A DNA stretch of 64,000 nucleotides from Dugong dugon (taxonomy: Eukaryota; Chordata; Mammalia; Sirenia; Dugongidae). Below the pieces are notes generated by a model. It had not been told where the DNA came from, searched no databases, and saw only the letters and a list, made by a program, of their open reading frames with translations. Made by a program: the position numbers and the translations under genes. Of the stretch, positions 1-64,000 are shown piece after piece. The stretch is taken from positions 967,501-1,031,500 of the forward strand of contig CM057465.1 of NCBI GenBank assembly GCA_030035585.1, written 5' to 3'. Each line of letters starts with the position of its first letter. The stretch's first letter is position 1.

Positions 1-40
1 CAAGCCACCGCAGTATGACAGACTGACAGACGTGTGGTGG
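1..40 (-). mobile_element. RTE LINE, 5' end only, cut by the window edge
   Basis: The first 40 bases match the extreme 5' end of the long RTE copy (15320-15358) and of the deleted copy at 38672, in minus orientation. The body of this copy lies outside the window. Confidence 0.6.
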
Positions 41-164
41 GGGAGGAAATATATGGCTATGTTATTTTCCTAGCAGGACACTTTGTATTTTTAAAAGCCA
101 GTTCTATATTATGAACACTGGCACTTTGCCTTTCAGGGTGATGGTGAATCTCTGTCAAGAGCTG

Positions 165-350
165 TTCAATTTTGAGGTAAAGAACACAGATGCTGGACTG
201 CCAGGGTTCAAATCCTGCCTGTGTCACTCACCCCTGGACCACCCAGTTACTTGAACTTCCTAGGCCTCAGTGTCCTTGTCTGCCATGTATGGAGGACAGT
301 GCCTCCGCCTTACAGGACACTGGGAGAATCAGATGTGTCAACACACAGAA
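165..350 (+). mobile_element. MIR SINE
   Basis: The order of tRNA-derived head (GGGTTCAAATCC-like B box near 206), 'cctcagtgtcc' core and trailing diverged sequence matches MIR. It is strongly diverged, as expected for this ancient family. Confidence 0.55.
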
Positions 351-499
351 GACACCCACAGCAACATGGGTGTACTGTTAATGCCTATTCTCTTTACCCT
401 CTTTTCAAATTCTATTTATGATGTTTTTTGAATCAATATTTTAAAAAAGTGTAAAAAAATCAACCACGTTTTGTCACTTATTCCATTACTTTCTTACTT

Positions 500-570
500 A
501 ATGTAGTTGTTGTTAGGGGCTGTCGAATCGGTTTTGACTCATAGCAACTCTATGTACAATATTCCCCAAC
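500..570 (-). mobile_element. RTE/AfroSINE 3' tail fragment
   Basis: A (GTT)n start followed by the reverse complement of the shared RTE/AfroSINE 3' end ('tgactcatagcaactctatg'). Only about 70 bases remain. Confidence 0.55.
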
Positions 571-837
571 AATTGTAGAGTCAGTTACATTTTTCCTAGG
601 TTTTATTGTTAAAACACTCAACTTTAACTCAATTGTTTGGTATCTGTATAGTAGGAGGTTAAACGGTAACTTATTTTTCCCCCAAATAGTTACTTTTCTC
701 CACATCATGAGGTAAGTGCGTGTTTTTTTGGCTTTGGCTTATGATGTGTTCCTCTTCAACGGTTCTGAAAAGTTCCGAGGCTAGCTCTTTCTTTTCCATT
801 GTTCTTTGATTCCTGAGTTGGTGGTAGCTTGGCTGTC

Positions 838-1262
838 TGAGTTTCTTAGTGCTGCTATAACAGAAATACCACAAGCGGGAGGCTTTAATAATCAGAAATT
901 TTATTTTCTCACAGTCTAGGAGGCTAGACCTTTGAATTTAGAGTGCTGGCCCTAGGGAAGAACTTTCTCTGTCTGCTCTGGGGGAAAATCCTTGTCTCTT
1001 TCAGCTTCTCTTCCTTGGTTCATTGTTGATCCTCACGTGGGATCAATCGTTCTCCATTTGTGCTTGTTTGCTTCTGTGCTTAATCCACTCTCTTTATATG
1101 AAAAAAGTGATTGGCGTAAGACACACCCTATACAGGTATGTCCTCATTAACATAACCAAGAAAACTCTATTCCCAAATGGGGTTTCATCCACAGGTATAG
1201 GGGTTAGGATTCCAACACGTATTTTGGGGGGACACAATTCAATGCATAACACTGGCTGGCTT
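838..1262 (-). mobile_element. Solo LTR, MLT1/MaLR-like
   Basis: Reads in reverse as an ERVL-MaLR-type LTR: 'gtgctgctataacagaaat' at one end, 'ctcacagt' near the polyadenylation region, and 'gacacaattcaatgcataac' at the other. No internal proviral genes remain. It is a diverged fossil, probably older than the RTE/AfroSINE burst. The same family recurs at 51702 and 50289. Confidence 0.6.
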
Positions 1263-1319
1263 AAAGGCATGACTTTACATTGTAATGGGCAAGTCACCAT
1301 CCAGTACCCTGTATATTTT

Positions 1320-1500
1320 ACTTTCTGTATGGATTCATCCACTCGTGCGTTCGTGCAGAATGTACTTAATAAGCATCTCCTATGTGCCAACCACCATGCT
1401 AGGCCTTGAGAATACATGCATTTCTTCATCAATGCATTCATTCATTCAATAAACATTTGCTTGGTGCCTGGGCAAGGCTCTGGGAAATGACTGGACAAGC
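1320..1500 (-). mobile_element. L2 LINE 3' fragment
   Basis: 'attcattcattcaataaaca' followed by 'ttgcttggtgcctgggcaag', together with the 'ctatgtgcca..catgctaggcc' block, resembles the 3' end of L2. Divergence is high and orientation is by analogy. Confidence 0.4.
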
Positions 1501-2604
1501 GGTGGCTGCAGTCACGGCCTTTGCAGAGCTAAGGTAATAGGAAAGCTGCAATGTGTGAGTGCCTCCAGGAGGGGGCGTCACCCCACAGGCCACACCAGGG
1601 AGATGTGGGAGGGCTTTCCCAAGAATGTGGCAGAGGTGACATGGAAGAAAGAGGGGGAGCGGGAGCTGACGTCCTCTCTTCCTGCCTCCTTTCCTTCCTT
1701 TTCCCCTTCACAGGGGTCAGACCTGCACTGTGGTCTGACGGCTCTCCAGCCCCCGGGCTGCCTCCCGCTTCCCTCACAGGCGTTTCCCCCAGTACATCTC
1801 CCACACATCTAATTCCATCTTGGCATCTGCTTCTTGGAAGTTGTAGACTAACCCAGGTAGTGATGTCGTTCATGAAGACAGGAAGAACGGAGGGAGGTTA
1901 AGCTTGTGGGAAAGATTTGTTTTAGACATATTGGGTGTGAGGCGCCTCTGAGACATCTGAGGTCAGCTGTCCTGTAGCTGTTGGATGTTGGTCTGAAGTT
2001 CAGCGGAGAGGTCTGTCCTAGGTTATGAATTGGGACTAATTTGCAGAGAGGTAGTTTTTGTTGTTTTGGGTTAGTTTGGGGCAGAGGGTGTGAAGGCAAA
2101 AGAAGAAAGGGCTCAGGGCAAAACTGTCTGTAGTTCCAAAGAGGAGGAGAAGCAAATAGAGAAGTCAGAGAAGCAGGAGGGAAACCAGGAGAGGATTGTG
2201 TTATGCAAACCGAGAGAAGAGTATTTCAGGAAAGAGAGGACCATGAGCAGAGTTAATGCTGCCAAGCTGTCGAGCAAGAGCACGAGAATAAGGTTATGGG
2301 CACGTAAGCCGTCAGTGAAAGGTGTTTGGGTTGAGACCTGGGGGATGAATAAGTGGAGACAGCCAACACAGGTGCTGCTTTCATGAAGCTTGGAACTTCC
2401 ATGAAGCAAACACAGAGAGCCAAAGCTGTCTGCCCATGACCCCGGGAGTTAGTGCTGAGCTCCCACTGAAGCCAGGGGTAAGAACATGGTGCCTGGCCAG
2501 GAATGGGGCCATCTCACCCCCCTGACTTGTGGCTGCAGGGAGAACCCAGCTGTCATCGGCACAGATTTGGAACCCCGAAGTACTGCAACTAGACATGGAG
2601 GATC
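1500..2604. other. Unique sequence, no gene recognised
   Basis: Mixed-composition sequence with short frames only. 2088-2260 is purine-rich. I see no splice-bounded exon, domain or recognisable repeat here. Confidence 0.5.
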
Positions 2605-3082
2605 TATTAATTTCCTAGAAGCCTTATAAGCCACGAACTGGGTGGACTGTAAGAACAGAAATTTATTGTCTCACCATCCGGCAGGGTAGGAGTCTGAAAT
2701 AGGGTGTTGGCTGAGAGAAAATCTGTCTCATGCCTCATTCCCAACTTGTGGTGATGCCAGCGATCCTCAGTTTGTAGATGCATCACTCCAATCTCTGCCT
2801 CCACTGTCACATGGCGTCCTCCTGTGTCCATCCCCTCTTCTGATGAGGACACCAGTCATACTGCATCAGGACCCAGCTTACTCCAGTATGACCTCGTGCT
2901 AACTTAATTGATCAGGACCCAACTTAACCCCAGTACGACCTCATGTCAACTTAATTGATCAGGACCCATCTTACCCCAGTATGACCTCGTGTTAACTTAA
3001 TTAATAACATCTTCACAAGTACAGGGGTTATGACATCAACATATCTTTTTTGAGGACACAGTTCAACCCATAAAGGAGAACA
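2605..3082 (-). mobile_element. Solo LTR, MLT/MaLR-like, with internal tandem units
   Basis: Reverse orientation: starts with the 'tttcctagaagccttataa' side and ends with 'gaggacacagttcaacccat'. It contains three tandem units of 46-47 bases at 2866-3003. A diverged fossil LTR without internal genes. Confidence 0.55.
2866..3003. repeat. Three tandem 46-47 bp units inside an LTR
   Basis: The unit starting 'tgatcaggaccca' and ending 'taacttaat' is present three times with a few substitutions each. It is a local tandem expansion within the LTR at 2605-3082. Confidence 0.8.
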
Positions 3083-3084
3083 AG

Positions 3085-3581
3085 AGCAGACGCAGCTGAG
3101 AAAAAGGGTAAGAAGGAGGTCTCTTTATCCCGGGCACTTGTGGGAGAAATCTCCCAGGAAAAATAACTTCCTCAAAGTTGAACTCAAAAGCAATAATTAC
3201 AAAATATCCAAGAATGTCCCACTCCATGAAGAAGTTAGCAGACTCAACAAACGGGACAATTTACAGTGGAGAAACTAAAAGTAATTAAAATAATCAGAAA
3301 GGAATTTCACTACAAATCCATTCAAAATTTAATCTTCAAAGAGACAAAGGAAAAGTATCATCCATAAAGCAAGAAAAGAATATTAGGAGGCAAGAACAGC
3401 TGGCTAGACAGAGAACAAAGCAGAAATATTAAAAATGAAGCATACTAATTGCAATAAAAACTCAATATATTGGTAAAATAGGTTATTAAAGCCAGCTAGA
3501 GAGTATTTTTTTAATGTTAAATAAAATCAGTAAGAAAAAAATGAATAATTCAATTGTAATGAGTTATCATTTTAAGACAGG
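3085..3581 (+). mobile_element. Possible L1 fragment, A-rich
   Basis: A-rich sequence with phrases resembling L1 sense strand ('agacaaaggaaaagtatca', 'aagaatattaggagg'). No reading frame survives, and family assignment is weak. Confidence 0.3.
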
Positions 3582-3772
3582 TCCTTGACTGCCATAAACT
3601 GTTCTTGACTACTATCCGAAAGGTTAGCAGTTTGAATCCACCCAGCAGCAGAAACGCCTGGTGATCTGCTTCTGTAAATATTACAACCAAGAAAACCCTA
3701 AGGAGCAGTTTTACTCTGTAAGACATGGAGTTATCATGAGTTGGAATTGACTCAGTGGCAGTGGGTTTGCTT
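3582..3772 (+). mobile_element. AfroSINE
   Basis: Diverged tRNA-like head, central 'cctggtgatctgcttctgta' block, and the RTE-like end 'gagttggaattgactcagtg'. The head is more eroded than the tail. Confidence 0.75.
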
Positions 3773-3829
3773 TTTTGGGATCCTTTTAAGATATCACTGG
3801 ATCCAATTTGATACTATTTTAAATTTTTG

Positions 3830-4187
3830 CATCTATGCTCAGGAGAGCTCGACCCATAATAACCTTTCTTCTGATGCTTTTGTCAGGTTTTGGTATCAAG
3901 GTAATACTAGCATCAGACAATGTGTTGGATAATGATGCGTATTTCCAATCCTCTGGCTCAGTTTATATAAACTGAGGGTTATTTATTCCTTAAATGTTAG
4001 TAACAATTCACTGGGGAACCGTCTGGGCCTGGAGGTTTCTCAGTGAGAAAGTTTTAATAGCAGATTTTATTTCTTTAATAGACAAAAGATCATTCAGGTT
4101 TTTGATTTATCTTCTATCGTTGTTAGTAAATTTTCTATAGATTTGTCCCTGTCATCTACATTTTCAAATTTATTGGTTTATCAGCTT
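3830..4187 (-). mobile_element. L1 ORF2 fragment, antisense
   Basis: 'ggttttggtatcaaggtaat' followed by 'ctgggcctggaggtttctc' is the reverse complement of the reverse-transcriptase part of L1 ORF2. The frame is decayed. Confidence 0.6.
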
Positions 4188-4284
4188 TTGCTATGTAACA
4201 AACCAGCCCAAAATTTATCTCCTAAAAAGAACAAAGCTCTTATTTGGTGCATGATTTGATGGGTCGGCACTTTGGGCTGGGGTT
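4188..4284 (-). mobile_element. Left part of an old LTR-like repeat, split by an RTE
   Basis: 'gctatgtaacaaaccagccc' to 'gggctggggttag' resembles the start of a common mammalian LTR-like repeat read in reverse. It resumes after the RTE at 5061, where one segment is amplified into a minisatellite. The family is not certain. Confidence 0.4.
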
Positions 4285-5060
4285 AGTTGTTGTTGTTAGG
4301 TGGTGTTGAGTTGGTTCCAACTCATGGTGACCCTGTGTACAACAGAATGAAACACTGCCTGGTCCTGTGCCATCCTCATGATCGTTGTTATGCTTGAGCC
4401 CATTGTTGCAGCCACTGTGTCAGTCTGTCTCATCAAGGGTCTTCCTCTTATTCACTGACCCTCTACTTTACCAAGCAAGATGTCCTTCTCCAGGGACTGA
4501 TCCTTCCTGATAACTTGTCCAAGGTATGTGAGACGTAGTCTTGCCATCTTTACTTCAAAGGAGATTTCTGGTTGTACTTCTTCCAAGACAGATCTGTTTG
4601 TTCTTTTGGCAGTCCATGTTATATTCAATATTCTTTGCCAGCACCATAATTCAAAGGCATCAATTCTTCTTTGGTCTTCCTTATTCATCGTCCAGCTTTA
4701 ACATGCATATGAGGCAATTGAAAACACCATGGCTTGGGTCAGGTGCACCTTAGTCTTCAAGGTGACATCTTTGCTTTTCAACACTTTCAAGAGGTCTTTT
4801 GCAGCAGATTTTCCCAGTGCAATGCGTGTTTTGATTTCTTGACTGCTGCTTCCATGGGTGTTGATTGTGGATCCAAGTAAAACAAAATCCTTGACAACTT
4901 CAATCTTTTCTCCCTTTATCATGATGTTGCTTATTGGTCCAGTTGTGAGGATTTTTGTTTTCTGTATGTGGAGGTGTAATCCACACTGAAGGCTGTGTTC
5001 TTTGATCTTCATCAGTAAGTGCTTCAAGCCCTCTTCACTTTCAGCAAGGAAGGTTGTTTT
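4285..5060 (-). mobile_element. RTE1-type LINE, 5'-truncated
   Basis: The minus strand encodes the C-terminal part of an RTE reverse-transcriptase polyprotein: 'IQKTKILTTGPISN', then 'AMVFSIASYAC', then 'RRIDAFELWCW', ending with 'KVEGQ'. The 3' end carries a (AAC)n-like tail (GTT repeats at 4286). It inserted into an older LTR-like repeat and lacks the endonuclease and most of the RT. Not active. Confidence 0.85.
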
Positions 5061-5460
5061 AGGGGCTTAGCTGGGCGGTTCTCTTGGTCACTTTGGGCTG
5101 GGCTTAGCTGGGCGGTTCTCTTGGTCACTTTGGGCTGGGTTTAGCTGGGTGGTTCTCTTGGTCACTGTGGACTGAGGTTAGCTGGGTGGTTCTCTTGGTC
5201 ACTTTGGACTAGGTTTAGCTGGGCAGTTCTCTTGGTCACTTTGGGCTGGGCTTAGCTGGGCGGTTCTCTTGGTCCCTTTGGACTGGGCTTAGCTGGGTGG
5301 TTCTCTTGGTCACTTTGGACTGAGCTTAGCTGGGCGGTTCTCTTGGTCCCTTTGGGCTGGGCTTAGCTGGGCGGTTCTCTTGGTAACTTTGGACTGGGCT
5401 TAGCTGGGCAGTTCTCTTGGTCACTTTGGACTGAGCTTAGCTGGGCAGTTCTCTTGGTCT
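5061..5460. repeat. Minisatellite, 37-bp unit, 11 copies
   Basis: Eleven copies of a 37-base unit built on 'ttagctggg', 'ggttctcttggtc' and 'actttggactgggc', with few substitutions. A single related segment precedes the RTE at 4258-4284, so the unit comes from the older repeat interrupted by the RTE. Confidence 0.9.
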
Positions 5461-6014
5461 GGCCGGGGCTCATTTATGCATCTGCAGTCCTCTTGATCAG
5501 TGAGGGGTCTCTGCCCCTGGGAGTTGTCTGGTTGTCCGTGGGAGAGTGGGGGGACTTATCTCTCATCACCCCACAGTCTGGTCTGGGCGTCTCTGCCTGG
5601 GTTCATGGGGTTCCAAGAGAATGAAGGCAGCAGCTGTGGGTCCTCTTGAGGCCTAGGCTTGGAGCACATCCAGTGTTACTCTGACGCAGCCTGTTGGTCC
5701 AAGAGGTCCCTGGTAGCACAAATGAGTCGCACTCAACTACTAACTTAAGGTTGGTGGTTTGAACCCACCCAGTGGCACCCTGGAAGAAAGGCCGGGTGAT
5801 CTGCCTCTGTGAAGATCACAGCCAAGAAAACCCTATGGAGCAGTTGTGCTTTGTAACACATGGGGTCACCACGAGTCTGAATCACTTGATGGCAGCAGGT
5901 TTGTGTTTTCAGTCCGAGTGAGTCACAAGTCCCACTCAGACTCAAGAGAAGGGGACAAAGACCCCACCTCTTGGAGGGAGTTGCTGAAAGTGTTGTGGCC
6001 AATTTGCATTCTAC
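5461..6014 (-). mobile_element. Right part of the old LTR-like repeat, carrying an AfroSINE
   Basis: Continuation of the repeat started at 4188, ending near 'gacaaagaccccacctcttg'. It is interrupted by the AfroSINE at 5706-5905. No genes remain. The element at 39240-39652 appears to be of the same family. Confidence 0.35.
5706..5905 (+). mobile_element. AfroSINE
   Basis: 'ggtccctggtagcacaa' head, 'ggtttgaacccaccc' B-box region, 'gtgatctgcctctgtgaaga' body, and the RTE-like end near 'gagtctgaatcacttgatgg'. Confidence 0.8.
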
Positions 6015-6017
6015 CTC

Positions 6018-6178
6018 CAAACCAAAAACCAAACCCGTTGACGATTCTGACTCATAGCGCCCCTACAGGACAGAGTAGAACTGCCCCATAGGGTGTCCAA
6101 GGAGTGGCTAGTGGATTCAAACTGCCGACCTTTTGGTTAGCAGCCTGAGCTCTTAACCACTGCACCCACCAGGGCTCC
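6018..6178 (-). mobile_element. AfroSINE, minus strand
   Basis: Starts with A-rich tail 'aaaccaaaaaccaaaccc', has 'agtagaactgccccatag', and ends in the head 'ccaccagggctcc'. This is a complete short form. Confidence 0.85.
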
Positions 6179-6329
6179 GTCTTACCTCAAGTGGTATAAA
6201 ATTGTTCATCCATCATTTATTCCTTTGTAAGGTGGTGGGTTCTGTGGTGATGTGCCCTATGTACTTCCTGATATGGGCAATTTGTACCTTCGCTGTGTTT
6301 TCTTAGCCAGTCTTCATCTGCGGTGGTGA
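6179..6329. other. Short unique stretch
   Basis: About 150 bases between a SINE and an RTE tail. Nothing recognised. Confidence 0.4.
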
Positions 6330-6556
6330 CCACTGTTGTTGTTGGGTGTCGTCAAGTCGGTTCTGACTCATAGCGACCCGTGCACCACAGAACAAAACAC
6401 TGCCCCGCCCTGTGCCATGCTCACAATCGTTGCTATGCTTGAGCCCATTGTTGCAGCCACTGTGTCAATCCATCTTGTTGAGGGTCTTCCTCTTTTTCTC
6501 TGACCCTGTACTTACCAAGCATGATGTCCTGTCCAGGGACTGATCCCTCCTGACCA
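6330..6556 (-). mobile_element. RTE1-type LINE 3' end
   Basis: GTT-rich tail, then 'gtgtcgtcaagtcggttctg' and the reverse complement of the RTE 3' coding end down to 'ctgatccctcctgac'. It is abutted by another SINE at 6560. Confidence 0.8.
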
Positions 6557-6559
6557 CTA

Positions 6560-6742
6560 AAAACAGCAAAAGCCGGTTGCCTTCAAGTTGATTCTGACCC
6601 ATGGCGACCCCACGTGTTTTAGAGTGCAGCCGCTCCATAGGGATTTCAAACTGCCACCTTTCAAAAGGTCACTGGATGGGTTTGAACTGCCAACGTTTTG
6701 GTTAGCAGCCGAGAGCAAACCGTTTGCACCACCAAGGGACCT
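6560..6742 (-). mobile_element. AfroSINE, minus strand
   Basis: 'ttctgacccatggcgacccc' tail end, 'ctccatagggatttcaaact', and head 'gcaccaccaagggac'. Confidence 0.75.
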
Positions 6743-7010
6743 TTGGTGACCACTGGAAGGGACCTTTTTGTACTCACTGTCAAGCCCAATGAATGAAAGA
6801 GTAGTTCTTACTTCTGTCTTCATCCTCACCCCCTTCACACCACAGCTTTTCCTTTGGAATTCCTCCCCATGGAATGTTCCCACAGTGTATGCACAGCCAG
6901 CTCTTCTTGGCACATGCCAGGTGCTTCTTACCTGTTCAGGTGGTGAGCCCCTCCCTCCGTCAAGGTGGTGCAAACCAGGCACCTCTTGGCTGGCTGAGGT
7001 CTGAGCCAGA

Positions 7011-7233
7011 TGAGTGCTTTTACATTAAATGTCAATAAATGTTTTTAATTTGTGTGTTTAGCATCGTGAGTTCGAAAACAAAAGCAAGAAAAGGCATTTG
7101 AATGAGAAACAACTATCCACAGACAAACTATTCACACCTTTCGGTCAGGTGTTTCCCAGGAAAGAGAGGCATAAAAATACAGATTTTTCACGTTCAGAGG
7201 ATGCTGTCGTTAGCTGCCGTCAAGTTGGCCCCC
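7011..7233 (+). repeat. Left arm of a long inverted repeat
   Basis: This arm is the reverse complement of 7638-7867 at about 85% identity by eye, beginning at 'tgagtgcttttacattaaat' and ending in 'gccgtcaagttggcccc'. The inner edge is a SINE/RTE tail in minus orientation. Confidence 0.85.
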
Positions 7234-7376
7234 TGCTCACGGTGACCCCACGCACAATGCCATCTCCATGATCCACCCAAGGACGGGGCTGACCCTAGTC
7301 CCACCTTTCGCCCCCTCTACACACAGTCCAGCCCTTGCATCCCTCTCGTAGCACAGGGGAAGACTTCTTAAAGTAG

Positions 7377-7670
7377 TTGTTGGTCCAGTGGTAGAATTCG
7401 CACCTTCCATGCAGGACACCTGGGTTTGATTCTGGCTTCATGGATAGCCACTACCCATCTGTCAGTGGAGGCTTGCCTGTTGCTATGATGCTGAACAGGT
7501 TTCAGTGGAACTTCCAGTCTGAGACAGACTAGGAGGAAAGGCTTGGTGATCTACTTCTGAAAATCAGCCCATGAAAACCCACAATTGATCGTGGGGATGG
7601 CGCAGGACCGGTTACTGTTTTGATCCATCATGCGTGCGGGGGCCAACTTGACGGCAGCTAACAACAACAG
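7377..7670 (+). mobile_element. tRNA-Gly-headed SINE with RTE-like body
   Basis: Head 'tggtccagtggtagaattc' is a tRNA-Gly-like A-box region and 'gggtttgattc' the B box. The body 'gttgctatgatgctgaacag' and 'ctgagacagactaggagg' matches the 5' region of the RTE, and the end 'gccaacttgacggcagctaa' matches its 3' end. It sits in the spacer and inner right arm of the inverted repeat. Confidence 0.75.
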
Positions 7671-7867
7671 TTTTCTCTGAACATGAAAAATCCATGAGTA
7701 TTTTATGCCTCGCTTTCCTGGGAAACACCTGACCGAAACGTGTGAATATTTTGTCTCTCAATAGGTCGTTTCTCATTCAAATGGTTTTTCTTGCGTTTGT
7801 TTTCAAACCCACAATGCTAAACACACAGCTTAGAAACATTCATTGGCATTTAATGTAAAAGCACTCA
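7638..7867 (-). repeat. Right arm of the long inverted repeat
   Basis: Reverse complement of 7011-7233. Colinear throughout apart from small indels. The two arms are separated by about 400 bases. Confidence 0.85.
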
Positions 7868-8405
7868 ACTGTGAAGCTGAGATGGATATTTTGGGTTAAT
7901 TTAGCACATGTTCATCCAAATGGCTCCTCAGGAGAAACACGCGTGCAGTAGTGACCTGTTAAAAGGTACGGCTACGAAACGTTGATGAAGGCAAGTCTGA
8001 TGCCTCTGATTCCCTGTGAGTCTGGAAACCGACTTTCCGTGTGGGGTTGCCGATTACACATCAGAAAGAAAGGACTATGTCGCCCCTAAAAGACTGAGAA
8101 TAGTCAGAGCTATCCTGCCGAGAGACTTCAAGTGATATAAAAGTGCACAGATGTAAACCTGACGGTGAACAGCTCGGGTCTTCCGTGGGGAGACTGTTCA
8201 GCAGATCAGTTTGTTAAAGACACCAGCCTTTGCCTTAAACAAATGGAATATTTAAACAGATCAGAGTAGACCAAGTGTGTGTTTCTAGCAGGCTTTTCCG
8301 CCGTTTGCAAGCATTTGCCTTGAAATACCTTTAATCTGATCCAGCTTTTCCCAAGGCATGGTGCACGCTCAGTCAGGGTTCATGCTTTCTTGCATGAGGT
8401 CTGCA
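7868..8405. other. Unique sequence, no gene recognised
   Basis: AT-balanced sequence without a long frame or recognisable repeat. Confidence 0.5.
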
Positions 8406-8406
8406 C

Positions 8407-8749
8407 GGGGCCCAGGGGTGGTGCAGTGGTAGAATTCCTGCCTTCCACGCGGGAGGTTGGTTCGATTCCCAGCCAAGGTACCTCATGCACAGCCATTACT
8501 TGTCTGTGAGTAGACGCTTGCGTGTTGCTAGGAAGCTGAACAGGATTCAGCGGAGCTTCCAGACTGAGACAGACTAGGAAGAAAGGCCTGGTGATCTACT
8601 TCTGAAAATCAGCCCATGAAAACCCTATGGATCACAACGGTCTTATCCACAATCCATCACGGGATGGGCAGGACCGAGCAGCGTTTTGTCCCGTTGTGCG
8701 TGGGGTCACCATGAGTCGGGATTGACTTTGCTTCAGCTTCAACAACAGC
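8407..8749 (+). mobile_element. tRNA-Gly-headed SINE, long form
   Basis: Head 'gtggtgcagtggtagaattc' with B box 'ggttcgattcc' near 8460. The body matches the RTE 5' region ('cttccagactgagacagact', then 'ctacttctgaaaatcagccc'). The 3' part matches the RTE end, closing with 'caacaacag'. Confidence 0.85.
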
Positions 8750-9555
8750 CCTTTCCACTGGGTGTCCTGAGGTTGCTGAGGTCCTCTCGGCTCTGTTGCT
8801 GCAGGCTGGAAGGGCTATGGGGTGAGCTAGTGCTTTTCCACTTCCCAAACACCAGCAAGATTCCTTCCATATGCTGACTCCAGAGGGGGAAAGCTGGAAA
8901 CTTCAATTTAGGAATTTAATTATATCTCCGGAAGAAGTCTACGTTCCTTAGAATGATTTTATTTAAGAAGCCCTCAAAAATAGAAGCTATTTTTTTCCCT
9001 ATCTTGTGATTAATTCAAGCCAAATAAAAGGAACCAGTGAACTCTTATTGACACCCTACGGGGGAGTTTTCATTTGCAATATCTGTAAACCTTGAAATCT
9101 CAATTTGTGTCAAATAAGCTCCTACAGGTATAGCCTGGGTCCCAGCGAAAGCGTGTCACATTTTGTTCCATTTAAATAAATTACATACTCTCTCACTGTG
9201 GCGTTATTCTATCTCCTAATCAAATTGGCAGTCTGGAGCGTCCCTTGCCCAGGCGGGCGACGGGGAATGGGCTGCTCCTGGGGTCACAACCCCGTGGGGA
9301 AAGCGTGTGGCTGCTGCGTCCGGCTCCCAGACAAAATCCAGATGTGAATATGACAATAAATTAAGGCGGATAAGCCCGTGGGTGCTCCTTGGCTCTGAGG
9401 TTACTCCCTGTTTCTCCTACCGCAGAGCAGGTTTTCATTAGAACTTTGGAGACCAGATGAAGTGAGCTGGGTCCAGGAGGCTGGTGGCAGCAGCTATAGT
9501 GGGGCCAGGCTCTGGGTCATGTGGGGCTCTCCACCCCCTGGGGTGCATCTAGTGA
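8750..9555. other. Unique sequence, possible conserved non-coding DNA
   Basis: No gene or repeat recognised. 8890-9240 and 9320-9400 are AT-rich with TAAATAAATTA and CAATAAATTAAGG-like motifs, unlike the surrounding repeats. Confidence 0.4.
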
Positions 9556-10195
9556 TCCCTCACGGATGCCAGTGTGCGTATATGTGGACATGTGTCTGTG
9601 TGTATGTTGCATGCGTATGTGTATAAATATGTATGTGTGTGCGTGTGTATATGAGTGTGTACATGTGTTTGTGTGGCTTATATATGTGTAATCCTATGTC
9701 TTTATAGGTGTATGTGTCCAAGTATAAGTTACATGCGTGTATGTGTATATATGTTATGATGTATGCGTATGTGTGCCTGTGTGTCAGTATATACGCGTGT
9801 GTTTACGTGTGTACATGTGTGGATCTGAGTGTGAGTGTGAGTATGCATATATATGTGTTTCTATGGTTGTATGTGTGTTTATCGTGTGGCTGTAATGTGT
9901 ATACATATGATATGTGTGTATGCATGGGTATATGTGTGGTGTGTGTGTGCATGCCTGTGTCCCTGTGTGCTTGTGTGCATGCATGTAATGCAGGTGTGTT
10001 TATATGTGTGCAAGTGTGCCTGTGTGACTGGGTGTGTGTTTGTCTTTATACAGCAGTATGCACTGGTATCCCTTTGTGGTTATTTTGTGGGTGTAATGTG
10101 TATATGTGTGTGTCTGCAGATATTTACATGTATGTGTGGGCATGTGTGACTGTGTGCGTGTGTCTGTGTGACTGGGTGTGTCTGGGTGTCTGGGC
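9556..10195 (+). repeat. Degenerate (TG)n-rich tract
   Basis: About 640 bases of alternating purine-pyrimidine sequence built on TGTG, TATG and CATG. Frames across it are rich in Cys, Val, Tyr and Met on one strand and His and Thr on the other, which is repeat composition rather than coding. Confidence 0.9.
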
Positions 10196-11181
10196 ATCTG
10201 CTATTGCCATACTCCGCCCGTTCTGGCATCCACTGGGAGTACTCCTTCCCCTCTGGTGTCTGGTTGTGTGTCTGCACAGGGGTTGCCTTGTCGTCCCTCC
10301 GTCCTGGCTCTGGGGTCTCTGCATCTGGCTCCCTCTCAGGCTCCTCTACCACCCTTGTGGCCCCATCACAGCCTCCTCAGCCCCCTGGGCCCTGCTGGGG
10401 AGTGAGGGTCCATCCCCCTATCTTGGCCCTCACTTCTGCTAGGAGGCAGAGGGGGTATGGGAGGGGCTTGGAGGAACCCCAGACGACAGATCTGCTCTGT
10501 GTCCCTAGATGTGGTTGCTTCACGTCCTTCTAACCACAGGTGCTTGTGGTTCAAAACGGAAGAGCCAAGTCTGTCTGTCTGCTGAGAAAAGCCGACAGAC
10601 CCAGGAAGGAGGTGACTCTGGCTGGCTCAGTTCCTTTCTCGGCTTCGGGACTTCCTCACTTGTAGGTGCTCATCAGTGCTCAGATGAGGACTCAAGGGGA
10701 CCCCTCTGCAGACATCAAAGTTCTCCCGCTGGGCAGCTCTCACTTCTCCTGTATCTGTCTTGTGAATATGGACACTCAGCTCTGTCTCCCAATGCAGGGA
10801 GACCATTGGACGCTTTCCAGGCCATAGGTAGGCAATCCTAGGCCACTGCTTGCCTCTCATCTCTCAGGTGTCACTGACACTTGGTGCCTGATGTTCAACG
10901 TCTCAAAAACCATTGTTTCATTAATTCTGTCCTGTTTTCATTTGTTTCAGATGGGATGGCAAATCTAGTCCTGTTACTCCATCTTGCTCAAAGGGAGTTT
11001 TGTTGGAAGCCCTTACTGAGTGCAGTAACACAGTGCTTTGCGAGTTTGGGACTAGAAGGTCTGTGGTTCAAATCCCCTCTCCTGCTTCAGCAGGAGAAGG
11101 TCTCCCTATCTATCCCTCTGTGCTCCTGGACCAGGCATTCCCAACCTGAACTTTGAACCACTGGGGGCTTCGGGTAGAGCC
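10196..11181. other. Mostly unique, with a likely L1 fragment at 10890-11000
   Basis: GC-rich up to 10850. 10890-11000 ('gtttcagatgggatggcaaa') resembles an old L1 3' fragment. No gene seen. Confidence 0.4.
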
Positions 11182-11268
11182 TACATCCATCCATCCATCC
11201 ATCCATCCGTCCGTCCATCCGTCCATCCATCCATCCATCATCCATCCATCCATCCATCCATCCATTTT
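11182..11268 (+). repeat. (ATCC)n microsatellite
   Basis: About 85 bases of CATC/CATCCGTC repeats. Confidence 0.95.
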
Positions 11269-11689
11269 CTTCTGTGGGAACTTGGAGCCTGGTTTGGGAA
11301 GTAAGATGTTTACACAAACGGAGTCGGTGTGCGACCTGAGAGGCCTGGATAAAGGGACCCCTGGGGCTAGGTGCTTGGTGACCAGGTAGCATTTGAGCTG
11401 ATCATTGGAGGAGAGCCATGTTTAGAACACAGTCAAGTGCAAACACCTGCTGTAGTTTCTTAGCGGGACCTCACTGTATCCCGGCAACACCCTTGTTAGC
11501 TATGCAGGGAGGGCCCAGCATTCCCACCATGTGGACGAGGAATCTGGAATTCAGAGGACGAGGCTTGCCTAAAGTCACTCAGGAACTAGAGTCCATTCCA
11601 AAACTAAGGTCTCATTCTTCTAGTTCTGGGTTCCTGACCTCGGAGACCTAATGCTCTTGTGGAACAAGTGCCTCACTATTCTGCATCGC
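11269..11689. other. Unique sequence with a MIR remnant at about 11440-11640
   Basis: 'acaaggaatctgg..gaggcttgcctaaagtcac' type sequence resembles the MIR core in the 11520-11600 region. No gene seen. Confidence 0.4.
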
Positions 11690-11905
11690 AAAGTCCCTGG
11701 TGGTGCACACGGTGAACAGGCTTGGCTGATGACAGAAATGTTGGTGGTTCACTTCCACTGAGGGCACCTTGGAAGAAAGGCCTGTGATCTACTTCTGAAA
11801 AAGTAGCCATTGAAAATCTTGTGTATTACATTTCTACTCTGACACATGTGGGGTCGCCATGAGTTGAATCTACTTGATGGCAGCTGGTACTGGTTGCTCT
11901 GCATC
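11690..11905 (+). mobile_element. AfroSINE
   Basis: Starts 'aagtccctggtggtgcaca', body 'gtgatctacttctgaaaaag', end 'gggtcgccatgagttgaatc' plus 'gatggcagc'. Confidence 0.8.
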
Positions 11906-12119
11906 ACTGGAGGCGAGGCTGTCCTGATTGGCAAGGATGGGGAGGGAGGTGGGCGGCACCAAATGTAAATGACCAGGATGTGTGAGTTTATTACACAACG
12001 TCAGGTTATCCACATGCTTGGCTCTGTCTTTAATCTGCATTCTTGTTGTACGGTTGTAATGACAGCTCCAAATATATTAGGCTCACAAAGGAGGGTGTGT
12101 CTGTGAATTACATGTGAAA

Positions 12120-12260
12120 CAGATTCATCGAATGACTGAGTCACTTAGCCCATGAGCCAACGAATGTGCACTAGGCACCTGCTGTGTGCCTGAGATGGTG
12201 CGAGGTGCTGTTAAGGATACACAAAAGAATAAGACGCCATTTCTGCACGTTGTATCAAGG
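12120..12260 (+). mobile_element. L2 3' fragment
   Basis: 'aggcacctgctgtgtgcctgag' (broken here by a short gap) followed by 'gataca' is typical of the L2 3' end. Old and diverged. Confidence 0.4.
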
Positions 12261-12355
12261 AAGAGCCTGGGCTGGGAGTCAAAAAACCTCTCTTCCAAAG
12301 CCATCACTTATTAGACTAGAATTCCTGGGGAGAGGACTTAGATGTTCCCTCAGTG

Positions 12356-15300
12356 TTGTTGTGGTTGTTGTTGTTAGGTGCTGTTGAGTCAGTTCTTACT
12401 TATAGCGACCCCATGTACAACAGAACGAAACACTGCCTGCTCCTGTGCCATCCTCACAATCATTATGCTTGAGCCCATTGTTGCAGCCACTGTGTCAATC
12501 CATCTCGCTGAAGGTCTTCCTCTTTTTTGCTGATCTTCTACTTTACCAAGCATGAAGTCCTTCTCCAGGAACTGATTCCTCCTGATAACATGTCCAAAGC
12601 ATGTGAGATGCAGTCTCGCCATTGTTGCTTCCAAGGAGCATTCTGGTTGTATTTTTTCCAAAATAGACTCTTTTGTTCTTTTGGCAGTCTATGGTATATT
12701 CAATATTTCGCCAACACCATAATTCAAAGGCATCAATTCTTCTTCGGTCTTCCTTATTCATTGTCCAGCTTTTGCATGCATATGAGGCGATTGAAAACAC
12801 CATGGCTTGGGTCAGGTGCACCTTAGTCTTCAAAGTGATATTTTCGCTTTTCTACACTTTAAAGAGGTCTCTTGCAGCAAATTTTCCCAGTGCAATACGT
12901 CTTTTGATTTCTTGACTGCTGCTTCCATGGGCGTTGATTGTGGATTCAAGTAAAATGAAATCCTTGACAACTTCAATATTTTCTCTGTTTATCATGATGT
13001 AGCTTATTGGTCCAGTTTTGAGGAGTTTTTTTTCTTTTCGAGGTGTAATCAGTACCGAAGGCTGTGGTCTCTGATCTTCATCAGTAAGTTCTTCAAGTCT
13101 TCTTCACTTTCTGCAAGCAAGGTTGTGTTATCTGCATAATGCAGGTTGTTCATGAGTCTTCCTCCAATCCTGATGCCCCGTTCTTCGTATAGTCCAGCTT
13201 CTCGGATTGTCTGCTCAGCATACAGACTGCGTAAGTATAGTGAAAAGATACAACCCTGATGCACATGTCTCCTGACTTTAAACTACGCAGTATCCCTTTG
13301 TTCTGTTCCAACGACTGCCTCTTGATCTGTGTACAGGTTCCTCGTGAGTACGATTTAGGGTTCAGGAATTCCCATTCTTCACAATGTTATCCATAATTTG
13401 TTATGATATACACAGTCGAATGCCTTTGCATAGTCAATAAAACACAGGCAAACATCTTTCTGGTATTCTGTGCTTTCAGATAGGATCCACCTGACATCAG
13501 CAATGATATCAGTGGTTCCACGTCCTCTTCTGAATCCAGCTGGAATTTTTGGCAGTTCTCTGTCGATATACTGCCGTAGCCACTTTTGAATGATCTTCAG
13601 CAAAATTTTACTTGAGTGTAATATTAATGATATTGTTTGATAATTTCTGCATTTGGTTGGATCACCTTACTTGGGAATAGGCATAAATAGGGATCTCTTC
13701 CAGCAGGTTGGCCAGGTAGCTTTCTTTCAAATTTCTTGGCATGGATGAATGAACACTTCCAGTGCTGCATCCATTTGTTGAAACATCTCAGTTGGTATTG
13801 CGTTGATTCCTGGAACCTTGTTGTTTGCCAATGCCTTCAGTGCAGCTTGGACTTCTTCCTTCAGTACCATCGGTTCCTGATCATACGCTACCTCCTGAAA
13901 TGGTTGAATGTCGACCAATTCTTTTTGGTACAGGGACTCTGTTTATTCCTTTCATCTTCTTTTAATGTTTCCTACGTCTTTTAATATTTTCCCTGTAGAA
14001 TCCTTCAACACTGCAACTCGAGGCTTGAATTTTTTCTTCAGTTCTTTCAGTTTGAGTAATGGCGAGTGCGTTCTTCCCTTTTGGTTTTCTACCTCCAGGT
14101 CTTTGCACATGTCATTACAATACTTTGTTTTCTCGAGCCGCCCTTTGAAATCTATTCTTGAGATGGTCTCTAAACTCAAGTGGGATATGCTCAAGGTTAT
14201 ACTTTGGCTCTCGTGGATTTGTTCTAATTTTCTTCAGTTTCAACTTGAACTTACATATGAGCAATTGATGGTCTGTTCAACAGTTGGCCCCTGGCCTTGT
14301 TCTGACTGATAATATTGAGCTTTTCCATCGTCTCTTTTCACAGATGTAGTTGATTGGATTCCTGTGTATTCCATCTGGTGAGGTCTGGGTGTATAGTCAT
14401 CTTTTATGTTGGTGAAAAAAGGTATTTGCAGTGAAGAAGTTGTTGGTCTTGCAAAATTCAATCATGCGATCTCCAGCATCATTTCTATCACCAAATTTAT
14501 ATTCTCCAACTACCAATCCCTCTTCTTTGTCTACAACTTACACTTTCCAATCACCAGTAATTATGAATGCATCCTGATTGCATATTCGATCAATTTCAGA
14601 CTACAGAAGTTGGTAAAAATCTTCAGTTTCTTCATCTTTGGCCTTCGTGGTTGGTGGGTAAATTTGAATAATAGTCGTATTAACTGGTTTTCCTTGTAGG
14701 CATATGGATATTATCCTATCACTGACAGCATTGTACTTCAAGATAGATCTTGAAATTTTTTTTGACGATGAATGCAACATCATTCCTCTTCAATTTGTCA
14801 TTCCTGGCATAGTAGACCATATGATTTTCCAATTCAGAATGGCCAATACCAGTCCATTTCAGCTCACCAATACCTAGGATATCAATGCTTATGCATTCCA
14901 TTTCATTTTTGACTATTTCCAATTTTCCTAGATTCATACTTTGTACATTACACATTCCAATAATTAATGGATGTTTGCAGCTTTTTCTTGTCATTTTGAG
15001 TCATGCCACATCAACAAATGAAGTTCCCAAAAGCTTGACTCCATCTATGTCATTAAGGTCTACTCTACTTTGAGGGGGCAGCTCTTCCCCAGTCATCTTT
15101 TGAGTGTCTTCCTACCTGAGTGGCTCCTCTTCCCGCACTATATCAGACAATATTCCGCTGCTATTCATAAGGTTTTCACTGGCTAATTCTTTTCAGAAGT
15201 AGACTGCCAGGTCCTTCTTCCTACTCTGTCTTAGTCTGGATGCTCAGCTGAAATCTGTTGGCCATGGGTGACCCTGCTGGTAACTGAATACTGGTAGCAT

Positions 15301-15358
15301 ATCTTCCAGCATCACAGCAACATGCAAGCCCCCACAGTACAACAAACGGACAGACGTG
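12356..15358 (-). mobile_element. RTE1-type LINE, nearly full length (about 3.0 kb), inactive
   Basis: Minus-strand RTE-clade non-LTR retrotransposon. From the 5' end at 15358 comes a non-coding leader, then apurinic endonuclease blocks ('NVQSMNLGKLEIVKNEM', 'DILGIGELKWTGIGH' near 14990-14850; 'IISICLQGKP' near 14740), then linker (14194-13952), then RT blocks 'NNKVPGINAIPTEMF' (near 13830), 'AGFRRGRGT' and 'FIDYAKAFDCV' (13603-13379). The catalytic YADD appears as YADN near 13139. The C-terminal part includes 'RRIDAFELWCW' (near 12740). The 3' tail is (AAC)n-like. Pieces of the single frame lie in different phases with stops between them, so the copy is dead. Possible target-site duplication 'cytcagtg' at 12348-12355 and 15362-15369. 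Such frames are often misannotated as host proteins. Confidence 0.92.
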
Positions 15359-15369
15359 TTTCTTCAGTG

Positions 15370-16679
15370 GTGATGGTAATCTCTGATCTGTCTCTTGCAC
15401 AAGCATTGTGAAAATTAAGAGAAGTCGTGTCTGTGCAAGACCTGGAGACCATGAAACACTGTGTGGTGAGGGGCTGTTTCTCCAGTGACCCAGATGTTGG
15501 CTGAGTGAGTGAGTATGAAGAGCGTCAGTGTCGAGCCGCCCATGGGCATGGCAGGTCACTGCAGCCAGAGTGTCCTGGGTTTGAAGTGACTTGGCCAACC
15601 GAGGGCTTTGCTCTCAGAAAGGCTGGGTGGTGTAGCTCATTTTTCATCTGCAGCCCCCGCAGGCGCTAGCCTGTCCTGCCTTCCATGTCTTCCTGTAAGA
15701 GCATCTGTATGGGGGCTGAAGGGGTATCCTCAGGCCTCCACAGGACACGTCAGAGACGAAGCCAAGCCAGGAGCCCTCAAACCATGACTGCTGTTTGTGG
15801 GACGCTGCCCATGTGCCAGGCCTGCATGTGCCCCGTCAGCCCTCAGAGGGACACAGTACATCCTCATTTTACCCTTGCAGCAGCTGAAGCCCAAAGGAGA
15901 TAAGGGACTTTCCCAGAAAGCAGTGGGCAGTGAAGTTTTGGACAGGGACCTGTAGATTTCAAAGTCTCTGCTCTCCGTCATATGCGAAACAGTCCTCTGA
16001 GCCAAGGATGGCAGGGGTCTGGGCAGGGTGCTGCCAGAGGTGGGTGGTGATGGAGACATTGCCAAGGAACAGAGCTGGGTCTGGGTGAGGGGTTACTGGA
16101 CTTAGGGGTAGGCTCAGCATCCTTCCCTTTGGGGACCCTACCCCTCCACTCCACTGGTCCTGAAGGGCTGGGCTGCTTATTTCAGCACTTAACCCCTCCC
16201 CAGTGACCACCTCATGACCAGGCTGGCAGTTCAGAGTGACCTATCCCTCTGGCCAGCAGCTGATTCAGGAACCTTCATGGGACTATCAGTCCTCTTCCAG
16301 CAGAGAGACTATGGGCCAGGGGCTGCGGAACACCAACGTGGAACCACCAGAAGCCTCCTCCCTGGGTCTAAGGAGACCCTTGGAGTATGGGAGAAGGGAG
16401 ACCAGGCAGAGTGGAGTGAAGGAGACAGAGCCCGGGTGCCAGTGTGCGTCCAGACCCACCATGGACTTCCCTTAACTCTCAGGGCAGACGGAGACAGGCC
16501 AGTCCTTGTATGCGGCAGCAGTCAGGGCTGAGGGCAGCCCGGGCAGGACCATAGTCAGTACGCGGACAGTGCCCGCAACTCTCCGGGCTCTGTCCAGGCT
16601 CTGCGAGTGAATGGCCCACTTCAGCAGCGGTGGTTGAGTCTTCAGTCCTTCCCACCGCTCCAACCAGTCTCCTCAGAAT
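15370..16679. other. GC-rich unique sequence, no gene recognised
   Basis: Frames are short and lack domains. Nothing repeat-like was recognised. Confidence 0.45.
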
Positions 16680-16890
16680 CCTAAAAATCCTCAGACATGA
16701 AGGCCAGAAGGACCTTAGAGACCATTAGAGTTGAGGAAGCTGAAGCTCGACCAGGACTTAACCTCCTGGACTAGTTAAAGGAGCCAACGCCAGGTGAGCG
16801 CCTGTGCTGTGCCCACTCCGTGGTGGGTGGTTTACATTCACTCAGCCTCACGACGACCTGAGAGGGATGTACAGCAATCCTGACTGACGT
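16680..16890. mobile_element. MIR-class SINE remnants
   Basis: 'agaaggaccttagagaccat' and then 'tttacattcactcagcctca' resemble old MIR-type SINE cores. Boundaries are uncertain. Confidence 0.4.
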
Positions 16891-16897
16891 CTGCAAA

Positions 16898-17147
16898 GGC
16901 CCGGGGTGAGAGCGTGTCCTACACCACATGACTGCAGGGGTAGGGTGAGGGTGTGTCCTACAGTCCTATACCACATGGCTGCAGACACCCGGGGTGAGGG
17001 CATGTCCTACACTACATGGCTGCAGATACCTGGGGTGAGGGCGTGTCCTACACCACATGGCTGCAGACACCTGGGGTGAGGGCGTGTCCTACACCACATG
17101 GCTGCAGTGGCGCGGTGAAGGCGTGTCTGACACCACACAGCTGAGAC
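16898..17147 (+). repeat. Minisatellite, about 41-bp unit, about 6 copies
   Basis: The unit contains 'ggggtgagggcgtgtcctac' and 'accacatggctgcagacacc'. Two central copies are nearly identical and the edges diverge. Confidence 0.9.
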
Positions 17148-17281
17148 TTGTGGTCCTAGCCTGGTCCAAAGCCTGAGCTCTGCCCACCAGCACCCCAGGT
17201 TCTTCATGCCAGACCCCCCTCCCCCACTGTAGGTTGGAGTACCTCTCTGGGAAGACAGCTCCTCCGGGGTATTCAAGCCAA

Positions 17282-17335
17282 TAGGGTAACTATGAGTCGG
17301 AATCTACTCGATGGCAAGGGTTTTTTTTTTTTTTA
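17282..17335 (+). mobile_element. AfroSINE 3' end fragment
   Basis: 'atgagtcggaatctactcga' followed by 'tggcaaggg' and a T run. Only about 50 bases remain. Confidence 0.7.
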
Positions 17336-17944
17336 GGGTGACCTGGGGAGTCCTTGCAGCTTGTCACAGCCCTTTCCCTCCCCACAGGCCGCCCAGCCCT
17401 CCCACAGACCCTCATGGAGCAGGCTGAGTCCTGCAGAAAGACCATGACAGTGCTACCTCCCTTGATGCCTGTGCTCCTTACCCACATGCCCCCAATAATC
17501 CAACCATGAATCCCACACAAAGATGGAAGCATCACAGACAGGCACGCTCACTCTCACCTGACTGGGGGGCACACCCACTCTAACCTGACTGGGGCAGGGG
17601 CAGGCTCCAGTGAGGCCTTGGGGTGCAAGCAGAGACGTGGGGGAGGCAGGTCTGTGGGATGACATTTCTAGGGTTCTCAGCCCCAGGGTGTCTGATATAT
17701 GAGCACCCATGAAGGGGTGCTGGAGACACGCTCAGGGTTTTCTTCCTGGACCCCAGAAATTGGCAACTTGGCTGGTGGTGGGCTTGCTAGGATTGCTCCC
17801 CTCAGTCCCTCCCGTGGGTGGTGGGAGGTGGTGGTCTCTGAGTTGGAGCCAGTCTCCGGGGAATGTATCAGAGTGATAGGCAGATGGCCATGTGGCTGAG
17901 AGAGGCAGTGTCCAGAGAGCTGAGGCCCAGGGGAGGGAAGTTGT
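17336..17944. other. GC-rich unique sequence
   Basis: Contains two short near-repeats around 17550-17600 ('ctgactgggg'). No gene recognised. Confidence 0.4.
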
Positions 17945-18338
17945 GGATTGAGCTGCATCCTCCCAAAGTATGCATTGGAATCCTGTTCCCTATGCCTGTG
18001 GTAATCGCATCTGGGAATAGGGTTTCTTTGTTATGTTGATGAGGAGGCCATGGCTCCTAAACCTAATCACTTCTGAGGGATAAAAAGAGCAGGCTAGGTG
18101 CAAAGAAAAAAGCAAACACAAACCAAGGAAGGAGACAGAGTACCGGTGATGGTCACCAAGGAACCAAGGGACGCCGAGGCTGCAGAAGTCAGGACGAGGA
18201 CCTTCCCCCGGCGCTGACAGACAGAGTGCCGTCCCCTTAGCCGGGGCCCTGAATTCAAAACTGCAAGAAGATAAACGACTGTTCTTTAAAGCCCCGGCTC
18301 GTGTTTCTGTTGCAGCAGAGCTAGGGGACTGAGACAGG
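17945..18338 (+). mobile_element. Solo LTR, MaLR-like
   Basis: Starts near 'ggattgagctgcatcctccc' and ends near 'ggggactgagaca'. The order of blocks ('gaatagggtttctttgttat', 'ataaaaagagcaggc') matches an ERVL-MaLR-type LTR of the same kind as 27362-28018. A diverged fossil; no internal genes. Confidence 0.65.
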
Positions 18339-19800
18339 GCGGGTGGTCTTGCCAAGGTCAGGGGTGCAGGAGGAATGGGGAATGGACGTGACCGAAGCCC
18401 ATACAAACCCTTATGTTCTCTTCTGAATCTTGAGACACTCCCTGGACTGTCATCCTGCTTTTCTTGTTCTCTCGTGGTCCTGTGAACACACGGGGTTCTC
18501 ATTTTGTCAGCCTCTGTGATTAGCAAGAACGCTCTTCTGGGTAACTGAGCCTGCAGCCCAGAGACATTTGCTTCTGAATATTTCTCTTTGAAAATGAATA
18601 ATTTCCTGGGGTGAGAGCAGACAGACATGGTGCTCGATCCCCCAACTGTGACACTGATAACCTTTGATAACATATGGTGTTCCGTTCCACCGTGCCCCCA
18701 GCCTGTATGACTCCTCATACCCAACACGAACTCAGCAACTGAAAACCCCAGCAGCATCTCGGAGCAGCATCCCGCAGAGTGATGGGAGCAGTGGCGGCAG
18801 GGGACTGCTGGAGCCTGGGATGGATTTCAGGATGGCTGGTCCTCTGCAGGGCCCGATAAGTGTGGATTTATCCTTGAGCAGGTAATGAGAGCTGACACCT
18901 ATTTCTGATGCCACTGTATCACAGCTTGCCCAAGGCAGGGTGGCATTGCCATTCTGAGCAGGCAGAGATGTATTTGCTGAAGGTGAAGATGTCATCTAAC
19001 TGTTGATACCTTTCAAATTAACTTGGCAACATGCCACAAGCAGCCCAGGCTTTTTCCAAATAAATATATACAATGTGAAATTCTGCACTGGGCACGGTGG
19101 CTTGTGATTGTCACGTTGACTCGGCACGCTGCTCTCAGTAATTTACGCTATAGACTCGGGGAATTTGATTTCATGTCATCAAGATGCATAATCAAAACCC
19201 GCTCGAGGCTCTGCCCTTAATTCAGATGTCCACAGCTCACTCAGCCTCTCCCCAACTGCAGGGCAGGAGACACCAGCCCAGGAGCCAATGGTCACTCACT
19301 TCTGGTCTCCAATGGCCCGTCCCCAGCGTGTGCCAGCCCTGGGGCGAGAAGAAGAAGGGCAACAGAGGGCCAGGAGCTGAGCGGGAACAGGGAGTGGGGC
19401 TTGCTGGAAGCAGCTCTTTGTGTCTCTGCAGGGAGAAGTTGTGGGTTATGCAGTGAACCTTCCAAATTTCTCCCACGAGAGCAGAGACAGCGAACGCGGC
19501 TGCGTCTCAGGTGCCCCCCCAGCCCACTGGCTCTTCCTCATGGTGACTGACAAGTGGCTCTTTGAGCTGGGACTGGGCTCACGGGGGTGTCTGGGGCTCG
19601 ATCTGCACAGAGCTGCACCTCTGCCCCACACCTCATACCACTCTGAGAAATCTCCTCCTGCCCCTGACCATGCTGTTGGAGTGGGGGCTGTCTCTTTCCT
19701 CAAATTCTGCATGTTGCCTCTCTCCTGGACACTGTGCCCGGACTGAGAGAGCTCCTGAGCCAGTGTGAGCCCCTCGCAAGGATTTAGAAAATGTTTTCAT
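18339..19800. other. Unique sequence, no gene recognised
   Basis: Mixed composition. 18960-19180 is AT-rich and lacks repeat signatures. No domain or exon structure was recognised. Confidence 0.4.
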
Positions 19801-19955
19801 TATAGTAGCGGTTAAGAGCTCCGCTGCTAACCAAAACGTCGGCAGTTCAAATCCACCAGTCACTCCTTGGAAGCCGTATAGGGCAGTTCTACTCTGTCCT
19901 ATAGGGCTGCTATGAGTTGGAACCAACTTGATGGCACCTAACAACAACAGCAACA
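19801..19955 (+). mobile_element. AfroSINE
   Basis: 'gcggttaagagctccgctgc' head, 'agttctactctgtcctatag' core, 'gatggcacctaacaacaaca' end. Confidence 0.85.
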
Positions 19956-20165
19956 ACCCATCTGCCTTGGTGGTGAAATGGTTAAGTACTTGGTTTCTAG
20001 CCTAAAGGTTGGAGGTTTGAGTCTACTCAGAGGTGCCTCAGAAGAAAGGCCTGACAATCTACTTCCCAAAAATAAGCAATTGAAAACACTATGGAGCACA
20101 GTTCTACTCTGACACACACAGGGTCACTGTGAGTTGGTGTCGACTCCATGGCAACAAGTCTACCC
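19956..20165 (+). mobile_element. AfroSINE, second type (longer body)
   Basis: 'ggtggtgaaatggttaagta' head, 'cctgacaatctacttcccaa' body, 'cactatggagcacagttct' and RTE-like end. It lies directly after the previous SINE. Confidence 0.8.
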
Positions 20166-20169
20166 ATCT

Positions 20170-21060
20170 CCCACTTCAAGAATGATCCTGTAGATGCTTG
20201 AGTTAATTAATATCCCCACCAACCCCACGCCCTCTGGAAAATCTTGTTTTTCACCCCACCCCAGTACCACCTTCACTGGAATAATTTGGAGCAAATACCA
20301 GACATCAGATCATTTCCTTTTAATAAATTCCAAGTGGTACCTCAAAAAGATGAAAACTGTTTTAAAAATGTAAACACAATGTCTTAAAAAAGCAAACAAA
20401 CCAAACAACAAGCCCAAACCCATTGCCATAGAGCCGACTCTGCCTGTAATCTTACAGAAACAGATTACCAAGCCTTTCTTCCTCGGCACTGCTGGGTAGA
20501 TTCAAACAGTCAACCTTCTGGTTAGTAGCTGACAACAAACCATTGGCTCCACTCAAGGGCCTACAATATCATTAATAATTGCCAGTGACTCTTTAATATC
20601 AACAAATATCCAGTCAGTGTACACATTTCCCTGATAACCTCAGTTTGTAAAATGTTGGTTTGCTCAAATCAGGATCCATGTGTGGCCTGCTATGTCTCAG
20701 AATTTTCTTTTTACCTTGGAGTTTACTTGTTGAAGAAACGGACTCACCTGTCCTGCAGCCCTCCCCGCGTTTGAGGTTTTGCTGGCTGCACTCTGCAGTG
20801 TTCAACATGGTTCTCTGTCCCTGTCGATGGTCTTCAGGTTTGGCTTTTTTGGCAAAAGGCAGTCACAGGTGGGCCTGTGCACCTTCCTCGGGGGTGTGTG
20901 GCATCCCGCTGCTCAGTGCCCAGGTCCATTCCTATGTGGGACTTTGCAAGACGGCTATGCTCAGCTCCTGCCAATCCTTCCCGGCTTATTGGCTGCATTT
21001 CTCTGTTCCTTCATCAACTATTCATCTCTCCAAGATAAAATTTGTATAGAAAAGTCAGGT
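20170..21060 (-). mobile_element. L1M-type LINE 3' region, with an AfroSINE inside
   Basis: 'tctttaatatcaacaaatat', 'ggtttgctcaaatcaggatc' and 'tacttgttgaagaaac' are the reverse complement of an old L1M 3' UTR. It is interrupted at 20394-20565 by a minus-strand AfroSINE. Confidence 0.65.
20394..20565 (-). mobile_element. AfroSINE, minus strand
   Basis: 'cccattgccatagagccgac' at the tail side, 'accaagcctttcttcctcgg', and 'gctccactcaagggcc' at the head. Confidence 0.75.
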
Positions 21061-21140
21061 AAGACGTTTAATTCTTCCTTTTTACTTATCAGTTTTCCAA
21101 ATAATGGGCTGCAGCCCTAACGCCTGCCAAGGAGAACCAG
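21061..21140. other. Short unique stretch
   Basis: Nothing recognised. Confidence 0.3.
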
Positions 21141-21147
21141 TGAGGTA

Positions 21148-21306
21148 GTGTCCACACCTGGAGCGGGGAGCCCCCACACCTGGAGCTGGGCATCCTCATA
21201 CCAAGAGTTGGGTACCCCCACACTTGGAGCTAGGCACTCCCATACCAGGAGTAGAGCGCCCCCACACTGGAGCTGGGTGCCCCCGCACCTGTAGCTGGGC
21301 ATGTCC
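21148..21306. repeat. Minisatellite, about 25-bp unit, 6-7 copies
   Basis: Diverged units of 'ccccacacctggagctgggc' plus a few bases. An open frame on the minus strand runs into it but is not a gene. Confidence 0.8.
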
Positions 21307-22935
21307 ATTGCACCCAGGAAAGAGAGTGACGGGGTCCTTCCTCTTTCGGTTGCCCGTAGCAACCGCAGCATCTGTCTGGCGTCGGAGCTGAAAGCTGTCT
21401 CTCCTGAGCTGAGGCGGCAGGGGGCATGCTGGGGTCTGATAACCAGAAGCTCTGGGCCACAGGACCTGCAGGGCCCTTGCTCACCCCATGCTGCCTTGGC
21501 TCTCTGTGGCCCACCCAGCTCCCTTTTGCTGGGCGCCTCCCTGGCTGGGTGCCCTGAGAACCTCCTTCTGCACCCAGGCTCCTCCAGAGCGGACCGCCTT
21601 GCCCCCTGTGGGCCGGCAGCATCCACATGCAGGCCCCGTCTGGGGTTTGGGCTGACAGGGAGTGACGCCGCCCTGTCTGGCTCTGCTGGTCTTTCTTGCA
21701 GCCCCCTTGGCCCCTGAGAGCTGGGACCACTGGCATGGTGGGGAGGGCCAGGCTGGGCGGCAGCTGTTCCTGCTGATTTTTTCCATTTAATCCCCTTCTT
21801 GGGCTCAGGAACCTTCTGGAAATGAGGCTGGCTGCAGTGTGAAGAAGAGATAATCAAGACAAATGAGCCTCTGGAAGCAGGGATGCTGAGGGCACAACAG
21901 GTGATGTGGATGATCTCGCTTGGCTAGAATGAGGAGGCAGAGCCATCAGGGAGGTCCTGGCTGTTGTGGTGTTGGAGGCCGGGGTGGGAGGAATCACTGA
22001 TATAGGGGGTCACAGGGCTGAGGGGCCACTGACGGGTGCTGTCCAAGCCCCCTCCCTGCCTCGCTGGCTGCAGGAGGCCACTCCACCCTCCCACCCCCCA
22101 TACTTGGCACTGGTCAATTCCTGCAGGTCCCATTGTCTATTCCCCAGGGCCGGCCGCGGTTCCCGGCATGCCCCTGCTCATCCGACTTCCACTTCTGCTG
22201 CTTTCCAATCAATGAGGGGGAGGTTGCTTTCACAAGCTTGCCCCCTGCTGGCTGGGCATGAGGCTGTCCTTGAGGTGCATTGGGGTCTAGCAGGACCGGG
22301 CTATGCCAGGTGCAGAGAGCTGGGCTCTTAACGGTACACAGCATAACTATGACCTGGGGCTGTGGCACCTGCCCTTGGGGGGAGGGAGAGGCTGCTGGTG
22401 AGACCCCACGCAGGCCAAACAGCAGTCCCTCCAGAGATGGGCCCCTCATGTGTCCTGCACCCTGAATTCAGGCCCTCTCAGGGCTAGGCCATCCATGCAG
22501 AGGGAGGCTGGGTGAGCTGGGCAGAGCCTGCCCTGGACTCCCAACTTGGTGTCTTTCGGTATCTCCAGGCCTCCCCCTGACAGGGGCATCCAGCCCACAG
22601 CTGGCTGCAGATGGACGTTCTGCTGGACTGCGGTGTGGAGGAAGACTGCGGGGAAAAGGCAGTGTGGAAGAGGGAGGGGGTGTCAGGCTGAGAGAGATAT
22701 CTGAGCCAATTTCTGGTGGTAGGTGTGCTGGTGGGCATGGCAAACTCGGGGTGGTCAGCTCAGTGGAGCAGAGGATGTGGGACAGAGGGAAGGAGTGGCT
22801 GGAGTCAGCATTGTTGGAGTGAGTCGTCCATGGAGGGACAGAGCTCTAGGTTTCCACCACCAGTCTTTTCTGTCCCTCAGCCTCCTTGTTCAGACCTTGA
22901 AGAACTCAGTGCCCTGGCCCAAAGACATAGAGGCC
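21307..22935. other. GC-rich unique sequence, no gene recognised
   Basis: Several overlapping frames exist in both strands as expected for GC-rich DNA. None carries a recognisable domain or a credible start. Confidence 0.45.
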
Positions 22936-23313
22936 ACTCATTCATCCATTCATTCATCCATCTATCCATCCATCCACCCACCCATCTGTCTGTCCATCCA
23001 TCAGTCCATCCGTCTATCTTTCTATCCATCCATCCATCCAACCATTCAAACATCCATCCATCCGTCCACCCACCTACTCATCCATCCATCCACCCATCCA
23101 TCCATCCATCCATGCATCCATCCATCCATCCATCCAACCACCCATCCATCTATCCATTCATCTGTCTTTCCATCCATCCATCCACCTGTCCATCCATCCA
23201 TTCATCCATCCATCAGTCCATCCATCCGTCCATCCATCCATCCACCTGTCCATCTGTCCATCCATTCACTTGTCTGCTCATCTACCATCTGTCCATCTTG
23301 CCCACCTGCCTGC

Positions 23314-23345
<32 letters not shown>

Positions 23346-23458
23346 CCATCCATCCATCCATCCATCCATCCATTCATTTGTCCACTCATCCACCTCTCTG
23401 TCCATCTGTCCACCCAGCCACCTCCACCCATTCATCCGTCTATCCATTCATCTGTCTA
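22936..23458 (+). repeat. (ATCC)n tract, about 520 bp
   Basis: Imperfect CATC repeats with CACC, CGTC, TGTC and TTCA variants. Frames read as repeated Ser-Ile-His-Pro on the plus strand and Met-Asp-Gly-Trp on the minus strand, a repeat artefact. Confidence 0.95.
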
Positions 23459-25047
23459 GCAGACATGCCTGGAATTCCTGCCTTACCAGCTCTGAGCGCA
23501 GCACTGCTCTGTACCTTAGAGACCTCACTGGCCCACAGGGACAGAGGCAAAGGTGCACTGTTGAGCCAGCATTGGTTACTGGGCCCAGAGGAGGCCTCAC
23601 AGATGGTGAACCACATGGCTCTGCCTTCTGGATCCTGAAGCATTTCTTCATGCTGTCCACAGCCCCTCTTATCTGGTTATCTTCACCTTGGCCCTCTTTG
23701 TCTCCTGCTCCAGCCATGAGTGGAAGTATGCTCAGTGCCCAAAACTCACCAACAAACACAAAAGGGAGAACCTCAGCATCTTTTACAATCCCATCCCCCA
23801 GTGGTTAGTCCATTAATATTTTCATGTGATTCCTGAATGGAAAGAGCACGCCCTCTCATGCTCTGACCCTCCACACTGTAACCGCTTACAGCTACTTTGT
23901 TCTATTTCTAACTCAGCACTACGTAGTGGCCAGGTTCCTTGGCCAGGTGCACCTTTGACGTGCAGGATGCTCATTCCCAGGCACAGAGTCTTTCTGGAGC
24001 TCAGGGCAGAAGGCTGGGTGGGCACCGCTGGGCTGGAGACCTCAGTGTTTGGGGGTGATTGAGCTATGGGGGTGGGGGATGCCCTAGGCCAGCACAGCTC
24101 GGGGAAGGAGAGGCCACGGAGGTAGCCAGGGAGCCTGACACCCAGGCGCCCAGTGCCTTTGACTCACCATGTAGCCCCCAGCTCCTCCCACCGCCCCCTC
24201 CTAGGTGTATGGGAATTCCTCTTTTACTCCCTTCAGGCAGTTCCACCCATCACGACCTGGCTTTGGGGCCTCAGCGCTGAGTGGCACCCAGCATCCCTGT
24301 GGGTTGCCTCCATCCACCTTCCCCAAGAGCATTTTCCTTTCAAGCTTCCTATTCTCGTCCCGCTCATCTCTCTCTCAGCTGGAGACCATCCATGCAAAAG
24401 GAGGAAACAGAAGCCACGAAGAGGACTTTCTTCTCAGAGGAGGGGAGGCCAGACCCAGGGCTTCAGGGCTTGGGCTGGACGGCAAGGGTCCAGTGGGTGC
24501 AGAGGAGTCCCGAGTTCCTTTGGCAGCAGCCTGAGTGCACCCCCCGTTGGGGGACCTCGCCTAGGGCCTCCCTGGGTCCTTGGACATTCTCCCAGCTATC
24601 TGGCCCCTTGGCCCGGGCAGCATCCGCTGGGGAGCTGCCAGCAGGCCCCTGGCAAGGGGTCCAACCAGGCTCTGGTTCTTCTCAGTGCCGTGAGCAGCCG
24701 GGTGTGGGGTGGGAGCTCTGATAGATTTGGTTGTCTGCGCGTGGCTGCATTAAGATCGACGTGCAGAGTAGAGAGAATCAATGGGTGAGTGACAGGCCTG
24801 GGTTAAGGGCCATGGAGTGGAGTTTCCTGTGAAAACAAGCTTATTAATTTAAACTCTGTTGGCTCATTTTCTTGTCAAATGGGCTCCACTTAGTTATTGT
24901 GTGAATCAATGCTGGTAACTAAGCTGCACCAACACCCTCAGCAAGGTCAAACCTGCTCATAAGTAACCCACAGCTGCCCGCCAACACACCTAACAGGGCC
25001 AAACTCACCTGTTAGTAACCCACATCTCCCTGTCAACACACTTAACC
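23459..25047. other. GC-rich unique sequence, no gene recognised
   Basis: No domain was recognised. 24830-24920 is AT-rich ('ttattaatttaaactctgtt') and may be conserved non-coding DNA. Confidence 0.4.
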
Positions 25048-25205
25048 AGTTGCTGTGGAGATAACTCCCACTCATGGCAACCCCACTTGTGCAGAGTAGG
25101 ACTGCTCCCTAGGGTTCTTAAGGCTGTGACCTTTTGGAAGCAGATTGCCAGCCCTTTCTTCTGAGGCACCTCTGGATGAATCGACCACCAATCTTTCAGT
25201 TACCC
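25048..25205 (-). mobile_element. AfroSINE, minus strand, diverged
   Basis: 'cagttgctgtggagataact', 'gattgccagccctttcttct' and 'gaggcacctctggatgaatc'. Confidence 0.7.
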
Positions 25206-25242
25206 ACCCATTAATAACGCATAGCCTCCCTTTGGTGGGTTT

Positions 25243-26865
25243 AGGGCATGATGGTGATGTTCTTAGGTGCTGTCAAGTTGGTTCCAACTCATAGTGACCC
25301 CGTGTACAACAGAATGAAACACTGCCTGGTCCTGTGCCATCCTCACAATCATTGATTGTTATGCTTGAGCCCATTGTTGCAGCCACTGTGTCAATCCATC
25401 TTGTTGAGGGTCTTCCTCTTTTTCACTGACCCTCTTCTTTACCAAGCATGATGTCCTTTTCCAGGGACTGGTCCCTCCTGACAACATGTCCAAAGTATGT
25501 GAGATGAAGTCTCTCTCCCCATCCTCACTTCTAGTGAGCATTTTGGCTGTACTTCTACCCAGAAAGATTCGTTGGTTCTTCTGGCAGTCCAAGGTGTATT
25601 CAGTGTTCTTCGCCAACACCATAATTCAAAGGCGTCAATTCTTCTTTGGGCTTCCTTATTCATCGTCCAGCTTTCACATGCATATGAAGTGATTGAAAAC
25701 ACCATGGCTTGGGTCAGGGCGCACCTTAGTCTTCAAGGTGACATCTTCGCTTTTTTTTTTTTTTTAAACACTTTAAAGAGGTTTTTTGCAGAAGATTTGC
25801 CCAATGCAATGCGTCATTTGATTTCTTGACTGCTGCTTCCATGGGTGTTGATTGCAGATCTAAGTAAAACGAAATCCTTGACAACTTCAGGCTTTTCTCC
25901 ACTTACCATGGTGTTGCTTATTGGTCCAGTTGTGAGGATTTTTGTTTTCTTTATGTGGAGGTGTAATCCATACTGAAGGCTGTAGTCTTTGATCTTCATC
26001 AGTAAGTGCTTCAAGTCCTCTTCACTTTCAGCAAGCAAGGTTGTGTCATCTGCATACAGTAGGTTGTTGATGAGTTTTCCTCCAATTCTGATGTCCTGTT
26101 CTTCTTCATATAGTCCAGTTTCTCAGATTATTTGCTCAGCATACAGATTGAATAAGCTTGGTGAAAGGATACAGCCCTGACACATACCTTTCCTGACTTT
26201 AAACTACCCAGTATCCCCCTGTTCTGTCCAAACAACTGCCTCTTGATTTGTGTGCAGGTTCCTCATGAGCACAATTAAGTGTTCTGGAATTCCCATTCTT
26301 CATGATGTTATCCATAATTTGTTATGACCCACACAGTCGAATGCCTTTGCATAGTCAATAAAACACAGGTAAACATCTCTGGTATTCTCTGCTTTCAGCC
26401 AGGATTCATCTGACATTGGCAATGATATCCCTTGTTCCATGTCCTCTTCTGAATCTGGCTTGAATTTCTGGCAATTCCCCATCGATGTATTGCTACAACT
26501 GCTTTTGAATGATCTTCAGCAAGATTTTACTTGTGTGTGATATTAACGATATTGTTTGATAATTTCTGCATTCTGTAAGATCACCTTTCTTTAGAATGAG
26601 TAGAAATATGGATCTCTTCCAGTTGGTTGGCCAGGTAGCTGTCTTCCAAATTTCTTGGCATAGACAAGTGAGCACTTCCAGTGCTGCATCCGTTTGTTGA
26701 AACATCTCAATTGGTATTCCGTCAATTCCTGGAGCCTTGTTTTTTGCCAACGCCTTCAGTGCAGCTTGGACTTCCTCCTTCAGTACTGTCGGTTCCTGAT
26801 CATATGTTACCTCCTGAAATGGTTGAATGTCGACCAATTCTTTCTGCTACAGTGACTCTCTTTAA
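25243..26865 (-). mobile_element. RTE1-type LINE, 5'-truncated (about 1.6 kb)
   Basis: The minus strand carries the whole RT and C-terminal region of the RTE polyprotein in broken frames: 'KALAKNKAPGIDGIPIEMF' and 'WPTNWKRSIFLLILKKGDL' (26837-26493), 'FIDYAKAFDCVGHNKLW' (near 26330), 'ILTTGPISNTM' (near 25940) and 'AFELWCWRRTLN' (near 25625). The endonuclease is missing. Tail GTT-rich at the left edge. Inactive. Confidence 0.92.
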
Positions 26866-27361
26866 GACGATGATGATACGTTGTCCTCAGTCACAGGAAT
26901 GGCTACTCAATCAAGCCCAACAAATGTGTATTGACTGGATAAGCACATGACTTATTGGCCCTAGGGACCCATTAGTTAGGTTGGGACCCAGGGTCCAGGA
27001 CACGCCCCAGTGAACCGAGACAGAGCCACCCTCTGTATTGAGCAGCTATTCTGTGCCTGGCCCCACAGCAAGCTAAACATTAATTCTTTCAACACTAATT
27101 TTCTTTGGCTCAAGGGACTTGCCTTTGGTGGCGTGGTAAGCGGTGCAGGTGGGGGCTTGTCTCACCTCCCTTCAGGGAGGAGCTGGATTTTGGTCAGCAA
27201 CTTGGATGATGCCTCTGGAGAGGATCAGGAGGAAGGGTCTCTAGCAAAGGAAAGGGCTATGTGTGAGGTGGTGTAGAGGTGGAGGGGCTGGAGGGTGAGA
27301 GGACATGGCTCACAGCAGTATCCTAGCATGGGCTCTTGTGGCCAACCCTCATTTTCTCCAC
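26866..27361. other. Unique sequence with possible MIR remnant
   Basis: 'gagcagctattctgtgcctggc' region (about 27037-27060) may be an L2/MIR tail. No gene seen. Confidence 0.35.
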
Positions 27362-28018
27362 TCTTGTGGGTGGAATTGTGCCCCCAAAATGCGTGTGGAA
27401 GTCCTAACGTGAGTATCCTGAACACGACCCTGTTTGGAGATAGAGGTTTTCTTTTGTTGTGTGAATGAGGTCATATCTGAGTGGGGTGGGTCCTAAACCC
27501 AATCACTTCTGAGTTATAAAAAGAGCAGGACAGACACAGACACACACAGTGGGAAGACTGATGTCGTGTGAGGGTGCGTCTACAACACAATAATACTGTT
27601 ACATTGTTATTATATTACTGCTGTTGTTATGTTCAGAGCCCTGGTGGCACAGTGGTTAAGAGCTCAGCTATTAACCAAAAGGTTGGCAGTTCGAATCTTC
27701 CAGCTGCTCCTTGGAAACCCTATGGGGCAGTTCTACTCTGTCCTACAGGGTAGCTATGAGCTGGAATCGACTCCACGGCAACAAGTTTTTTTTTTTTTTC
27801 ATTATTGTTATGTTAACATAACAAAAGAAAACCTCTATTTTCAAACAAGCATCGCTGGCAGACACCGGAGAGCAGCAGAGAGGCCACAGAAGGAATGGAC
27901 ACTACAGAGACCCTGATTCGGACGACGAGTCCCCGGAACCAGAAGAAGATAAATTCCTGTTCTTCAGAGCCTCCCTGGGTGGTACTTCTCTGACAGCAAC
28001 AGCAGGTAACTAAGACAC
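27362..28018 (+). mobile_element. Solo LTR, MaLR-like, carrying an AfroSINE
   Basis: Begins 'gggtggaattgtgcccccaa' and ends 'acagcaggtaactaagaca', with 'gttataaaaagagcaggaca' as the core. Split by the AfroSINE at 27636-27795. A fossil without internal genes. Same family as 17945-18338. Confidence 0.65.
27636..27795 (+). mobile_element. AfroSINE, young-looking
   Basis: 'agagccctggtggcacagtg' head to 'gaatcgactccacggcaaca' end plus T run. One of the least diverged copies in the window. Confidence 0.9.
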
Positions 28019-28244
28019 CAGGTTCTGGGTCTCAGCCGGCCCAGGTGAGGTGCCGAGGTCACAGTGGATGAGTGTGGGTGGCGGGGACTTGTCTCTGGGG
28101 TCACGCTGCTCCTCCAGGCCTTGGGGCACTCAGCGTCCCCATGTTCCCAGAACGTGCCCGGGACAACCACTACTGCACCCCTGCAACCACTGGGTAAACC
28201 CGTGCTTTCGGAAGACGATGAAGCCAATCTGTTTTCAGGGCTTT
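28019..28244. other. Unique sequence
   Basis: Nothing recognised. Confidence 0.4.
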
Positions 28245-28450
28245 ACAAAGCCGGTTGTCACTGAGTCGTCTCTGACTTGTGGCCACCCCGTGTGTGTCAG
28301 AGCAGAACTGTGATCCATAGGGTTTTCGGTGACTGATTTTTGGGAAGCAGTTCGTCAGACCTTTCTATCGAGGCTCCTCTGGGTGGACTTGAACCTCCAA
28401 CCTTTCAGTTAGCAGTTGAGGCTTAACTGTTTACAGTACTGGGGGTCTCC
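28245..28450 (-). mobile_element. AfroSINE, minus strand, long type
   Basis: 'gtgtgtgtcagagcagaact', 'gggtggacttgaacctccaa' and head 'tactgggggtctcc'. Confidence 0.8.
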
Positions 28451-29745
28451 TATGGCTTCAGAGCTTTACTGGTTAAAAAAACACCGTAAAAATTTTCCTC
28501 ACGTTGCTTCCTTGCTGGGCCCAGCCTAGTCTCCTGGGAAGTCTTTTTGAAAAATTCAGTATTTTCTATAAGTAATTGATATGTGTGCTAAAAATTGTAT
28601 CTAGCTATACTCCAAAAAGAGATCACAATTCTCCACAGAAACACATTTTTGTGCATAAACAAAATAAATTAGCACTCTCAAAGTGAGCGCCTGGGAGGGG
28701 AGGCCTGTCTGGGAGGGAGGGGCTGACATCTGCTGGGGACATCATGAGTGAGCCAACCTAATTACCATGGTTGTAATTACATTACTTTAGTAAAAAGTTG
28801 TGACAGATTATTTGTGAACGCCAACAAAATGACTAATAAAAGGGGCTGCATTTCTTGAGCTATCGGTGTCATTGATTCATCAGATGACAATTTCGCTTTG
28901 AGGGGAGTTTAGATGAGCTGGCTGCGCCCGAGTCTAGGCTGGGGTCTGGTACTCACAGGCCTCCGGTAGGGGGCAGGGGGCAAGGCCACGCCCTCCAGCT
29001 GCCCCGGCTCCCGGCCACACTGAGCCAGGATGGACCTGGGAAGTCCTACAGCCCCCGTGTCACTTACGCCCTGTGCAAATGCAGGTTTGGCCTGGTTTAG
29101 CCTCTGCTCCCGAGTGTTGCGGTTTACGCCGAGTTCCCTGGGGACTGGAGAGGATCTGTCCCACTCCGAGCCCCAGGCCATAGGGGGGGGCTCTTCCTTT
29201 CGTACAAAACAGAACCCAGTTCTGCCGAGGCTGAAGATGACGAGAAACAGCCTCTTTAGTCCCCACACTCTTGTCCAGAGGTCACCCACTACGGGGTGCT
29301 TCTGACGGACACGGGACCAGCCCTTTGAACTGCGGTCCCTGGCTGTGCAGACCCAAGTCCCTCAGTTCCAGAAGGGGTGAGGAGGGAGCCTGAGAGGCGG
29401 TAGTCAGGGGGTGTGGCCTGAAGGCCAGCCCCCTGGACTGGGGCTTCATTAAGGGGGATCCTGATTCTTTGTGGTTTGTTTGTTCTTGGGCCCTGAAGGC
29501 TTTCTTCAGAAGAAGGTCATACAGTTGGAAACCCAAGTGCCTTGCCCCCAGCTGGGTGGGGTGGGCACAGGGCTTGCACCTGCTGGCTGAGCTGGCCATG
29601 TGGCCCCTCCTGCCAGGGTCCACCAGCCCCCTTTTTGCCTCCCATGCAGGCCCAGAGTGAGGTATTCAAGGCTGGAACCCCATACACTCCTGAAGGTACC
29701 ATAGGGAGAGACGGCCAGAAGCGCTGCTGGACTTCCATGTGGCAT
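28451..29745. other. Unique sequence, possible conserved non-coding block at 28740-28905
   Basis: 28740-28905 has dense TAATTA-type motifs ('cctaattaccatggttgtaa') in otherwise repeat-free DNA. 28906-29745 is GC-rich, with no gene recognised. Confidence 0.4.
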
Positions 29746-30045
29746 GGTGTGTGCGAACATGTGAGTGTGTGAGCTTGGCACACACGCATTTATGCATGCA
29801 TGCACAGGGATGTGCACACACGTGTGCTGTGAGTGCATGTGCGTACCGCGCATATGTGCTTGTCTGTGCGTGCTGGCGTGTTTGTGCAGTGCAGTGTGTA
29901 TGTATGTGTGCATGCACGTGTATGTGTACGCATGCATGTGTGTGTACATGACCGCGCACATATGTGTATATTTAGATGTGGCCAGGCACACAGATGTGTG
30001 TGCGTGCCTGTGGGTGCATGTGTGCATTGCTAGAGTCACAAGTGT
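29746..30045 (+). repeat. (TG)n/(CATG)n-rich tract
   Basis: About 300 bases of alternating TG, CATG and CACACG sequence. Frames rich in Cys/Val or His/Thr are artefacts. Confidence 0.85.
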
Positions 30046-31871
30046 GTGGAGTGACTCTGGATTGGTCAGTTCCCTGAAATAAACACGCTCAGGCTGGACC
30101 ATGCCCAGGAGGTCCAGGTGCCGGGCAGCAGGGAGGAGCCACATGGTCCCCTAGGAGCATTTTGGCTGCTCTAGCCCCTGAGCTGTCCTCTGGGGGCCTG
30201 AGGACTCCCCGTGACTGTTCTCAGCATGTCTCCTCCCCCCAGCACACTAGAGGACTCCCTGCTCCCTGGGGCTAGGTTCCTGATTTCAGACCACTTAGCC
30301 TCAGTGCCGTCTCCTTGAGTCTGCTTTCACTGTGGGTGGCCTGTGCTGGGCTGTCCGACAGCTATTCCTGTCAGAGAAGCTGGACATCACAGAGCAGGTG
30401 CCCACGATTGGCTGCGGCTGTGGCTTCCAGGGAAGCCCTTGTCCAGCCCGAGGACAAAGGGGAAGAAACAGGAATAAGCCTGCGAGGGCCAAGGTGCCTG
30501 AGGACGAGGGGCTGCTCTCCGGGCCCCCTCTGTCTGGGCCGCACCCGCAGCTGTCACTGTCTCCGTGGAGAACATGAGGCTTCCCACACCTGCTCCCCTG
30601 TCCCAGCAGCCCTCCCAGTTGGGCGATATTAGCATCTCAAAGCCATCTCAGTTTTCAGCCGTGCAAGGTTTCTGTGTGCGTGGGTTAATTCTTTTGTTAC
30701 CATTTTCTGCCCAGAAATGAATTTCTCCTCTGCTTGTGCTGGCTAATGAAATGTCCTCCCGAGGGCCGCCTCGGAGTCGCTCTTGCTGGGGCTGAATTAT
30801 TAAGACTTGCTTTCTTTAGGAGGCTGAGGGTGGGCGAGGGGTGATTGCATGGGGGGAGCACAGCCGTACACCCAAGAAGAACAACGCTGGGTGCTGGGAG
30901 GGGTGGAGTGAGGTCGGCTGGAGGAGGAACAGTGAGGCTCTGTGGGGGATAGTGGGACATTGGAGGAAGGGTCCTGGGCCCCAGAGGACAGCTGCCATGT
31001 GCTGTGGGTGGGGTGGGCGTGAGGCTGGAGGGGCAGGTCAGACGCTGGGGGCCTCGAATGCCGGGTGGAGCCGTGGTTTGGTTTAGGGGTTGGAGCTAGA
31101 CACGGAGGGAGGTGAAGAGATGACAGGGACAAGTTTGCAACTTGGGAAGATGGTTCCGGATGCAGGTGGAGCCTCCCGGCTTGTTGATCAGGGTGTGGCC
31201 TTGCCCCTGCCCCCAGCGACCCCAGGTTGGGGGTCGGCCACTCACTCCTGACCCTCAGTCTCCTGGTGACCCGTCAACGGCCAGCTGCTGGAGAAGAGGT
31301 TAGCTGGGAGCCGGCAGGACACAGTGGGGCCAGGTCCTCATGCCCCGGGTGGCCAAGTCCAGTCCTCTGTGTCTGCCCAGGCTTTGCCGTCCCAGCGCAC
31401 CCCCCAATGGTCCCACCAGGGGCCTGTCAACCGGGAAAAGCGCCTCTGGCAATTAGTGTTAAACTGCTGAATGATCTCTCTCAGGTAGAAACTGCCGTGG
31501 CCAATAGAAAGTGCTCGCTAGCGCCTCCTGGAGTGACGCCCAGGGCCTGCACCCTGCCTCCATACCTTCCATCTCTGGTTCCACCGGAGCCTCAGGACGA
31601 CCACTGAGCGGGCTGAGCAGCGCCCCGGTTTCACCACCAGATGCCAGGAGCACCCCCAGTATGACAACCAAAACCATCTCAGACCTCGCCCGTGTCCCTT
31701 GGGACAGAGGGCCAGATGAGACACTCCCCTCCTTTCTTTCTGCTTGTCCCCCAAAAGAAGTCGGTGCCCTTGACTGGGGTCAGCTGGCCGTCTGCCTGAG
31801 TCTTCCAGGGAGTGGTCGGGCTGGATGGTCAGGAGGAGGGGGTGTGGTGGGGCCCTGCCTGCCCCTGGGTC
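30046..31871. other. GC-rich unique sequence, no gene recognised
   Basis: A short AT-rich block at 30660-30815 ('gctggctaatgaaatgtcct', 'gctgaattattaagacttgc') lacks repeat features. Frames elsewhere have no recognisable domain. Confidence 0.4.
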
Positions 31872-32162
31872 TTGTGGTCTGGGGGTAGAGGTGGGTCCTG
31901 ATGGGCTTTGCAGTCTGGGATGGGGGTCCTGGTGGGTTCTGTGGTCTGGGGGTGGGGGTGGGGTCCTGATGGGCTTTGCAGTCTGGGTTGGGGGTCCTGG
32001 TGGGTTCTGTGGTCTGGGGATGGAGGTGGGTCCTGATGGGCTTTGTAGTCTGGGACAGGGGTCCTGGTGGGCCCTGTGGTCTGCATGTGAAGAGGGGTCC
32101 CAGTAAGCTTTGTGGTCTGGGCTGGGGTTCTAGCGGGCTTTTCAATCTGGGCGGGAGTCCCT
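31872..32162 (+). repeat. Minisatellite, about 34/68-bp unit
   Basis: Alternating subunits of 'tgatgggctttgcagtctgg' and 'tggtgggttctgtggtctgg', about four double units, degrading toward the right. Confidence 0.85.
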
Positions 32163-32760
32163 GGTGAAGTGGCCTCCCCTGTCCGCCTTCAGCTCGTCCA
32201 CGTGATCTCGGCCTCCTCCGTGCTGCCTGCGGGGTCTCCCCAGCGGACCCACAGGTAAGACAGCCACAAAGTCCCTTGGGTTCAGTGGTCACTCCCTTGA
32301 CGTTTGGGGCTGAGGCCAGCGGGCATGCTGAGTGGTAACCATGAGGTCAGAGGGCAGTGGGCATGGAGAGGGCTCAGGCAAAGGCAGGTCGGGGCTGCAA
32401 AGGGGCCTGCCTTGGGGTCTGGCCAGGTGACGGCTTCCTGGGGTCTGCGTCCTGGGCAGTGTGTGTGTGGGGGGTGCATGTGCTGTGTTCTCAGAAGCCA
32501 GGTGCTGCTGGCTGTGCTGCAGGCATGTGAGAGAATCAACCTCGAGGCCCGTGGGCAGGCGCATCACCGCCCCCCCGCAGACTCCCTCTGCCCCTCTGCC
32601 CCTCCTGCCAGACGCAGGTGAACAGGATCTGCCCTGGAGGGACACATGGGCGGGGGGGGGGGGCAAAGCCGGAAATGGACTCTTTCCCCTGAGGATCACA
32701 CTGGCGTCGGCACCACAGCACTGTCATGAATGTGGCTCTCATTTCTGTTAACCTAGAGCT
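32163..32760. other. GC-rich unique sequence
   Basis: Contains a G run at 32650-32662. No gene recognised. Confidence 0.4.
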
Positions 32761-32761
32761 G

Positions 32762-33452
32762 GATTGCACCTCAACAGAAAGAAAACAAAAATCCTCACAA
32801 CTGGACCCATAAGCAACATCATGATAAATGGAGAAAAGACTGAGGTTGTCAAGGGTTTCATTTTACTTGGATCCGCAATCAATATCCATGGAAGCAGCAG
32901 TCAGGAAATGAAAAGATGCATTGCATTGGGCAAATCTGCTGCAAAAGATCTCTTTGAAGTGTTAAAAAGCAAAGATGTCACCATGAGGACTACGGTGCGC
33001 CTGACCCAAGCCATGGTGTTTTCAGTCACCTCATCTGCACGCGAAAGCTGGACAATGAAGAAGGAAGACTGACGAATTGACACCTTTGAATTAGGATGGT
33101 GGCAAAAAATACTGACTATACCCTGGATGGCCAAAAGAACACACACGTTTGTCTTGGAAGAAGTATGGCCAGAATGCATCTTAGAAGCAAAGATGGAGAG
33201 ACTACGTCTCACATACTTTGGACATGTTGTCAGGAGGGATCAGTCCCTGGATAAGGACATCATGCTTGGTAAAGTTCAAGGTCATGGAAAAAAAGAAGAC
33301 CCTCAATGACATGGATTGACACGGTGGCTGTAACAACAGGCTGAAACATAGCCAACGATTGTGAGGATGGTGCAGGACCGGGCAGTGTTTTGTTTTGTGA
33401 TACAGACGGTCACTATAGTCGGAACCGACTTGATGGCACCTAACAACAACAA
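32762..33452 (+). mobile_element. RTE1-type LINE 3' part, plus strand
   Basis: The plus frame starts 'HLNRKKTKILTTGPISNIM', continues 'AMVFSVTSSARESWTMKKED', then 'RLRLTYFGHVVRRDQSLDKD'. The end is 'gatggcacctaacaacaaca'. 5'-truncated and interrupted by stops. Confidence 0.9.
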
Positions 33453-34648
33453 CAGAGACCCACCAAAGCAGGGCCACTTGGCCTCCGGGCACAGACAGGC
33501 CTTGGGCTGCCGAGGGGGGCTGAGTGCGGTGAGCAGTCTCTAAGGAGGGGGCTTGGTCTCGGCTCCATGGGCACTGCCTGTCCACCGGACCACTCAGGTG
33601 GTGCCTTCCCACGTCCCCCCTAAGCTGCTGCCCAGCCCGTGGCACCTCTGGGGGAGCCCCATCATGGGGCAGGAATATGGAAAATTCCACTATTTCTGTG
33701 ATGAAAGGAAATGGATTCTCCGCAGCTTCCTCGAGAGGCATCTAATTGAGTTTATTGGCCTTGCACTTCCGACAGATGCCGATTTAGAACCTTTCCCAAT
33801 TTTTAGGCTTCTTTTTTTTGGTGGGAGAGTAGCTACAGGCTCACTGTAGTCAGATGAGCAGAGGATACCAGGGCTGGGGACAGCTGGAGGGGACTGTGCC
33901 CCCCACGGACCTTTCCAAATTCACAGGGGTCCCCTCACTGCCATGTCTGTGCCAGTCTCGGCGTCTGTGCACAGCTCGGGGGCCCTGCCAGTCCCTGGGG
34001 CCCCAGCCGAGGCCACTTCTCCTGGAGGGACCCAGGGTCCAGAGGGGGCTTTGGAGCCGACAAGACATGGCATCTTGAGGTGTGTTGTGGTAAGGGGGAG
34101 CCTGCAGGAGGACCCAGGTTCTGGAGGGCCCTGCAGGCCTAGGCCCGGGAGGGTGGGAGGCAGGGAGGCCATCCTGGGGTCCTGGCTGGGCCGGCCTCAC
34201 ACAGCCCTGCAGCTGCCCGGCACCCTCAGGGAGTTCTTAGTGTCCAGCTGTTGCAGGGGGCTGGCCTGGTGGTTTTTGCCTTGGCTACTGGCCCCGTGCG
34301 GAAGTCCCTGAGGCGGTCCTGCCCATAGCGGGGAGGTCCTGCAGTGCTGAACCATACCTGGCTGGCCCCCTGCCCTGTGGCTCCAACTGGGGGGCCTGGA
34401 CGAGGTGCCCCACTGGGGCTCTGGGCTCAGTGCACGAGTCTCAGATGACCACTTCCTGGGGAACCCAGTGTCCACAGTGGCCCAGTGACTGGTGCCCGGG
34501 CCACATCCCTCACCTTCCTGAGAGCCCCGGGTTGGCAGTCTTCCAATGCCTTTCTCCCTGGCAATTCTGGCCACTTGTCCTCCAGTCCAGGAGGGTGACC
34601 AGCCACCGTGTCCCCAGGGTCCATTCGAGTAGAAACTACACCTGCACA
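33453..34648. other. Unique sequence, possible conserved block at 33680-33830
   Basis: 33680-33830 is AT-rich ('atctaattgagtttattggc') in GC-rich surroundings. No gene recognised. Confidence 0.4.
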
Positions 34649-34822
34649 CTTGCAAAAACGCAGGCACACACGTGTATACACACATGCTCACAATCGTAAA
34701 CACCCGCATGCACACACACCTGACCCTTCATACTAACGTACAGTTACACAAACACACACAGGCACACTCACACATTCACACACACAAATGCATGCACACA
34801 CAAACACGTGCACACACATGTG
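34649..34822 (+). repeat. (CA)n-rich tract
   Basis: About 170 bases of ACAC, CACATGC and CACATTC sequence. Confidence 0.85.
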
Positions 34823-35920
34823 CCCCAAGGATGGTGCACCCCAAGGCTGTGGGTGTGGGGGTCTTACCCCAGTTGGGGGGATGGCTCAGGGAGAGAGCGT
34901 GGCCTTGGAGGCTGACACACGGGCCCCTCTGCTCTCTGGCTGTGTGACCGGGCACACCCTTCCCTCAGAGTCTGTGTCCTAGCCAGCAAAAGGGGGGGTG
35001 TTGTCACTCCTCACGTGTGCCACCAGGGTTGCATGCCGGCTCTCTTTTGGGGCTGGGACTCGGGAGCAGACAGACCCGTTCCGCCAGGAGCCCGGGGAGA
35101 GCTCTTCTTCCTTCGTCAGCCTCCTGATTGAGTTGTAGACACTGGGGGTCCCAGAGCAGGGATGATGGTGACAGTGATGGAGGCCCCCCCTGAGTGCTCA
35201 CCACGCAGCCCCAGGTGGACCAGACACCTAACACCAGCTCTGGGAAGAGTTGGGGCTCCTCAAAGGGGAGACAGACCTGAGCGGGCTGACAGGGTGGTGG
35301 AGAAAGGTACCAGCTGGAGGGAACAGTGCATGGACAGAGGGAATGGCACGTGGACAGAGGGAACAGAGTGTGGGGGGCCCTGAGGCAGGGCAGCGGGAAC
35401 TGTGGTCCCCTCCCCACCCCTTCCCCACCCCCAGCTGGTCGGCCCTTCACAGGCAGAGGACCCAGGGAGGCGGTCCCGCTGGCCCAGTGAAGACACCAGG
35501 GCCTGAGAACGGGGTGGTCAGAACACCAGGCTGGGCGAGGCTGGGCCGGGGCAGGTGGGCAGCTCTACTCAGGAGGGAGGGGAGGTGGGCCTCTAGGTTG
35601 AGATGGGTAGGTGGGGCTCCTCCAGGGAGCTCAAATTGAGGACCCCACCTGTTTGGTCCCCAGTTCTTCTTCATTGGGTCTCTTCCCTCAACTCATCTCC
35701 CTCCTGCACGCTCTTCCCACATCAGAGATGGTGCCAGCAGGGCTGGTGCTGGTGGCAGCGGCGCTGGTGCAGGGGAAGATGTTGCAGGAGGCGCTGGTGC
35801 AGGGGAAGATGGTGGGGGAGGGGTTGGTGTGGTTGGATCTTGCTCTGCCGCCTCTACCATGCTCACTGCCTGGAGGCTCGGCCCCCTCATCTATAAATGT
35901 GACAGTTTATTCCAGGTGCA
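34823..35920. other. GC-rich unique sequence with a MIR remnant at 34880-34990
   Basis: 'tctctggctgtgtgaccggg' near 34935 is the MIR core. 35745-35830 contains two imperfect copies of 'gcgctggtgcaggggaagat'. No gene recognised. Confidence 0.45.
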
Positions 35921-35923
35921 GAG

Positions 35924-36128
35924 AGCCCTGGTGGTGCAATTGTTAAATGTTCAGCTTCTAACTGAAAGGTTGGTGGTTGGAGCCCCCCCAGCAGCTCCGT
36001 GGGAGAAAGACCTGGTGATCTGCTTCTATAAAGATTACAGTATAGGAAACACTATTGGGCAGTTCTACCCTGTCACACGGGGCCACTATGAGTCGGAATG
36101 GACTGGACTGCATACAACAACAACCCCC
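35924..36128 (+). mobile_element. AfroSINE
   Basis: 'gagccctggtggtgcaattg' head, 'acctggtgatctgcttctat' body, 'ccactatgagtcggaatgga' end. Confidence 0.9.
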
Positions 36129-36800
36129 AGTGTGGGGCCTGCGTGGTGGCAGTGAACCTTTGTTTACTCTGTCTCATTTACAGTAGGGCCTGGGAGGCAG
36201 AGTTGTGCCCATTGCACAGGTGGGGAAACTGAGGCTTACTCTTGCACAGGGTCTATGGCAGGGACTGCACCGGAGCCCTTGGCCACTGTGGCTCCTTATA
36301 CCTGGTGAGCATGGTCCGTGATGGTGTGGGGTGTTCAGTGGCTTTGCTCTGATGTTGTGGATAACACACCTGTAGGGCACACGGAGACTCCTACACATCC
36401 GGGTGATGAAGGACCGCCGCCTGATACAGGCATCAGTCTCAGTGTGCAAACGGAACCTGGCCTCCTCCATTTCCATAAAAGCTTGAGGAAGGCAAATTTT
36501 GTGCCTCGCCATCTACGCTGGATGGACAGTTGGGCCACTGGACTTCTGCGGCCTCCGAAAGGGGAGGCTGGAGCTTCCACATCTATCCTCCGAGTGCCGG
36601 CTTCCCACCACACTCGGCCCCGAGGGAGGCCCTGGGGTGCCAGGGAAGGTAGCGTGTGCCCTCTGACCTCACGAGGGAGCGTCCTTCCCTCCGGCTGGGT
36701 GGTCTCCGGGACCCTCCAGGGTTTTTGCACAAGGGCAGCTGCCAAGCTTGGAACCACGTCTCCAGTGGGTGCACTGAGCACTCGCCACAGTGGTCAGGGA
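36129..36800. other. Unique sequence with a MIR remnant at 36140-36270
   Basis: 'gcacaggtggggaaactgag' near 36215 is typical of MIR. No gene recognised in the rest. Confidence 0.45.
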
Positions 36801-36801
36801 G

Positions 36802-36940
36802 CAGGGATGGATTAAGCAAGGTACTCACTGGCTTACTTGTGCTTACTTACTCATCTGTAGTGCACAATTTCACATAAGTTTCACCACATCACGCACAAGT
36901 AAGCCTGTGCGTACCTTGCTTAGTGGGTAACCCGTCCCTG
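36802..36940. mobile_element. Small palindromic element, hAT-like MITE candidate
   Basis: 139 bases with inverted ends: 'cagggatggatt' and, after a 7-base gap in one arm, 'aagcaaggtac..cttacttgtgc', mirrored at 36893-36940. It starts CAGGG as hAT elements do, and is flanked by 8-base stretches 'tcagggag' and 'ctggggag' that agree at five positions. No coding capacity. Confidence 0.55.
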
Positions 36941-36949
36941 CTGGGGAGT

Positions 36950-37185
36950 GATCGTGGAGTCCCAGCTTCACACCAACTCCCTGACTCATTCCTTTTTGTG
37001 TCTGTGCTGGACAGTATCTTGTATTGGCAAGAATGTGGAGAGGCTGGGCTGCGGGAGTGGCCTTAGGTTTCCATCACTGTGGAGAGCAACTGGGTGAAAT
37101 ATAGTCATGGCAGGATGTGCTTCCCTACAAGCAGTTTCCAGTGTTTTCCCACAAGGCTGCACATGGAAAAGGACACAAGGTGAAA
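36950..37185. other. Unique sequence, possible L1 scrap
   Basis: 'agaatgtggagaggctgggc' resembles an old L1 3' phrase. Nothing else recognised. Confidence 0.3.
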
Positions 37186-38098
37186 GGGGCCCTTGTGGTG
37201 CAACAGTCAAGCACTCGGCTGTTAATCAAAAGGTCAGAAGTTCCAACCCACCCAGCAGCTCTGGGGGTTGAAGACCTGGCAACCTGCTCCTGTAAAGATT
37301 GTTGTTGTTAGGTGCCGTCGAGATGGTTCTGACTCATAGTAACCATATGTATAGTGGAATGAAACACTGTCCAGTCCTGCACCATCCTCACAATCCTTGC
37401 TATGTTTAAGTCCATTGTTGCAGCCCCTGTGTCAATCCATCTCGTTGACAGTCTTCCTCTTTTTCACTGACCCTCTACTTTACCAAGCATGATGTCATTC
37501 TCCCGGAACAGGTCCCTCCTGATAACATGTCCAAAGTATGTGAGATGTACTCTTGCCATCCTCACTTCTAATGAGCATTCTAGCTGTACTTCTTCCAAGA
37601 CAGATTTATTTGTTATTCTGGCAGTCCATGGCATATTAAATATTCTCCGCCAACACTATAATTCAAATGCATCAATTCTTCTTCAGTTTTACTTATTCAT
37701 TGTCCAGCCTTCGCATGCATATGAGACAATTGAATACATTTGATGCATTGAACACTAAAGATCAAAGACCAGACAAGTTGTGGGATGACATCATACATGA
37801 AGAAAGCAAAAGGTCGTTAAAAAGACAGGAAGGAGAGAAAAGACCAAAATGGATGTCAAAAGTGACTTGGAAACTTGCTTTTGAATGTAGAGTAGCTAAA
37901 GCGAATGGAAGAAATGATGAAGTAAAAGAGCTGGACAGAAGATTTCAAAGGGTGGCTTGAGAAGACAAAGTAAAATATTATAATGAAATGTGCAAAGACC
38001 TGTAAAGATTATAGCCTAAAAAACCCTATGGGGGCAGTGCTACTCTGTCACAGGGTCACTATGAGTCAGAATTGACTCGACAGCACCTAACAACAACA
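37186..38098 (+). mobile_element. AfroSINE split by an RTE insertion
   Basis: The SINE head and body lie at 37186-37300 and its remaining body and tail at 38011-38098. The interruption is the RTE at 37301-37998. 'cctgtaaagatt' occurs at 37289-37300 and again at 37999-38010 as a 12-base target-site duplication. Confidence 0.9.
37301..37998 (-). mobile_element. RTE1-type LINE with inverted 5' part
   Basis: 37301-37740 is the RTE 3' end in minus orientation. 37741-37998 is an internal RTE segment in plus orientation, encoding 'DKLWDDIIHEESKRSL' and 'AKANGRNDEVKELDRRF' (the linker between endonuclease and RT). The whole is flanked by one 12-base duplication, so it is a single insertion with 5' inversion. 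Confidence 0.88.
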
Positions 38099-38671
38099 TG
38101 AAGTGAACAGTGGAGACTCCTTCAGACTGTCCCAGGCACCCCAACGGCCAGGTGAATGGACGTCTAGGTACCCCAGCACACCTGTCGGGAGCCCTATAGA
38201 AACTCTCATACTGGGCCTATGGGGTGATGTACAAAGATGTTCATCACGGCAATTTTTGTAATTTTGCAAAAAATGAAAACAACCCACATACCTGGCAGTG
38301 GTGGGCTGCTGGGTCAATCGGCTGTGATATGTTGATACAGTGGGATACACTGTATGATGGAACCATGGCCAGTGTACGGGGCTTTCAGTGACTTCCTGTT
38401 GAGTAAGAAAGCTGGTCATGGCAGAATGGGTGCAGTGTGGTTCCATTATACCAAGTCCAGCAGCAGGCAAATCCAAACAATGCATTGCTTGGCACTACTT
38501 GCAGATGAAACTATTTAGAAATCCAGGAAATGGTAAATACAAAATTCAAGATGGTATTTCCCTCTGGGGATGAGGGAGGGATAGATTTGGTGGCTTCAGG
38601 AATTCTGATTTTTTTCTTAAATCAGGTGGGGAGGTAGGTATTCAGGTGTTCATTTTATGGTTACTATTTGT
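38099..38671. other. Unique or old L1-derived sequence
   Basis: 38220-38480 ('gatgttcatcacggcaattt', 'gggatacactgtatgatgga') resembles an old L1 3' end on the plus strand. No gene seen. Confidence 0.4.
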
Positions 38672-39120
38672 ACCACTCGTCTGTTAGCTTGTCATACTGC
38701 TGTGGCTTGTATGTTGCTGTGATGCTGGAAGCTCTGTCACCCATATTGCAAATACCAGCAGGGTCACCCTTGGTGGACAGGTTCCAGCAGAGTTTCCAGA
38801 CTAAGATAGACTAAGCGGAAAGACCTGGTGATCTACTTTGGAAAATCAGCCCACGAAAACCTTACGGATCACAACAGAACATTGTCCAACTCATTTGCTT
38901 TGGACACATCATCAGAAGGGATCAATCGCTGGAGGAGAACATTGTGTTTGGTGAGGCAGATGGCCAGTGAGAGCAAGCAAAGACTCAGTGAGATGGATTG
39001 GCACAACAGCCCCAGTGAAGGACTCGAACATGCTGGCCATTGTGAGGATGACACAGGACCAGGCAACATTTCGTTCAGTTGTACTCGGGGTCGCCATGAG
39101 TCAGTCAACTCGACAGTAGC
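38672..39120 (+). mobile_element. Internally deleted RTE1 LINE (about 450 bp)
   Basis: 38672-38885 matches the 5' non-coding leader of the long RTE copy (reverse complement of about 15358-15160). 38886-39120 matches its 3' end, encoding 'CFGHIIRRDQSLEEN'. The roughly 2.5 kb between is absent. It does not carry the tRNA-Gly head. Confidence 0.75.
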
Positions 39121-39239
39121 CATCTATCCATCTCTATTTGTACCTTACATAAAATCTAAGTAGTCTTCTTATCTACTGAATTTTTAATCTACTGAATATT
39201 TAATGAAATATTGATGTGAACCTAAACCCCATGTACCTT
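39121..39239. other. AT-rich short stretch
   Basis: Nothing recognised. Confidence 0.3.
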
Positions 39240-39652
39240 GTGTCAGTTGTCTTTGCTGCATAACAAAGGACCCCAAAACTCAGTGGCTTTAAACTACAGC
39301 CATTTATCCATCCCATAATGCTGTGGGCCAGCAGAGTTAGGTGGCCTCAGTGGTGGATCTTCTGGTCTTAGCTGGACCCTCTGATGCTCTGTGTCCAGCT
39401 GCTGGCATAGCTGGGGGTTGGCGAGCTTGGAGGGCCTCAGCTGGGACTGCTCGTCTCTGCTCCACGTGCCTCGGCTTGCTCTCGAGTGTTCTTGAAGTGA
39501 GAGTGGAAGCATGCAAGGCCTCCGAGGCCCAGCCTGGGAACTCGCAGTGTGGTTTCCACCAAGTTCTGCTGGCCAAAGCAAGTCAGGCCAGCTCTGATCC
39601 AAGGGGTGGGGAGAAGACTCCACCTCCTTACGGGAAGAGCTGCTGAGAATCA
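39240..39652 (-). mobile_element. Old LTR-like repeat
   Basis: 'gtctttgctgcataacaaag' to 'agactccacctccttacggg' resembles the same family as 4188-6014. Fossil; no genes; family uncertain. Confidence 0.4.
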
Positions 39653-40075
39653 CGATGGTGTCTGCCCTTTATGCTTGGAGCTGGAGTGACAGACACAGAG
39701 ATGCTGCCTCCCCATGTCTCTGGTTCCCATGGCTCCTGGGAAGAGGAGCCCCAGCTGCCTCTGCCCATGCTGAGTCCTGGTCACTATTACCTAGCCCCAG
39801 GACAGCCTCATGGCCAGGTGCTCCCTCTGGGTCTGACCATGTTCCTGTGCCACCGAGGACTGGTGTGGAAGCTGCTCTGGGAAGGACGTCGGCCCTCACT
39901 CTGGGTACTTTCCTAGTGCAGCTTTCCTCTATGACTCCTCAGGGTCCCGCATGCGGGTCTGCTTCTAGCTCGCTTAGCTTCCCAATGTGCAAGGCCTTTG
40001 TGGGGAGCTCATATCCCTTCCTGGTGAGTTCTCAGCCTCTTCATGGAGCCTCAGCAGGGAGGATGGTTTAGTGTG
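39653..40075. other. GC-rich unique sequence
   Basis: No gene recognised. Confidence 0.4.
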
Positions 40076-40340
40076 GCTCTCTCTGTTCTCTCTCTCTCTG
40101 ATCCTGTCTCTCTCTGTGATTCTGTCTCTGTCTCTCTTTCTCTCTCTGTGACTCTGTCTCGCTGTCTCTCCCTCTCTGTCTCTGTCTCTCTCCATCTGTC
40201 TCTGTCCCTCTCTGTCTATCTCTCTGTCCTCTCTCTCTGTCCCTGTCTCTCTCTGTGACTGTGTGTGTGTCTCTCTCTCTGTGTCTGTCTCACTGTCTCT
40301 CTCTGTCTCTGTCTTTGTCTCTGTCTCTCTGAGGAACTCT
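40076..40340 (+). repeat. (TCTCTG)n microsatellite tract
   Basis: About 265 bases of CTCTCT/CTGT sequence with scattered variants. The Arg/Glu/Thr frames on the minus strand and Ser/Leu frames on the plus strand are artefacts. Confidence 0.9.
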
Positions 40341-41782
40341 CTCGCCTGTCCCTTGCTTTGTCTGACTCCCCTGAGGGGTGGCCAGTAGCCCACACGGTGA
40401 ACACTCCAGGGAAGTTTGTAGCAGAGGAGAAAGCTTTCTGCGTGTTCCTAAGAACCAACTGATGTCCTTTTTGAGGGAAAAATATTGATTGCTGATATCT
40501 GCAATAATGAACCCCAGTGAATTTCACAAATTACCTCTCAGATGGCAGCTTGACAAATGTCATCTCCAGAGGAGCCCACAGAAGCGCCATTTTTGGAACT
40601 CTGATTAAACATTCTCCCCAGACAGAATTAAAACAACTTTGGGGGTAAAAGCTTAAGTCTCGCAGACATAAAAATGACAATATGTGCTAGCTGGAATTAT
40701 ATATATAAATAAAATTAGAGTTTGATGACCTGACCGCCATACTATAAGTTTTCACTGTTAGCAATTATCCTGTAACCAGTTCGAATCTATACTCAAAAAC
40801 CTCATTTAAATTTTTCTCACAGCGTGCTGTGTAAGGAAAATCAGCCCTTTAAAGAAATAACTGGGGAAGAGTTATTTTTTTTTTTTTTTAAATCTGAGGT
40901 CATCTATAAAACTTTGAGATTGTGGGGTGGGGGGCTGCCTCTGATCTCTAAAGCATGAGAAATATGAAGCTGAGAGCTCAGAGGCCACAGAAAGCTGACG
41001 AGGAAGGAGGTGCTTCAATCCGTGTTAACCAAAGGCTCCTGCCCATCTCCAGCCACTTCCGCAACTTAACAGTGACCTGTTTAATTACAAACTACAGGGT
41101 TATAAATACAGTAAAACCTGCAGAAGCTGGAAACTTTGTAAGGCAGAAACCTGTCAGAGAAGGGAAATTCAAATGTTTTCCACCAAAACCAGCGATAGAA
41201 AAGTGGTAAGACTGCATCCTGTCAAAGGCAGAAAACTTGCAACATCCAGAGAAACAAGCCAGCTCTGTTGAGTTTCAGCTCTCCAGGATTCACTGTGTAT
41301 CTAGAATTCACTGCTCAGAGAAACAAGACATTTTGTGTTCAGACCACAAGACTGCCTCCTGGTGGCAAAAGGTCACAAATGCAGGAAAAGAGGAGGAGCG
41401 GCTGAAGGATTTTTTTCAAATTGCTGACTGAATGGCAAATCTGTTAATAAATAACAGTGCAGGAAATGAATGTTACTTTAAACTCTTTTTTGTTGACACC
41501 ACCCAGATGGCACTAATTGGTGGTGGTCAGTGTGACCAGATGATTGGAGGAGGGGTACTGCCAGGCACCCAACAGCAGGCCACATCCCCTTAGGCACGAG
41601 GGGCCCTGGATCCAGACAGTGCAGAAGGTGGTTTCCAGAGCCAACTGTGAAGCAGGACGCCCTTAACTTGATCTGAAGCTGGCTTGACCTACTGTTTTTA
41701 GATGCTTTGGAAAGCTTGGCTCCTCCAGGCTGAATCACCCCAAACTCCAACTTGGTGGCATGGAATCAAAAAGGATTTGCTG
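40341..41782. other. Unique AT-rich sequence, no gene recognised
   Basis: 40490-40930 contains AT-rich, repeat-free sequence that could be conserved non-coding DNA. 41095-41180 ('acagtaaaacctgcagaagc') vaguely resembles a Tigger/pogo end. Confidence 0.4.
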
Positions 41783-41990
41783 CATTAGCCCTGGTGGTGT
41801 AACAGTTAAGTGCACAGCTGTTAACTGAAAGGTCAGCTGTTCGAACCCACCAGAGGCTCCGAGGGAGAAAAGACCTGGTGATCTGCTCTATAAAGATTAT
41901 AGCATAGGAAACCCTGTGGGGCAGTTCTTCTCTGTCTGATAGGGTTGCTATGAGTCAGAATTGACTCAACGGCACATAAAAACAACAGCT
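41783..41990 (+). mobile_element. AfroSINE
   Basis: 'agccctggtggtgtaacagt' head, 'acctggtgatctgctctata' body, 'gaattgactcaacggcacat' end. Confidence 0.9.
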
Positions 41991-42481
41991 CCTAAAACTT
42001 AGTAATTTGTGAAAACGAGAACTATTTGTGTGGTTTTAAAATCAGTCTTCGTTCCTCTTTTCAAGACAACTAGCGGTTCAGCTGAAAGATGAACTTCTAT
42101 GAGTTCTCTGGGAAGAGGTGAAGCTCTTTTGATTTTTGACATGCATTGCTGTCATTACAAGCAGGCCACCTCCTCGCGTGGTAGGCAGTTTGTGGCATTG
42201 GATTTTAGTTTTGTCGGTGCTGCCTCCTGTCACGGGACACAGTAGAACAACCTGTGGAGTGCTGACTTCTCTTCACTTCTCAGTCGGTTCTGACATCAAT
42301 CATTTTGCCAGGGATTCACAAAACCATTTGGGTTTGATACCATTCTCTTGAAAATGGAGTTTTGCTAGATCTGGAATCTAAAATAAGTTGTAGGGTTTTC
42401 AAATGTCTTTTATAATTTTCCCTAAAGATTTTTGCTCATTAATTGTATTTTTTAAATTTCCATATACTTTTTTCATTTCTT
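41991..42481. other. Unique sequence, L1-like near its right end
   Basis: 42370-42480 may be antisense L1. No gene recognised. Confidence 0.35.
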
Positions 42482-42700
42482 AGGAGCCCTGATGGCAAAG
42501 TAGTTAAAGCATGTGACTGCTAATTGAAAGGTCGGCAGTTCAAACCCACCAGCAGCTCCGTGGGAGAAAGATGTGGTGGTCTGCTTCCGTAAAGATTATA
42601 GCCTTGGAAACCCTATGGGGCAGTTCTACTCTGTCCTATAGGGTCAGTATGAGTTCGAATCAACTCAAGGGCAACAAGTTTGGTTTGGTTTTTCATTTCT
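42482..42700 (+). mobile_element. AfroSINE
   Basis: 'aggagccctgatggcaaagt' head to 'gcaacaagtttggtttggtt' end. Confidence 0.9.
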
Positions 42701-43461
42701 GTAGCAAAGGACTTTGTTCATATTTTTGAAGAGAATCCAACTGGGATATTCCAAGACTCCAACATCTGGTTAGATGCTGCTTAGGAAAGCATTGTCATTA
42801 AAAAATCAATGTCATGACATTTGCCAGCTTCACAAGTATCCCCCTTCCTTAACGTTTTATTTTGAAATAATTTTAGAAAATAAACTTAGGTTTATAAAAT
42901 AGTGGAAAAGATAGTACAGAGAGTTCCTGTATATCCCCCAGCCAGCTTCCCTCAATGTTAACATATTGTATAACCATGGTGCATTCATCAAAAAGAAGAA
43001 ATTAACATTGTTACTCATTACTATTAACTCAACTATAGGCTTTATTTGAATTTCTCCAGTTTCTGTACTGATGCAGAATCCCACGTTGCATTCGGTCGCC
43101 ATGCCACCTTAGTCTTCTTTGGTCTGTTACTGTTTCTCAGCCTCCTTTGCTTTCCATGAATTGGCACTTTTGAAGAATATTGGTCAGGTGTTTTGTATAA
43201 TGTCCCTCCATTTTGGTTTCTCTGATGTTTTCTCATTATTAGACTGAGATTATGGATTTTTGGGAAGAAGGTCACAGTGGTAAGGAGCCCTTCTCATCCC
43301 ACTGTATCAAGCATACATGCTATCAGTATGACCTATTATGGATAATGTTAACCTTGATGGCTTGGTTAAGGTGGTATCTAGGAGGCTTGTATAATGTAAA
43401 GTTTCTATTTTTCCCATTTCCTACTCTATTTTTGGAAGTGAGTCACTCAGTCCAACCCACG

Positions 43462-43520
43462 CTCAAAACCCAAAAAACCCATTGATGTCAAGTTGATTCC
43501 AACTCATAACGACCTATGCT
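43462..43520 (-). mobile_element. AfroSINE tail fragment, minus strand
   Basis: 'aaaacccattgatgtcaagt' followed by 'tgattccaactcataacgac'. Confidence 0.6.
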
Positions 43521-43554
43521 CAATGGGAGGGAAATTAATATTCATCTGTCAGAA

Positions 43555-43722
43555 GGAGGAGTCCTGGTGACGCAGTGGTTAAGCATTTGGCTGCTAACCA
43601 AAAGGTCGACAGTTTGAATCCTCCAGCAGCTCCTTGGAAACCATATGGGGCAGTTCTACTCTGTCCTATAGGGTGGTTATGGGTAGGAATTGACTTGGCG
43701 GCAATGGGTTTGGTTTGTTTTT
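43555..43722 (+). mobile_element. AfroSINE
   Basis: 'gagtcctggtgacgcagtgg' head to 'cggcaatgggtttggtttgt' end. Confidence 0.9.
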
Positions 43723-45237
43723 TTTGTGTCAGAAGGAAGAGCATCCAAGAATTTGTGGACAGTTGTTGAAACTGCCACAGTAATTAATAAATATTTTAGG
43801 ATAGATCTTTTGAAGCTATGCAGCTATCTTCTTCCTGCTGAAAGTTTTGCCCACCCACCAATTTTAGCACTTGTCAGTGGGTCTCGCTGAAGCAGTTATT
43901 GTGTGGTGTTCTGATGGTGATTGTCTGTTTCCCTCACTTCTAGTACATTGATTATTTGGAATTCTTCTGTAAGAAAGATCTGTCCCTTCTCCTGCATTTA
44001 TTTATCTATTCAATCACTTATATCAGCATGGTGTCATACATATTTATCTTATACTTTGGGTTATAATGTAATGTAATAGCTATTTACTTTATTGCCCAAA
44101 TTGTTCCAGCTTTGACCATTGGGATCTCCTGTGTCCTTTTGTGCCCCTTTGACACTCACTATCCCTTGTTTTTTTTTTTTTTTCTTAGCTATTTCTTAGT
44201 TTTTGTGCAACAAGATGCTGTAGGCTCATCTTCTATTTTCCCTTCCCCAGCTCTACAAGGATCCATTTCTCCAAGGAGCTCTGGTTCCTTTTATTAGAGA
44301 ATGGTATTTAGAAACAAAAATCTGGGGACTAGGAGTGCTCACTGCTATTGGGCTGCCACTGCTTCTAAGCCCTTTCAGACGACAGAGCCAGGAGACATAT
44401 GTCTGTATAATAAATTCATTTCTGTATGCATAAGTCTGTACATATTAAAATAAACATGAGTGCATACTGATATCTCCAACTCTAATCTAGCTTGAGGGGT
44501 AGTCATTCTAGCCTTTTCCCCTTTGCTTAATTGTAACTAATTGTAATTTCTTTCTCTGACAGTGAAAAACCTGGTTCTCATTATCTACAATTTATTTGCT
44601 TATTGGTTCAACCCTAGTACACACACAAAGTAGTCACAGAATTTCTAATCTGTACCTTTGTGAGAAACAAATTTATCAACTAGAGTACAGTGCTGATACA
44701 CAGTTCATTTTGTCTTTAGCTTTATAGTTTCCAGCCTAAACACCATTTTCCAAAGTTACTTAGGTCAGCTCCTTTCCTTTCTACCACTTCAGCAAGGTTA
44801 TGTCATACATCTTCAACCTGGTTAGATTCATTTGTCACAGTTTATGTTCCATCCTGGGATCTCTGACTTCTTGGTTGATTATTTTAATTCTCATACAGTA
44901 AAGTGTATACTTTGTTCTATGAGTTTTGACAAATGTACAGATTGGTGCAACCACCACCACATTAGAATACAGACAGCAGTTCCATCACCCTAAATATTAT
45001 CTTTTACATGTCCTTTTTAGCCAATCCTGTCCCCTTCCCCCAAACCTGGTGACCACTGATCTGTTTTCTTTCCCTATAGTTGTTCCTCTTTCAGAATATC
45101 ACATAAATGGGATCCTACACTATGTAGCCTTGTGGATTTGAATTATTTCACCCAGCACAATGCATTTAACATTTATTCATGCTGTTATGTGAATCAGTAG
45201 CTTGTTCCTCTTTATGGCTTAGAACTATTCCATGGTC

Positions 45238-45905
45238 CTCACAGCTGGACCAATAAGCAACATCACGATAAACAGAGAAAATATTGAAGTTGTCAAGGAT
45301 TTCATTTTACTTGGGTCCACAATCAATGCCCATGGAAGCAGCAGTCAAGAAATCAAACGACGCATTGCATTGGGCAAATCTGCTGCAAGACATCTCTTGA
45401 AAGTGTTAAAAAGCAAAGATGTCACTCTAAGGACTGAGGTGTGCCTGACTCAAGCCAAGGTGTTTTCAATTGCCTCATATGCATGTGAAAGCTGGACAAT
45501 GAATAAGGAAGGTCAAAGAAGAACTGAAGCCTTTGAGTTATGGTGTTGATGAAGAACACTGAATATACCATGGACTGCCAGAAGAACAAACAAGTCTATC
45601 TTGGAAGAAGTGTAGCCAGAATGCTCCTTAGAAGTGAGGATGGCAAGACTTCATCTCACATACTCTGGACATGTTATCAGGAGGGATCAGTTCCTGGAGA
45701 AGGACATCATGCTTTGATAGAGTAGAGAGTCAGTGAAAAAGAGGAAACACTCAATGAGATGGATTGAAACAGCAGTTGCAACAATGGGATCAAGCATAAC
45801 AAGTTTTGTGAGGATGGCACAGGACCTGGCAGTGTTTTGCTCTGTTGTACATAGGGTCGCTATAAGGCAGAACTGGCTTGACAGCACTGAGCAACCACCA
45901 CCACA
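45238..45905 (+). mobile_element. RTE1-type LINE 3' part inserted in an L1
   Basis: The plus frame begins 'LTAGPISNITINRENIEVV', then 'KVFSIASYACESWTMNKEG', 'EAFELWC'. Ends 'ctgagcaaccaccaccacat'. Flanked by 'tattccatggt' at about 45226-45236 and 45907-45917. 5'-truncated, with frame breaks. Confidence 0.9.
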
Positions 45906-46125
45906 TTATTCCATGGTATAGATGGACCACAGTTTGTTTATCCACCCACCTGTTGAAGGGCATCTTGGTTGCTATGAACATTCATGTACAGGTTTTTGTG
46001 TAAATACAAGTTTTCAGTTCACGTGGGTAAGTACCTAGGAGATAGAATTTCTGGGTCAGATGGTAAATGTATATTTAACTTTGTAAGAAACTGCCAAACT
46101 GTTTTCTAAATTCTGCATTCCCACC

Positions 46126-47949
46126 AGTAATGAGAGAGTTTTTTCCCCTTCCCTCTGGTTTTTTCTCATTATGCCCTAAGAGAGAAGCTTCCAGGTTCTG
46201 CACAGAGTGGGAGATAAAAGGGAGGAGGTGGGTAGACCTGGCGCCGCTGACAGCTTCAGGGAGGTGGGAGGGGAAGGAAGCTGCAGGTGGGCCCCTTGCT
46301 GGCTTTGTTGTTTTTCCTTTGGGCTGGCTTGGCTCCCTGCTGCTCCCGGGCTCCCACAGCAAGGATTCTCCTAAGCCTCCTCCCTGTGGTCTTTGTAAAT
46401 AGGGAGCCCCCCCTCCTCACCCCACACCCTGTTCCTTTTCCCGCCCTCCATGGGAGTAGGGGTGGCTGCCTGGGGCTCACTGCTTTTTTGTTTCTCACCC
46501 TGATTAGATATAGCCTGGCAGCATTGGGTAATCAGACCAGCTTCTTTCCCCAAATTTCTGGCTGAGCTTTCTGGATGCTCCCTGCCTCCCATGAAAGCCC
46601 ATCAAAAAGGCTCATGAGGAAAGTGCTCCCTTGAAGTTGGAAGCAAACCTCAGCAAGTTCAAAAATGCCATAGCCTGCCAAAGGTGGGGGTCCTGACATA
46701 GGGCCGTCAGAGGTAGGGCCGTGCTCAGGCACAGTTCCACCAGTGCCCCGGAGAGGCTGCCAGGGCTCCCACCTTCAGAGCTGTGATCACGGTTTCTCAC
46801 AAGCCCCAGTCATCCTGTTCTCCGGGTCAGAAAAGGCTGGCACTCTGAAAGATCAGTGAGCTCATCTGTCAAAGCATGCATGTGGCAAGTGTGGACTGTG
46901 CCAGCTGCAGTCCGTGGGGGTCAGGGCAGAGCTAGGGAGGGGCAGAGCCGTGTTACAAGGAAAGGCCCACAGGGACTGGGGATCTTGACTACCACCCACT
47001 CACTCTCTCACGCTCCCTCTGCCACTTTCTTCCCTCCCTTGTGGTTTTCCTCCTCACAGCAGGAGGGGGCTTAGACCCCTCTGGATTTAGATCCTTCAGC
47101 TCAGCTATAGGAAGCATCTCCCACCCCTCAAGGACAGAGCTCTGCTTGACTGGCAGGAGTCGTGTGCCCCCCAGGTGAGTCACCTTGGCTGGGGAAGACC
47201 ACAGGAACCCCATGGAGGGAGAGGGAAGAGCTGCTCAAAGAAAGGAGGTCATGGTACCCAGGATTTCAGGCAGACCAATCCCGAGTGAAGGCTGTGAGTG
47301 CTTTCTGGCCATCTAATCACCACAAGGTCCTTCCAATGAAGCCCCTGCTACTTAGCTCCCCTAGGCTGGTCTGAGCAGAATTTATCACTTGGATCTAATG
47401 ATGGCTGCCTGGTAGGGTCATCTGGTCTATCACTCCTCATGACACTAGAACATCTCCCACACCTAAGAAGAGACTTGTAAGAAAAGTATGACAGAGGTGG
47501 CCTTGGGAGTGAGTTCCTCATATTCTTTAAGAGTTCTCAGATGATTGAGTCTGACAGACCCTTGACAGGTTGTCCTAAGAATGTCATTGCCCAGGGCACC
47601 CTGTCAGTGCTATGAGAGCATGGGATGGGATGGGTACTGGAGAAGCTTTGCAGGAAGAGGGCTGGGGAGCACTCTCAAGGCAGAAGGACCTAGATGAGGG
47701 TGAAGGAAGAGGCCTGAGTGTGCAGCTCTGGGGGACACGTGCACAACTGATGGAGGGGTGGGATGAGCTGGGAGAGGCTGGAAGTCAGGACAGACAGAAG
47801 GGAACTTTAAATGTCCATCTGTGGGCATCCAACCTCCCCTGCAGGTGATGAGTGGATGAGAGGGCAGGCAGGTGATAGGCAAACATCTTCTTTTCTTTCC
47901 AATCTAAGCTTCTCAATGCAAAAGCTATGGCAAGAGCTATACTTATAGA
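46126..47949. other. Unique sequence, no gene recognised
   Basis: GC-balanced DNA without repeats I recognise. Frames are short and lack domains. Confidence 0.45.
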
Positions 47950-48255
47950 GAGGGCATTGGTGGTTCAGTGGTAGAATTCTTGCCTTCCATGTGGAAGACC
48001 CGGGTTTGATTCCCAGCCAATGCAGCTCATGTGCAGCCACCACCATCTGTCAGTGGAGGCTTGTGTGTTGCTATGATTCTGAACAGATTTCAGTGAAGCT
48101 TCCAGACTAAGACGGACTAAGAAGAAAAGCCGGGTGATCTGCTTCTGAAAATCACCCAATGAAAACCCCGTGGGTCACAATGGTTTCATCCACAACCAAT
48201 CATGGGGATGGCACAAGACTGGGCAGCATTTTTTCCATTGTGCAGCTAACAACAA
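47950..48255 (+). mobile_element. tRNA-Gly(GCC)-headed SINE with RTE-derived body
   Basis: 47954-48023 is an almost complete tRNA-Gly-like sequence, with A box 'tggttcagtgg', anticodon GCC and B box 'gggtttgattcc'. Then 'ttgtgtgttgctatgattct' and 'cttccagactaagacggact' match the RTE leader. The 3' portion 'catggggatggcacaagact' matches the RTE end. Not a tRNA gene, since the acceptor-equivalent runs on into the SINE body. Confidence 0.88.
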
Positions 48256-48737
48256 TAACATACTTATACAGAACATGGTACCATCAACAGACCAGAACCA
48301 GTCAGGAATTCTGACAAGATGGAAAGGAGATGGGATTGGAATGTCAAGAACAGAATGAACCATGGCTTGAACCACCTGAGGTAGAAGCTTCTCCAAAGGA
48401 AGAGATGGCCCAGAGGACCCAAGAGCAGGAAAGGCCCAGGGAATTGGCCAAAGGACTGCATGTAGAGGGGCTGGCCAACTGGGGGTCTCCCCTTTATTCC
48501 AAGCCCAAGGTAGCAGTGGGGATTTCCTGGGATAAAACCTGAGAATTTCCAGCTCACTTGCCTGGAGAGGTCTTCCGCTGGGTTGTGGATCTGGAGAGAG
48601 GCAAAGACCAGTACATGAACTAACTCCAGATCCTGTAGCGTCAGGTGTGGGAGGGGGGTGTGAACAGCACTGGGTGATACTGTCAGAGGGGGTGACACCA
48701 AAATAACTGTCTATAAAATTTTTGTGCAGTGTTTTCA
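48256..48737. other. Unique sequence with a short open frame
   Basis: An ATG frame of 70 codons (48330-48542) is polar and Glu-rich, with no recognised domain, so it is not called as a gene. 48640-48720 contains a 'gggtgatac..gggtgacacca' pattern repeated near 50147-50180. Confidence 0.4.
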
Positions 48738-49830
48738 GCAGAAATTTATTATTATTATTCCTTTTTCTATTGTACTTTAGGTGAAGGTTTACAGAATAAA
48801 TAGTTTCTCATTAAACAGTCGGTACACACATTGTTTTATGACATTGGTTAACAATCCCACGACATGTCAACACTCTCCCTTCTCAACCTTTTTTTTTTTG
48901 GTGAAAATATACATAGCCAAAGGTACACCATTTCAAAAATTTCTACAGGCACACTTCAGTGACATTGATTATGTTCTTCCAGTTGTGCTGCTATTCTCAC
49001 TTTAGATGAAGGTTTACAGAACAAAATAGCTTGTCATTAAACAGTTAGTACACATGTTGCCCTGTGACAATGTTTAACAACCCCACTACATGTCAACACT
49101 GTCCTTACTCAACCTTGGGTTCCCTATCACCAGCTTTCCTGTCCCCTTCTGCCTTCTAGTCCTTGTCCCTGGACTGCTGTGCATCATTAGTCCTGTTTTG
49201 TTTTATGGGGCTGAACGGTGAACTTTGGAAGTAACTTCACCACTGAGCTAAAAGGGTGTCTGGGGGCCATACTCTTGGGGTTTCTCCAGCCTCTTTCAGT
49301 CCAGTAAGTCTGGTCTTTTTGTGTGTGTGTTAGAATTTTGTTCTACATCCTTCTCCAGCTCTGTCCAGAACCCTCTGTTGTGATCCTGGTCAGAGCAGTG
49401 AGTGGTGGTAGCCGGGCACCATCTAGCTGTACTGGACTCAGTCCGGTGGAGGCCTTGGTAGCTGTGGACAATTAGTCCTTCGGACTAATCTTTTCCTTGT
49501 ATCCTGTTCTCTTCATTCTCCCTTGCTCCCAAAGGAGTGAGACCAGTGGAGTATCTTAAATGGCTGCTCGCAGGGTTTTAAGACCCCAGACACTACTCAC
49601 CAAGGTAGAATGTAGAACATTGTCTATAAACTGTGTTATGCTAGTTGAGCTAGTTGTTCCCCGAGACCATGGTCCCCACAGCCCTCTGCCCAGCAATTCA
49701 GTCCCTCAGGGAGTTTGGATGTGTCCATGGAGCTTCCATGACCTTTCCTTGTACAAGTTGTGCTGGTTTCCCCAGTACTGTGTACTGTCTCACCCTTCAC
49801 CAAAGACACCACTCATCTACTGTCTGTTTA
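48738..49830 (-). mobile_element. L1 3' UTR, elephant-type, two partial copies
   Basis: 'actttaggtgaaggtttacag' (48774 on) and 'cattaaacagt' occur at 48775-48885, and again at 48998-49110 ('actttagatgaaggtttaca'), with a different L1-like piece (48890-48997) between. The second copy runs on through 'gtagccgggcaccatctagc' to about 49830. TTATTATTATT at the left edge is the A-rich 3' tail read in reverse. No frame. Confidence 0.65.
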
Positions 49831-50288
49831 GTAAGACATTTATTATTTTTTTTAATAAAAATATCCCTGTAGTTAGTTATAACAACAAAACATTTTTCGT
49901 AAGCTAGCTTACATGTATCAATATACCTATAAGACTAAAACTCTGTGCTAACTTACTTTTTGAACCTTCTCATGCACTCTGGTCAGAGCTGTCATTATCA
50001 CCCAATTACAATGACACTGAGAATCTTGTCGTCGTAACCAGCACACGCTGTTGTTTTCGTTGCTGCCAGTGTGTTTACAGTTGCTCATTTTGTCAAATTT
50101 TCTAGTGTTTTGGTTACAATTTTGTGGTTATTAGCATGGGGGAGCGGTGGGTGATACAATGAATTATCTTACTGGGTGACACCAACCCTAGTGATGCCAC
50201 TGTCCAGATCCCACTACTGAGTATAAAGAAGCCCTTTGCTCTGTTAGGTTCCTACATCCAGTGTCACCCAGAATATCTTCTTCCTGAG
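49831..50288. other. Unclassified sequence
   Basis: Contains 'gggtgacaccaaccctagtg' near 50176. May be an old repeat split by the L1 at 48738. Confidence 0.3.
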
Positions 50289-50706
50289 TGTATCAGTTTC
50301 CTAGGGCTGCTATAACAAATCATCACAATCTGGGTGGCTTAAAACATCAGGAGTTTATTCTTTTACAGTTCAGGAGGCCAGAAGTCCAAAATCAAGGTGT
50401 GGGCAGGGTTGGTTCCTTCTGGAGGCTCTGAGGAAAAAACTGTCCTATGCCTCTCTCTTAACTTCTGGTGGCTTCTGGCAATCCTTGACATTCCTTGACT
50501 TGTAGACAGTGGCTGCCTTTGTCTTCCCTCTGAGTCACTCTGTCATTGTGGCATCTTCTCTTCTTATAAGGCTCACCCTAAAGCTAGATGATTTTGTCTT
50601 AAGTTCCTTAATTAAATTAGCAAAAACCCTATTTCTAAATAAGGTCACATTTTGATATCCAAGTTGGACATGAATTTTTGGGGGACACTATTCAACCCAC
50701 TACACT
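50289..50706 (-). mobile_element. Solo LTR, MLT1/MaLR-like
   Basis: 'tagggctgctataacaaatc' at the left and 'ggggacactattcaacccac' at the right. Complete-looking fossil LTR without internal genes; moderately diverged. Confidence 0.7.
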
Positions 50707-50711
50707 GGATA

Positions 50712-51345
50712 TTTGTTGTTAGGTGCTGTCGAGTGGGTTCCAACTCATAGCGACCCTATGTACAACCGAACGAAACTGCCAGTCCTGAGCGATCCTCACA
50801 ATCGTTGCTATGTTTGAGCCCATTGTGGCAGCCACTGTGTCAATCCATTTCATTGAGGGTCTTCCTCTTTTTTGCTGACCTTCTACTTTACCAAGCATGA
50901 TGTCTTTCTCCAGGCACTGGTCTCTCTTGATAACTTGTCGGAAGTATGTGAGACAAAGTCTTGCCATCCTCCCTTCTAAGGAGCATTCTGGCTGTACTTC
51001 TCCCAAGACAGACTTGTTTGTTCTTCTGGCCATTCATTGTATATTCCGTACTCTTCACCAACACCATGATTCAAAGGTATAAATTCTTCTTCACTCTTCC
51101 TTATTCATAGTCCAGCCCTCATATGCATATGAGGCGATTGAAAACACCATGCCTTGGGTCAGGTGCGCCTTAGTCCTTAAAGTGACCTCTTTGCTTTTCC
51201 ACACTTTAAAGAAGTCTTTTGCAGCAGATTTGCCCAATGCAATGTGTCATTTGATTTCTTGACTGCTGCTTCCATGGGTGTTGATTGTGGCTCCAAGTAA
51301 GATGAAATCCTTGACAACGTCATTCTCCATTTATCATGATATTGT
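50712..51345 (-). mobile_element. RTE1-type LINE, 5'-truncated
   Basis: Minus frame: 'RRTNKSVLGEVQPECSLEG', 'KRGRPSMKWIDTVAATMGS'. GTT tail at 50714. Only the 3' portion remains. Confidence 0.9.
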
Positions 51346-51701
51346 GTATTTACAGTTCTGATTCTGAGTATAGAATTTTCTGCCCAGTCCCCAAATACTC
51401 AAGTGCAAGGGCAAATGAAAGGCATTTTGGGACATGCATGGACTCAATGAGTTTATGTCCCTTAGACTATCTCTAAAACAAGCACTCGAGAATATACAGT
51501 AACAAAACAGACCTGAATCCAAGAAAGAGAAGATACCAGAAATCTTGGCATAAAAATCATAGGTAAGAATAAATAATTGTTGTTGCATAATTGCACCATC
51601 TATTACAGAAAGGATTAAGGTTGAGAATACATTAAAAACTCAAGCAAACGGATAAGAAAAAAGAGGCAGAGAATAGAAATTGCAAGTTTGCAGATGACCA
51701 A
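51346..51701. other. AT-rich sequence, probably old L1
   Basis: 'cagagaatagaaattgcaag' and nearby A-rich phrases look like eroded LINE. No gene. Confidence 0.3.
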
Positions 51702-52284
51702 TTATCTTAGTCTCTTAGTGCTGCTGTAACGGAAACACCACAAGTGGGGTGCGTTTAAAGAACAGAAATTTATTTTCTCACAGTTCATAGGATAAAAGTC
51801 CAAATTTAGGGCACCAGCTCTAGGGGAACATTCTGTATCTTCCAGCTTCTGTTGCCCTGGCATTCCTTGGTTCCTTGGTGATCTTCTTGTGGCATGTATC
51901 TCCCCCTGCCCCGTTTGTGTTTGTTTGTTTCTGTCTATGCTGCTCTTTATAACTCAGAAGTGATTAGATTTAGGACACACTCTACGCTGATACGGCCCCA
52001 TTAACGTAACAAAACTCTATTCCCAAACAGGATCACATCCACAGGTATGAACCCCTCCCCCCCAAAAAACCCACATCCTTCGAGTTTATCCCGACTCATA
52101 GTGACCCTATAAGACAGAGTAGCATGTCCCATAGGGTTTCCAAGGAGTGGCTGGTGGATTTGAACTGCTGAATTTTTGGTTAGCAGCCTGAGCTCTTAAT
52201 CACTGTGCCACCAGGGCTTCATCCACAGGTGTACGGGTTAGTATTCCAATATATATTTTTTGAGGACACAATTCAATCCATAAC
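51702..52284 (-). mobile_element. Solo LTR, MaLR-like, carrying an AfroSINE
   Basis: Left end 'cttagtctcttagtgctgct', right end 'gacacaattcaatccataac'. The AfroSINE at 52065-52222 is inside, and 'catccacaggt' occurs on both its sides as a target-site duplication. A fossil LTR of the same family as 838-1262. Confidence 0.75.
52065..52222 (-). mobile_element. AfroSINE, minus strand
   Basis: 'ccgactcatagtgaccctat' at the tail and 'cactgtgccaccagggcttc' at the head. Confidence 0.9.
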
Positions 52285-52299
52285 CACAAAAAAACTTGA

Positions 52300-53850
52300 A
52301 AAGGGGCTCATCAGAGAATAGGAAATACAAATAGGGACAATATCCCTCAGATTAGTCCAAATGAAAAGGAACAAGAATTGGCTGCGTATTAGCAGAAGGG
52401 CACTCTTGCTCACTTGTGGTGGAAGTCTATCACTATAGCTCTTCTGAAGGACAATAGGGTGATATCTCTCAATATTTAAATTACGTTCACCCTTGATGAA
52501 GGCATGACAAAGGGTACATGTGCCCGTGAACACATGAGTCGTGGACAAAGATATAAATTGCTGGAAAACTTGGAATGACCTCAACATTCCTCATTTGGCA
52601 TGTGGATGAATAAACCAGGTGTCCACATTATACTTTGAAGCATGTAACAAGAATTAGAAAGATCACTATACATTCATCTAGAAAGACCTCCAAGGGTTTA
52701 AGTGTAAAAAACAACTTGTAGAGCAATACATACAATGTCAGGCCACTTGGGAAAAAAAAAAAAAAAAAGACAACAGCAAAAACCCCAATGTAAAAGTTTT
52801 GTAATTTTATATGTGCATGAATATGTGTATAAATATATATGTGTAACTGTTAAGAAGGGTACATTTAAACTCTTCAGGAAGAGAAATGGGCTTGGTGGTG
52901 AACTGCTAGGACAGCTCCCCTTCCACCATCTGCCGTTTATAATTTTGTTGTATTTGGCTTCTTTAAACAACAGGAATGTAGTAATGTACTCAACTAAAAT
53001 GTAACTCTATAAGAATATATAGAAAACTGGATTTATACCTTACACCATACATAAAGATTACTCCAGGTGGAAAATTGACCTAAATATGAAAAATAAAAAT
53101 TTAAAATGTATGGAAGACAATATGGAAGAATATACTTATGCCATTAGGACATGGAGGGACTTCTTAATGAAGATTCAAAAAGCACAAACAATCAAAAAGA
53201 AAAAAGTGATAAAATTTACTACATTACCAACTTCTGTGCATTACAAGACACCATTAACAAAGAGGGAAAAAAAAGTCCGGACTACGAGATGTTGGCAATT
53301 TGTATTCAGAATGAAAAACTCCTGTAGACCAGTAAGAAAAAGACAAACAACCCAATAGCAATATGGAGAAAATTTACAGAAGAGTAAATCCAAATATTCA
53401 GTAAACAGATGAAAATATGTCAACCTCACTAGTAATTAGAGAAATTGGAAATAAACCATAATGAGTTACCATTTCACCCCCATCAGCTAAGTAAAAATTC
53501 AGAAGATTCGGATCATAGAAATTCAGGTGATTGCGTGCAGCTGCAGGAACTCACCACTGCAGAGTGAGTTGGTGTATCCACTGTGGAAAGCAATATGGCA
53601 AAATTTAGAAGTTCTGCTTCTAGGCACTACCCAGTAATTCCATTTCCACTTTAGAAAGCCGGACTTGAATGCACACTCACAAACACATGGACAGAGATGT
53701 TCATCACTGTTGTTTAATAGAACAAAAATGGGAAAATTTAAATTTCCATCAGAAATGCAAACAGGGCTAAACAAATTACGCTCTGCTCACACAGTGAAAT
53801 AGATGGCAATGGGGATGAGTGAACCTGAGCTATGTATGCCAGCATAAAAC
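52300..53850 (+). mobile_element. L1/HAL1-type LINE fragment, plus strand
   Basis: 'ttactccaggtggaaaattg', 'aaaactcctgtagaccagta', 'aatgagttaccatttcaccc' and 'ggacagagatgttcatcact' follow L1 ORF2-end and 3' UTR order. Frames are broken. Confidence 0.6.
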
Positions 53851-53899
53851 AGCTCAAAAGCAGAGGCCGCTCTTGAGCAGACCTCACTGAGCAATCTTA

Positions 53900-54537
53900 C
53901 TGACTCTACAAAGATCTCAAAATAAACGAAGTAAAAAAAACCAAAAAAATATCAAATTCAGATGGCTTGACTGGTTGGTGAATCTCACCAGATTTTCCAG
54001 GAAGAGCTAGTGCCAATCTTACACAGAAAATGTTCAGAAAATACAGAATCATAGCTACCCTACTCATTTTATACGGCTGCTGTGATCTGGAGTAAAACAC
54101 AAACAAATTAGGTCAATAAAAGAAAAAAATACCTACTGGCTCAGATCATTGACGTATGCAAAAATCCTGGATAAAATAGTAGCTGACCAAATCCAACAGA
54201 TATTACAAAATAACGCATCATGATGGAGTTGGGTTTATCAGGAATGGTTCAAAATCAGATAATCCATCCGTGCAACCAGTTGTCATGGAGCCAATTCCAT
54301 CTCATGGTGACCTCATATGTGTCGGAATAGAACTATGTTTCATAGGGTTGTCAATGGCTGATTTTTTAGAAGTATATTGCCAGGCCTTTCTTCAGAGGAG
54401 TCTCCAATCTTTAGGTTATCAGCCCAACATGTTCACCATATGCACCACTGCCCAGGGACACCAATCTATCTATGCCGTTCACTCACAATAATAGCCCAGG
54501 GGAGAAATTCTACAGAATTATATCAGTACATATACAT
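53900..54537 (+). mobile_element. L1 ORF2 fragment, plus strand, with a SINE inside
   Basis: 'ggttggtgaatctcaccaga', 'ccaaatccaacagatattac' and 'gagttgggtttatcaggaat' are RT-region phrases of L1 ORF2. The AfroSINE at 54265-54462 interrupts it. Confidence 0.6.
54265..54462 (-). mobile_element. AfroSINE, minus strand, long type
   Basis: 'accagttgtcatggagccaa', 'ttgccaggcctttcttcaga' and 'atgcaccactgcccagggac'. Confidence 0.75.
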
Positions 54538-54722
54538 AAAAAAAACCAAACCCACTGCTGTCTAGTCAGTTCCAACTCATAACCCCATAGGGTTTACTAG
54601 GCTATAAATCTCTCCAGAAGCAGACCGCTACATCTTTCTCCAGCAGAGCCATGGTAGTTTCGAACTGCTGATCTTTTGGTTAGCAGTTGATTGCTTTAAC
54701 TACTGTGCCACCAGACTTCCTT
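54538..54722 (-). mobile_element. AfroSINE, minus strand
   Basis: 'aaaaaaccaaacccactgct' tail and 'actgtgccaccagacttcc' head. Lies just past the ZDHHC polyadenylation signal. Confidence 0.85.
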
Positions 54723-54777
54723 TTATCAATATATACAGATAGCATGTTTAACAAGGTTCAGCACGCATTTATGATAC

Positions 54778-54783
54778 TTTATT
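54778..54783 (-). promoter_or_regulatory. Polyadenylation signal AATAAA of the ZDHHC gene
   Basis: A canonical AATAAA lies on the minus strand about 310 bases beyond the stop codon of the intronless ZDHHC gene. The stretch between (54784-55095) has no recognisable repeat and would be the 3' UTR. Just beyond the signal lies an AfroSINE (54538-54722). Confidence 0.6.
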
Positions 54784-55095
54784 AGCAAGTGTTGTGGTGG
54801 ATTTGATTGTTTTTCACATGACAGAGTTAAAAAGGTGCAGCATACATATTTCACCTCATTTTCTGGAACTTTCTTTGGGCAAAGCTTGGCTTCCACATGC
54901 CTCACTTTCTGCTCAGAACAGAACATGAGGTTTTAAAAATTTCTGTAGTGTCGGTTTCATCTGTGGACGTGGGAGCAATGATGGCTTCTGTTCAAGTTTG
55001 CTGTTGTTACATTTCCCCCTAAACACCTGTAAAAGATTTAGCAGATGGTACAGTCGCTGTGGTCCCATGTGAGTGGGAATCCTAGGAGGAGGCCC

Positions 55096-55872
55096 TCAGA
55101 CCACGTCGTGGTGCTCATCCAATTTCTGAGGCTCCTGGGAGGCAAAAGGGTTGATCCAGGCCACCGAGACGTGGTGGCCAAAGACCTCCTTCAAGTTCAT
55201 CCACATGGTGCCTTTGCCCCACCTGGCCCGCTCCTTCTGTAGCAGCTCAATTCTCGTCTGGTCAGTGCAGATGGCGTGCATCTGGGTCCCGAACATCACA
55301 GAGGTGAAGATGAGGCCTTTCAGACTCACTAGGAAAAGGAAGATGAGGGAACCACGGGGCGACACGGTGCTGTTGGTGTTCCACTCGCCCCGAGCATAGT
55401 GGCGCAGGGCGGGGACGCCAAGCAACAACAGCACGTGCAGCGCTGCCAGGGCGATGTAGAGCGTGAAGAGCACGAAGTACTTCTGGTTGTCCTCGCCCAC
55501 ACAATTGTTGATCCAGGGGCAATGGTGGTCCATCTTGCGGATGCAGCGCCCGCACACGCTGCAATGGTGGGCTCGCGCGGGCCTGGCGCCACCGCAGCGC
55601 TGGCAGCGGGCAGCTCCGGGCCTGGGCGGTTCGCTCAAGGGCACCGAGCCGGGGTCGGTGAGCATGGCGCGCGCGTGCGACGCTAGCCCCAGGAAGGCCA
55701 GCAGGTGGAAGAGCGCGCCGTTGGCTGCGGCGTAGGCCAAGTCTGGCGAAGGGATGAGGAGCTCGGAGAGCAGCGCGCTCGCGGCGCCCAGCACCAGCCC
55801 CCAGGTGCTAGCGGCGCACACGATGCCCAGCGCATCGCATACGAACCAGACTCGGCTGCGGCCCTGGCACAT
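55096..55872 (-). CDS. ZDHHC25: Intronless DHHC palmitoyltransferase, ZDHHC25-like (ZDHHC3/7 subfamily)
   Basis: A single open frame of 258 codons encodes a complete DHHC protein S-acyltransferase, an enzyme that transfers palmitate from palmitoyl-CoA to protein cysteines, usually at Golgi membranes in this subfamily. Likely membrane spans are residues 15-38, 45-65, 132-153 and 173-197. A DPG motif is at 73-75. The cysteine-rich domain has C90, C93, H103, C104, C107 and C110, then the catalytic DHHC at 115-118, then C124, N129 and F133. A TRIE (206-209) stands where the family has TTxE, and NPF is at 241-243. The tail ends in DVV, compared with YVV in ZDHHC3. From memory it closely matches ZDHHC3 across the core, but lacks the long N-terminal leader, is about 11 residues shorter between DPG and the first zinc cysteine, and lacks about 3 residues in the last span. 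No intron interrupts a domain that is split in ZDHHC3, so it looks like a retrocopy. The start is the first in-frame ATG. The family call is firm; the ZDHHC25 symbol is likely but not proven. Confidence 0.87.
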   Translation of the reverse strand: MCQGRSRVWFVCDALGIVCAASTWGLVLGAASALLSELLIPSPDLAYAAANGALFHLLAFLGLASHARAMLTDPGSVPLSEPPRPGAARCQRCGGARPARAHHCSVCGRCIRKMDHHCPWINNCVGEDNQKYFVLFTLYIALAALHVLLLLGVPALRHYARGEWNTNSTVSPRGSLIFLFLVSLKGLIFTSVMFGTQMHAICTDQTRIELLQKERARWGKGTMWMNLKEVFGHHVSVAWINPFASQEPQKLDEHHDVV

Positions 55873-56130
55873 TGACGGGGCGCGGCGGGAACTCGAGTGT
55901 CCTCTCAAGGGCCCAGTGGGCAGGGACGCTCACGGGCATGGCAGGGCACCCTCAGGCATCCTCGCGGCGCGAGCTGCCTGGGGGAGGGCTGCAGGGGAGG
56001 GGCGCCAGCGGAGGAGGGAGAGGTCCTTTGGCCGCCGCCCGCCTCCTCCCGGCCTGGGCAGCACACTCCCGGCCGGGGCCCTGGGCAGAGCGCAGGGGTG
56101 GTGGCCGTGGCAGCTTTGGTCCTCACCTAC
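55380..56130 (-). promoter_or_regulatory. CpG-rich island over the 5' half and upstream of the ZDHHC gene
   Basis: CpG dinucleotides are frequent from about 55380 to 56130, unlike the AT-rich repeats on the left. The block covers the N-terminal half of the coding frame and about 250 bases upstream, where a promoter would lie. GC-box-like runs such as GGGGAGGGGC occur near 55983-56003. No TATA box is evident. The CpG content is seen directly; promoter activity is inferred. Confidence 0.5.
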
Positions 56131-57685
56131 GGAACTGGAAGTCAGCCCCTTTCTAAGTTCTAGAATGTGCCTTGATGGCGGGGGGTTTGTGAACACAGAA
56201 AGGGGAACCCCTGGGGTCCGCCCAGCCCGGCCCCTTCCCAGCAAGTGAGTTTTCCGTTTTGGGCGAGGCCACAGCCTGGGCCGCAGGAAGGGGGCAGATG
56301 ATACTGTGATGTCGCACACGGTCTCTTTAGGACTTGCTCAGAAAGATGGGGTCAGGGGCGGAACCCGTGATGCCTTCTGGGTGCAAGGCCCAGTGCCTCT
56401 CCACGAGTCAGCTCATTCAGTCCTCACAAAGGCCCCGCCAGATACAGACTCATACTGGCCCCGTTTTCCAGATGGAGAAACTGAGGTATGGGGAAGCTAA
56501 GTAAATTGTCCGAGGCCGCAAGCCTGTGAGTGACAGGTCGGGCGTCCACCCTGTAGTGTGATCAGAGCTGGGCTGTTGCCGCTGCCCTGCACCTGGAGGA
56601 GGGCTGCATAAGATGGACGTGGTAGGGGTGGGGGGGTGTCTCAGGCCAGGGCGGCAGGTCTCTGTGCATAGCTGGGGACGTCAAGGCCAGCGTGAAAATG
56701 TCAACATTCTGAGCAAAGGGCTGCTCTAGTGTTCATCTAAGGTATGGATCATTGGTGAAGCAGCCGCGGAGTCTAACACTCAGGTGCAAGGATGCTGACC
56801 ACACAAGGACGGGGGAGGTGGCCTAGCTCAGCCTGCTGCTCACTGTGAGCTGCAATGACCGTGCCACTGGCAATAAAGTGAGCGTATTCCCTGGTCGTAT
56901 TAATGGGAGCACGTTCTGTGGAGTTAAGGAGGGGACAGTGCCCTACTGTGTTATCCTGAGAAACCTATCTGGGCGAGGGGCTTGCAGGGCAGAGTGGCTC
57001 AGAAACAAGTCAACTGAGGAAGTTTTTGGGGAGCCGGGGAAGATACCCTGAAAGGAGGACTCAGTGCCCTCTCTGGCTGGAGGCAGGAGTGCGTGTGTTT
57101 GCTTCAGTTCCCTAGGGTGGGAGGATGGCCACAGGGGAGGGTCAGAGAGAGGGTCCGGGCTCCATTCAGGGTGGGGAGGGGCTGCAGGCAGGACGTTCTC
57201 AGACAAGAGGGTTGACGTCTAGAGCAGGGGTTGCTCCAGGAATGAGCTCAGTGAGCCTGGGGCGTCCTAAAGACCCCTCAATCTTCATGGAGCCCCACAT
57301 TGCAGCAGTGTGTCAGATTAACCAGAAAAGAAGGCATGTGGAGACCCACTCTCACTGGTTCCCTAAGGGGTGTATCTGGGACCCAGAGCTGGTGTGCTGG
57401 GGAGTGGGATGGGATCAAGAGGGGCTGCTGCACCCTTCTGGGTGTTCTTTTTTGGGTTTCAACTTTGACAACGAGCCGTGTGACCTCCCTCCTGCCAGGA
57501 AGGGCCTAGTTGTCACTTTGCCCCCTTTCTTGTGTGAGGAGGTACTTCTGTGCCGCCACCCTTGGCCACGCCTCCCGCAGCGTCCCAGATCAGAGCAGCT
57601 GATGGCCGCAGACACTGGGGTCAGTGTACGGGGCATCGGTGTCTCCTGGTTTCATCAGGATGTGCCAGTGAATCCCCCCACAGTA
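56131..57685. other. Unique sequence with a MIR remnant at 56395-56560
   Basis: 'cagatggagaaactgaggta' near 56470 is typical of MIR. Downstream frames (such as the 196-codon frame from 57125) lack domains and are not called. Confidence 0.5.
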
Positions 57686-57872
57686 CCCCTGGGTCAGCGC
57701 TCGGCTGCTAACTGAAAGGTTGGCAGTTCAAGTCCACCCAGAGCGTTCTTCAGAGGAAAGGCCTGGTGATCTACTTATGAAAAAATAGCCTTTAAAAACC
57801 CTATGAAGCGCAGTTCTACTCTAACACACAGGGGGTCGCTGTGAGTCAGGGTTGAGTCGACAGTAACGCCCT
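57686..57872 (+). mobile_element. AfroSINE
   Basis: 'cccctgggtcagcgctcggc' head, 'cctggtgatctacttatgaa' body, 'gtcgctgtgagtcagggttg' end. Confidence 0.8.
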
Positions 57873-59389
57873 GTGTACTCTTCAGCGCCCTCACCTCCGG
57901 GGCCATCCTTACGGCCGGGACTCGATTTCTGACAAGACCACCTGGGCTGGAAAGTCTGCACTGTACCTGGTGACAGTGTGTTGGTCTCCAGTGCGAAACA
58001 TCCTTCTGAATCTGTCACCGTCTCCACACCCAGTAGGGCATCACAGGTCACCTGCTCACTGTGCACATCCAGCTGTATAGACACCTCCAAATCCTGACTC
58101 CTGCGGTGACTGTGGTGGTGGTGGGGGGCTGTAGGTGGCCTGGGTCCCCTGCATCTCTGTGGTCTGGCTGTGGCCTTCACCAGCCAGGCTTGCAGGACCT
58201 TGTGTCCCCTGTCTATAGGAACTGGTGTGGGCCTGCTGGGTCCACAGACCCCCTCATCACAGGACTCGGAGTCCGCAGCAAGGTGTTAGCGATGCCCTTT
58301 TATCCTGAGTTGTAAAATCTGAAAACCTCCCCTGTGCGTCAGGTGGCCTTGGCTCCTCCGGCTCCCTGTGCATGGGATGCTACAGCAGAAACCCCATTCT
58401 GGCCGGCTGTTGGGGTTTCAGTGTCGGCTGGGGGATCTCACTTCAGGTTTCTCTCTTTTGATGAGTCCTCCCACCTGAACCTCCTCGAGTGTGAACTGGC
58501 GATGTCCTACCTGAGTCCTCTCTGTCGCCAGCCCTGCACCATGCCCTTGCCTTACCCACTCTTTCCTGCTTGTCTGCAGTTCTCTGCCTGTCGTCTCCCT
58601 GGCTCTGTCTTGACTTCCTGATTCCTTCTCCCAATCACGGGCGGTCGTTACGCATCTGCTTGTAGGGTGAGCTTACCCCTGCCAGCTGTGAAGGAGGCCG
58701 CGGGGCTGCAACACCCCTCCGTGCCTTTTTTAGATGGAGACCTGAGCATTTCCTGTTTGGGAGCTGGGGTGCCTGGTGCTGTGTTTTAAATGGCTGCTGC
58801 CAGCTGTGAGGTGCTGTGTGCCGATCTGTGTCCTCACTGTAGGCTGTGCCCTTCCTACCTCTCTGAGAAGGACAGAGGGACACACCTGGCCGCTGTGTCC
58901 CGCCCATGTCCGAGTCTGTAGGTGCTTCCCCTGCCCTCAGGGCCCCGGTTCCACACCCCGGCTCCGGCCTGCCCCCAGGCCTCCCACACCAGCCATGGGG
59001 ACGTACTTCTGCCCTCGATGCCACGTCCTGCAAAGACAGATGTCCCTCCGGGGCTTGCCGTGGGCCCACACACTCACTGTCTTGGCTTTGGTCCTGCGAA
59101 GGGCCAGGCTGGATGGCCAGTGCTCCATGTCCTCCCTGGACTGGAGCCACCTGTGGGAGACCCTGTACTGTGTCCCTTGAGTCCCCACACTCCGTGTCTG
59201 CCTGGTTTCCAGCACAGAAGAGCCAAGAGCCTGGCCTCTTCCCCACCAGGCTCTGGTGGTTCTTTGGTGGCTCTGTCGGTGAGTCTGCTGGTCCTGTGAG
59301 CCGGATGTTTCCTGTGCTTTTATGAGTCTCCGTTGTTGCTGGGTCTGGGAGAAACTCTTGTGTTTGCTTTCCAGCCCCTCCCCAAATGC
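57873..59389. other. GC-rich unique sequence, no gene recognised
   Basis: Overlapping frames of 90-200 codons on both strands reflect GC content. No domain or repeat was recognised. Confidence 0.4.
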
Positions 59390-59765
59390 ATCAGCACTAA
59401 TTGTTTTGCTTCTTTCCTTGATTTTCTCTAGTTTGCAAGGTATGTATCACTTGCAAATATTTACAGTTGAGTTTTCTTTTATGGATTGTTGCTTTGACTA
59501 CAACTTCTAAAAGAATGTTAAATCATCGAAGTGATGGGGGGATTGTCAGTCTCAAGTTTAATAGGGATTTTCTTCATTATATCTGAGGTAGCCGAGTAGT
59601 TGATAAGCATTATTTATTATGAAAAGGGAATGTTCTTTTATTCCTAGATTATCTTTTACAAAATGTTCCCTCCGTTTTCTCCACCAGGGAATGTTATTTT
59701 ACCCAATAGCTTTTATAAATCTGTTTAAAGTGTCATACTAACGAGCTCAGCAGACCTTAGCCTAG
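59390..59765 (-). mobile_element. L1 ORF2 fragment, antisense
   Basis: 'cttctaaaagaatgttaaat' and 'ttcttttattcctagattat' match the reverse complement of L1 ORF2. It ends at the polypyrimidine tract. Confidence 0.5.
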
Positions 59766-59770
59766 TGCAG

Positions 59771-62286
59771 TCTTCTTCCTCCCTCCCTCCGTTCCTCCCT
59801 CCTTCCTCCCCTTCCTCCCTCCTTCCTCCCCTTCCTCCCACCTTCCTCCCCTTCCTCCCTCCTTCCCTTCCTTCCTCCCTTCTTCCTCCCCTTCCTCCCT
59901 CCTTCCTTCCCTTCCTCCCTCCTTCCTCCCTCCTTCCTCCCCTTCCTCCCTCCTTCCCTCCCTTCCTCCCTCCTTCCTTCCCTTCCTCCCTCCTTCCTCC
60001 TCTTTCTCCCTCCTTCCTTCCCTTCCTCCCTCCTTCCTTCCCTTCCTCCCTCCTTCCCTCCCTTCCTCCCTCCTTCCTCCCCTTCCTCCCCTTCCTCCCT
60101 CCTTCCTTCCCTTCCTCCTCTTCCTCCCTCCTTCCTCCCCTTCCTCCCTCCTTCCCTCCCTTCCTCCCTCCTTCCTCCCCTTCCTCCCCTTCCTCCCTCC
60201 TTCCTTCCCTTCCTCCTCTTCCTCCCTCCTTCCTCCCCTTCCTCCCCTTCCTCCCTCCTTCCTCCCCTTCCTCCCCTTCCTCCCTCCTTCCTCCCCTTCC
60301 TCCCTCCTTCCTTCCTTCCCTTCCTCACTCCTTCCTCCCCTTCCTCCCTTCTTCTTTCCCTTCCTCCCTCCTTCTCTCCCTCCTTCCTTCCCTTCCTCTC
60401 TTCTTCCTTCCCATCCTCACTCCTTCCTCCCCTTCCTCCTTCCTCCCCTTCCTCCTTCCTTCCCTTCCTCCCTTCTTCCCTCCCTTCCTCCCTCCTTCCT
60501 CCTCTTCCTCCCTCCTTCCTTCCCTTCCTCCCTCCTTCTTCCCCTTCCTCCCTTTTTCCTCCCCTTCCTCCCTCCTTCCTTCCCTTCCTCCCTCCCTCCT
60601 TCCATTCCTCCCTCCTTCCTTCCCTTCCTCCCTTCTTCCCTCCCTTCCTCCCTCCTTCCTCCTCTTCCTCCCTCCTTCCTTCCCTTCCTCCCTCCTTCTT
60701 CCCCTTCCTCCCTTCTTCCTCCCCTTCCTCCCTCCTTCCCTTCCTCCCTCCTTCCTCCCCTTCCTCCCTCCTTCCTTCCATTCCTCCCTCCTTCCTTCCC
60801 TTCCTCCCTTCTTCCTCCCCTTCCTCCCTCCTTCCCTTCCTCCCTCCTTCCTTCCCTTCCTCCCTCCCTCCTTCCATTCCTCCCTCCTTCCTTCCCTTCC
60901 TCCCTTCTTCCCTCCCTTCCTCCCTCCTTCCTCCTCTTCCTCCCTCCTTCCTTCCCTTCCTCCCTCCTTTTTCCCCTTCCTCCCTTCTTCCTCCCCTTCC
61001 TCCCTCCTTCCCTTCCTCCCTCCTTCCTCCCCTTCCTCCCTCCTTCCTTCCATTCCTCCCTCCTTCCTTCCCTTCCTCCCTTCTTCCTCCCCTTCCTCCC
61101 TCCTTCCCTTCCTCCCTCCTTCCTTCCCTTCCTCCCTCCCTCCTTCCCTCCCTCCCTCCTTCCCTCCCTTCCTCCCTCCTTCCTCCCCTTCCTCCCTCCT
61201 TCCTCCCCTTCCTCCCTCCTTCCTTCCCTTCCTCCCTCCTTCCTCCCCTTCCTCCCTCCTTCCTCCCCTTCCTCCCTCCTTCCTTCCTTCCCTTCCTCAC
61301 TCCTTCCTCCCCTTCCTCCTTCCTTCCCTTCCTCCCTCCTTCCCTCCCTTCCTCCCTCCTTCCTTCCCTTCCTCCTTCCTCCCCTTCCTCCCTTCTTCCT
61401 CCCCTCCCTTCCTCCCTCCTTCCCTCCCTTTCTCCCTCCTTCCTCCTTCCTCCTTCCTTCCTCCCTTCCTCCTTCCTTCCTTCCTCCCTCCCTCCCTCTT
61501 CCCTCCCTCCTTCCCTCCCTTTCTCCCTCCTTCCTTCCCTTCATCCCTTCTTCCTTCCCTTTCTCCCTCCTTCCTTCCCTTCCTCCCTCCTTCCTTCCCT
61601 TCCTCCCTCCTTCCTTCCCTTCCTCCTTTCTTCCTTCCCTTTCTCCCTCCTTCCTTCCCTTCCTCCCTCCTTCCCTCCCTTTCTCCCTCCTTCCTTCCCT
61701 TCATCCCTTCTTCCTTCCCTTTCTCCCTCCTTCCTTCCCTTCCTCCCTCCTTCCTTCCCTTCCTCCCTCCTTCCTCCCCTTCCTCCCTCCTTCCTTCCCT
61801 TCCTCCTTTCTTCCTTCCCTTTCTCCCTCCTTCCTTCCCTTCCTCCCTTCTTCCTCCCCTTCCTCCCTCCCTTCTTCCCTCCTTCCCTCCCTTCCTCCCT
61901 TCTTCCTTCCCTTTCTCCCTCCTTCCTTGCCTTTCTCTTTTCTTCCTCCCCTTCCTCCCTCCTTCCTTCCCTTCCTCCCTCCTTCCTTCCCTTCCTCCCT
62001 CCTTCCTTCCCTTCCTCCCTCCTTCCTTCCCTTTTTCTCTCCTTCCTTCCCTTTCTCTCTCCTTCCTTCCCTTCCTCCCTCCTTCTCTCCCTCCTTCCTT
62101 CCCTTTCTCTCTCCTTCCTTCCCTTTCTCTCTCCTTCCTTCCCTTTCTCTCTCTTTCCTTCCCTTCCTCCCTCCTTCCTTCCCTTCCTCCCTTCTTCTTT
62201 CCCTTCCTCCCTCCTTCTCTCCCTCCTTGCTTCCCTTCCTCTCTTCTTCCTTCCCGTCCTCCCTCCTTCCTTCCCTTCCTCCCTCT
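59771..62286 (+). repeat. Polypyrimidine/polypurine tract, about 2.5 kb
   Basis: Nearly uninterrupted C/T on the plus strand, with a local period near 19-20 bases ('ttcctccctccttccttccc'). The long frames across it (Pro/Ser/Phe/Leu on plus; Gly/Arg/Glu/Lys on minus) come from the absence of stops in such sequence and are not genes. Confidence 0.97.
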
Positions 62287-62349
62287 GCCGCTCTCTGCTC
62301 TCCCTTCCTCCATCCCTCACTTCAATTTTCCTCTCTGCTTTCTTTAGCT

Positions 62350-63690
62350 CTAGGTGTGCATGGCATAGGATCCTTTCAATGTTCCAGATTCCAATTGCCA
62401 CTATTTTACTTATTCACAAATGAGGCTACAGTTTATTGTTTGTTTCGTCTTTGTCAGGCTTTTGGAATTAGAGTTTTCCTGTTGAAAATGAATTGAGGTG
62501 CGTCTCCTATTTTTTATGCATTGGAATAGTTCCTATCGCGTGGGGGATATTCTGTCGCTTGGATATTTTCAAGCACTCAGCACTGAAACTCTCTGGGCTC
62601 AAAGCCATTTTCGAAGGTGATTTCTGGTTAATCTGTTCTATCCTGTTATTTGCCCATTTACGTTTTCTACATCTTAAACCCCTTTTTGGAAAATTGCACT
62701 TTCCCCAGGAAGTCACGCACTTCATTGAAATTTTCAAATGCTTTCAATTTTCAAATGCGGCATGTTGGGTTTGAAGCAGACATTTTACCAACGACTAACG
62801 CGTTTGCCAGAGCGTTCCTTTGTAATTAAACGTGCTTGGCTGCTTGCTGTGCTGTGTTTTCTTCTCCACCGGTGTTCAGAGTTTTGCCAAGTTTATGGAC
62901 TTTTTCAAAGAACTAGCAATTTTTCAAAAATTTAGAGAAGAAAGTTATAGTTTTCCAAGTTATGAATGAGTGCTGGCTTCTCCCGTCTCTGTTCTCCTTG
63001 TGACTCTGGCAAGTCTGAGCCTGGTTCACCTCTTTTCTTGTTTTCTTAGTTGATAATTACTGCATTTAAACCCAGAATCTCTCCTCAGAATTGGCCTTTT
63101 AGCCTCGCCTTTCACATTTCCAACTGCAGAACCCTTCTTGTTATCACTTTTGAAACATTCACTATTTAAAAGTTTGGTTTCCCTTTTAAACAGAGAATTA
63201 TTCACATATGTGTTGTAAATTGGACATAGTTGGGTTTTGTAAAACGTTATTCATTTTTGTTATTTTTTCCTGAGTGTTGTTGTACTAGCTTCAGACAATG
63301 AGACTTGTTTTTTCTGTCTCTTACAACTTACTGCGTGACCTTATTTATGATACATTTTTACAAATCTCTCATGGATTTAGGAGGAAAAGTGTGCCCCAGA
63401 TCTGTGTGTGATTATTTATTAAATCAAACCTTATTAATCACGTTGTTCAGTTTTTTTCTACAATCTTACCTATTTTTTGTCCATTCCAACTTTTGAAGAT
63501 TGAGTTGTAGGTTAAATATCTTTCACCATAATTGCTTTTATGTCGAATTTGAAAATATTTTTATTAGTTTCCACCTCATTTGACAATTTGTTTCAGATTG
63601 TTATTGAGCACAAATGCAGTATAGTGATTTCACTATTTGGATTGTACCCTTTGTCTGTATAAAACGGGCATTGTTACTTCATTTCCTGCA
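62350..63690 (-). mobile_element. Old L1-like sequence, antisense
   Basis: T-rich sequence with 'tttgtcaggcttttggaatt' and 'ttctggttaatctgttctat' resembling antisense L1 ORF2. Strongly decayed, boundaries uncertain. Confidence 0.45.
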
Positions 63691-63916
63691 CTGGTGTTGA
63701 ATGATTCCCTGCGGCCTCTTACCGTTGCCCCCCCAGCCCCACATGGTTTCAGTTTGCATCTGCCACGTGGTGTTTGCTTGTCCTCTTGCCTTTTAAATCT
63801 CTCAGGTGTTTTGGATTTTGTTTGCGACCCAGGCAGGGGTCTCTGTTCCTCTCAAGGTGAAACACCTTGAGGGGTTCCCTCCTGGATTCAAATCTCAACT
63901 CTGTTGTTATCTGGCT
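63691..63916. other. Unique sequence
   Basis: Nothing recognised. Confidence 0.3.
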
Positions 63917-64000
63917 GTTATGGGCTAAATCACATCCCCCCAAAATATGTGTATTGTTGGAATCCTAACCCCTACACTTGTGGATGTGATTCTGTTTGGA
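63917..64000 (+). mobile_element. LTR, MLT1/MaLR-like, cut by the window edge
   Basis: 'tgttatgggctaaatcacat' and 'ccccccaaaatatgtgtatt' match the start of an MLT1-type LTR. The rest lies outside the window. Confidence 0.7.

Follow-up and report, generated by a model that had tools for sequence, protein, structure and literature searches.

The window analysed here, a stretch of 64,000 nt of the dugong genome (Dugong dugon, contig CM057465.1, positions 967,501 to 1,031,500), was found to carry on its minus strand an open frame of 258 codons at 55096-55872, with the start ATG at 55872, the stop TGA at 55098-55096 and no internal stop. An earlier note, made from the letters alone, had claimed an uninterrupted frame of this length, and it was recovered at exactly these positions. 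The frame represents a coding sequence contained in one exon, with 258 codons and the TGA, for a DHHC palmitoyltransferase of the ZDHHC3/7 group, the probable orthologue of rodent Zdhhc25. The Kozak context of its start codon is weak (TCA ATG T), and the codon is preceded by an open stretch of 19 codons (55873-55929, minus strand), the last 18 of which read SLPTGPLRGHSSSRRAPS. This stretch, into which the match to exon 1 of ZDHHC7 from the dugong genome extends for 9 codons, is possibly a remnant of a longer parental N terminus.

A search of Pfam matched the DHHC family (PF01529) to residues 90-213 of the predicted protein with an E-value of 2.2e-37, while NCBIfam searched with the protein gave no match. 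The DHHC cysteine-rich domain (residues 90-140; 55453-55605, minus strand) is identical to that of ZDHHC3 at 40 of 51 positions and includes the DHHC motif itself (residues 115-118; 55519-55530, minus strand), in which C118 is the catalytic residue according to DHHC enzymology. The zinc-site Cys and His residues and the DHHC cysteine form a complete set (C90, C93, H103, C104, C107, C110, H117, C118 and C124), as had been claimed, and the zinc and catalytic residues align with those of solved chains of human DHHC20; the allocation of individual ligands to one or the other zinc is our assumption. The matches to solved structures amounted to eight distinct sequences, namely human DHHC20 (four), one named only Palmitoyltransferase, ZDHHC9, ZDHHC5 and ERF2. 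Near the C terminus, residues 241-243 are NPF (55144-55152, minus strand), in an asparagine region of what we take to be the PaCCT type. A single-sequence AlphaFold model placed helices at residues 7-39, 43-72, 128-160 and 172-218, and these four long helices are arranged about the DHHC domain as expected; with a mean pLDDT of only 52 the model carries little weight and is too weak for a structure search. In DHHC enzymes, the fatty acid of an acyl-CoA is loaded onto the DHHC cysteine and then handed to substrate cysteines. The protein would cross the Golgi membrane four times, and C118 would take a fatty acid from acyl-CoA and hand it to substrate cysteines on the cytosolic side of the membrane, the Golgi being the probable site. 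The C-terminal tail is QKLDEHHDVV (55099-55128, minus strand). In the relevant passages of PMC6365469, ZDHHC3 and ZDHHC7 are placed at the Golgi and the C terminus of ZDHHC3 is described as a PDZ ligand; by analogy, the VV end of the tail is possibly a PDZ ligand too, and the terminal DVV may recruit PDZ partners.

A protein search of the whole dugong assembly (3.16 Gb) returned 41 matches. By comparison with the human proteins, two genes divided into exons were recognised, ZDHHC7 on C21 and ZDHHC3 on C24; the human ZDHHC3 and ZDHHC7 proteins and the ZDHHC21 protein that served as references are sequences supplied by us. The coding sequence of ZDHHC7 was found in six pieces, some stretches of these regions read as N, and some exons of ZDHHC3 were not found in the genome search. 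Against these split genes of the same genome, the uninterrupted frame at 55096-55872 is intronless. Two other intronless copies are processed pseudogenes. That of ZDHHC3 (C6:148262998-148263555), recovered in its 3' part alone, is 83% identical to its parent over 184 residues, has GHHY in place of DHHC and contains one stop near its end, while that of ZDHHC7 (C25:3807603-3808675) contains stops and frame breaks. Both differ from the gene of the window in being decayed, poor in CpG and closer to their parents, and the C6 copy also in its lack of a constraint pattern. Grouping with recent ZDHHC3 pseudogenes, which the earlier note had named as evidence against its reading, was not seen, and the frame stands apart from the C6 copy, the only pseudogene in the tree.

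The CpG-rich 5' end that had been claimed corresponds to the sole CpG island of the window, which extends over the gene's 5' part and the region upstream (55201-56200). Of 636 windows, each 400 nt long, only 7 reached a GC content of at least 0.55 together with a CpG observed/expected ratio of at least 0.65, and all 7 lie over the frame and its upstream edge; the median ratio across the 64,000 nt is 0.27, and the C6 and C25 pseudogenes have 0.16 and 0.23. Since CpGs persist in DNA that is unmethylated in the germline, the island suggests a promoter active there. Judged by this retention of CpGs, it is probably a germline-unmethylated promoter, and it is compatible with expression in the testis. 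On the other side of the gene, the nearby AATAAA polyadenylation signal mentioned earlier was found at 54778-54783 (minus strand), 312 nt past the stop and just ahead of repeat DNA. The SINE-like repeats beside the gene, presumably of the afrothere type, in agreement with the afrothere origin named in the earlier note, also occur in other regions of the same genome. Over roughly the first 300 nt past the stop, the 3' flank gave no strong match to the ZDHHC3 and ZDHHC7 regions of the genome; the best one, 51 nt at 76% identity (E 0.008) in the same orientation, falls on C24, some 1.4 kb past what is probably the last exon of ZDHHC3, and is a weak hint of a remnant of the ZDHHC3 3' UTR. Over 1 kb upstream of the gene no match to the same regions was obtained at E<0.1, and neither a poly(A) tract nor a convincing target-site duplication was recognised around the gene.

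The many differences from ZDHHC3 that had been announced are real, the protein being identical to human ZDHHC3 at 143 of 257 aligned residues (56%) and to ZDHHC7 at 121 of 257 (47%). On these alignments the gene belongs to the ZDHHC3/ZDHHC7 group. Where the two human proteins differ, it agrees with ZDHHC3 in 30 columns, with ZDHHC7 in 8 and with neither in 53. With ZDHHC3 (GODZ) it also has the VV end in common, but ZDHHC3 is interrupted by introns, starts with a longer N terminus, ends in the tail DPYQYVV, and contains an 11-residue loop and three TM4 residues missing from the gene. ZDHHC7 shares RVWF, RGxW and NPF with the gene, and differs from it in its several exons, its C-terminal tail and the low number of matching diagnostic columns. 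In a tree rooted with ZDHHC21, the best topology put the gene outside ZDHHC3 plus ZDHHC7 (bootstrap 83), and the AU test rejected neither the placement with ZDHHC3 (p 0.19) nor that with ZDHHC7 (p 0.13). The branch to ZDHHC21, the sole other DHHC protein in the tree, is far longer than that to ZDHHC3/7, and the outside position is likely due to long-branch attraction to this distant outgroup. The origin from ZDHHC3 proposed earlier thus finds support in the diagnostic columns, while the tree does not settle the parent; ZDHHC3 is favoured here by preference and not by proof, as shared ancestral states could give the same columns.

The lack of any stop or frameshift had been taken as an argument for selection, and this lack is indeed observed. 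Openness by itself is weak evidence, since in neutral simulations at 0.3 substitutions per site, run with substitutions and no indels, 258 codons stayed free of stops in 22, 57 and 151 of 2000 runs at GC 0.6, 0.7 and 0.8, respectively, and the window contains 19 further ATG frames, between 132 and 375 aa long, 10 of which were scanned against Pfam and gave no match. Stop-free length was accordingly dropped as evidence standing on its own, and the frame is regarded as more than chance because of its homology and constraint. Constraint was disclosed by the pattern of retained residues: from RVWF on, the residue of ZDHHC3 is retained in 113 of the 166 columns that are the same in ZDHHC3 and ZDHHC7, compared with 30 of the 85 that are not (Fisher p 9.7e-7). 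The same test on the C6 pseudogene gave 103 of 124 against 50 of 63 (p 0.55), which is flat, as expected of a neutral copy. Relative to ZDHHC3, the aligned core has changed in length at three places, by 11, 1 and 3 codons, each time without a shift of frame.

Silent sites are saturated, the NG86 dS being 2.2 against ZDHHC3 and undefined against ZDHHC7 (0.33-0.46 for the C6 copy), and codon likelihood models were used for this reason in place of YN00 and LWL85 as implemented in Biopython. A four-taxon branch model allowing a GC shift gave an omega of 0.069 for the gene, with a lnL of -2284.8; fixing omega at 1 lowered this to -2308.2 and fixing it at 0.5 to -2300.0, 0.5 being the value expected if the parent alone were constrained. 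The branch length of ZDHHC7 in this model ran to its bound (15) and is meaningless. For the C6 pseudogene the free omega was 0.35, and fixing it at 1 cost only 1.1 lnL units. In pairwise models, which take the reference as ancestor, omega 0.5 lost 18.8 lnL units against ZDHHC3 (103 codons), 18.8 against the C6 copy (178 codons) and 31.6 against ZDHHC7 (232 codons). Sites were also counted at which ZDHHC7 equals ZDHHC3, or equals the C6 copy in stretches lacking ZDHHC3. Of these, 53 of 236 0-fold positions have changed as against 9 of 14 4-fold positions (p 0.0015); with ZDHHC3 alone as reference the numbers were 35 of 150 and 5 of 8 (p 0.025). The C6 control, with 14 of 153 and 2 of 6, is not perfectly flat, and this, together with its free omega of 0.35, makes it an imperfect neutral control. 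Saturation makes omega and age rough, while the direction is consistent throughout. Thus, by these codon comparisons, the protein is under purifying constraint, with omega about 0.07 and both 0.5 and 1 rejected. A dN/dS near 1, which the earlier note had also named as evidence against its reading, was not found, the value being well below 1 and also below 0.5, and the earlier view of a retrocopy long kept by selection is supported by residue retention and codon models alike.

As for the position of the gene, it lies at C7:1022599, between an exon at C7:839975 with a Pfam EPL1 match and exons at C7:2514368 and C7:2581984 with TAFA family matches. These neighbours, read as proteins after the family matches, we take to be BRD1 and TAFA5, and for mouse Zdhhc25 we likewise assume a place in the Tafa5-Brd1 interval of chromosome 15. 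Table 1 of PMC3428356 lists mouse Zdhhc25 on chromosome 15 as a single-exon gene specific to spermatogenic cells, one of 39 single-exon genes detected by RT-PCR only in wild-type testis; the rat orthologue LOC300323 is given at 83% and mouse Zdhhc7 as the listed paralogue at 41%, with no human entry. The human column for Zdhhc25 is likewise empty in the table of PMC6365469. In a passage of PMC8848662, a block at 22q13.33 is placed in an apparent gene desert whose nearest annotated coding genes are FAM19A5 (TAFA5) and BRD1, which is consistent with loss of the gene in human.

Comparison with the rodent sequence was made at two 20-nt primer sites and through the spacing between them. The RT-PCR primers printed for mouse Zdhhc25 in PMC2607547 translate, in the fitting frame, into SHLRTM (forward) and KVSEHH (reverse complement). 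Near the C terminus, KVSEHH of the mouse primer corresponds to KLDEHHDVV in the gene of the window and to KADPYQYVV in ZDHHC3. The spacing of the sites was 577 nt in mouse Zdhhc25, 574 in the gene, 613 in ZDHHC3 and 631 in ZDHHC7, so that the gene is within one codon of the mouse core and ZDHHC3 is 12-13 codons longer than both. The mouse figure assumes that the authors print size minus one (576 for Zdhhc25), as their sizes for Zdhhc3 and Zdhhc7 are one below those computed from the human proteins (527 for 528 and 662 for 663). At the reverse site, primer and gene have 15 of 20 bases in common, compared with 13 of 20 for the forward site. At the latter, mouse SHLRTM is the ZDHHC7 form, whereas the gene has SHARAM and ZDHHC3 has SHCRAM, so that no derived residue is held in common; indeed, dugong ZDHHC7 matches the forward primer slightly better than the gene does (15 of 20). 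A second pair of mouse Zdhhc25 primers, printed in PMC4862184, found no placement on the gene when compared by eye from translations. Rodent Zdhhc25 (mouse NM_027306, Q810M4, DHHC-23 in the numbering of Fukata; rat LOC300323) therefore resembles the gene in its single exon, its relationship to ZDHHC3/7 and K-x-x-E-H-H near the C terminus, and differs in the forward stretch and in being known from rodents, while the gene is in a non-rodent genome. The fit to rodent ZDHHC25 suggested in the earlier note is thus supported both by the BRD1-TAFA5 position and by the mouse primers and amplicon size, and the gene is most likely the orthologue of Zdhhc25, on the basis of position (its mouse side assumed), primer sites and spacing. 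In the accessible text of the open literature naming Zdhhc25, no copy was found in a named non-rodent mammal, genome databases possibly holding automatic annotations, and a fish paper (PMC11167447) loosely mentions zDHHC25 in mammals. No open-literature paper was found on a testis retrogene of ZDHHC3 or on Zdhhc25 together with Brd1.

A processed pseudogene kept open by the chance of its GC-richness would be in line with the weak Kozak context and with the 22-151 of 2000 simulated copies that remained free of stops under substitutions alone. We give this reading hardly any chance, as the retention of residues follows the constraint on ZDHHC3/7 (p about 1e-6), unlike in the C6 pseudogene, and omega values of 1 and 0.5 are rejected; moreover, at 83% identity to ZDHHC3 over 184 residues the C6 copy already has GHHY and a stop, while the copy in the window is 56% identical yet intact. 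A functional ZDHHC3 retrogene born independently in the dugong lineage, and not orthologous to rodent Zdhhc25, is unlikely. Retrocopies of ZDHHC3 and ZDHHC7 did arise separately in the same genome (C6 and C25), and the mouse forward primer, in a comparison limited to the primer sites, is ZDHHC7-like. Recent birth sits poorly with silent sites that are saturated (an NG86 dS of 2.2, where the C6 copy has 0.33-0.46), and a separate one with an insertion into the same BRD1-TAFA5 interval as assumed for mouse Zdhhc25 (chromosome 15 in Table 1 of PMC3428356), with EHH in common and with a near-equal length 12-13 codons below that of ZDHHC3.

The best, non-significant topology with the ZDHHC21 outgroup would allow the lineage to predate the split of ZDHHC3 and ZDHHC7, Zdhhc25 then being a third ancient member of the subgroup, surviving intronless in a few mammalian orders and lost elsewhere, including in humans; this we hold to be very unlikely. 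A different matter is whether the constrained protein acts as an enzyme, since it could be catalytically weak or inactive, binding substrates or partners and dampening acylation. Passages of PMC11870023 report that mouse zDHHC25 was expressed and remained unlabelled by NBD-palmitoyl-CoA, and in PMC4239634 it seemed to lower the membrane association of NMNAT2, the authors also citing reduced labelling of PDE10A. However, the zinc ligands, the DHHC cysteine and NPF are all kept in the gene of the window, and the authors of PMC11870023 suggest that the missing label could also be due to an acyl-CoA pocket that is more restrictive; an inactive or inhibitory protein is a possible but less likely reading.

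In our judgement, it is quite probable that the gene is a functional ancient retrogene and the orthologue of rodent Zdhhc25, copied from a ZDHHC3-type mRNA into the interval between BRD1 and TAFA5 before the rodents split off, and served by a CpG-island promoter of its own. A ZDHHC3-type mRNA would have been reverse-transcribed and inserted there before the rodent and dugong lineages separated, the retrocopy would have gained its promoter, and the human lineage would later have lost the gene. By extension from mouse Zdhhc25, it would be transcribed in male germ cells. The gene is of a known kind, and what is new is its phylogenetic reach. In the tables of PMC3428356 and PMC6365469, Zdhhc25 is a mouse gene without human counterpart, and the literature consulted places it in mouse and rat; the present data suggest a gene as old as the placental mammals and lost on the way to humans. 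If the gene is a true orthologue in an afrothere, its origin dates to the placental common ancestor, and its absence in human is a loss and not a gain in rodents. The role of Zdhhc25 could then be tested by comparing mammals with and without the gene, and palmitoylation screens with the mouse set would include an enzyme once present in the human lineage and then dropped by it.

Last, some minor observations were made in the window and in the searches. A long low-complexity stretch of CTTCCTCC-type units at 59762-62313, of which the tandem-repeat scan reached only position 60000, opens meaningless minus-strand frames of up to 375 aa, and a 240-aa frame of IHPS-type repeats at 22737-23459 (plus strand) is a translated tandem repeat and no gene. 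A tRNA-Gly(TCC) at 47954-48024 (plus strand) was called by both ARAGORN and Rfam (46.3 bits), and is either a working gene or derived from a repeat. Viral contigs scanned with the protein gave no match, and a scan of genome contigs gave a single one, filed as a Verrucomicrobiaceae MAG (L044), with a DHHC stretch at 3001-3216 that shares 53% of its residues with positions 81-151 of the protein; as DHHC proteins belong to eukaryotes, contamination or transfer is possible. In the dugong assembly, 18 of the 41 DHHC-like matches fall within 1.5 Mb at C10:17.10-18.63 Mb (L012, L014-L018 and L020), where seven 3.1-kb loci that were compared are 98.4-99.6% identical. Two of them (L015 and L018) have a plus-strand translation which we take to be ZDHHC1/11-like, and on this comparison the cluster would be the product of a gene of this type amplified locally and recently.
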